Part shown: piece by piece, positions 1-37,053 of the stretch
How positions within the stretch are numbered: the stretch's first letter is position 1
Layout: every line of letters starts with the position of its first letter
Source: Chloroflexota bacterium
GTDB lineage: Bacteria > Chloroflexota > UBA6077 > SHYK01
Direction of reading: 5' to 3'
Length of the DNA stretch: 37,053 nucleotides
Assembly (NCBI GenBank): GCA_035652535.1
Contig: DASRDP010000085.1
Coordinates: forward strand, 1-37,053
The notes under the pieces: generated by a model
Database searches by the model: none
Told to the model about the DNA's origin: nothing
Seen by the model: only the letters and a program-made list of their open reading frames with translations
Program-made: the position numbers and the translations under genes

Positions 1-2
1 TG

Positions 3-944
3 CCGAGGGCTCGATCGATCGCGCTCTCTGCGGTCGCAGTCGTCGTGGCCGTGGCCTTCGCCTACCTCAGCAACGCCTTCCTCCTGCGGTTGGGGACGCT
101 TGTCCTCATGTACGCGGCCCTCGGCCAGGCGTGGAACTTCATCGGCGGATACACGGGCTATCCCGCCTTCGGGAACACCGTGTTCTTTGGGATCGGCGCG
201 TATGCGACAGCCGTCGTCATGCTCCATGGCGGCCCGTTCGTGGCTGGGCTCGCCGCTGCGACGCTCGCGGCGAGCGCGTGCGCGGTTCTCCTGGGACTCG
301 TCGTTCTGCGGCTCCAGGGCCACTACTTCGCGATCGTGACGTTGGGGATCGGGGAAGTGGCACGGGAGTTGGTGACGAACAGCGACGCACTGGGGGCGGC
401 AACAGGCCTCGTTTTGCCCATCGCAAACGATCTCAAACTCTTCTACTTGCTGATGCTGGCGTGCGTTATCGGGATTGCGGCCACGACGTATGCGATGGAG
501 CGGGCCCGCCTTGGTTACGCTCTGATCGCCATCCGCGAGAACGAGGGCGCGGCCGGATCCCTCGGCATCGACACCCAGCGGTACAAAATCACGGCGTTCG
601 CGCTGAGCGCGGCGTTTTCCGGCGTCGTCGGCGGCGTTTACAGCTACTGGGCCACGTTCATCGATCCCTCGATCGTATTCACGCCGGCCATCTCCGTCCA
701 GGCGATCTTGGTGGCCCTGCTGGGTGGCCCCGGAACGGTCGTCGGGCCGATCCTCGGCTCGCTGGTGCTCGAATCGGCCGCCAATTTGATCTGGGGGAAT
801 CTCCTGAGCTGGCACGATGCGTTTCTCGGAGCCATGATCGTCGTCGCCGTGATGCTGCTGCCAAGGGGGATGACGGGGCTTTACCCGTTCCATCGTGTCA
901 GTCTTGCGAGCGCGTGGGACTATGTGCGCGGCAACGCGGTCTGA
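3..944 (+). CDS. livM: Branched-chain amino acid-type ABC transporter permease (LivM), 5' end cut by window edge
   Basis: Inner-membrane permease subunit of a HAAT-type (Liv) ABC importer. The reading frame is open to the first bases of the window. The first available start inside the window is a GTG at 45, but codons before it are hydrophobic and in frame, so the true start probably lies upstream. The visible part is a string of membrane segments. It includes a GYTGYPAFGNTVFFGIGAY-like stretch near the N-terminus and the conserved AIRENEGAAGSLGID loop typical of LivM, which contacts the ATPase. The 3' end overlaps livG by 23 bases. The paired permease LivH is not seen and would be expected upstream. 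The family is clear. The substrate is not: liv systems also import aromatic acids, amides and urea, and the neighbours favour an aromatic or carboxylated substrate. Confidence 0.9.
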   Translation, partial: PRARSIALSAVAVVVAVAFAYLSNAFLLRLGTLVLMYAALGQAWNFIGGYTGYPAFGNTVFFGIGAYATAVVMLHGGPFVAGLAAATLAASACAVLLGLVVLRLQGHYFAIVTLGIGEVARELVTNSDALGAATGLVLPIANDLKLFYLLMLACVIGIAATTYAMERARLGYALIAIRENEGAAGSLGIDTQRYKITAFALSAAFSGVVGGVYSYWATFIDPSIVFTPAISVQAILVALLGGPGTVVGPILGSLVLESAANLIWGNLLSWHDAFLGAMIVVAVMLLPRGMTGLYPFHRVSLASAWDYVRGNAV

Positions 945-1683
945 AAGTGGCCTGATACTCGAGGCGCGCGACGTCGTTCGCAGCTTCGGGGGGCTCAGGG
1001 CCGTGGACGGCCTGAGCTTCCGAATAGACGCCGGTGAGCTCGTTGGGCTCATTGGTCCGAACGGGTCGGGCAAAACGACGCTCGCGAATCTCATCTGCGG
1101 CGCCCTTCCCTTGACCTCCGGCGACATCATCTTCCGCGGCAAGTCCATCAGGGGACTCAAAGATCACCAGGTGGCGCGTCTGGGAATCGCTCGGACCTTC
1201 CAGGTGACGCGTCCGTTCACACGCTTGACGGTTCAGGCCAATGTGGCAGTGGGAGCGATGTTCTCCGGCCCGTATCTCGGGCGGGATGAAGCGTTTGCGC
1301 GGGCCGATGAAACGCTTGCTCGGGTTGGGCTCGCAGGAAAGGCGCGGCATTCCGGCGCCCAGCTCACGGTTGCCGATCGAAAGCGGTTGGAGTTGGCGCG
1401 CGCCCTCGTCCAGAATCCCACCCTTCTCATCCTGGACGAGGCCATGGCCGGATTGAACCTGCACGAGATCGACGTGGTCATCGATCTCGTCCGCGAGATC
1501 AACCGTCAAGGCGTGACCATCATCGTGGTGGAGCACGTGATGAAGGTCATCATGGTCCTCTGCCAACGCGTGATCGTCCTGCACCACGGCCGGAAGCTGG
1601 CCGAGGGCTCGCCCGCCGAGATCGCCGCCGACGATGGCGTGATTCGGGAATACCTCGGCGCGCGGTACCTGCGGAGTCAGTGA
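922..1683 (+). CDS. livG: ABC transporter ATP-binding protein LivG
   Basis: Cytoplasmic ATPase of the Liv-type importer, 253 residues from ATG 922. A GTG at 895 in the same frame would add nine residues; I prefer the ATG because the protein then starts just before the first strand. Walker A is GPNGSGKTT at residues 45-53, the Q-loop glutamine is about residue 94, and Walker B is LLILDE at 168-173. The ABC signature is the divergent LTVADRKRLE (148-157) rather than LSGGQ; variation here is common in LivG. The start overlaps livM and the stop overlaps the livF start (GTGA), which implies translational coupling. Confidence 0.93.
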   Translation: MCAATRSESGLILEARDVVRSFGGLRAVDGLSFRIDAGELVGLIGPNGSGKTTLANLICGALPLTSGDIIFRGKSIRGLKDHQVARLGIARTFQVTRPFTRLTVQANVAVGAMFSGPYLGRDEAFARADETLARVGLAGKARHSGAQLTVADRKRLELARALVQNPTLLILDEAMAGLNLHEIDVVIDLVREINRQGVTIIVVEHVMKVIMVLCQRVIVLHHGRKLAEGSPAEIAADDGVIREYLGARYLRSQ

Positions 1684-2390
1684 GCGCGATGCTTGCGCTT
1701 CGAAGACTGAACGTCGCCTACGGCCAGACGCAGGTGCTCTGGGACGTGGATCTTCGCGTCGATGAAGGGGAGATCGTCGCGCTCATCGGTTCCAACGGCG
1801 CCGGGAAGTCGACTCTGCTGAACGCCATCTCGGGACTGGCCAGCGTGCTCGCCGGATCCGTTGAGTTCGAGGGGCGCTCCCTGGTCGGCATGCGCCCGGA
1901 GCAGACGGTTCGGGCGGGCATCGCGCACGTGCCCCAGGGACGCCGGCTGTTCTCCGCCCTCGCAGTCCGCGACAATTTGCTGCTCGGGGCGTACCGGCGG
2001 CACGATCGTGAGATCGGCGCCGACGTCGAGTGGGTCCTGTCGCTCTTTCCATCGCTTCGGTCGCGCCTCACGATCGCCGCGGGCTCGCTCTCGGGCGGCG
2101 AGCAGCAGATGGCGGCCATCGGGCGCGCCCTCATGTCCCGCCCGAGACTGCTGATGATCGATGAGATGTCCCTCGGGCTTGCACCCGTGGTGCTGGATTC
2201 GCTTCTCCCAGCCCTGAAGGAAGTCAACGGGCGCGGTACAGCGATCCTCCTCGTGGAGCAGGACGTTCGGCTCGCGTTGGAGACGGCGAGCCGGGCCTAC
2301 GTGCTGGAAAATGGCCGCACCGCGCTGGACGGTCCATCTGATCAGCTGATGGGAGACTCACGTGTCCAGGAGGCGTATCTTGGAATCTAG
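1680..2390 (+). CDS. livF: ABC transporter ATP-binding protein LivF
   Basis: Second ATPase of the Liv-type importer, 236 residues. Walker A is GSNGAGKST at 37-45, the canonical signature LSGGEQQ is at 137-143, and Walker B is LLMIDE at 157-162, followed by the LGLAP of LivF proteins. The GTG start at 1680 overlaps the livG stop by four bases; an ATG at 1689 is the alternative. LivF carries the canonical signature and LivG a divergent one, so the two ATP sites may be unequal, which is an inference. A solute-binding lipoprotein follows after about 70 bases. Confidence 0.94.
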   Translation: MSAMLALRRLNVAYGQTQVLWDVDLRVDEGEIVALIGSNGAGKSTLLNAISGLASVLAGSVEFEGRSLVGMRPEQTVRAGIAHVPQGRRLFSALAVRDNLLLGAYRRHDREIGADVEWVLSLFPSLRSRLTIAAGSLSGGEQQMAAIGRALMSRPRLLMIDEMSLGLAPVVLDSLLPALKEVNGRGTAILLVEQDVRLALETASRAYVLENGRTALDGPSDQLMGDSRVQEAYLGI

Positions 2391-2460
2391 CGGCGAACAC
2401 GTGGCATCAGCTCGACACGCTCGCGACCCCTGGTGTCAAACCTCTGTGGGGGTGCCTCGC

Positions 2461-4173
2461 ATGCGCCGGGCGCTGGCCGTATCCATCGTCCCACTCGTCG
2501 TGGCCGCGTGTGTCGCCGGCCAGCCTACCGACGCGAGCCGCGCCGTGACCCATCCCTCGATCACCACCGGCCCGAAGAAGATCGTAGCGGCCATGATGAG
2601 CGATCCGCCGAGCATCAGCAGCGAAGTGGTGGGGGCGGGTTCGGGCACGATCCAGGGCGGGGACGCTCTGGAGGACCTCGTCAACGCGGGGCTTACCGAG
2701 GTGGACGACAAGGGCACGCTTCGGCCGCAGTTATCGGAGGTGGTGCCCACGCTGGACAATGGCCTCTGGCGGCTCCTTCCCGATGGGCGCATGGAGACGA
2801 CGTGGACGCTCCGCGCTGGCGCCGTGTGGCACGACGGCGTGCCATTCTCCGTAGAGGACTTGTTGTTCACCGTTCGAATCGCTCATGACAAGGACGTGCC
2901 GGCGCTCCGGAACGATGCTGTCGACCGGATCGAGCGGGTCGAAGGCCTGGACGATCGCACTGTTCGCGTCACGTGGAGCGAACCGTACATCCAGGCCGAC
3001 CGGCTTTTCACGCGACGGCTCGTGTTTCCACGGCCGGCCCATATCCTGGCCGGGCCGTACGACCAGAACAAGCTCAGTGTGGTGCAGCTCCCCTATTGGA
3101 CGGACGAGTACGTGGGAACCGGTCCGTTTCGGCTCCAACAATGGGTGGCGGGAGCCCGCCTGATCCTCGCAGCCAACGATCGATACGTCCTCGGGCGGCC
3201 GAAGCTCGATGAGATCGAGGTTCGGTTCATTCCCGACAGCAGCACCCTGGCGGCAAACCTCATGGCCGGCGAGGTCGCCGTTACCCTGGGCCGGAACCTG
3301 TCGCTGCAGCAGGCGGGCCAGCTTCGAGACCAATGGAAGGACGGGGTCGTGAAGATCGGCATTAAGAACTGGTTCGCGGCCTGGCCGCAGTTCGTGAATC
3401 CCGATCCGGTGGCCTTGCTGGACCTGCGGTTCCGCCGCGCGTTGATTTACGCTCTCGATCGACAGCAGATCGTCGAGACGCTCCAGGAGGGCCTCGTACC
3501 CGTCGCCGACACGTTCTTGAGTCCGACCGACCCGGCGTTCCCATCCATCGAGTCGCGGATCGTTCGCTACCCGTACGACCGCGACCGAGCGTCGCAGCTG
3601 ATGGAGGATCTCGGAGCATCGCCCGGACGCGACGGAACGTGGGTCGACGCAACGGGGCAGCCAATCCGGTTGGAGGTTCGCACCGATGGCGGCGGAGGAG
3701 ATGACGCCCAGGAGACGACGGCGCTCGTGGTGGCGGACCACTGGAAGCGATTCGGAATCGCCGCCGAGCCGCTCGTCATCTCGCAGCTCCAGCGCCGCGA
3801 CCGCGAGTACAATTCGACGTTTCCCGGTGTCCGCGTCTGGCGGCTTCCCAACGACGCGTGGACCTTGGACCGGTATGAGAGCAAGAGCGCGCCGCTGCCG
3901 GAGAACCATTTCAATGGCGGGAATCGTTCGCGGTACATGAATTCGGAGTTCGATGGGCTCGTCGAGCGGTACATGCGCACGATACCCGAGGGGCCTCGCA
4001 CCGAGGTGCTGGGTCAGATCATCCACCACATGACGGATCAGCTCACGGTTCTCGGGCTCTACTACAATACTGAACCATTGCTTGTGAACAGGTCGTTGAC
4101 CGGTGTGACGGCGCGGGATGTCGGCGAAACGACTGAGGCGTGGAACGCGCACGAATGGGACGTGAAGTGGTAG
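2461..4173 (+). CDS. ABC transporter solute-binding lipoprotein, SBP_bac_5 (peptide/nickel) family
   Basis: Extracytoplasmic lipid-anchored binding protein, 570 residues. The frame is open back to GTG 2362, but ATG 2461 gives a textbook lipoprotein signal: two arginines, a hydrophobic core and lipobox VAAC with Cys17. A G-rich stretch (tgggggtg) sits a few bases upstream. The mature protein has SBP_bac_5 features, including a WTLRAGAVWHDGVPFS motif in the first third and an alternating lobe pattern near FRRALIYALDRQQIVETL. Family members usually bind oligopeptides, sugars, nickel or opines and work with DppBC-type permeases. Here the gene follows livMGF and precedes a Rieske oxygenase by 27 bases. 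Whether it really feeds the Liv permease is uncertain, because Liv systems normally use Peripla_BP_6 proteins. Confidence 0.88.
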   Translation: MRRALAVSIVPLVVAACVAGQPTDASRAVTHPSITTGPKKIVAAMMSDPPSISSEVVGAGSGTIQGGDALEDLVNAGLTEVDDKGTLRPQLSEVVPTLDNGLWRLLPDGRMETTWTLRAGAVWHDGVPFSVEDLLFTVRIAHDKDVPALRNDAVDRIERVEGLDDRTVRVTWSEPYIQADRLFTRRLVFPRPAHILAGPYDQNKLSVVQLPYWTDEYVGTGPFRLQQWVAGARLILAANDRYVLGRPKLDEIEVRFIPDSSTLAANLMAGEVAVTLGRNLSLQQAGQLRDQWKDGVVKIGIKNWFAAWPQFVNPDPVALLDLRFRRALIYALDRQQIVETLQEGLVPVADTFLSPTDPAFPSIESRIVRYPYDRDRASQLMEDLGASPGRDGTWVDATGQPIRLEVRTDGGGGDDAQETTALVVADHWKRFGIAAEPLVISQLQRRDREYNSTFPGVRVWRLPNDAWTLDRYESKSAPLPENHFNGGNRSRYMNSEFDGLVERYMRTIPEGPRTEVLGQIIHHMTDQLTVLGLYYNTEPLLVNRSLTGVTARDVGETTEAWNAHEWDVKW

Positions 4174-4200
4174 GCGCGCCGAAAGCATGAGGGGGACGGA

Positions 4201-5481
4201 ATGCTAAGCAAGGAAGAAAACGATCTATTGACACGCGTTGGACCCGGCACGCCCGGTGGCGACCTTCTTCGTCGCTACTGGCAGCCGGTCGCGCTCGCCG
4301 AGGAGTTGCCTCCCGACGGGCCCCCCATCCCGGTGCGGCTTCTCGGCGAGGATCTCGTGTTGTTCCGTGAGCCCTCGCTCGGCCCAGGCGAGCCCGGACG
4401 GCCTGGCCTGCTCGGAATTCACTGTGCGCACAGGGGCGCCGATCTGAGTTACGGCCGCCTCGAGGATGGCGGCTTGCGGTGCATCTACCACGGCTGGCTG
4501 TACGACGGGCGCGGACGGTGCCTCGAGCAGCCAGGAGAGCCGGCTGGGTCGACGTTTCACGAGCGCGTGCGTCAACCAGCGTATCCGTGCCAGGAGGTCG
4601 GCGGGCTGATCCTGGCGTATCTGGGTCCCGGCGAGCCCCCGCTCGTACCGAATTATGAGTTCCTCACGGCTCCGCAGGAGCAGTGCTACCCCACGAAGCT
4701 CTTTCAGGAGTGCAGCTACCTGCAAGGAAATGAGGGCAACATCGACCCGTCCCACCACTCGTTTCTTCACCTGCGCTACGGCGAGGGCGAGGACAGCCAA
4801 TTTACCTGGTACGCTGGGGACCGCTCACCCACCATCGAGACAGAGGAGACGGCGTACGGTGCGAGGATCTACGCCATCCGCCGGATCGACGAGCACCGCA
4901 ACTACATCAAAATCACGAACTTCATCCTCCCCAATCTCAGCGCCATCAGCGGCGACGCGGACGGATACGGCGTGAACTGGCACGTGCCGATCGACGACAC
5001 CCACCACTGGAAATACAACCTGACGTTCCGTCGGTCGCGCGCCATCGACAAAGCAGTCCGCGCCCGCGGACGGACGAGCATGACGGCCGATTATCACCCA
5101 ATTCGCCACAAGGAGAATCGGTATCAGCAAGACCGAGCTGAGATGCGGGGGATTACGTTTGCGGGTCTCGGGCGGGATTTCCAGGCGCAAGACGCGTGTG
5201 TGACCGAGGGCGCGGGCCCTATCCAGGATCGGTCGACCGAGCACCTGGGCTACACCGACAAGGGCATCATCGCGGCCCGAAAGGTGTTGCTCCGAGCGCT
5301 GCGCGCTTCGCAGGCGGGTCAGGATCCCGCGCACGTGATTCGTGATCCCGCGGACAACAGCTTCTCAGATCTGTTTGCCCGGAAGGACGTGGTCCCGGTG
5401 GAGCTCGGGTGGAGTCGGTACTGGGAGCGCGAGGCGGCCGAGGGCCAGCGGGTGCTCGCCCTCACAACGGGCACCGCGTAG
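4201..5481 (+). CDS. Rieske [2Fe-2S] aromatic-ring oxygenase, alpha subunit (phthalate dioxygenase / LigX type)
   Basis: Non-haem iron oxygenase of 426 residues, the usual size for a homo-oligomeric Rieske oxygenase. The N-terminal Rieske domain has ligands Cys75, His77, Cys94 and His97 (CAH and CIYHGW). The catalytic mononuclear iron site is DPSHHSFLH at 182-190: Asp182 bridges the two centres and His185 and His190 bind iron. A GAGGGGG ribosome binding site lies about five bases upstream of the ATG. Known relatives include phthalate 4,5-dioxygenase and O-demethylases such as LigX. No reductase or ferredoxin gene is in the window, so electrons must come from elsewhere. It lies tail to tail with the UbiD gene, nine bases apart. 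It could be a ring dioxygenase or a demethylase; sequence alone does not decide. Confidence 0.9.
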   Translation: MLSKEENDLLTRVGPGTPGGDLLRRYWQPVALAEELPPDGPPIPVRLLGEDLVLFREPSLGPGEPGRPGLLGIHCAHRGADLSYGRLEDGGLRCIYHGWLYDGRGRCLEQPGEPAGSTFHERVRQPAYPCQEVGGLILAYLGPGEPPLVPNYEFLTAPQEQCYPTKLFQECSYLQGNEGNIDPSHHSFLHLRYGEGEDSQFTWYAGDRSPTIETEETAYGARIYAIRRIDEHRNYIKITNFILPNLSAISGDADGYGVNWHVPIDDTHHWKYNLTFRRSRAIDKAVRARGRTSMTADYHPIRHKENRYQQDRAEMRGITFAGLGRDFQAQDACVTEGAGPIQDRSTEHLGYTDKGIIAARKVLLRALRASQAGQDPAHVIRDPADNSFSDLFARKDVVPVELGWSRYWEREAAEGQRVLALTTGTA

Positions 5482-5490
5482 CGCGCGCGC

Positions 5491-6945
5491 TTATTCGATC
5501 ACGTGAGCCCACTTGGAGCGGACCTTCTCCCGCAGCTCCGGTGACACACTCACCGCTTTGGGAAATTTGTCGATCCATTCGAAGGGGCGCGTCGCGTCGA
5601 TGATGGCCCGGGACATCAGCGGCTCGCCGTCCGGCGGAACCGTTGGGTCGAGATGGGTTGACTCCATGCGTCGCAGCACCTGGATGTCTGACGCTGGGTC
5701 TGAGCGCGTGCACACTGCCCACATCAGCTCGGCCATGTCGCGAATGTTTACGTCCGCGTCCACAACGATGGCATAGCGAGGTCGATGACCGCCGCCGTTG
5801 GCGAGGGCGAGACCCGCCTGCCGCGCATGGCCCGGGTACTGCTGCTCGATGGCGATGACGGTAAGGAGCCCGCCCGTCGAGCTGTAAGAGTAGACATCCT
5901 TGACCCCGGGCACCATTCGCTTTAGCCGATCGAGGGCGCCTTCGGAGCGAAGGATGCCGAGAAACGCGTTGGCGCTCGGCTGATGGGGCGGCCTGCCAGG
6001 CATGTTGCCCAGCATGATGGGATTGTCACGGTAGTAGACAGCCTGAACGGTGACCGTCGGGATGTCCTTGATCCCGCCGCCGTAGTAGCCGGTCCACTCC
6101 CCAAAGGGCCCCTCGGGCCGAATGTCATCCGGCCGGATCTCCCCCACGAGCACCAGCTCGGATCGCGCGGGGATGGGGAGATTCGTGTGCGGATCGACGA
6201 CCAGGTCCATCGGCTCGCCGCGAAGCCCGCTCACGCAATCGTACTCGCACACGCCCTCGGGGAAACCGTGGGACGCCATGATAAAGAGCAGCGGATCGTG
6301 GCCGAGGGAGATGGCCACCGGGCACGGCCTGCCCTGCCTGAAATAGGTGTTCTGGTGAAGCCGTCCCTGATGGGATACGTCCATCATCACCGAGACGTGC
6401 GTGGGATCCTGGTACATGACCCGGTAGGTTCCGACGTTGACCCAGTCAGAGTTCGGATCTTTGGTCGCCACGGCGACCGCCGTCCCGACGTATGGGCCTC
6501 CGTCATCCTCGTGCCAGAATGGGCGGGGAAAGCGGGTCAGGTCGACGTCGCTGCCCTCCTGGACATTTTCGAAAATGGGGCCATCGGACACAATCCGCGA
6601 GCGCAGCGGCTTCATCCCGCTCCACTTCGGCGGGCCGAGCTTGGTGTACTCGGCGCGGGTAAGGCCGACTGGGAGACCGACAGCAAGCGCGACGCGGTTC
6701 AACGAGTGCAGGGGGTTCATGAGCAGGCGGAAGCCGGGCTCCAAGCCGACGATGTGGTCGCATAAGACCGTAGGGATGAGCTTGCTCTCCCGGCTCAGCG
6801 CGCTGATGGCGCCGATCTCGAGCTGCTGGTCCGCACCGTCAGCCCTGCGAAGCTCGCCCAGCGCGTCGGCAGCCTCGATGAAGCCGCGCAGATCGTCGTA
6901 GCGCACAACGGTTCCCGTCTCGACCGATTGTTCAGTCCGTGCCAT
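5491..6945 (-). CDS. UbiD-family prenylated-FMN (de)carboxylase
   Basis: Cytoplasmic reversible decarboxylase of 484 residues, typical for UbiD. The catalytic residues of the family can be placed: Asn170 and Arg175 (in NVGTYRVMYQD) and Glu278 and Glu283 (in PEGPFGEWTGYYGG). They keep the spacing of the Arg-Glu-Glu network of fungal Fdc1, so the enzyme should be active if supplied with prenyl-FMN. UbiX, which makes that cofactor, is not in the window. The start has AGGAG and AAAGGA upstream. It follows the Gfo/Idh dehydrogenase by 26 bases in the same direction, and the two probably form an operon. Family substrates are hydroxybenzoates, phthalates, cinnamates and polyprenyl hydroxybenzoate. 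The context favours aromatic catabolism over ubiquinone synthesis, an inference. Confidence 0.92.
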   Translation of the reverse strand: MARTEQSVETGTVVRYDDLRGFIEAADALGELRRADGADQQLEIGAISALSRESKLIPTVLCDHIVGLEPGFRLLMNPLHSLNRVALAVGLPVGLTRAEYTKLGPPKWSGMKPLRSRIVSDGPIFENVQEGSDVDLTRFPRPFWHEDDGGPYVGTAVAVATKDPNSDWVNVGTYRVMYQDPTHVSVMMDVSHQGRLHQNTYFRQGRPCPVAISLGHDPLLFIMASHGFPEGVCEYDCVSGLRGEPMDLVVDPHTNLPIPARSELVLVGEIRPDDIRPEGPFGEWTGYYGGGIKDIPTVTVQAVYYRDNPIMLGNMPGRPPHQPSANAFLGILRSEGALDRLKRMVPGVKDVYSYSSTGGLLTVIAIEQQYPGHARQAGLALANGGGHRPRYAIVVDADVNIRDMAELMWAVCTRSDPASDIQVLRRMESTHLDPTVPPDGEPLMSRAIIDATRPFEWIDKFPKAVSVSPELREKVRSKWAHVIE

Positions 6946-6971
6946 GTCGTGTCCTTTCTCCTGCAGCGACC

Positions 6972-8165
6972 CTATTCGGGACTGGGTATCTGGTGCGACA
7001 TCCGAATCTCGCGTCGTTCGCGCGCTGACTCCATGATGGCGAGCACGACCTCGAGCGTCGCCTCACCCCAGCGGCCGCCGTGATACACGGGCTGTCCCAT
7101 CGCGACGGCTTGATACAGCTCGTCGATCTCGGCCTGGCGAGCGTTGCGCCCGGGCGGCAGGGGGATCTCGCGCTTAGCGTCGTCGGCGTACACAAAGAGG
7201 CCCTCGGGTGACTGGCGGACGTCGCCATGGGCGCAGCTCACGATGGTGAGGCCAAAGGTTCGCTGGCCGTGGTCGCGTTCGCCCGACTCACCGTGGGCCT
7301 GACGCGCCCACTCACCGGAGCCGCCATAGCGCCGGGACTCCTTCAGGGCGGTCTCGTCCGCCGCCGACCGGATGGCCGCGCGGGCGCGCAGATTGGTGTC
7401 GGGATGGCGGCGCTGGCCGCCTTCACCGATCCACGCGGTGAACTCGCACGTGTCAAAGTGGGCATAGCCATTGTAGACGAGGGTCGCCGGCGTGCCGTCC
7501 TCGAATTCGACGTACGCCGCCCACGCGCCCTCCGCCCGCCGGGACGCGTCCCAGACGCCGGTCATCGCGCGCACGCTTCGCACCATCCCGCCGCCGATGA
7601 GGCGGACGATATCGACCTGGTGGGGCCCCTGGTTGTACACGACGTTGCCGCCCTGAGCGGGATCGAGCTCCTGCGGCATGCGCGGTCGGAACATGAACTC
7701 GTTGTAGTTCCAGGTGTTGATCATCCCGAGCTTGCCCAGCTCACCGCCCACGACGATCTCGCGCATCTTTCGGATCGGCACGTCGAAGGCTTTGCTGTGG
7801 CCGCAGAGAAGCAGAACGCCGTTCTTCTCCGCTGCGGCGTTCATGCGCTCGCACTCGTCGAGGGTCAACGCCATCGGCTTCTCGACGATCACGTGCTTCC
7901 CGTGCTCGGCCGCCGAGATGACGTTCTCGCAGTGGAAACGGTTCGGCGTGCAGACGTAGACGGCATCGACGTCCCCGCTGGCGCACATCGCCTCGACGGA
8001 CGCGAAGGTCTTGGCACCGTACTCCGCGCGAAATTGCGCCAGCGCGTTCTCCCGGACGTCGGCGCCAGCGGCGAGCTCCACGTTCGTATGCTCGACGACC
8101 GCCGGAATGATGGCGTTGCTGGCAACGCCCAGGCCGGCGATGCCGAGCCGCAGCTCCTTCGCCAT
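6972..8165 (-). CDS. Gfo/Idh/MocA-family NAD(P)-dependent oxidoreductase
   Basis: Soluble dehydrogenase of 397 residues. An N-terminal Rossmann fold has GIAGLGVAS at 8-16, and the conserved EKP (95-97) lies in VIVEKPMALT. The C-terminal half has RPRMPQELDPAQGGNVVYN and NQGPHQVDIVRLIGGG, which hold the His/Asp active-site region of the family. The wording of this stretch resembles 4,5-dihydro-4,5-dihydroxyphthalate dehydrogenase (Pht4-like) proteins as I remember them; this is recall, not an alignment. GGAGG lies five bases before the ATG. It is the first gene of a leftward operon with UbiD. A role as cis-dihydrodiol dehydrogenase between the Rieske enzyme and UbiD is plausible; a sugar or inositol dehydrogenase is the alternative. 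Confidence 0.87.
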   Translation of the reverse strand: MAKELRLGIAGLGVASNAIIPAVVEHTNVELAAGADVRENALAQFRAEYGAKTFASVEAMCASGDVDAVYVCTPNRFHCENVISAAEHGKHVIVEKPMALTLDECERMNAAAEKNGVLLLCGHSKAFDVPIRKMREIVVGGELGKLGMINTWNYNEFMFRPRMPQELDPAQGGNVVYNQGPHQVDIVRLIGGGMVRSVRAMTGVWDASRRAEGAWAAYVEFEDGTPATLVYNGYAHFDTCEFTAWIGEGGQRRHPDTNLRARAAIRSAADETALKESRRYGGSGEWARQAHGESGERDHGQRTFGLTIVSCAHGDVRQSPEGLFVYADDAKREIPLPPGRNARQAEIDELYQAVAMGQPVYHGGRWGEATLEVVLAIMESARERREIRMSHQIPSPE

Positions 8166-8305
8166 GCGTCCTCCAACTATTTCCCGTGGGGGTCAGTCCC
8201 GCTTCGAGCAGATCGGTCCAAGAAGCGCGATCTGCCGGATCGAGGGAATTCTAACGGGGGGGCGGAGAAATATCGTCTTATCTCGTCCGTCCAGATGGAG
8301 ACGTG

Positions 8306-8548
8306 ATGATCTGGCAGATTCAGGAAGCCAAGCAGCGATCCAGAAACGTGGTCGAGCGCGCGCTGCACGAAGGCCCGCAAACGGTCACGCGTCGGGGCGA
8401 GCCCGTCGTGGTGGTCGTTCCGAGGGACGACTTCCGACATTTGCGCGGTGAGGTACCGGATTTTCGCGACTGTCTGCTCTCCGCGCCGGACATCGTGGCG
8501 CTCGACATCAAACGCGAAGCGAGCCGCGTGGGCCGCGTCGAGCTGTGA
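8306..8548 (+). CDS. Type II toxin-antitoxin antitoxin, Phd/YefM family
   Basis: Small DNA-binding antitoxin of 80 residues. It begins MIWQIQEAKQRSRNVVERAL and continues with GPQTVTRRGEPVVVVVPRDDF, the Phd/YefM fold core (helix, then repeated valine strand, then an F/Y-containing helix). A GTG at 8303 precedes the ATG directly; GGAG at 8297-8300 is best spaced for ATG 8306. The C-terminal tail (DIVALDIKREASRVGRVEL) should be the toxin-neutralising part. The stop overlaps the start of a VapC-like frame by GTGA, the usual coupling, but that toxin is truncated. The antitoxin therefore seems to persist alone. Confidence 0.85.
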   Translation: MIWQIQEAKQRSRNVVERALHEGPQTVTRRGEPVVVVVPRDDFRHLRGEVPDFRDCLLSAPDIVALDIKREASRVGRVEL

Positions 8549-8634
8549 GGTTCCTGCTCGACACGAGCGTCATCTCCGAGGCGCGCATGCCCGCGGGGAA
8601 CGCCCGCTCCGGAAACTGGCGATCTTCCCGTTGA
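8545..8634 (+). pseudogene. Truncated VapC (PIN-domain) toxin remnant
   Basis: A 29-codon frame starts with GTG at 8545, inside the antitoxin stop, and begins VRFLLDTSVISEARMPAG. This matches the first strand and helix of PIN-domain VapC toxins partnered with Phd-like antitoxins, including the first metal-binding aspartate (sixth residue). The match ends after about 18 residues, and the frame terminates at TGA 8632-8634. The other three acidic residues and roughly 100 residues of the RNase fold are absent, and the next gene begins at 8690. I infer a toxin inactivated by a deletion or rearrangement. Confidence 0.75.
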
Positions 8635-8689
8635 CTCTCTTGCGGTTCGGCCCGTACGCTTGCGGATGCTCTGGAATTGGAGGTGCCGA

Positions 8690-9079
8690 ATGGAGCGAGC
8701 AGGCGCGCCACGGCGCATTCGTGACCCAGGGGGCACGCCCGGCGGTCTCGGCTCGTTCCTCCTTGGCCTCGTGCTCACCGCGGGGGGAGCGTACCTGATC
8801 CTCAATCAAGTCCAGGTCTACGGCGGGTACTGGCGTTGGTTCGGGCCCAACACCTTCGGACTGACGCTCATTCCCGTTGTGCTGGGGGTCGGATTGCTCT
8901 TCTTCGACGGGAAGTCACTACCGGGCTGGATTCTTTCGATCGTCGGCGTCGTCGTGATCTTTGCGGGCGTGCTCTCCAGCATGGAGATCTACTTTCGGCA
9001 GACGAGTCTGTACAACGTGCTCGTCATGCTGGTGCTGTTCGTGGGCGGCCTGGGACTCATGGCGCGAGCGGTTCGGTGA
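8690..9079 (+). CDS. Small multi-pass membrane protein of unknown function
   Basis: A 129-residue protein from ATG 8690, with GGAGGT at 8679-8684 fixing the start; the frame extends to a TTG at 8660 without support. After a basic N-terminus (MERAGAPRRIRDPGG) come four hydrophobic segments, at roughly residues 18-38, 48-66, 70-88 and 104-122, with very short loops. I recognise no catalytic motif. The pattern resembles small DUF-type integral membrane proteins. It follows the broken toxin gene and is convergent with marR, 37 bases away. No function is proposed. Confidence 0.72.
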   Translation: MERAGAPRRIRDPGGTPGGLGSFLLGLVLTAGGAYLILNQVQVYGGYWRWFGPNTFGLTLIPVVLGVGLLFFDGKSLPGWILSIVGVVVIFAGVLSSMEIYFRQTSLYNVLVMLVLFVGGLGLMARAVR

Positions 9080-9116
9080 CGGTCGACGGACGGACCCGCC
9101 GGCGGCGCCGCTGACG

Positions 9117-9560
9117 CTAGCGCGCTTCCAAAACGCGGACGAGGAGATCGTGGAGCATTCGCTGGTCGGCCTCGGGAAGGCAGGACACGCACGGCGGGGC
9201 CTCGCGGAGCCGTCGCGCGAGCGTCGACCGGATCTGCTCGCCTTTCGCCGTTAGCGCGAGCCCTTTGACACGGCGGTCGCGGCCGTCGGGTCGACGCTCG
9301 ACGAGGCCGCGAGCCTCGAGTCGGTCCACCAGTCCGGTGATGTTCGAGGGATGACATTGCAGGCGGGCGGCAAGCTCTCGCATGGAGATGGGCCGCTCGT
9401 CTTCCAGCTCGCTCAATGCGATGGCCTGACTCGTCGCCAGCTCCAGCTCGGCAGCCGCGGCATCCACATGCTGGTGCACGCGCTCGAACGTGAGGCGCAG
9501 CAGCAAGGACCAGACACGATCCGCGAGGTTGTCAGCCGGACCCGGTCGATCCTGGTGCAT
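9117..9560 (-). CDS. MarR-family transcriptional regulator
   Basis: Winged-helix repressor of 147 residues. The frame is open far upstream into antisense lon sequence, but ATG 9560 has AGGGA just upstream and gives a normal MarR length. Helix-turn-helix: RPISMRELAARLQCHPSNIT, then the recognition helix and the wing with the DGRDRRVKGLALT motif (the DRR signature of MarR). It is divergent from lon, with only about 94 bases between the two coding starts. A perfect inverted repeat sits in between. MarR proteins usually repress their own gene and the divergent neighbour and respond to a phenolic or oxidative ligand. Control of lon is therefore a reasonable inference. Confidence 0.9.
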   Translation of the reverse strand: MHQDRPGPADNLADRVWSLLLRLTFERVHQHVDAAAAELELATSQAIALSELEDERPISMRELAARLQCHPSNITGLVDRLEARGLVERRPDGRDRRVKGLALTAKGEQIRSTLARRLREAPPCVSCLPEADQRMLHDLLVRVLEAR

Positions 9561-9590
9561 GATCCCTATGATAGTCCATGCCATTGATCG

Positions 9591-9619
9591 TTGACAAAAC
9601 GCGGATAGTTGAGTACAAC
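9591..9619 (+). promoter_or_regulatory. Probable sigma70-type promoter of lon
   Basis: TTGACA at 9591-9596 is a perfect -35 hexamer. Seventeen bases later TACAAC (9614-9619) matches the -10 consensus at four of six positions. Transcription would begin near 9626, which places the lon start codon downstream of 9626. Confidence 0.6.
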
Positions 9620-9626
9620 AACTATC
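9604..9626. promoter_or_regulatory. Inverted-repeat operator, probable MarR binding site
   Basis: GATAGTTG (9604-9611) and CAACTATC (9619-9626) form a perfect 8-base inverted repeat with a 7-base spacer (AGTACAA). The TAGTTG/CAACTA half-sites and the size fit operators of MarR-family dimers. The site covers the probable -10 box of lon and lies between marR and lon, so binding should block lon and possibly marR. Confidence 0.65.
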
Positions 9627-9653
9627 AGCGTGCTCACGCAACTGGAGCTTGAG

Positions 9654-12005
9654 TTGACCGAACAGAAACTTCTTCTTCCGCTCGTGGCCCTCACCGACCG
9701 TGTGGTCATGCCTCACATGGCGGTCCCCATCGCCATCGAGTCTGATGAGGCGCGCGCGGCGATCGCGGCAGCGCGAGAGACGAGCGGCCTGGTGATTCTG
9801 GTGCCGAGGATCGACGGGCGCTATGCCCGAGTCGGCACCGTCGCGCACATCGATGAGTCCGGGCGCCTGCCGGACGGCCGCGCAGCGTCGATTCTGCGCG
9901 GCCTCCACCGCGGCGTGCTCAATAGCGCGGCGGAGGAGCGCGCCGGGGCGTTGTGGGTGACCGTGGAGCCGGCGCCGGACCCGCCGCTCGACCAGCTGCC
10001 CGGCCGCGCGCGGGAGCTGGCCAAGGAGTATCGCGCCATCGTGGAGAGCCTCCTCGAGCTGCGCGATGCGACCGCGATCGCCCATTCGCTGCGGGGTGTC
10101 GAGCACCCGGGACAGCTCGCCGACCTTTCGGGCTATTCACCCGACTTGAAGCTCCGCCAGCAGCTCGAGATCCTCGAGGAGCGCAACGTCGTAACGCGCC
10201 TCGAGAAGCTGATCTCCTGGAGCCGCGAGATCCTCGCGGAGCAATCTCTGAAGGACAAGATTCGAAGCGAAGTGGACGAGGGGCTCGAAAAGCGCCAGCG
10301 AGAGTTCTATCTTCGCCAGCAGCTCGAGGCCATCAAGCGTGAGCTGGGTGAGGACGAGGACGACGCCGCGTCGGAGTACCGCCGGCGCATCGCCGACACG
10401 CCGTTTCCCGACGACGTGCGGAAGGAAGTCGAGCGCGAGCTGAAGCGCCTCGAGCGCACCAGCGAGCAAAATCCCGAGCAGGGATGGATCCGCAACTACC
10501 TGGACTGGATGCTGGATCTGCCGTGGGGTAAGAGCTCGGAAGATCAGTTCGACATCGCGGAAGCTCGGCGGATCCTCGATGCGGATCACACCGGGCTCGA
10601 AGACGTAAAGGACCGCATCATCGAGTACCTGGCGGTAAAGAAGCGCCGCGCGAGCCGACAGCTCCTGCCCGTGGGCGGGCGCGGCTCCGGCGCGATCATC
10701 ACCCTCGTAGGGCCGCCGGGAGTCGGCAAGACCTCGCTCGGCGAGTCCATCGCCCGGGCGCTCGGTCGGAAATTTGCCCGCGTCTCCCTCGGTGGAATTC
10801 ATGACGAGGCGGAGATCCGCGGCCACCGCCGCACATACGTGGGCGCGATGCCGGGGCGCATCGTCCGGGCATTGAAGGAAGCGGGCACGATGAACCCCGT
10901 GATCATGTTGGACGAGGTGGACAAGGTCGGCGCCGACTGGCGCGGCGATCCGTCGTCAGCGCTGCTCGAGGTGCTCGATCCCGCCCAGAACCACACGTTC
11001 CGGGATCACTACCTGGAAGTCGATCTCGACCTCTCAGACGTGCTGTTCATTCCGACCGCGAACGTGGTCGATACGATTCCCGGTCCGCTGCTGGACCGGA
11101 TGGAGATCGTTCAGCTCGACGGCTACACCGTCCAGGAGAAGCTCGCCATCGCGCGGGACCATCTCGTGCGGCGCCAGCTCGCGCGCAACGGGCTGGATGC
11201 CGGGGAGGTCGGCATCACCGATTCGGGGCTGCTCGCCATCATCGAGGGCCACACTCGGGAATCGGGCGTCCGGAACCTCGAGCGGCAGATCGGCAAGCTC
11301 CTGCGCAAAGCGGCGACGAAGATCGACGCCGGCGAGCTTTCGACCCCGGCGGAGATCGGCGACGCAGACGTGTCGACCTACCTCGGGCGGCCGCGATTCA
11401 CGCCGGAGGTGGCCGAGCGCACGGATACGCCCGGTGTGGCAACCGGGCTCGCCGTCACGGGGACGGGCGGCGAGGTGCTGTTCATCGAGGCGACCCACAT
11501 GCCTGGCGACCGGGGTCTGACCTTGACCGGGCAGCTCGGAGACGTGATGAAAGAGTCGGCACAGATCGCTCTTTCCTACGTGCGGTCGCACGCGTCGGCG
11601 CTGGGTGTCGATGGCTCAGCCTTCGACCGTCACTTCCACGTGCACGTCCCAGCCGGAGCGGTTCCGAAGGACGGTCCCTCGGCGGGGATCACCATGGTGA
11701 CGGCGCTGGCGAGCCTGGTGACCGGTCGCCCCGTCCGGAGCGAGGTGGGGATGACCGGCGAGGTGACGCTCCAAGGGAAGGTGCTGCCCATCGGAGGCGT
11801 CAAGCAGAAGCTCTTGGCCGCGCACCGCGCCGGGCTGAAGGAGGTCTTGCTCCCCAAGCGGAACGAGGCAGACCTCGACGACGTCCCGGAGACGGTGCGG
11901 CAGCAGATCCAGGTCCATCTCGTGAGCGACGTCGGCGAGGTCCTTGGGCTTGCGCTCCGACAGGTGGATGACGGCCTTGCCGAAGCGGTCGCGGGCGCCG
12001 CGTAG
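9654..12005 (+). CDS. lon: ATP-dependent Lon protease (LonA type)
   Basis: Cytoplasmic AAA+ serine protease that degrades damaged and regulatory proteins; about 783 residues from TTG 9654. The frame opens at TTG 9609, but that codon lies inside the promoter and operator. TTG 9654 has GGAG at 9644-9647 and gives the short N-terminus usual for Lon ([20 protein letters not shown]); GTG 9630 is another option. Order: LAN substrate-binding domain, coiled coil, then AAA+ with Walker [10 protein letters not shown] (Lys359) and Walker B MLDEVDK (Asp420, Glu421). The C-terminal protease domain has the Ser676 (PKDGPSAG) and Lys719 (GGVKQK) dyad, 43 residues apart as in E. coli Lon. All catalytic residues are intact. 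Confidence 0.95.
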
Positions 12006-12071
12006 CGTTGGATCTGCGGGATTTGCCAGCGGCCGACCTCTCCGGCCTTCCCTTCGCTCAGCGATTCGGGT

Positions 12072-14237
12072 CTACCGACCAGACGTCGGGCTAGCAGACG
12101 CGATGCTCGCGCTGACCCCGTTGGATGCCGCCGGCGTCGGCGGGGGCTGCGTGGGCGCCGGGGGCGTGGTCGCGGTCGCCTGAGCGGCGACGGGTGGGGA
12201 CGCCGGTGGCGCACCGGGAACGGCCGTGACCGGCGTCGCGGCCGACGGAGCGGCGGGCTGCTCCCGCGGCTTGTCCGTTCCCTGCCCGGCCGGCCGGTTC
12301 TCGACGTCGCTGGGCGCCGTCGTTGGTGTCGTCGGCAGGTCGGCGGGCTTCCCCGCCGTTCCGACGAGGGTCAGCATCGGGACGGGCACGTATTTGCTGT
12401 GCAGCGAGAGGACCCGTGGCTCGCCACCCGAATCCAGTGTTACGCGGCGGGTCACCGTGACATCAAAGCCGTCATGCGCTGACTGAACCAGGAGACTCCG
12501 GCCCCACGGCATGGTCGGATCCTCTTCCGTCTTCGGCGTTTGGTCCGCTGGCACGCGGTTCGTTATGACTGGCTCGGCGACGTCAACCTTCCACGCCGGT
12601 TTCTTGCCATAGAGGCTGAAGTAGATGTGGGAATCGTCGGTCGCGGACTGGATGAGAACGTAGTCGTTCGTCGGGTTCGACCATTTGAAGTCGAGTTTCG
12701 CGTCCTCGTCGACGGTCACGTCCAACCCCACCACGCCGCGCGAGGTATAGGCTGGGATCCAGTAGAGGTGCCAATACCGCTCTTCCAGCGGATAGCCGGC
12801 CCAAAAGACCGGCTGAAACAGCGTTGTCGCCACCTGGCAGATGCCTCCGCCCACGCTCGGCACCGTGTGGGCGCCCTCTTTTCCCGTGGTGATCCCGAAC
12901 CCCCATCGGAAGCCCGCCTCGAGGGTTGTGGGGCCAACTTCTTTGTTGAAGGAGAACGTCGCCCCCGGCGGCACGACCACGCCGTTCAATCGTTCCGCGG
13001 CCAGCTTGATGTTCCACACCTTCTCTGGCACCGAACCGGCGAAGGATGTGCTGCCGGTATCGATTCGTTCCACGATGCCGAGGGATGCGGGGTCATCCGA
13101 TGAGACGGTCGGGGCGACGGCCGCGACCGGGATCTCCACGACCCGCTCGCCAGACGCGAGCTTCGCCTTGATCAGCGCGGCGGTCGCGGGCTGGTCTAGC
13201 GTGCGTCCCTCGCGGCTGGGTCGCAGGACCGTCAGGTTTCCTCCATTGAAGGCAAAGCGGGCGTTCTGGACCTCCTGGTCCACGTCCTTCGCCACGCGCT
13301 GCACCAGCGCCTCGAGGCGCGCGTCGTCGATCGTCACGGTTATGGGATCGGTCGGCTGCGGCCCGCCCTGCAACGAGACCAGCCCGGCGATGTCGGCGCG
13401 CGAGAGTGGCCACGATTCCGATCCCCTCGTGAGGGTCAGTGGCGGTGCTTCGCCCAGCATGCGGTCGAGCTGCTCGACGGCGGGCTGAACCGTGCGATCC
13501 GGCACCGTGGGCGGAGTTTCGGTAACCACAAGCTCGACGGCAGAGACCGCCGATGCAAGCGCTCGTTTGATGCGCTCGCCGGATGCAGCGCTGTCGAGCG
13601 TGAGCCCGGTCTCCGCGGGCTGGTGGTCGACGGTTCCGTCGGGCGAGAGCGTGACGTGGGCATCTCGCGGAGCCCGATCGATCTCGCCTGCGATGGTCGC
13701 GAGGGCGGCGTCGAGTCGGCGTTGGTCGATGGCGTTATCGATGGAGACGGTCAGGCCCCCTGCGAACGACCGTACCTCGTCGAACAGCCGCGTGAAGACC
13801 GTGCCTTCCCGTCCGACGCGATAGGCCGCGTCTGCCAAGTCGGCGGGATTTGCACGCAGGCCAAGCTCCTGCGCCGTGAGAGTCCATGCGCGGGATTGGT
13901 ACCGGATCTGGACCGGGCGGGCCAGATAGGCGTCGACGTTGGGCGCGAGCTGTGCGGTGGCCTGAGGTCGGTCGAGCCACCCCACGGGACTGCCAACGAC
14001 GGTGACGCCCGGGAGGATCTTGTCGCGACTGATGATCTGGAAGCCGGCAATGGCGAAGAGGCTGACGACGAGCGCCACGATGCCCCACGGCGGGAGGGCG
14101 AGCTGACGGGCAGCGGCGGGGCGATTATTTCGCGATGTCCGCTCGGCCGTCGCGCCGGATTGCTCGAAGAATGCTGGACCCGTGGCAACCGCGCGCCGCC
14201 GCGCGGGCTGCCTGTCACGGCTGCCGGGAAACGTCAC
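12072..14237 (-). CDS. VanW-family protein with peptidoglycan-binding-like repeats and membrane anchor
   Basis: Envelope protein of 721 residues from GTG 14237; no clear ribosome binding site, so the start is uncertain. A basic cytoplasmic head (1-48) is followed by one membrane segment (about 51-68). Two repeated PG_binding_4-like domains follow (about 75-390, with YQSRAWTLTAQELGL and WPLSRADIAGLVSLQGG). The VanW domain is at about 400-550, marked by GATFSFNKEVGPTTLEAGF and SVGGGICQVATTLFQP. The tail (about the last 90 residues) is rich in Pro, Ala and Thr, like a wall-spanning linker. VanW proteins occur beside vancomycin-resistance genes and in many Gram-positive and Chloroflexota envelopes; the biochemical role is unknown. 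No van genes are nearby. It converges on lon, 66 bases away. Confidence 0.87.
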   Translation of the reverse strand: MTFPGSRDRQPARRRAVATGPAFFEQSGATAERTSRNNRPAAARQLALPPWGIVALVVSLFAIAGFQIISRDKILPGVTVVGSPVGWLDRPQATAQLAPNVDAYLARPVQIRYQSRAWTLTAQELGLRANPADLADAAYRVGREGTVFTRLFDEVRSFAGGLTVSIDNAIDQRRLDAALATIAGEIDRAPRDAHVTLSPDGTVDHQPAETGLTLDSAASGERIKRALASAVSAVELVVTETPPTVPDRTVQPAVEQLDRMLGEAPPLTLTRGSESWPLSRADIAGLVSLQGGPQPTDPITVTIDDARLEALVQRVAKDVDQEVQNARFAFNGGNLTVLRPSREGRTLDQPATAALIKAKLASGERVVEIPVAAVAPTVSSDDPASLGIVERIDTGSTSFAGSVPEKVWNIKLAAERLNGVVVPPGATFSFNKEVGPTTLEAGFRWGFGITTGKEGAHTVPSVGGGICQVATTLFQPVFWAGYPLEERYWHLYWIPAYTSRGVVGLDVTVDEDAKLDFKWSNPTNDYVLIQSATDDSHIYFSLYGKKPAWKVDVAEPVITNRVPADQTPKTEEDPTMPWGRSLLVQSAHDGFDVTVTRRVTLDSGGEPRVLSLHSKYVPVPMLTLVGTAGKPADLPTTPTTAPSDVENRPAGQGTDKPREQPAAPSAATPVTAVPGAPPASPPVAAQATATTPPAPTQPPPTPAASNGVSASIASASPTSGR

Positions 14238-14455
14238 TGGTCACCGGGTGTGCGCATCATGCCAGCTTGATGATACTCGTCAGAACGCGCGCGCCGAGCA
14301 TGGGGGGAGCGTCGTTTAAGCGGGGACTGCGAGCTGCCGCGCGCGCCTCGCGCGGCCCCGTCAGTTCGGCGTGGCCGGATCTCCCGAATCGGTCGTCGAC
14401 GGCATATACTGGAAGATCGGAGCGCGTGGGCGCAGAAAGCAACCGGAGGCGTGCC

Positions 14456-15472
14456 ATGGCAGAAGATCAGCGGCCAGGAACCGTCTATTGGATCGATCAT
14501 TTCGCGGTACCCAGCAACGATCTCGATCGCTGGATCAGGTTCCAGATCAACGTGCTGGGCGCGACGCTCGATCGCATCAACGGCCTCACCACCGAGGCGC
14601 GCAAGCGGAACCAATCCATCGCCGCGTTCTGCAAGACTCCCTACTCAATGGTGGACGCGTTTCTCCAGAGCGATCAGGTGCTGCCCGATTCCGAGCCGGG
14701 GTCGGCCTTGCCGCGCTTCGGGTTTTTCATCCGTCCCGAGGACATCGGCGCGCATCTGCGCCGGCTCGATGAGCAGCGCGTGCCCCACACGGACCCGATT
14801 CGAACGTCCGCGGAGGGAGATGAGGGAACGGCGATTCGCTTCTGCGATCCAGATGGGAACCAGCTCGAGTTTTGGGCGCCAACCCACCTACCACCCGGCG
14901 CAATGGCTGGCGAGACGCCGTGCAAAGTGGGACGGATTAGCCACGCCGTCTATGAGTCTCGTGACATCAACCGGACAGCCGACTTTTTCGACCGCTTCTG
15001 CGCGCTCGACCCGATAGCGAACGCTGACCTGGAGAAGGACACCCTCGCCCTGCCGCTTGCTGGCGGCGGGCGGATTGTCTTCCACAGCGTTGAACAGCTG
15101 GGATCCTGGACGTTGGCCCGCGCCCGCGGACAGGGACCGCACGCTGCCCTGACGGTGCGTGACGAGGACTATTTCGGGAACTATCGAAGAATGTGGGCGA
15201 CACTGCCCGAGGGTGAACGGCCGGACCGCGCCGACGCGGTGGACTTCCCGTCACTGCCCGCTCGCACGGTGATGCATGGAAGCGGGGGCGGCCGGCGCTG
15301 GTTCCAGATGTTCGGCCGCGGCGACGACTTTTACGATTGGGACGCCAATGCGTTCCACTTCATCGGAAGCGTCGGGCTGGAAGATTCGCCCGCGATGACG
15401 TACCAGGCGCACTCGATGGATTGGCACGTCGAGCGCGTGCCGAAGGATGCCAACGGGCGCCCCATCGTGTAG
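14456..15472 (+). CDS. Two-domain VOC (glyoxalase/extradiol dioxygenase-like) protein
   Basis: A 338-residue protein from ATG 14456, with GGAGG at 14445-14449; the frame extends to 14135 without support. The N-terminal VOC domain starts YWIDHFAVPSNDLDRWIRF and ends DPDGNQLEFWAP, whose Glu is a typical metal ligand. The second half begins GRISHAVYESRDINRTADFF, again starting with a His in the expected strand. The C-terminal stretch (about 240-338) is less typical and contains MHGSGGGRRWFQMFGRG. VOC enzymes are metal-dependent dioxygenases, lyases or isomerases, so a ring-cleavage role is possible in this catabolic context. The reaction cannot be assigned. It is divergent from the VanW gene. 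Confidence 0.8.
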   Translation: MAEDQRPGTVYWIDHFAVPSNDLDRWIRFQINVLGATLDRINGLTTEARKRNQSIAAFCKTPYSMVDAFLQSDQVLPDSEPGSALPRFGFFIRPEDIGAHLRRLDEQRVPHTDPIRTSAEGDEGTAIRFCDPDGNQLEFWAPTHLPPGAMAGETPCKVGRISHAVYESRDINRTADFFDRFCALDPIANADLEKDTLALPLAGGGRIVFHSVEQLGSWTLARARGQGPHAALTVRDEDYFGNYRRMWATLPEGERPDRADAVDFPSLPARTVMHGSGGGRRWFQMFGRGDDFYDWDANAFHFIGSVGLEDSPAMTYQAHSMDWHVERVPKDANGRPIV

Positions 15473-15544
15473 CGGGTGCGCGGTCACTCGCGGCCCTCGG
15501 CAGGGGCGGACCGAGCCCCCCATCGCTGGGCTGGGCGTAGCTGC

Positions 15545-16144
15545 TCAGCGCGATCGTCCGACGCTCGCGACGAAGTCTCCGGACGTCGCAATGTGGAGCA
15601 TTGGAGTCATGCTGGCTATCGCGCGCGCGTGGTCCTCCTCGGAGGCAGCAGCGCAGCAGTCTTCCAGCACGATAACCCGATAGTCGGCATCCACCGCGTG
15701 GCGCGCTGTCGATTCGACGACGAAGTTCGTCGAGACCCCGGTGAGGACGACGGTGTCAATGTCGCGCGCTGAGAGCATCGATTGCAGCTCGCTAGCGAAG
15801 AACGCATTGATCCGAGGCTTGCGCACGATCGGCTCGTCGCCGGCTGGCGCCACGGCTTCGAGGATCCGCGTACGCTCCTCGGCTTCGGCTGCGCTCGACG
15901 GGGCCCTCGTTCGCGCGGTGAACTTGTTCCGTGGCGAGGTAAAGCTGGCGCGTCGCGCCGCTGCGACGTAGATGATCGGCACGCCGGCGGTGCGCGCCGC
16001 GCCAAGGACGGCGCGGAGCGCGGCAACGAGCCGCTCCCTCCGCGCGGCTGGTATGTGCGCCGTGGTGAACTCGTGTACGTCCATACACAGGAGCGCCGTT
16101 TTGGCCTCCACGAGCTCCAGATCCATCCTCGTCTCCCTCGTCAT
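15545..16144 (-). CDS. Isochorismatase-like cysteine-hydrolase family protein lacking the nucleophilic cysteine
   Basis: A 199-residue alpha/beta protein of the isochorismatase superfamily (nicotinamidases, carbamoylases, ureidoacrylate hydrolases). ATG 16144 overlaps the stop of the universal stress gene by ATGA, which suggests coupling; ATG 16126 with GGGAG upstream is an alternative that trims six residues. Asp22 (LLCMDVHEF) and Lys109 (VRKPRINAFF) of the catalytic triad are present. In the motif normally reading TNxCVExTAR the protein has TNFVVESTARHA, so Val142 replaces the Cys. A Cys-Cys pair further on (EDCCAA) is in a different strand. The fold is confident; activity as a classical hydrolase is doubtful. 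Confidence 0.82.
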   Translation of the reverse strand: MTRETRMDLELVEAKTALLCMDVHEFTTAHIPAARRERLVAALRAVLGAARTAGVPIIYVAAARRASFTSPRNKFTARTRAPSSAAEAEERTRILEAVAPAGDEPIVRKPRINAFFASELQSMLSARDIDTVVLTGVSTNFVVESTARHAVDADYRVIVLEDCCAAASEEDHARAIASMTPMLHIATSGDFVASVGRSR

Positions 16145-17016
16145 TCGGTATCTAGAATGTCCGCCGCCCGCACCAAAAGAGCCGGCTTGCTCACGGCGCG
16201 CATGATGTGCGCGGCCACGCTTCCGTGGCGTAGCCGGCTGAAGCCGCCGCGCCCGTGGGTGCACAGGATGATCAGGTCGACCGTCGCCGACGCCTGCTCG
16301 ACGCTTTCCCGCACGTCTGGCGCCACGTCGACGACGATCTCCACCCGCGCGCCGCTGGAATCGAGGCGGCGGGCGATGCCCTCGAGATACGCGGTGGCGG
16401 GGCTGCGATCCTGTTCCTTGCGGACCGAGCGGAAGAGCACCAGCCGCCGTAGCGGCCTTCCCGCCATCTCCTGGACCATGGGAAGCGCGTGCTCCGCGAC
16501 GGCTGAGCCGTCGAGTAACACCAGGGCGTGCTCGGGCGTCGTGATGATCCCCCTCGATCGTGGCGTGACGAGCACGGGGCTGGCGCCATCGCGCACGAGG
16601 CGATCGGCGACGCTCCCGAGGGCCAGGCGCGCCAACCCCGTTCGGCCATGGGACGCGATGACCACCAGGTCGGGTCTCTGCTGACGCTCGCAGTCGAGGA
16701 GCGCCTGTTCGATCGGCCCATGGAGGACGAGGCATCGGACGGCCAGGCTGCCCAGCCCAAACGTATCTGCCAGACTCCGCAGCTCCCCCATGATGTGCGC
16801 GTCGTCGCTCTGACTGAAGTGATCATAGGCGTCAGCGTTGACCTCTCCACCGGCGGACGCCAGAGAGCCCGCGACCGGCTCGGCCACCCGCGCCAGGATG
16901 ATCTCGGCCGATTGAGCCAGGGCGATGCGCTTGGCCAGGTCGACCGCCCGATCGCTGTCAGCCGATCCGTCACTGGGTACCAGGAGCCGCCGCACCACGC
17001 CCCCGCGTTTCGCCAT
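16141..17016 (-). CDS. Tandem universal stress protein (two Usp domains)
   Basis: Cytoplasmic protein of 291 residues from ATG 17016; the frame continues far upstream without support, and a GTG a few codons later is an alternative start. Two UspA domains lie in tandem. The first runs from RRLLVPSDGSADSDRA and carries the ATP-binding signature SHGRTGLARLALGS. The second starts at HALVLLDGSAVAEHA and carries THGRGGFSRLRHGS. Both keep the GxxGx9GS pattern, so both may bind ATP. Such tandem Usps are produced in stress and growth arrest. The stop overlaps the isochorismatase-like gene, and the LysM-CHAP gene lies 155 bases upstream. Confidence 0.9.
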   Translation of the reverse strand: MAKRGGVVRRLLVPSDGSADSDRAVDLAKRIALAQSAEIILARVAEPVAGSLASAGGEVNADAYDHFSQSDDAHIMGELRSLADTFGLGSLAVRCLVLHGPIEQALLDCERQQRPDLVVIASHGRTGLARLALGSVADRLVRDGASPVLVTPRSRGIITTPEHALVLLDGSAVAEHALPMVQEMAGRPLRRLVLFRSVRKEQDRSPATAYLEGIARRLDSSGARVEIVVDVAPDVRESVEQASATVDLIILCTHGRGGFSRLRHGSVAAHIMRAVSKPALLVRAADILDTE

Positions 17017-17171
17017 TCGTCGTTGTCGCGCGCAGGGTAAGGCTTCGCGGCGGCACTTGTCCACCGGCCACGCCCGGAGCCGAAGCGAGGCGGCGCGCCG
17101 ATGCCTTCCGTCGTGGAAGCTGGGAATCGTTGGTGGTGGCGGCAGCGTCGAGCCCCGACCAGGTTCGATGG

Positions 17172-18239
17172 TCAGGAGGGATTCGGTGGGCGCTGATAGT
17201 GGAGCCAGCCTAGCACGCGATATTGCCCGCGCGGCTCGACGACGTTGGCCGCATCGATCGCCAGCCACGCCTCTCCATTCGCGCTGAAGTTCTGTTCGAC
17301 GAAGCTGACCCGATGGTCCGCCACTCGCGACACCAGGGCGACGTGGCCTGCACCTCCGTCGTCGAACACGAGGACGTCGCCGTGCTGCGGGCCGGGCGAC
17401 TGGCCGTTTGGGACCGTCGATGCTCCGGGTGGGTGGTGTTGCCAGACGTCTACCGCGTGGCCGACGCCGCGCCACATCGCCTCTTGTACACCGAACCGCA
17501 AGGCGAAATAGCGCTGGACCAGCTCCACGCACTGGTACGTCAAGCCAAACGTGCCGAGGCAACCGTTCGATGGGTTCGTTCCGTTGGAGTAGACGGGCAC
17601 GCCGTCGATCGCGGCGATTACCGTCCCCCACGGCGGCGGATAGCGGCATTCGACGGATGCCGTGGGCAGCGGAATGATGACGGGTGAGGGCGCAACGACT
17701 CCGCGGAGGACGGGTCGCATTGGCATGGGTGTCGCCGTCGGCGCCGCTTCCGGGCGTGCCCGCGAGGCCGGCGTCGCGGTCGCGATTGTGGCGCCTCCGT
17801 CGTACGCCGACGAAGCACTCAGCACGTCGTCCGGAACGCGGATCCGCTGGCCGGGCACCAAGACGTCTGGGCTGACCGCTGGATTGAGGTCGAGCAGGCT
17901 CGACATTGGCACGTTGAGGCGCCGCGCGATGGCGTAGAGCGTGTCTCCTGCTTGGACGTCATAGGACGGACCTGCCGAATCGGCGGCCGCGGCGTCGTCG
18001 GACAACCGAAGCACCTGGCCGACCGCGAGCGCGTCAGGGTCCGTGAGATCGTTGAGCGCCGCGATTTCGTCCGCGGGGACGCCCGTCGACGACGAGATCG
18101 CGGTCAGCGTGTCCCCCGGCTCCACCACGTACACATCATCGTTTCGCGATGCGACGACTGTCGGCGAGCCGGGTGATAGCACGAGAAGCGACCAGATCAG
18201 CGCAAGGATAGGGACTCTCGCGAGATTGCTCGACACCAT
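17172..18239 (-). CDS. Secreted LysM-LysM-CHAP peptidoglycan hydrolase
   Basis: Exported wall-lytic protein of 355 residues from ATG 18239. The signal peptide is about residues 1-30 (hydrophobic IWSLLVLSP). LysM 1 (35-80, YVVEPGDTLTAIS) and LysM 2 (92-136, YDVQAGDTLYAIA) bind glycan N-acetylglucosamine. A Pro/Ala/Thr linker runs to about 200. The CHAP domain follows, with Cys237 (TYQCVELVQRYF) and His299 (GHVALVSRV) as the catalytic pair. CHAP enzymes are amidases or endopeptidases on peptide crosslinks. It is divergent from the HExxH metalloprotease, 110 bases away, so the two may share a control region. Confidence 0.9.
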   Translation of the reverse strand: MVSSNLARVPILALIWSLLVLSPGSPTVVASRNDDVYVVEPGDTLTAISSSTGVPADEIAALNDLTDPDALAVGQVLRLSDDAAAADSAGPSYDVQAGDTLYAIARRLNVPMSSLLDLNPAVSPDVLVPGQRIRVPDDVLSASSAYDGGATIATATPASRARPEAAPTATPMPMRPVLRGVVAPSPVIIPLPTASVECRYPPPWGTVIAAIDGVPVYSNGTNPSNGCLGTFGLTYQCVELVQRYFALRFGVQEAMWRGVGHAVDVWQHHPPGASTVPNGQSPGPQHGDVLVFDDGGAGHVALVSRVADHRVSFVEQNFSANGEAWLAIDAANVVEPRGQYRVLGWLHYQRPPNPS

Positions 18240-18349
18240 GGGTGTTACACTGAACCCCCGAAGGGGCTGACTCCTTCGAGCCTCGCATCGCGATGGATAC
18301 CGACCTCCGCACCCCAGGCTGTGCTTGAAACGAAGGAGTGCCACCCCGA

Positions 18350-19624
18350 ATGGTTGCGCGTCGACTGCTCTCGATCCTCTTGCTGCTCATTCTCGTCGCA
18401 CTCGTGGGCGGCGCTCCGGCATCCACGATGCTGGCGCAACCTTCGGTCGACGAGCAGCTCGATCAGATCCAACAGCGCGTTACGCAGATTCGCCAGCTCG
18501 ATTTCACGACCCCTGTGCAGCGCGAGTTCATGAGCCATGATGCCCTCCGCGCGTACAACGAGGAGACGTTTTATCGCGACAACTCGCCGGAAGAGCTTGA
18601 CGCGGTACAGACGCTCCTCGAGACGCTGGGCTATATCCCGAAGGGGCTGGACATCACCAGCCTGTTGCTGGACGTGCTGTCGGAAGAGGTGCTCGGTTTC
18701 TACGATCCGCAGACGAAGTCCATCTACGTCATCTCCGATGAAGGACGATTGAGCCCCGACGAGACGGTGACGTTCGCCCACGAGATGACCCACGCGCTTC
18801 AGGACCAGCACTGGGACCTGCACGCCCAGGAGCGGGCGCGCCAGGACAACAACGACCAGACGCTCGCCTTTCGCGCACTGGAAGAGGGGGACGCCGTTCT
18901 CTCGCAGACGCTGTACTCGTTGCGATACGTGCCCCAGGCGATCGCCGATTCGGCCGCGGAGGCCGGATCGACGGCGCTGCTCGACGCGTCGCCGCTGATC
19001 GTACGCCGAGAGCTCCTGTTCCCTTACGAGGATGGCTCGAACTTTCTGGTCAATCCCTTCCTGACGGGATCCTGGGATGCCATCGACGCGATCTGGGACA
19101 ACCCACCAACGTCGACGGCGCAGATCCTGCACCCCGACAAGTACTTCGCGGGACAGCAACCGGTTGAGCTGCCACTGCCGGACCTGGCGAGCAAGCTGGG
19201 GGACGAATGGAAGCTGATCGACGACGACAACCTGGGGGAGCTGGACATCCGGACCCTCATCGAACAATTCGTCGACCGGTCGACCGCGGACAAGGCCGCG
19301 GCCGGATGGGCGGGCGACCACTACGAGATGTTTCGGCGTGACAGCGACGGCGCCGCCGTGTTCGCCTTTCGGTCGGCTTGGGACACGGAGACCGACGCGC
19401 GCGAGTTTTTCGACGCGTACAAGCGCGCGGCGGCCGGCCGGCACGGCACCGAGCTGCAAACCCTTCCGACTTCGAGCCTCAACCTCACAGGTCACCCCGA
19501 TGACGCCTGGCTCGCCCAAGCGGGATCGTTCGGCCACGCCCTCGCCTTGGACGGCACGGACGTCGCCCTTGTTGTATTTACGGACCCGGTCGGGGCGAGC
19601 GTGCTGGAGGCACTGAGACCGTAG
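18350..19624 (+). CDS. Secreted HExxH zinc metalloprotease-like protein
   Basis: Exported protein of 424 residues. ATG 18350 has AAGGAG at 18333-18338; a GTG at 18338 lies on that site and is unlikely. The signal peptide is strongly hydrophobic (LLSILLLLILVALVGG), with probable cleavage before residue 30. The zinc motif HEMTH is at 144-148 in TFAHEMTHALQDQHWDL, and EEGDA (178-182) likely supplies the third ligand, Glu179. This HExxH plus EGDA arrangement recurs in poorly characterised putative metallopeptidases. The rest has no motif I recognise. It lies between two LysM wall hydrolases, so an envelope or extracellular substrate is plausible. Confidence 0.8.
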   Translation: MVARRLLSILLLLILVALVGGAPASTMLAQPSVDEQLDQIQQRVTQIRQLDFTTPVQREFMSHDALRAYNEETFYRDNSPEELDAVQTLLETLGYIPKGLDITSLLLDVLSEEVLGFYDPQTKSIYVISDEGRLSPDETVTFAHEMTHALQDQHWDLHAQERARQDNNDQTLAFRALEEGDAVLSQTLYSLRYVPQAIADSAAEAGSTALLDASPLIVRRELLFPYEDGSNFLVNPFLTGSWDAIDAIWDNPPTSTAQILHPDKYFAGQQPVELPLPDLASKLGDEWKLIDDDNLGELDIRTLIEQFVDRSTADKAAAGWAGDHYEMFRRDSDGAAVFAFRSAWDTETDAREFFDAYKRAAAGRHGTELQTLPTSSLNLTGHPDDAWLAQAGSFGHALALDGTDVALVVFTDPVGASVLEALRP

Positions 19625-19647
19625 GCGCGCTCCTGGTGATCGGCCAC

Positions 19648-20733
19648 TTATCGTACCGCTCGTAAATTGAGGTCGCTGGCCAGCGCGTCGAAACGCCCCG
19701 ATGCGACCCAACGCGGACCGGGATCGTTTGCCCGCTGCTTCGGCGCAATGGCTCGGTGGGTCACCAGGTAACGGATGCTGGGGTATCGATCGAGGGCCGC
19801 GCGTCCTGCCGCGAGGGTCGCCCGGTACTGGGCGTCCGAAACCGGCGTCGCCAGGTCCCCGAGATCCTCCGTCTCGATGTTCACCGTGAGGTCGTTCGGC
19901 GCCCTCCCTGACGGGCCGGGCCACGCGTTGTTCCCTTCAAGGGTCCCATCCGACCATGAGCGGTCGCCGAGATCGACGTACTGGTGAATCTCGCCGGCGA
20001 TGCCGATGCCGTAGTGCGCGGAAGCCTGACTTTCGGCGAGGCCGAACCAGCGGTCCATGCCTGCCAGCGTGCCCGCCGCCGTGTGGAGGACGATGGCGAT
20101 CGGCCCGCCGCCGGGGCGCCCGGGCCAATAGTTTGGCGACATGAGGCGCTTGGCCACGAGCTGGGGGGCGTCGGCGTCGTGCGCGCCGCGGGCCGTCGCG
20201 GTAACGGGGGACGGCCGCTCATCGCGGGTCGCGGGGCCTGCGTTCGATAGGCTCGACTGCACAACACCGGTCTTGGCCAGAACACCGGACGCTTGTCCTT
20301 CAGCCTTCTGGTCCTGGGTGGATGGGTCTGGAATCCGAAGCGCCGTTCCGATCGCGATCACGTCAGGGTCCGCAATGGCATTCCGGGCCGCGATGTCCTG
20401 GACACGTACCCGGAGCCGCGCGGCGATGGCCGTGAGCGTGTCGCCGGGCGCGACGACGTATTCCCTCGTCTCCCGTGGTTCAAGGACGAGGACCTGGCCG
20501 AGCTGGATCACGTCAGGGTCCTCGATCTCGTTCAGGAAGATGATCTGGTCAAGGGGAACCCCCGTCTTGACGGAGATGGCGGTGAGCGTGTCGCCTGCCT
20601 CCACTCGATACAGTCGCGGCGAGTCCTGGGCCGCGTAGCCTGACCTCACCGTCGCGGCCAGGACGACGGAGAGGCCGAAAACGGCCATGCGCGGCACAGC
20701 GTTTGTCGTCCCGTCGGGGAACAGATGTTGCAT
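19648..20733 (-). CDS. Secreted LysM-LysM-N-acetylmuramoyl-L-alanine amidase (Amidase_2/PGRP-like)
   Basis: Exported peptidoglycan amidase of 361 residues. The hydrophobic signal is at about 16-35; an internal ATG (Met16) would give a shorter signal peptide. LysM 1 (41-85, YRVEAGDTLTAIS) and LysM 2 (92-135, YVVAPGDTLTAIA) precede a low-complexity linker (about 136-198). The Amidase_2 domain (about 200-360) keeps zinc ligands His217 (VLHTAAG), His326 (THRAIAP) and Asp337 (NDPGP). It converges on the metalloprotease gene, 23 bases apart. The LysM units resemble those of the nearby CHAP protein, and both genes probably descend from a common LysM module. Confidence 0.9.
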   Translation of the reverse strand: MQHLFPDGTTNAVPRMAVFGLSVVLAATVRSGYAAQDSPRLYRVEAGDTLTAISVKTGVPLDQIIFLNEIEDPDVIQLGQVLVLEPRETREYVVAPGDTLTAIAARLRVRVQDIAARNAIADPDVIAIGTALRIPDPSTQDQKAEGQASGVLAKTGVVQSSLSNAGPATRDERPSPVTATARGAHDADAPQLVAKRLMSPNYWPGRPGGGPIAIVLHTAAGTLAGMDRWFGLAESQASAHYGIGIAGEIHQYVDLGDRSWSDGTLEGNNAWPGPSGRAPNDLTVNIETEDLGDLATPVSDAQYRATLAAGRAALDRYPSIRYLVTHRAIAPKQRANDPGPRWVASGRFDALASDLNLRAVR

Positions 20734-20986
20734 GGTGCGTGTTAGCTCGACCCATGAGTGACTGGTACGTCGGAGGACTCCCAGCGTAGCGCGGATCGCG
20801 GCACGGAACGCTTACATCTCAGTGCGACGCCATCACAAAGGAGTTCCACGAACGGTCGACGCGCCGCGGCGCTGAGCTCGGACTGAACGATGGAGGGGCT
20901 GTACACTGTAGACGAGAGAACCACTGAATGGTCGTAGTTCGCTTCCCCAATGGCGCCCATGAGCGCCGCTATCGAATCCGGCGTGC

Positions 20987-22420
20987 GTGCAGACCGCCTG
21001 CCGCGTGATTGCCGCTTTGCTCCGCCATCGGAGCCGCCGACTGACCCGCGCGATTCGACGCGCCTCGTTCGTCGCTGCCGCAGTCGTGGCAGCGACCTTT
21101 CTCTGGGGAGGGCCAACGCCGCACGTCTCCCCGTCGGCTGCCCAGACGGAACGTCGACCGCCGATCGATCACGTCATCGTCATCTTCTTGGAGAACCACT
21201 CGTTCGACAATCTCTACGGGCTATTCCCCGGCGCAGAGGGGCTGGCCCAGGCGGGCCCGACGGCAACACAGGTCGATCTGAGTGGAAATCCATACGACGT
21301 TCTCCCCCGCGTTCGTGACTCCAATACACGGCTCTTCGCCATCGACGACCGCTTTCCCGATCTCACCAACGCACCGTTCGACATCGGCCAATTCGTCTCC
21401 CTCGACGAGCGAACAGGCGACCTCGTCCATCGCTTTTACCAAGAGCAGCTTCAGATCGATCGGGGCATGATGGACAAGTTCGCGGCGTATTCGGACGCCG
21501 GCGGGCTGGTGATGGGGTACTACGACGGCTCTCAGCTCCCGCTCTGGAGCTATGCTCAGCAGTACACGCTCGCGGACCATTTCTTCCACGCGGCATTCGG
21601 CGGTTCGATGTTGAACCACAGGTGGCTGGTGTGCGCGTGCACGCCCGTGTTTCCCAACGCGCCGGATTCCATTCGCGCCAAGGTGGGGCCAGATGGTGAG
21701 CTTCTTCAGGACGGCGCCGTCTCGTTCGATGACTACGTCATCAACAATCTGGAATCGGCAAACTCGCCCCACTCGCCAACCACGCCAACGGATCAGCTGG
21801 TCCCACCGCAGACGGCGCCCCACATTGGCGACCGTCTGGACCAGAAGGGGATCTCGTGGAAGTGGTATTCGGGGGGCTGGAAGGATGCCATGGGCGGCCA
21901 TGCGAGCTACTACTATTCGTACGTCGTCGAGCCGTTCGTGTACTTCCAGGATCTGGCCGACGGCACGGATGCCAAGGCGGCCCATCTTCAGGGGGAGCTG
22001 GATTTCTTTTCGGACCTCGCGGCGCACACGCTCCCAAACGTGGTGTTCTTGAAGCCGATCGGGCCGGACGACGAGCATCCGGGCGAGGGCGGCGTGATGA
22101 GTGGAGATCGCCACGCTGCGAGCCTGATTCGGGCTATCCAAGACAGCCCATACTGGGGGAGCAGCGCCATCATCGTCACGTATGACGAGAACGGCGGCTT
22201 CTGGGACCATGTGCCGCCGCCCCGCGTCGACCGTTGGGGACCGGGAACGCGCGTGCCGGCCATCATCATTTCTCCGTATGCGCGTCGCGGATACGTGGAC
22301 CATACGGTGTACGATACGACGTCGATTCTGCGGTTCATCGAATGGCTCTGGGATCTCGAGCCACTGGGGACGCGAGACGCGACGGCGAACAACCTCGCCG
22401 CCGCGTTCACCTTCGACTGA
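20987..22420 (+). CDS. Secreted phosphoesterase, phospholipase C / acid phosphatase family (PF04185-like)
   Basis: Exported alkaline-phosphatase-superfamily enzyme of 477 residues from GTG 20987; the exact start is uncertain. A basic N-terminus and hydrophobic segment (about 27-42) form the signal peptide or anchor. The catalytic signature [18 protein letters not shown] is at 61-78, with Glu69-Asn70 and the nearby His-Ser-Phe-Asp as in bacterial phospholipase C and AcpA. The C-terminal third has [16 protein letters not shown], a conserved metal-binding region with Asp, Glu, Asp and His. It probably hydrolyses phosphate esters outside the cell, for example for phosphate scavenging. The upstream 250 bases contain no gene. 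Confidence 0.88.
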
Positions 22421-22454
22421 ACACGCAGCGCATCGGTAGCGGGACAGGCCGCGT

Positions 22455-23528
22455 ATGTCGCTCGACCCACTGGGCGCGGCCCTGCACATCGTGGTCTTCG
22501 TGCTGGGCGCCACCATCTCTCTCGCCGCGGTGCTTTCCGCGGTTCGCTCCTTCGTCCTCCCGCGGAGCGCGCCCGACCGGCTGGCCCGCTGGGTGTTCCG
22601 CGCTACGCGGTCGCTCTTTGGCCTGTGGATTCGCGGAGCGTCGACGTACGAGGAGGTCGATGGGCGCATGGCGCTCTACGCGCCGCTGAGCCTCCTGCTG
22701 TTGCCCATCGCCTGGCTTGCCACGAGCGGCGTCGGCTATATGGCCATGTACTGGGCGATGGGCGTGGGGTCGGTCCAGGACGCGTTCGTCGTGAGCGGCT
22801 CGTCCCTCCTGACCCTCGGGTTCGCTCGGCCCGGCTCGCACAGCGTCCTCGTCCTCTCCTTCACCGAGGCCGCGATCGGGTTAATCTTGGTTGCCCTCTT
22901 GATCTCGTACCTTCCCGCGATGTACGGGGCGTTCTCCCGCCGGGAGTCGGCGGTGACGCTGCTCGAAGTCCGGGCCGGATCGCCGCCGAGCGCGGTCGAG
23001 CTCATCCAACGCTACCATCGGCTCCGGCGATTCGATTACCTCCACACCCTCTGGTCAAACTGGGAGCAGTGGTTCGCGGAGCTGGAGGAGACGCACACGT
23101 CGCTACCCGCGCTCGTCTTTTTTCGCTCGCCCCGTTCGGAGCATTCGTGGATCACCGCTGCTGGAACGGTCCTGGACGCGGCGTCGCTCGTGGCGTCGTC
23201 AATCGCCGTCCCGCGCGATGCTCAGGCGGACCTGTGCATCCGAGCTGGCTACATTGCTCTGCGCCACATCGCGGACTACTTCGGTCTGCCGTACCATCGA
23301 GACCCGAAGCCGGGTGACCCCATCAGCGTCAGTCGACGCGAGTTCGACGAGGCGCTCGACCGGCTCGCGGGGAGCGGCGTGCCGATCAACGCCGACCGAG
23401 ATCAGGCATGGCGCGACTTTGCCGGCTGGCGCGTCAACTACGACACGCCGCTGTTGACCCTCGCGAATCTCACCCTGGCGCCCTACGCGCCCTGGTCGTC
23501 GGACCGAGGCCCGATCGTGGCCGACTGA
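22455..23528 (+). CDS. Channel-like membrane protein (possible Ion_trans_2 pore) with soluble C-terminal domain
   Basis: A 357-residue protein from ATG 22455, 34 bases after the phosphoesterase and on the same strand. Membrane segments are at about 8-30, 74-98 and 131-156. Between the second and third lies a re-entrant-looking stretch, SGSSLLTLGFARPG, that recalls the TLGYGD selectivity-filter region of two-transmembrane potassium channels but without the final Gly-Asp. The long C-terminal part (about 165-357) is hydrophilic and partly helical (VELIQRYHRLRRFDYLHTLW) and has no motif I recognise. A degenerate cation channel is my best guess, with low certainty on function. Confidence 0.65.
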   Translation: MSLDPLGAALHIVVFVLGATISLAAVLSAVRSFVLPRSAPDRLARWVFRATRSLFGLWIRGASTYEEVDGRMALYAPLSLLLLPIAWLATSGVGYMAMYWAMGVGSVQDAFVVSGSSLLTLGFARPGSHSVLVLSFTEAAIGLILVALLISYLPAMYGAFSRRESAVTLLEVRAGSPPSAVELIQRYHRLRRFDYLHTLWSNWEQWFAELEETHTSLPALVFFRSPRSEHSWITAAGTVLDAASLVASSIAVPRDAQADLCIRAGYIALRHIADYFGLPYHRDPKPGDPISVSRREFDEALDRLAGSGVPINADRDQAWRDFAGWRVNYDTPLLTLANLTLAPYAPWSSDRGPIVAD

Positions 23529-23571
23529 GGTGGCCGCCGCCGGGCAATGTGCGCGGCCGGGTTGAGCCGCG

Positions 23572-24318
23572 TCACTCGAGCCAGCCGCGCGGGGACACGG
23601 CGTAGAGATTGCCCTCGGGATCCCGGAGTCGCACCTCGTGCTCGCCCGCGCGCGGGGCGGGCAAGTCGGCGCCGAACTCTTCGAAGCGGGCCTCGAGATC
23701 GCCCCAGTCGTCCACCCGGATCCCGACGTACTGGATGCCCGGCCGCTCGACCCATCGGCGAGGGGTGACGGCCAGGGTCACCTCGCCGTCGGTCAGGAGA
23801 GCGCCCCCGTCTTCGGTGCGTCGCACCTCTTTCAGATCGAGCACTGAGTGGTAGAAGCGCGCAGCTTCGACCGGATCCGCGGCCTGGAGCACCACGTGCC
23901 GAACGCCGGGTAATCGGTTCTCCTCACGGCCCAGGAATCCTCGCGACGAGAGGTCGAAGTTGTTGCCCCAGGGATCCACGACTCGCATCTCCGCGGGGCG
24001 TCCGTTCTGCGGGCTCTCACCTCGCTTGACGTTCGCCGGGAGCCGTTGGAGGACCTCGTCGAGCTGATCGACGATGAACCCGAAATGGTTGATGCCCAGC
24101 GTTTGGTTCGCCTCGGCCCCGTCCGCGCGGTGGGTGTTGACGACCTCCGACTCCGAGGTGATGTGCTGGAGGAACGCGAGGTTGAAGAGCGGATCGACCA
24201 CGTGGATCGAGCCCGACGGGCTGGTGCGCACCTGCTCGACGCCGAAGAGGCGATGGTAATAGTCGTAGAGTTTTTTGGGCTCGTCGACGATGAATGCGAC
24301 GTGGCGAATCCGTGCCAT
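23572..24318 (-). CDS. Two-domain VOC family protein (glyoxalase/dioxygenase-like)
   Basis: A 248-residue protein, the compact size of two fused VOC units. The first starts MARIRHVAFIVDEPKKLYDYY and ends near VDPWGNNFDLS. The second starts PGVRHVVLQAADPVEAARFYH and ends LRDPEGNLYAVSPRG. Each has the strand-starting His and a GN-containing terminal strand. The final Glu metal ligand is Asp or replaced in these strands (NNFDLS, NLYAVS), so metal binding may be altered. GAGGT precedes the ATG. It may act on a catecholic or glyoxal-type substrate, but nothing fixes the reaction. It is divergent from the MFS transporter across about 270 bases with two small palindromes. Confidence 0.82.
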   Translation of the reverse strand: MARIRHVAFIVDEPKKLYDYYHRLFGVEQVRTSPSGSIHVVDPLFNLAFLQHITSESEVVNTHRADGAEANQTLGINHFGFIVDQLDEVLQRLPANVKRGESPQNGRPAEMRVVDPWGNNFDLSSRGFLGREENRLPGVRHVVLQAADPVEAARFYHSVLDLKEVRRTEDGGALLTDGEVTLAVTPRRWVERPGIQYVGIRVDDWGDLEARFEEFGADLPAPRAGEHEVRLRDPEGNLYAVSPRGWLE

Positions 24319-24367
24319 CCGTGGAACCTCACATCGAGAGTGGGGTCATGATACACCCCGTATGGAA

Positions 24368-24385
24368 CAGCGCTGACGAGCGCTG
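24368..24385. repeat. Inverted repeat in the VOC/MFS divergent intergenic region
   Basis: CAGCGCT (24368-24374) and AGCGCTG (24379-24385) form a perfect 7-base inverted repeat around GACG. A second small palindrome, CTGTCC-CAT-GGACAG, follows about 10 bases later. Both lie 50-90 bases upstream of the VOC start and about 200 upstream of the MFS start, so they could be operators. The remaining 24319-24589 sequence shows no gene. Confidence 0.4.
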
Positions 24386-24589
24386 GTGCGCGTCTGTCCC
24401 ATGGACAGGCATAATTCCCTCGTCCAACTTGTGAAAACTCCGCTGCCATGCGCCCACGCGAGGGTCCGCGAGCTATCCGCGGCGCATTGCGCTTTGAAGG
24501 ACCATCGCGTCCGGGAATGAGGACCGATCCGAGATGATCTCCGCAGCGGCTTCGCCGCCCGTGCGCGACCGACCCGACCGGGAGGCGCC

Positions 24590-25846
24590 GTGAGCGCTCC
24601 CACGACCGTTCACGGTTCGATCCCGTCAGCGCGGCCCCCGTCCGAGGCGCGCGCCCTCTCCTGGAGCTCCTTTGCGACGATTTATCTCCCGGCCATGCTG
24701 CTGGCCCTTGGCACGGGCATCGCGCTGCCCGCGATTCCCGTGCTCGCGCGGTCGTTCGACGTGCCCTTTGGCGTGGCGAGCGGAGTCGTCACGGCGTTTC
24801 TGATCGGCGGTTTGGCCGGTAGCCTCCCGACGGGGTGGCTCGTGGACCGCGTCGGGAGGCGCCCCATCATGATCGCGGGCCCGATCCTCACCGCCGTGAT
24901 GGCGCTCCTGACCGCGATGGCCCAATCGTTTCCGGAGCTGCTGTTCTATCGCTTCGTCGATGGCTGGGCCGCGCAGATGTGGCTCCTGGCGCGGCTGGCG
25001 GGTATCTCTCACAACGCGGGCGCGGGTCAACGAGGCCGGCAGGTAAGCTGGATGTACGGCATGGACAACGTCGGCCGGCTCTCCGGTCCGCTCGTCGGCG
25101 GGTTCATCGCCGCGGCGTTTGGCCCGCGAAGCGCGTTCCTCGCCTACGCCGTGCTGGCCTTGCTGGCGCTCGTGCCGACGCTGCGGCTGCAGGAGGATGC
25201 GCCGCCACGGCGCGCGAGCGTCGGCGACGGACGCGCGCCGCACCTGGGCATCTCCTTTTGGAACATCGTTATCCCACGCCTCGCCTTCTTTGGCATCGCG
25301 TTCTTTTCCGCTATCGCGCGCGGTCCAATCTTCGCCGACATGCTCCATCTCTACGCCGCGTTCGCCTACGATCTCGACGCGCAGACGATCGGTATCCTGG
25401 CTACGGCCGCGAGCGTCACGACGCTTCCCATTGGATTCATCGCCGGCTGGTTGATGGACCGATTTGGGCGGAAGGTCACGATGGTGCCGGGCTTTTCCGC
25501 CGTGACCATAACGATGCTCATGCTCGCCGGCACGGCGTTCCTGCACCTCCCGTTCTCGTGGTACGTCGTGGTGTTTCTTGCCACCGTCGCTGCCCAGGGA
25601 CTGACTGGCGGCTCCATCCAGACGGTCGGAACGGACGTGGCGCCGCCGGAGGCGCGTGGCCTGTTCCTCGGCCTGTGGCGCTTTACCGGTCAGGTGGGAA
25701 CGTCCATCAGCCCCATTGTCTTCGCCATCCTCGCGGACCACACCGGGTATGGGTCGTCCTTCATCTTCGTCGCCACTGCTGGGTTGATCACTGCGCTGCT
25801 GCTGGTTACCCTCATCCCCGAAACGTCGAAGACGCGAGTCGCGTAG
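24590..25846 (+). CDS. Major facilitator superfamily (MFS) transporter
   Basis: Inner-membrane transporter of 418 residues from GTG 24590, with GGAGG at 24581-24585. About twelve hydrophobic segments form the two six-helix halves. Motif A (GWLVDRVGRRP) sits between helices 2 and 3, and a second copy (GWLMDRFGRKV) lies in the matching place of the second half. The type resembles drug/metabolite antiporters (MFS_1). The substrate is unknown. It heads an operon with the ornithine-cyclodeaminase-like enzyme (25-base gap) and the Clp-N protein. Confidence 0.9.
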   Translation: MSAPTTVHGSIPSARPPSEARALSWSSFATIYLPAMLLALGTGIALPAIPVLARSFDVPFGVASGVVTAFLIGGLAGSLPTGWLVDRVGRRPIMIAGPILTAVMALLTAMAQSFPELLFYRFVDGWAAQMWLLARLAGISHNAGAGQRGRQVSWMYGMDNVGRLSGPLVGGFIAAAFGPRSAFLAYAVLALLALVPTLRLQEDAPPRRASVGDGRAPHLGISFWNIVIPRLAFFGIAFFSAIARGPIFADMLHLYAAFAYDLDAQTIGILATAASVTTLPIGFIAGWLMDRFGRKVTMVPGFSAVTITMLMLAGTAFLHLPFSWYVVVFLATVAAQGLTGGSIQTVGTDVAPPEARGLFLGLWRFTGQVGTSISPIVFAILADHTGYGSSFIFVATAGLITALLLVTLIPETSKTRVA

Positions 25847-25871
25847 GCTCTGACGGGGAAGGAGTCTCCGA

Positions 25872-26825
25872 GTGGTGTTGATGCTTCGGCGTGACGAGGT
25901 CGAGCCATTGCTCGACCTCCCGCAGGCGATCGACGTGACCAAGGCTGTGGCGCAAGAGGATGCGGCTGGGACCGTCGTGCGCATGCCGCCATTCGGAGGA
26001 AACGGCTGGTCCCGACGCATCGTCCGCGTCGTTGGCGGCGGCCTGTTCGGGCTGGGGCGTTTCGGGATTCGCGCGGGCGAGCTGGCCCTGGTATTTGACG
26101 CCGACACGAGCGAGGCGTTGGCCATCATGGACTTACCGACCGGCGACTTGCGGCTCGCGGCGAGCGTCGCCACGGCGGCACAGTACCTCGCCCGCGAAGA
26201 CGCGCATCGACTCGCGCTGATTGGCAGCGGGACGGTTGCCCACGCAATGCTCCGTGGGCTCTGCGCCGTTCGTCCCATCGACGACGTCCGAGTCTACAGT
26301 CGGAGTCCCGAGCATCGACGGGCATTTGCCGAATCTGCCAGCGCCGAATTCGGAATTTCCGTTGCGCCGGCCGACGCGGCGGAGGCTGCCGTTCGGGATG
26401 CGGACGTCGTTGCGGCAGGAACGAACGCTCGGGAGCCGCTGGTGCGGTACGAGTGGCTGCGGCCCGGTACCCACGTCAGCAGCGCCGGACTGAATTTCGA
26501 GCTCGACCGCTCCGTCTACGAGCGCGCGGACCAGTTCGTGGCGGCCAGCCCGCAGCAGGAGATTGCGAGCGCCGCCCCGACGGACACGCCGGGCCGTGTG
26601 ACCGGCGGACCGATCTCCGAATTGCTGCGGGACGGAACCCTCTCACCGGCGGCCATCGTCGCCCTCGGCACGATCGTGCGTGGAGACGTCGCCCCGCGCA
26701 GTGGACCGAACGATATCAACGTATTTCGCGAATCGCGGGGCGGCCTCGGCGATGCCGCGCTCGCGGCGCGCGCTTATGATCTGGCGCGCCAGCGCGGTCT
26801 CGGGACCGAGTTCGCGTTGCGCTGA
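25872..26825 (+). CDS. Ornithine cyclodeaminase / mu-crystallin family protein
   Basis: NAD(P)-dependent soluble enzyme of 317 residues, the usual length. GTG 25872 has GGAG at 25861-25864. The Rossmann fingerprint is LALIGSGTVAHAML (about 116-129), and DADTSEALAIMD and the AASVATAAQYLA stretch are conserved family positions. The family includes ornithine cyclodeaminase, alanine dehydrogenase of archaea, ketimine and pyrroline-2-carboxylate reductases, and tauropine-like enzymes. The exact substrate cannot be read. The MFS gene upstream might export or import the product or substrate, an inference. Confidence 0.87.
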   Translation: MVLMLRRDEVEPLLDLPQAIDVTKAVAQEDAAGTVVRMPPFGGNGWSRRIVRVVGGGLFGLGRFGIRAGELALVFDADTSEALAIMDLPTGDLRLAASVATAAQYLAREDAHRLALIGSGTVAHAMLRGLCAVRPIDDVRVYSRSPEHRRAFAESASAEFGISVAPADAAEAAVRDADVVAAGTNAREPLVRYEWLRPGTHVSSAGLNFELDRSVYERADQFVAASPQQEIASAAPTDTPGRVTGGPISELLRDGTLSPAAIVALGTIVRGDVAPRSGPNDINVFRESRGGLGDAALAARAYDLARQRGLGTEFALR

Positions 26826-26837
26826 GGAGGTTCGGTG

Positions 26838-27323
26838 ATGGCCCTGGAACGGATGGGGCGATGTGCTCGAAAAGCGTGGGACCATGCTGTCGAGCAGTAC
26901 CACCTGTCGGAGAATCGGCGGCCGGGCCTCACGACCGGGCACATCCTGCTGGGCGTCCTGAAGGAGGACGCCTGTGCCGGCGGTCTGATTCTGGGAAACC
27001 TGCGCCTCGATCTTCCTCACGCCTACGCCGTGACGCAATTCGTCCTCTTGCACAGCAGGCGGGATCCATCGTCGGACGATGCGGTGGTCGATGTGGGCGG
27101 CGTCCCGCACACGCGAGCCGCCGCGAACGCGCTGGCAATCAGCGTCGATGAAGCGGACCTCTTTAGCCCAACCTACCCGATTGGGACGGAGCACCTGCTC
27201 CTTGCGGTGCTTCGTGTACGGGAGGGCATCGGATATCGGGTCCTCAGCTCTTTCGGCATCGACGTGCACGCGGCGCGCGCCGCCCGTGATTCCCTCTGGG
27301 AGCTTCTGCACAGTCCGGAGTGA
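26838..27323 (+). CDS. Stand-alone Clp N-domain (double Clp_N repeat) protein
   Basis: A 161-residue protein made of a Clp R-domain only: no AAA+ module follows. ATG 26838 has GGAGG at 26826-26830 immediately after the upstream stop. Two repeats can be seen: GLTTGHILLGVLKEDACAGG (about 30-50) and YPIGTEHLLLAVLRVREGIG (about 114-133), the pattern of ClpC/ClpA N-terminal domains. Family knowledge: such domains recruit substrates or adaptors, and stand-alone versions may act as adaptors or sequester partners. It is the last gene before a strong hairpin at 27343-27399. The link to the cyclodeaminase-like gene is unclear. Confidence 0.82.
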   Translation: MALERMGRCARKAWDHAVEQYHLSENRRPGLTTGHILLGVLKEDACAGGLILGNLRLDLPHAYAVTQFVLLHSRRDPSSDDAVVDVGGVPHTRAAANALAISVDEADLFSPTYPIGTEHLLLAVLRVREGIGYRVLSSFGIDVHAARAARDSLWELLHSPE

Positions 27324-27342
27324 TCGGTGTGCGGGAGAGCGC

Positions 27343-27399
27343 ACGCTGGCGTCGCGCGCCGGTGTGCCCGTCCCGGGCGTCCGCACGCGACGCCAGCGT
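27343..27399. terminator. Bidirectional hairpin terminator between convergent genes
   Basis: ACGCTGGCGTCGCG (27343-27356) and CGCGACGCCAGCGT (27386-27399) form a perfect 14-base stem. The 29-base loop holds a second palindrome (GCCCG-TCC-CGGGC). It lies between the stops of two convergent genes, 27323 (+) and 27403 (-). T-tracts are weak, as often in high-GC bacteria. Confidence 0.8.
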
Positions 27400-27402
27400 T
27401 GC

Positions 27403-28731
27403 TTATGCAGCGGCGGTCCCTGGCTCTACGCGTGTGAGCGCGGGCGCGGGGGCGCGACGGTCGCGCACCCATAGCCAGGCCGCCCCGAGCGCGGCCAGCG
27501 CGGCGATGGCGGCGATGATTCCGCCAAGGATGGGAATCGTCGTGATGAGCACGAAGATGACCAGTCCGACCAGCAGTGTGGCCACGCGGCCCTTCGCCCA
27601 TGGCGCTTCCATCCGATCGAGCAGGAGCTTCCCGCCGAGGAAGCTGACGACCGCCTGCGACACCAGCAACGCAAAGACGCTCAGCGAGACGAGGAGCGCT
27701 GCCTCCGCGAGAAAGCCGACCACCAGGCTGAGGCCGGCGAGGGCGGGCAACGTGATGACACCGAACGCGATGGCCAGCGCCATCGTGCCCAGGCAGATGC
27801 CGATGGCGACCCCCAGTGCCCCGAACGACGCGACGATGCCCCATCCGATGCTCGGGAGCGGCCGCGCCGAGATCGTCGCAGCCATCTGCTCAGTCCATCT
27901 CGGCGCGAGCCAGAGCAGAAGCAGGCCGGCGATGGCGATGGCGATCAGACGGCGCACGGTATCCGCCACCGCGTCCCCGAAGGTGCGCTGTGGCGGCGAA
28001 GCCGGTTGCTGCGCCGTCCAGTGCGTGCCCTGTTCGACGGCGCCGTACACCGGGAACTCGCGGGTCGAGGTATAGCTCAGACTGCCACCGATGTGCGCAC
28101 CGGGTTCGACCGCGAGCCCCGCCGGAACGTTGGGAATGACGATCGAGGGCGGGGGCGAGGTGATCGTGACGGGCTCGCGCGCATCGCTCGCGCCCACGGA
28201 GACCTCCACGTTTCGCCCGACCTGTCCGAGGACGGCCAGGCCCGCCATGCCTCCGCGCACGTCGCGGTCGACGGTCCCGGCGAGCATCGCCTGCGAGCCG
28301 CCAATGAGCACGTCGCGGCCGATGGCGCTCCCGGGGAGGGTTTCGAGGCTGTAGCCGAGAAACATGAGGTCGCGGCCGACCCGGGCCGTGCTGCCGATCT
28401 GCACCCCCTGGGCCGCGACGCGCGCGGTGTCGCGGACCGTGCCGTTCACGATGACGGTCTGACCGGCGGCCATGAGGGTCCCCTCGACCGTGCCGTTCAC
28501 GATGACGGTCTGACCGGCGGCCAGCACGTCCCCTCGGACGACGCCGTCGATGGTCACGCTCCTCGCGGCGACGTACAGATCGTCGTCAACCACCGAGTCC
28601 GGACCAATGGTGATCTCCTCGCCGCTTCGGGCGTCGAAGGCATAGGCCGAGGGGACCACGATCGCCGTCGCGAGGGCGAGGCCGAGGACGAGGGGGAGCA
28701 GGTGCGGGTGCGGAACTCGAATTCTTGTCAT
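27403..28731 (-). CDS. Exported bactofilin-like beta-helix protein with C-terminal membrane domain
   Basis: A 442-residue envelope protein, ATG 28731, with AGGAG eight bases upstream. A signal peptide (about 1-31, ending SAYA) is followed by a right-handed-helix type repeat region (about 38-190) with hydrophobic-glycine steps such as ITIGPDSVVDDDLYVAARSVTIDGVV. This resembles the polymer-forming (bactofilin, PF04519-like) fold. Two identical 12-residue units AAGQTVIVNGTV (71-82, 88-99) are encoded by a perfect 37-base repeat. The C-terminal third has four membrane segments (about 267-287, 302-330, 340-375 and 383-425). Known bactofilins lack signal peptides; exported membrane-linked variants are less studied. 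The order signal, helix, membrane suggests a surface or periplasm-facing scaffold. Confidence 0.82.
   Translation of the reverse strand: MTRIRVPHPHLLPLVLGLALATAIVVPSAYAFDARSGEEITIGPDSVVDDDLYVAARSVTIDGVVRGDVLAAGQTVIVNGTVEGTLMAAGQTVIVNGTVRDTARVAAQGVQIGSTARVGRDLMFLGYSLETLPGSAIGRDVLIGGSQAMLAGTVDRDVRGGMAGLAVLGQVGRNVEVSVGASDAREPVTITSPPPSIVIPNVPAGLAVEPGAHIGGSLSYTSTREFPVYGAVEQGTHWTAQQPASPPQRTFGDAVADTVRRLIAIAIAGLLLLWLAPRWTEQMAATISARPLPSIGWGIVASFGALGVAIGICLGTMALAIAFGVITLPALAGLSLVVGFLAEAALLVSLSVFALLVSQAVVSFLGGKLLLDRMEAPWAKGRVATLLVGLVIFVLITTIPILGGIIAAIAALAALGAAWLWVRDRRAPAPALTRVEPGTAAA
28436..28523. repeat. Two 37-base direct repeats inside the bactofilin-like gene
   Basis: Bases 28436-28472 and 28487-28523 are identical over 37 bases, offset by 51 bases (17 codons). 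They encode the AAGQTVIVNGTV unit twice. Identity at the DNA level suggests recent duplication or gene conversion of one beta-helix turn. Confidence 0.9.
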
Positions 28732-28743
28732 GCGTCACACTCC

Positions 28744-28780
28744 TGGCGGCGCCTCAGAGCGGAGGCTCGGGGCGCCGCCA
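28744..28780. terminator. Hairpin between the Tyr-rich gene and the bactofilin-like gene
   Basis: TGGCGGCGCC (28744-28753) and GGCGCCGCCA (28771-28780) form a perfect 10-base stem, and a small inner stem GAGC/GCTC sits in the loop. It lies just after the stop of the tyrosine-rich gene and just before the start of the next gene on the same strand. It may be a terminator or a processing/attenuation hairpin. Confidence 0.65.
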
Positions 28781-28796
28781 CCTTTCCGCGGACCTC

Positions 28797-29255
28797 CTAG
28801 TAGTACCACCACGGGTACGAGTACCGGTAGGATGGATACGAGTAGTAGGTAAAGGGATACGCATAGTAGCGCGCGGTGTACCAGTTCAGCGGGTAGTTGT
28901 AGTAGTACCAGCTCGATGGGTAGTAGTACGGATAGCTGCCGTAGGCGTAGTACGGGTATGAGCTGTAGGAGTAGTAGGGGTAATAGCTGGAGTAGTAGGA
29001 GGGATAGTAGTAGTAGTCGTAGTAGGCGTAGGGCGAGTAGCCGTACGGGTAGTACCCGTAGTACTGCGCCGCGTGGACGGTCGGGTCGGTGTCACCTGGC
29101 GATGCCAACGAGCCGTCGGCTGTCGGCGAAGTGGCTATGGCGGCGTCCGAGGGGGACGGCTGGGCCTCGCCGCCTGAGGCGGCAAATGCCTGCGAGGTCA
29201 GGGCGGCGAGGATCAACAGTGCCGCGAAAAATGACGCGATTTTCGGCGTGCGCAT
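28797..29255 (-). CDS. Secreted tyrosine-rich low-complexity protein
   Basis: A 152-residue exported protein. The ATG at 29255 has GGAGGA seven bases upstream. Residues 1-25 are a clear signal peptide (ASFFAALLILAALTSQAFA), followed by an Ser/Asp/Pro/Thr-rich spacer (26-62). The last 89 residues contain about 44 Tyr, with Pro, Ser, Trp and few charged residues, in irregular YYxYPY patterns; there is no Cys. The signal peptide and ribosome binding site argue for a real gene rather than a GTA-rich repeat. I recognise no family. Tyr-rich exported proteins can form adhesive, crosslinked or metal-binding layers, but that is speculation. The neighbouring bactofilin-like gene may be functionally linked. 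Confidence 0.82.
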   Translation of the reverse strand: MRTPKIASFFAALLILAALTSQAFAASGGEAQPSPSDAAIATSPTADGSLASPGDTDPTVHAAQYYGYYPYGYSPYAYYDYYYYPSYYSSYYPYYSYSSYPYYAYGSYPYYYPSSWYYYNYPLNWYTARYYAYPFTYYSYPSYRYSYPWWYY

Positions 29256-29309
29256 CGGATTCCTCCAATCTTGTTCTCACAACGGACTGTCGGGAGCTGT
29301 GTCGCGATG

Positions 29310-29334
29310 GTTCCTGATCCCGATATTCAGGAAC
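29310..29334. repeat. Inverted repeat upstream of the Tyr-rich gene
   Basis: GTTCCTGA (29310-29317) and TCAGGAAC (29327-29334) form a perfect 8-base inverted repeat with a 9-base spacer. It lies about 55 bases upstream of the Tyr-rich start codon, in the 174-base gap after yqeK. It could be an operator or an RNA hairpin in the leader; there is no T-run to make it a terminator. Confidence 0.5.
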
Positions 29335-29343
29335 TCGGGGGGG

Positions 29344-29385
29344 TCAGTCGGGGGGATCATCGCCGGGTGTTGCAGCCTCTCTCAT
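29344..29385 (-). other. Possible 13-residue micro-ORF / leader peptide
   Basis: An ATG at 29385 is preceded by AGGAG with six bases of spacing and opens a frame MREAATPGDDPPD ending in TGA. It lies in the gap between yqeK and the Tyr-rich gene, 44 bases after the yqeK stop and on the same strand. It has no Tyr codon, so it is not an obvious tyrosine attenuator. The ribosome binding site is good, but chance is quite possible at this length. Confidence 0.25.
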
Positions 29386-29429
29386 TGACGTCTCCTGGAT
29401 CTTCGCGCCCGTCCAACGGTCACGCGCGG

Positions 29430-30032
29430 CTAGCGTCGTGAGGCGAGAGACTGGTCGATCAATCGATTTCGTGCGGCGATGAAGCGCTCGTCCACGGGGC
29501 CGCCGGTCGCCGCAAGCTGGTCCATGCGCCAACCGTAGAGGCGGAGGATCGCCTCGTCGAGGCTTCGCATTGCCAGCTCCCGGACGGGATCGAGTCCTCC
29601 GTAGTGACGGTCGCGTGCTGGCTCGATCTTGTCCGCGAGGAAGAGCACCTTGGCCAGCCGGCTCATATGTGGCCCGCCGGTCGTGTGGTCGCGCACGGCG
29701 TCGAGGATCTCCTCGTCTGTGATGCCCCAGTCGCGGCGGAGGATCTCCGCGCCGACCGCCGCGTGGAGGAGCTTGGGCACCCGCGCCTCCGTCAGGCTTA
29801 TGGGAATCTGGAATTGGTCGGCGAGCCGGAGAAGCTCACCATCCGACAGTCCATCCGCGATATCGTGGACCAGCGCTGCCAATTCCGCGCGGTCCTCGTC
29901 GACTCCGTGGGCGCTAGCAAGGGTTCGCGCGAGCTGCGCGGTGCGCAGGGCGTGTCCAAAAGCATCGACCGGGAGCTCGTGCTCGATGCGGGTGCGAATG
30001 GACTCGAGCGTGGGGGATTCGGCGACGTTCAT
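29430..30032 (-). CDS. yqeK: HD-domain hydrolase, YqeK family (probable Ap4A hydrolase)
   Basis: A 200-residue metal-dependent phosphohydrolase. HD-superfamily residues are in YqeK order: His27 (FGHALRT), His56-Asp57 (ALVHDIAD), His90 (LLHAAVGA), His116 (RDHTTGGP) and Asp134 (FLADKIEPARD). The FLADKIEP-R signature is characteristic of YqeK, which cleaves Ap4A symmetrically in Firmicutes. In many bacteria yqeK lies with nadD and rsfS; neither is seen here. The ATG has AAAGGAAG upstream. It is followed by the micro-ORF and the Tyr-rich gene. Confidence 0.87.
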   Translation of the reverse strand: MNVAESPTLESIRTRIEHELPVDAFGHALRTAQLARTLASAHGVDEDRAELAALVHDIADGLSDGELLRLADQFQIPISLTEARVPKLLHAAVGAEILRRDWGITDEEILDAVRDHTTGGPHMSRLAKVLFLADKIEPARDRHYGGLDPVRELAMRSLDEAILRLYGWRMDQLAATGGPVDERFIAARNRLIDQSLASRR

Positions 30033-30200
30033 CTCGGCTTCCTTTCCGACGATCCGGTGTCCGGATCGCCTGTCGGACGGGATGTCCGCGCATTTGGCCT
30101 GGGAAGCAACGCCGCCCTGGCACCAGCGCTACGACCAGCATAGAGATGGGACGGAATCGCGCGCCACGAGCGAAGGGGTGGTGCGAAGACCCAATGAAAG

Positions 30201-30244
30201 GTGAGAGGGGGCGCCTACCCAACCGGGTAGGCGCCCCCTCTCAC
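30201..30244 (-). terminator. Perfect 20-base-pair hairpin terminator of the D-2-hydroxyacid dehydrogenase gene
   Basis: Bases 30201-30220 and 30225-30244 are exact reverse complements (20 pairs, loop AACC). It sits 33 bases past the stop of the leftward dehydrogenase gene, and a moderately T-rich stretch (CTTTCATT) follows on the minus strand. The rest of 30033-30277 shows no gene. Confidence 0.88.
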
Positions 30245-30277
30245 GCGATGGTCGATATGCTGCTCGCGGCCCTTGAA

Positions 30278-31303
30278 TCAGGCGCTCACCACATTCGCCG
30301 GCGTGCCCCGAAGGAACGCGTGAATGTTTTCGATGGTCGTATCGAGAATGCGGCGCAGCGCCTCGTCGGAGTTGAACGCGTTGTGGGGCGTAATGACGAC
30401 GTTGTCACGCCGGAGGAGCACGTGCCCGCGAATGGCGGCTTGGAGTTGGTCCGTCGCCACGCCGGGCTCTAGCAGCAAGCGCTCCTCCGCGATCAGCTCC
30501 TCTCCCTCGATCACGTCCAAGCCCGCGCCCGCGAGGATCCCTTCGTCCAGCGCCCACAGGAGCGCCTCGGTATCGACCAGGCCGCCGCGCGCGGTGTTCA
30601 CGAGAAGGCTCCCCCGCTTCATTTGAGCGAGTCGGTCGCGGTCCATGAAGTGATGCGTGCTGGGAAGATAGGGAACGTGGAGCGAGACGATGTCAGATTC
30701 TTCCAGCAGGCGCGTGAGCGGCGCGTACGAGAAGCCGAGGACCTCCGCGATGAGGGCGTCTTGTCTTGTGTCGTAGGCGAGGACCTGCATTCCAAAGCCG
30801 CGGGCTATTCGGATGACGTGCAAGCCGATGTGGCCCGTGCCCACGACGCCGAGGGTGCGCCCTTTGAGGTCGAAGCCCCGTAGGCCGCTGATGGAGAAGT
30901 CCCCGCGCGTCGTCCGCACGTACGCCTGGTGAATCTTGCGGGACAAAGAGAGGATCAGTCCAAAGGTGTGCTCCGCGACCGTGTTCTCACCATAGGTTGG
31001 CACGTTGCTGACGACGATGCCGCGCTCGCCACAGAGGTTCAGATCGATGTGATCGAAGCCTGTGGAGCGAGTGGCGATGAAGCGCACTGACGGCGCCTGC
31101 TGAAGCACGGACGCGCCCACGCGGGAATGGATGAAGACAGAGACGATCTCCGCGCCGTCGGCAAGACCCACGGTATGCGGCGACAGGGCCTCCTCGGTCG
31201 TCCGAACATCAGAATCCGATAGCCCGTCGCGGAGATACGCCTCCTCCCAGGGCTCGACTTCGTAGCAGACGATGCCAGGCGGCTTCTCGGCCATCTCCTT
31301 CAC
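30278..31303 (-). CDS. D-isomer specific 2-hydroxyacid dehydrogenase (LdhA-like)
   Basis: NAD-dependent cytoplasmic dehydrogenase of 341 residues from GTG 31303; ATG 31294 is an alternative but has its purine-rich site immediately adjacent. The NAD-binding fold has GVVGTGHIGLHV. The substrate region has SLHVPYLPSTHHFMDRDRL, and the catalytic His follows in VITPHNAFNSDEA; the Arg of VNTARGGLVDTEAL is also typical. Likely reactions are pyruvate to D-lactate or similar 2-keto acid reductions. The gene stands alone and ends in a strong hairpin. Confidence 0.9.
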   Translation of the reverse strand: MKEMAEKPPGIVCYEVEPWEEAYLRDGLSDSDVRTTEEALSPHTVGLADGAEIVSVFIHSRVGASVLQQAPSVRFIATRSTGFDHIDLNLCGERGIVVSNVPTYGENTVAEHTFGLILSLSRKIHQAYVRTTRGDFSISGLRGFDLKGRTLGVVGTGHIGLHVIRIARGFGMQVLAYDTRQDALIAEVLGFSYAPLTRLLEESDIVSLHVPYLPSTHHFMDRDRLAQMKRGSLLVNTARGGLVDTEALLWALDEGILAGAGLDVIEGEELIAEERLLLEPGVATDQLQAAIRGHVLLRRDNVVITPHNAFNSDEALRRILDTTIENIHAFLRGTPANVVSA

Positions 31304-31364
31304 GCTGGGCTCGCGATTGACACGTCATGCGGTGTGCCGCCGCGGGCCATCCACCGCGGCCCGC

Positions 31365-31805
31365 TCAAGATCGCTGAGGCCTTCCGCGGCGCTCCATCCG
31401 CTCCTGACATGCGAGGCACCGGCGCGCGGAGGGAAGCGCCCGGAGTCGCGCCGGATCGATGGCGTGACCGCAATCCTCACACATACCGTACACGCCACGG
31501 TCGATTCGCTGCAGCGCAGCTTCGACGTCCGCGGCGCGGCTTCGCGTCGTTTGCTCCAGGGCTCGATCGAGCGCGATCTCGGCCACGTCGCTCGCCACAT
31601 CAGCGGAGTCTCCGGCGATTCCTCCTTCGGCCTGCTGTGCGCTCGAAAGGGCCTGTTCGTCGGCCGTGAGCGCGGCTGCCTCCCTCAGGAGCCGGTCCCG
31701 CTCCTGCTCAAGGACCGAGCGAAACGCGGTGAGATCGAGCGCGCGCCCGCGCCTCGGCTTGGTGGCCGATGCCCGTGTCGGCGGTGCGGTCTGCTGGTTC
31801 ATCAT
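31365..31805 (-). CDS. DksA/TraR-type C4 zinc-finger protein
   Basis: A 146-residue protein with an AGGGGG site before the ATGATG start (31805 or 31802). A long helical part (about 25-105, ELEQERDRLLREA-like heptads) is followed by CEDCG and CLAC, a C4 zinc finger with 17 residues between the pairs, as in DksA and TraR. DksA binds the RNA polymerase secondary channel with ppGpp. The usual coiled-coil-tip Asp residues are not clearly placed, so it may be a DksA paralogue or a general TraR-like protein. A 49-codon ORF begins upstream on the same strand. Confidence 0.84.
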   Translation of the reverse strand: MMNQQTAPPTRASATKPRRGRALDLTAFRSVLEQERDRLLREAAALTADEQALSSAQQAEGGIAGDSADVASDVAEIALDRALEQTTRSRAADVEAALQRIDRGVYGMCEDCGHAIDPARLRALPSARRCLACQERMERRGRPQRS

Positions 31806-31835
31806 GACCCCCTTTCGTACACGGTGTTGCCCGAG

Positions 31836-31985
31836 TTACGCGGCGCGTCCGGGAGCAATCGGGTGGCGGAGGATCGTGCGAATGCGCTCGGGCGCGGTCC
31901 GTCGCGGGTCGGATAGGTAGATCTCGTGATGTCGGCCGATGTCGGCGTGCTCGCGGAAGAGATCTCGGGGCTTGGTCGCGCTCAT
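31836..31985 (-). CDS. Small ORF (49 aa) resembling the C-terminal end of a GyrI-like domain
   Basis: ATG 31985 has GGAGGG six bases upstream, an excellent site, and the frame ends at TAA 31836, 31 bases before the DksA-like start. The protein contains RHHEIYLSDPRRTAPERIR, which I recognise from the C-terminal part of some GyrI-like small-molecule-binding proteins. The first two thirds of such a domain are absent, and the upstream 180 bases do not encode it in frame. It is either a real small protein or the end of a degraded gene that kept a good start. Coupling with the DksA-like gene is likely if transcribed. Confidence 0.6.
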   Translation of the reverse strand: MSATKPRDLFREHADIGRHHEIYLSDPRRTAPERIRTILRHPIAPGRAA

Positions 31986-32112
31986 CGTGCCCTCCGGACG
32001 GTGGCTTGGGACAGAGGCCGGTGATTTCGCGTGGATTGAGCTTAGACCGCGGCCGTCTTGGGCGCACTCATCCAGAAAGGCGGTTTCGTACGCGTCTTGC
32101 GGGTGGGGTGGA

Positions 32113-32130
32113 TGCCGCCGCGGGGCGGCA
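32113..32130 (-). terminator. Possible short hairpin terminator after the LLM gene
   Basis: TGCCGCC (32113-32119) and GGCGGCA (32124-32130) form a 7-base stem with a GCGG loop, 38 bases past the stop of the leftward LLM gene. No T-run follows, so terminator function is uncertain. Confidence 0.35.
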
Positions 32131-32167
32131 ATGAGCCTGCCCGATGGAGCGGGAGGGGAGCCGAGAT

Positions 32168-33343
32168 CTACCCGCCGGCTGTCGCTCCCTGACCGCTACT
32201 GACGGGAGTCGTTAGCGCCGGCGCGACCTGCTCCACGAACAGGCGCATCGACGTGAGGATCCGTTCGAGGGACAGGTTTCCAAAGGCGAACACGCCAACG
32301 AAGTAGGAGATGGACGTCGCGTCGAGGTATTGTTGAATGCCGCGGCGCACGGTCTCGGGCGATCCCACAAAGATTCCGCCCTGCTCGACGAACTGCTCCC
32401 AGTTCTCGCGACGCATCGCGTGAATTGCCTCCGGAAGCGCCCCGGGGACCGGTGGCCGGGACAGGAAGTTCTCTCGGAACTCCACGTACGCGCCGCGCGC
32501 TTCTTCTTCAGCGCGCCGGTCGCTCTCCGCGACGTAGACGTGGCGAGCAAGCCCACACATCGGGGCGGCGACGTGGCCGTTCAATCGATTGGGATCGCTG
32601 CGATGGGCGTCGAGGATGCGGCGATGACGAGCGAGCTGGGTGACCGTTTGCTCCAAGGTGGGCAGCGTGAAACCGAACATCGTGTTGAAGCCATGGCTTG
32701 CGATCCATTCCACGGAGTCCGGGTTGCTGGTGGGGTACCAGAGGGGCGGATACGGTCTCTGCAGCGGGCGGAGGGGGACGATGGCGTTCGGGAAGCGGTA
32801 GTGCGGTCCTTCGTGCGCGACGTGACCGTCGCGCAGGCCTTGCACGACGACGTCGAGCGCCTCGAGGAATATGGCCCGCGATTCTTCACCGCGAACGTTG
32901 TATTGGGCCAGCTCCGCCGGCACGACGCCGCGCCCCACGCCAAGCTCGATCCGACCACGGGACAAATGGTCCAGCATGCAGATCTCTTCGATCACGCGAA
33001 TTGGACTATAGAGGGGCAGCAATGTGACCAGGGGGCCGAGCCTGATGTGCCGCGTGTGCTGCGAGGCCGCCGCCAGGAAGAGGTGCGGGGAGGGCGACAT
33101 CGAGAGCGGCGTGCCGTGGTGCTCCGCGAGATGGTAGCACCAAAACCCGGCCGCGTCCGCATACTCCAGCATCCTGAGGCGTTGTTCGTACTGATCGGCG
33201 AGGGGCGTCGGACGCGCCTCGTCGATCCAGTCGAAGATGCCGAAAGCCAGGCCGTTGGCGCCGGCGCTGAGAGCGGTCAGGATGGTCCTCCGGGGGCGCG
33301 AGCTGCCAGCGGGAAGACTCGGCGCGTGACACGCCGTGGGCAT
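32168..33343 (-). CDS. LLM-class flavin-dependent oxidoreductase (luciferase-like)
   Basis: Flavin or F420-dependent enzyme of 391 residues from ATG 33343; about 33 residues precede the usual start of the TIM barrel (GLAFGIFDWIDEA), so the true start may be later. Barrel motifs include GFWCYHLAEHH, RIRLGPLVTLLPLY and SRGRIELGVGRGVVPAEL, as in bacterial luciferase, alkanesulfonate monooxygenase and F420-dependent enzymes. A TATAAT (33342-33347, minus strand) overlaps the ATG, which again hints at a downstream start. It lies 49 bases after the alcohol dehydrogenase gene on the same strand; the pair may share a substrate. Confidence 0.86.
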   Translation of the reverse strand: MPTACHAPSLPAGSSRPRRTILTALSAGANGLAFGIFDWIDEARPTPLADQYEQRLRMLEYADAAGFWCYHLAEHHGTPLSMSPSPHLFLAAASQHTRHIRLGPLVTLLPLYSPIRVIEEICMLDHLSRGRIELGVGRGVVPAELAQYNVRGEESRAIFLEALDVVVQGLRDGHVAHEGPHYRFPNAIVPLRPLQRPYPPLWYPTSNPDSVEWIASHGFNTMFGFTLPTLEQTVTQLARHRRILDAHRSDPNRLNGHVAAPMCGLARHVYVAESDRRAEEEARGAYVEFRENFLSRPPVPGALPEAIHAMRRENWEQFVEQGGIFVGSPETVRRGIQQYLDATSISYFVGVFAFGNLSLERILTSMRLFVEQVAPALTTPVSSGQGATAGG

Positions 33344-33392
33344 TATACGGTGCCTCTCGCCAGCCCCCGGGCCACCCGGCCGGCCGGTCGGG

Positions 33393-34394
33393 CTAGGGCG
33401 ACGATCCGTCGGGTGGAATGAGAACCGCCGCGCCGGTGATCTCGCCCGCGCGCAGTCGCCTCAGGGCCTCGTTGGCTTCCCGGAGCGAGAAAGGTTCGAC
33501 AGCGGTTCGAATCGGCATGCGCCCGGCGATGTCGAGGAACTCGATGCCGTCCCGCCGCGTGAGGTTGGCCACGGAACAGATCGTCCGTTCGCCCCACAGC
33601 CACGCATACGGGAAGCTCGGGATATCGCTCATGTGGATTCCCGCGCAGACGACGACCCCGCCCTTCGCGACGCACCGGAGAGCCTGTGGTACGAGCGCGC
33701 CGACGGGCGCGAAGATGATCGCCGCGTCGAGCGGCGCCGGCGAGAGCGCTGTCGAGTCGCCCGCCCACGCCGCGCCGATGGACCGCGCGAAGCGCTGGCC
33801 ATCGGCATCGCCCGGGCGGGTGAAGGCGAACACTTCCCGTCCTTGCTGAGCGGCGACTTGGGCGATGATGTGGGCAGCGGCGCCAAACCCGTAGATCCCC
33901 AGCCGTCGCCCGTCGCCGGTCTTGGCCAGCGATCGGTATCCGATGAGCCCGGCGCAGAGGAGCGGCGCCGCTGATGCGTCCGCGTACGCGTCGGGAATGC
34001 GGAAACAGAAGCGATGATCGGCGACGGCGAATTCCGCGTACCCGCCGTTCGCCGTGTATCCGGTGAAGCGCGCGCGGTCGCACAGGTTCTCGCGTCCAGT
34101 GCGACAGAACGCGCAGACGCCGCAGGTGAATCCGAGCCATGGGATGCCAACGCGGTCCCCGAGCGCGAAACCTCCACTCCCCGGTCCAACCCGCTCGACC
34201 GTGCCAACGATCTCATGGCCGGGGATCAGCGGGAGGACGGGGTTTGGCAGCTCGCCATCGACCACGTGCAGGTCAGTGCGGCACACGCCGCATGCCCGGA
34301 CGCGGACCAAAATCTGGCCTTGCTGGGGCTCGGGGACCGGCACGTCGGCCGCGCGGAGCGGAGCGCGCGGCTGGTCCAGGACCATCGCTAGCAC
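33393..34394 (-). CDS. Zinc-dependent alcohol dehydrogenase (AdhP-like medium-chain)
   Basis: MDR-family dehydrogenase of 333 residues from GTG 34394. Catalytic zinc ligands are Cys38, His60 with Glu61, and Cys147 (PLLCAGLIGY). Structural zinc ligands are Cys91, Cys94, Cys97 and Cys105 (TCGVCAFCRTGRENLC). The NAD site is GIYGFGAAAHII. The motifs fit class-I-like bacterial alcohol dehydrogenases with ethanol or other primary alcohols as substrate. It is upstream of the LLM gene and probably cotranscribed with it; no ribosome binding site is obvious. Confidence 0.9.
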   Translation of the reverse strand: MLAMVLDQPRAPLRAADVPVPEPQQGQILVRVRACGVCRTDLHVVDGELPNPVLPLIPGHEIVGTVERVGPGSGGFALGDRVGIPWLGFTCGVCAFCRTGRENLCDRARFTGYTANGGYAEFAVADHRFCFRIPDAYADASAAPLLCAGLIGYRSLAKTGDGRRLGIYGFGAAAHIIAQVAAQQGREVFAFTRPGDADGQRFARSIGAAWAGDSTALSPAPLDAAIIFAPVGALVPQALRCVAKGGVVVCAGIHMSDIPSFPYAWLWGERTICSVANLTRRDGIEFLDIAGRMPIRTAVEPFSLREANEALRRLRAGEITGAAVLIPPDGSSP

Positions 34395-34455
34395 GAATGC
34401 GCCGCCCCAGACGGACGGACCGGGTGTTTCACGATGGTGCTGGCTCGTCGGGTCG

Positions 34456-36924
34456 TCATTCGGAGTCGGCGGACTGCCCGGCGCGCGAGCCGAGCACGTG
34501 CCCGTCGCCGGCGCCGTCGCGCCCGCGAAACGCCGCGAGCCCCTCGGCCAGACTTACCAGCTTCGCCTCGACCCGGGCATGGGCGCTGTCGGGCGGGACG
34601 TAACCCGTTGCCTCGCGCGCCCCCGCCGGGATGCCGGTGAGGATCTCCAACCCCTGATCGATGGTCCGAACAGCCCAGACGTTGAACTGCTTCTTGGCGA
34701 CGGCGTCCACGACTTCTTGCTTGAGCATGAGATGCCGCACGTTGGCCTCCGGGATGATGACTCCCTGCCGCCCGTTGAGACCCCGAGCCTTGCAGACCTC
34801 GTAGAAACCCTCGACCTTCGTCGTCACCCCTCCCACGGCCTGGACCTCTCCCCGCTGGTTCACCGACCCGGTGACGGCGATGTCCTGGCGAATCGGAAGC
34901 TCAGCAAGGCTGGACAGTAGCGCGTACAGCTCCGCGCTGGAGGCGCTGTCGCCTTCAACCTCATCGTAGACCTGTTCGAAGGATAAGCGGGCGGAAAAGG
35001 CCAGCGGGTGGTCTCGTGCGTACGTGCCCGTCATGTAGCCCGTCAGGATGAGAACGCCCTTGCTGTGCGTCGGGCCGGAGAGCTTGATCTCCCGCTGGAT
35101 GTCTACGATCCCATCCGCCCCCATCCCGGTCTGCGCGGTGATTCGCGTCGGCCGAGCGAACTCGTAATCGTCGAGCATGAAGACCGAGAGCCCGTTGATT
35201 TGACCAACGACATGCGACTCCGTGTCGATGACGATGGTCCCTTCGCCGATCATCCGCTGCATCTCTTCTTCGACGAGGCTGACGCGATAATCTCGCTCCT
35301 TCAGGGCGCGCTCGACGTGCTCGGCCAGCACGTTGTCTGCTCCGACGCGCCGCGCCCACGCGTCCGCCTCGACGACGATCTCGTCGATCGCTTCAAAGCG
35401 CGTCGTCAGTCGCGACTGGTGCTCCACGAGGCGCGCTCCCTGCTCCAGGATCCGCGCCACGGCGTCCTTTCGGAACGGCAGAAGCTTGAGCGCTCGCACG
35501 CGGCTGCTCACGAAGGCGGCATACGCGGACTGCGTCTCGACCGAGAGATCCATGACCGGGCTGAACTCTGCCTTGACTTTGAAGAGCGTTCGAAACTCCA
35601 CGTCGAGTCGGTAGAGCAGTCGATACGTGGTCGGGTCGCCGATGAGGATGACCTTGACCTGCAGAGGGATAGGCTCGGGCTTCAGCGACGTCGTAGGGAC
35701 GAAGCTGAGCTGCTCGCTCAGGTTCTCAGTGCGGACCTGGCGGTCGCGGAGGGCGCGCTTCAACGCCTCCCACGAGAAGGGGTTACTCAGGAGGTCGCGG
35801 GCCTGCAGGATGAGAAATCCGCCGTTGGCCCGATGCAGCGCCCCTGGTTTGATGAGGGAGAAGTCCGTGTACATTCCGCCCCCGGTCATCTCGTAGTCGA
35901 TCCGTCCCACGAGGTTGTAGTAGGTCGGATTCGGTTCAAAGACGACGGGCGCGCCCTGGGGAGAGGGATTGGGCACAAGCAGGTTGACGCCGTACCGATG
36001 ATGCGCCGGCCTGGCCCCCGTCCGACCCTCGTGGTCCTGGTCGGTGGCGCGGAATGCGTCGAGAAAGTCGATGAGGTCCTGGCGCGTCTCATCGAGATGC
36101 TTCAAGACCTCTGGCTGGTCCTTCCACTTCGCGCGCATGTGCTCGAAGACCTGCGCTACCGCGGCGAGCGCAACCTCCTGGTCGAGTCGATGGAGGGCCT
36201 CGTGGGCCTCCCGGTCCAGACGGTGCAGCGCGCCCAGGGCCTCATCGATCCTGCCCTGGAGCTGCTGGCCCTGGGATTGGATCGCCATCTTCTTCTCTTC
36301 GGGTAGGAGGTTGAACGCCTCCGGGCTCATCGGAACCCCTGGACTGATCGCGGGGATCGCCGCGATGCCGGTCGGGCCCAGCTCGATCATGAATCCCAGC
36401 CGCTGGGCATACGGTCGCAGCGCATCGATGATCGCGTCCCGCTGGCGCTCGAATTCGTGGAGGGTCCGAGTGCGCCGCTGGGGATATTGCTCGCTCTCGA
36501 ACGCCCGCCGAATCTCGCGTCGGCAGCTGTCCACGAGGGCGTCCATGTCGCGAGCTAGCTCCGCTCCCTTGCCCTGGGGAACCCGAATGGTTTTCGGGCG
36601 ATAGGGGTCGGCGAAGTTGCGCGCGTAGCACCATTCGTCCGGCGGGGGCTGCGACGCCGCGAGCCTTTCGACCAACGTGCGCACGGTGGTCATTCGGCCG
36701 GAGCCAACCGGGCCGGCGACATAGACGTTGTAACCGTCTACGCGCTGCTCGAGGCCGAACTCGAGCGCCGATACCCCGCGATCCTGGCCGACGGTGTGAT
36801 CGAGCGGGGGCACCTCGGCTGTCGTCTCAAACGGGAGCGAATCGGGATCGCATCGCCAACGCAGCCGTTCCGGGGTAAGCGGCTCGATTGGCAGTGCTGC
36901 GCTGGGCGCGCTCGTCGGCTCCAT
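34456..36924 (-). CDS. LonB-like AAA+ protease (AAA_32 / Lon C-terminal S16 domain)
   Basis: ATP-dependent protease of 822 residues from ATG 36924, with AGGAG about seven bases upstream; the frame continues to 36984. The N-terminal AAA-like region has a divergent Walker A, GPVGSGRMTT (71-80), where Arg-Met stand for Lys-Thr/Ser. A long coiled-coil insertion lies at about 130-300. The C-terminal S16 domain keeps Ser660 (EGDSASSAE) and Lys703 (GGVTTKVEGFYE), 43 residues apart as in Lon. This is the bacterial Lon-like class distinct from classic LonA and includes stress-related proteases such as AsrA-type proteins. It is the second Lon-family gene in the window. The remaining 36985-37053 shows no gene. 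Confidence 0.9.
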   Translation of the reverse strand: MEPTSAPSAALPIEPLTPERLRWRCDPDSLPFETTAEVPPLDHTVGQDRGVSALEFGLEQRVDGYNVYVAGPVGSGRMTTVRTLVERLAASQPPPDEWCYARNFADPYRPKTIRVPQGKGAELARDMDALVDSCRREIRRAFESEQYPQRRTRTLHEFERQRDAIIDALRPYAQRLGFMIELGPTGIAAIPAISPGVPMSPEAFNLLPEEKKMAIQSQGQQLQGRIDEALGALHRLDREAHEALHRLDQEVALAAVAQVFEHMRAKWKDQPEVLKHLDETRQDLIDFLDAFRATDQDHEGRTGARPAHHRYGVNLLVPNPSPQGAPVVFEPNPTYYNLVGRIDYEMTGGGMYTDFSLIKPGALHRANGGFLILQARDLLSNPFSWEALKRALRDRQVRTENLSEQLSFVPTTSLKPEPIPLQVKVILIGDPTTYRLLYRLDVEFRTLFKVKAEFSPVMDLSVETQSAYAAFVSSRVRALKLLPFRKDAVARILEQGARLVEHQSRLTTRFEAIDEIVVEADAWARRVGADNVLAEHVERALKERDYRVSLVEEEMQRMIGEGTIVIDTESHVVGQINGLSVFMLDDYEFARPTRITAQTGMGADGIVDIQREIKLSGPTHSKGVLILTGYMTGTYARDHPLAFSARLSFEQVYDEVEGDSASSAELYALLSSLAELPIRQDIAVTGSVNQRGEVQAVGGVTTKVEGFYEVCKARGLNGRQGVIIPEANVRHLMLKQEVVDAVAKKQFNVWAVRTIDQGLEILTGIPAGAREATGYVPPDSAHARVEAKLVSLAEGLAAFRGRDGAGDGHVLGSRAGQSADSE

Positions 36925-37053
36925 GGACCAACTCCTCTCCCGGATCCGACCCGACGGATCCTCTCGGGCGAACTCCGGCAACAATCTAGCAGGCCACGCG
37001 CGACGGAAACAACGGCGGAGCGCCCCCGGCCCGTCTCAGTTCCCCTCGTCGCC

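Follow-up and report, generated by a model that had tools for sequence, protein, structure and literature searches.

Five dispersed genes for exported, half-tyrosine proteins as candidates for a surface material in a Chloroflexota genome

The genome of a Chloroflexota bacterium holds five stand-alone genes of one design, dispersed over five contigs, each encoding a signal peptide followed by a body in which tyrosine makes up about half of the residues (~45-52%). The genes are genuinely coding, and their design is absent from 28 relatives of the same class. The explanation that we favor, with about an even chance of being right, is that their products are Sec-exported, probably disordered proteins that would self-associate into structural material of the cell surface. 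The first-pass annotation, which saw only one of these genes, had proposed an adhesive, oxidatively cross-linked, metal-binding or redox-active surface material; an exported tyrosine-rich surface material stands as the best reading, and the particular chemistries are treated below as rivals to it.

The gene first noticed, C85, lies in the window, i.e., the 37,053-nucleotide stretch of contig DASRDP010000085.1 analyzed here (Table 1). Both of its ends had been placed correctly at first pass; the coding strand is the minus strand, and the plus-strand reading contains three stops. The ribosome binding site and signal peptide claimed at the same time are likewise present, the latter reading MRTPKIASFFAALLILAALTSQAFA (signal peptides of all genes were assigned by eye). 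Also borne out is a Cys-free, half-tyrosine tail rich in Pro, Ser and Trp: next to Tyr, its 88 residues include 13 Ser, 11 Pro, 4 Trp, 3 Gly and 2 Asn, few charged residues and neither Cys nor His. Tyrosine accounts for 2.5% of residues across 15 confident window genes, and the binomial probability of at least 44 tyrosines in 88 positions is 4e-46. Codon choice in the tail follows the genome bias (TAC 38 : TAT 6; GC3 of 0.89 versus 0.82 in reference genes). The AF2 model, computed from a single sequence and thus of low confidence by default, shows the signal helix within a block of pLDDT up to 90 and assigns no secondary structure to the tail, which is weak evidence for disorder. A sigma-70 promoter was looked for, and none was found.

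Table 1. Coordinates of the window features and of the four like-designed genes on other contigs
Feature	Position	Strand	Basis or remarks
Tyr-rich exported protein gene C85 (P0001), 152 aa	28797..29255 (29255..28797 in coding direction, stop TAG included)	-	no internal stop; genome codon usage; one of five like-designed genes
Shine-Dalgarno GGAGG, 6 nt before ATG	29262..29266	-	sequence
Sec signal peptide, residues 1-25, likely cut AFA|AS	29181..29255	-	sequence; AF2 helix 5-25
Ser/Ala/Pro/Gly/Asp linker, residues 26-64	29064..29180	-	sequence; low-confidence AF2 model
Tyr-rich tail, residues 65-152, 44 Tyr in 88	28800..29063	-	composition; AF2 pLDDT ~40
G+C-rich hairpin after C85 stop, no U-run	28743..28780	-	z -1.8 and -2.5 in two analyses
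Neighbor: exported bactofilin-like domain plus transmembrane segments	27403..28731	-	Pfam PF04519, E 1.8e-6
C115	L053 8759-9202	+	147 aa, 46 Tyr, 3 Cys; TTG start behind AAAGGAGG
C152	L054 9430-9846	-	138 aa, 53 Tyr, 2 Cys
C163	L162 5923-6417	+	164 aa, 67 Tyr
C104	L163 1835-2233	-	132 aa, 48 Tyr, 2 Cys

The other four genes were found by scanning the assembly (168 contigs, 98.3% complete, 4.6% contamination) for the codon pattern YYxYYxY combined with an open reading frame scan, and then for the looser YYxYY. YYxYY sites number 19 in this genome, compared with 3 in its control and 0 to 8 in relatives. Two traits, both present in C85, define membership in this in-genome family, A1: a Sec signal peptide, and a Tyr-rich body that reaches the C terminus and contains 40% Tyr or more. 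A profile of all five proteins recovers the five, by construction, and no sixth in the genome. Each gene combines a ribosome binding site, a signal peptide, a Tyr-rich body and a hairpin no more than 75 nt past the stop (z of -2.5 for C85, -2.2 for C115, -3.4 for C152, -4.6 for C163 and -4.3 for C104); in C163, a U-run follows soon after, as in a classical terminator. The likely signal-peptide cut is A|Q in four of the five proteins, and two or three cysteines occur in three of them (C115, C152 and C104). Stretches from all five contigs have a G+C content of 0.65 to 0.67, and the genes are therefore not obviously foreign. Their neighbors are mostly metabolic and unrelated to one another. Upstream of the five genes, a search for a common motif gave only pairwise 9-mers, apparently no more than would arise by chance.

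The signal-peptide motif LRWxxLPxL, common to C163, C152 and C104 and absent from C115 and C85, argues for common descent of the three that carry it. Since composition drives the alignment of Tyr-rich tails, common descent with C115 and C85 is not established, and the kinship of C85 with the other four would rest on composition and layout rather than on a signal-peptide motif. Having neither LRWxxLPxL nor cysteine, C85 may thus have joined the group by convergence.

The first-pass annotation had named frame disruption in sister strains, as a sign of a spurious open reading frame, among the outcomes that would undo its claim. A spurious frame is very unlikely given that the genome has four others built alike, and a low-complexity artifact or microsatellite is, all things considered, scarcely credible. 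Tandem Repeats Finder (TRF) does report weak arrays with periods of 3 to 24; against such an origin stand the Shine-Dalgarno sequence, signal peptide and hairpin found in five genes, as well as the adherence of the C85 tail to codon bias. A microsatellite origin of the tail is further countered by codon identity within repeated 5-mers of the C85, C115 and C152 tails, which lies about at the level expected from codon usage (5/10 versus 5.9, 15/40 versus 18.0 and 149/280 versus 141.4). Because codon agreement does not exceed this expectation, tail repetition is not the product of recent DNA duplication, and the repeats either date far back or are maintained at the level of the protein.

The search for homologues in relatives, whose absence was the other outcome that was to undo the first-pass claim, had a split result: none appeared in 28 relatives of the class, yet the genome itself supplied the four further genes described above. 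The A1 profile had no match in the 28 other genomes of the class, and a stricter codon pattern found no other open reading frame of comparable kind in 400 genomes of the phylum. Where the pattern did match in these class and phylum genomes, it had picked up a lone motif or noise; the exception is G101 (L034), whose real Tyr-rich stretch is internal and contains 35% Tyr over 60 residues. The same-family sample comprised only four other genomes, 76 to 88% complete; therefore, closer relatives could still hold copies. With no orthologue of C85 found by the profile in the 28 class genomes, selection on this gene is not directly measurable. A BLAST-type protein search gave two weak matches in relatives, one over signal peptide and linker and the other with internal stops, and no confirmed match in a search of genome contigs. 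The statement that no close bacterial family is known holds for Pfam and NCBIfam (no family matching C85 at E up to 0.1) and for PDB (no match); a literature search of partial coverage likewise found no bacterial family of Tyr-rich exported proteins. These proteins escape similarity searches, probably on account of composition, whereas the codon pattern with an open reading frame check found five in one genome.

In the mechanism that we propose for the favored surface material, small Sec-exported proteins would present a probably disordered mature part dominated by tyrosine, with Ser, Pro, Gly and Asn as spacers. Once outside the membrane, the chains could be held together by Tyr-Tyr stacking and hydrogen bonds as a dense coat, sheath or matrix. 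Disulfides may come in with the cysteine-bearing members, and oxidative dityrosine bonds might harden the material, by analogy with oocyst walls. Short Tyr-rich peptides do self-assemble in vitro, and the disulfide-linked YYACAYY forms sheets (PMC6382316). A bulk structural material is favored over a catalyst because several similar, presumably independently expressed copies are present. An exported protein of 454 residues encoded elsewhere in the genome (L181, contig C36, 6947-8308, plus strand) looks Ig/Fn3-like, and its Gly/Tyr-rich linker terminates in GYPGYPGY stretches; the protein may be part of the same surface material.

Competing explanations differ mainly in what the tyrosines would be for. 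If covalent cross-linking were the point of the sequence, a secreted laccase or peroxidase would join the tyrosines into dityrosine, as is believed for the Tyr-rich regions of Eimeria GAM56 and GAM82 in the oocyst wall (PMC2726925). Cu-oxidase domains occur in the genome on contigs C5 and C13; yet the multicopper oxidase genes are one laccase-like gene that is frame-broken in the assembly (C13) and one that looks NirK-like (C5), neither is linked to any of the five genes, and a search of the genome for DyP peroxidase gave no match. A tyrosinase search was also silent, as was its control, and on balance we find the cross-linked coat doubtful. The laccase-like gene (L160, C13, ~4763-5460) encodes a two-domain multicopper oxidase split over two frames, either by assembly error or because the gene is broken. 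A surface glue or a redox or metal-binding layer, in which the phenols would serve as ligands of metals or minerals, as charge carriers or as a sacrificial antioxidant, is unlikely: no cytochrome or metal gene was recognized among the neighbors seen, and the C85 tail offers few charged residues and no histidine, even though tyrosine is redox active, Tyr-rich sheets give oxidation peaks (PMC6382316), and a screen modeled on mussel adhesion proteins returned Tyr-rich diatom proteins, one of them in the cell wall (PMC4220933).

Two further readings assign C85 to a known kind of partner or compartment. In sulfur globule proteins, small size and export go with a high content of Gly, Tyr and Asn, and the tail of C163, too, has abundant Gly and Asn besides its Tyr. 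SgpA-C resemble C85 in small size, export, low complexity and high Tyr content, but they are dominated by Gly and tied to sulfur storage. An envelope protein of this type lining an extracytoplasmic inclusion is highly unlikely, given that C85 matches no Pfam or NCBIfam family and its tail, poor in Gly and Asn, has none of the Gly-dominated Gly/Tyr/Asn repeats. Somewhat less remote, and still quite unlikely, is that C85 serves as an accessory of the neighboring extracytoplasmic bactofilin-like membrane protein, the two forming one scaffold unit. The genes share a strand, lie ~65 nt apart and possibly form one operon, and the PF04519 match passes the Pfam cut-off. On the other side, a hairpin separates them, the best homologue of the bactofilin-like gene (G001, 46%) lacks a Tyr-rich gene next to it, and the other four copies, beside which no bactofilin gene was recognized, give no support to an operon. 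The hairpin itself, which may act as a terminator or attenuator ahead of the bactofilin-like gene, is the weakest of the five: its stem is interrupted, and the longest uninterrupted stem is no better than those of shuffles. Within the bactofilin-like gene, a near-identical direct repeat of ~50 nt (window 28433-28530) encodes GQTVIVNGTVEG and GQTVIVNGTVRD.

Returning to a self-associating surface material, we tentatively extend it to a lineage-specific 'tyrosine coat', a possible prokaryotic counterpart of the Tyr-rich oocyst-wall proteins, in which the five proteins would self-assemble into an aromatic surface layer, while Methanothrix and several bacterial phyla would have arrived at similar materials on their own. 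If such a coat is formed, prokaryotes have evolved tyrosine-based materials several times. Coccidian GAM56 and GAM82 share with C85 secreted Tyr-rich regions, which are proposed to form a tough wall; they differ in being eukaryotic, in their larger N-terminal part and in the dityrosine linking proposed for them. CotC and CotU of Bacillus are also small and Tyr-rich, but these spore coat proteins are rich in Lys and Asp, have no known Sec signal peptide and are known from sporulation only.

A codon scan of 84,980 species for YYxSYYPYY returned 103 stretches. At least 25% Tyr over 60 residues was found in an open reading frame at 49 of the scanned loci, only two exceeding 50%; most encode exported proteins or lipoproteins of Bacteroidota, Poribacteria, Aminicenantes, Nitrospirota and others. 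Tyr-rich exported proteins thus recur across phyla, probably by convergence; among the loci examined, however, it is unusual for a genome to carry several copies of a short design with the tyrosines in the tail only. The proteins from Bacteroidota, Poribacteria and Aminicenantes resemble C85 in export and in their YYxSYYPYY stretches. Unlike C85, which has no cysteine anywhere and hence no lipobox, they mostly carry a lipobox Cys, and their Tyr segment, usually 30 to 48% Tyr over 60 residues, is internal and followed by a Ser/Arg/Asn-rich end. Widespread lipoproteins, largely from Bacteroidota (L103, L107, L108, L119, L148 and others), have a Tyr/Trp/Gly-rich center and a Ser/Arg/Thr/Asn-rich end; we know of no family description for this type.

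A like layout occurs in Methanothrix, where 7 of the 26 genomes of the genus, that of L134 included, encode members of a family of exported proteins with a half-tyrosine tail (L134, JAUCQD010000053.1). Like C85, this family (L134 and six relatives, L173-L179) has a signal peptide, a short linker and a C-terminal tail of about half Tyr, most members ending in aromatics; unlike C85, it is archaeal and has a conserved DWLS core before the tail, and homology between the two is not demonstrated. The Methanothrix tail appears to be under purifying selection (dN/dS of ~0.1-0.6 by crude counting on short gapped alignments, many of the pairs having a dS of about 1 or more). The DWLS motif is conserved in L134 and its relatives, and an EF-1alpha gene lies beside L134.
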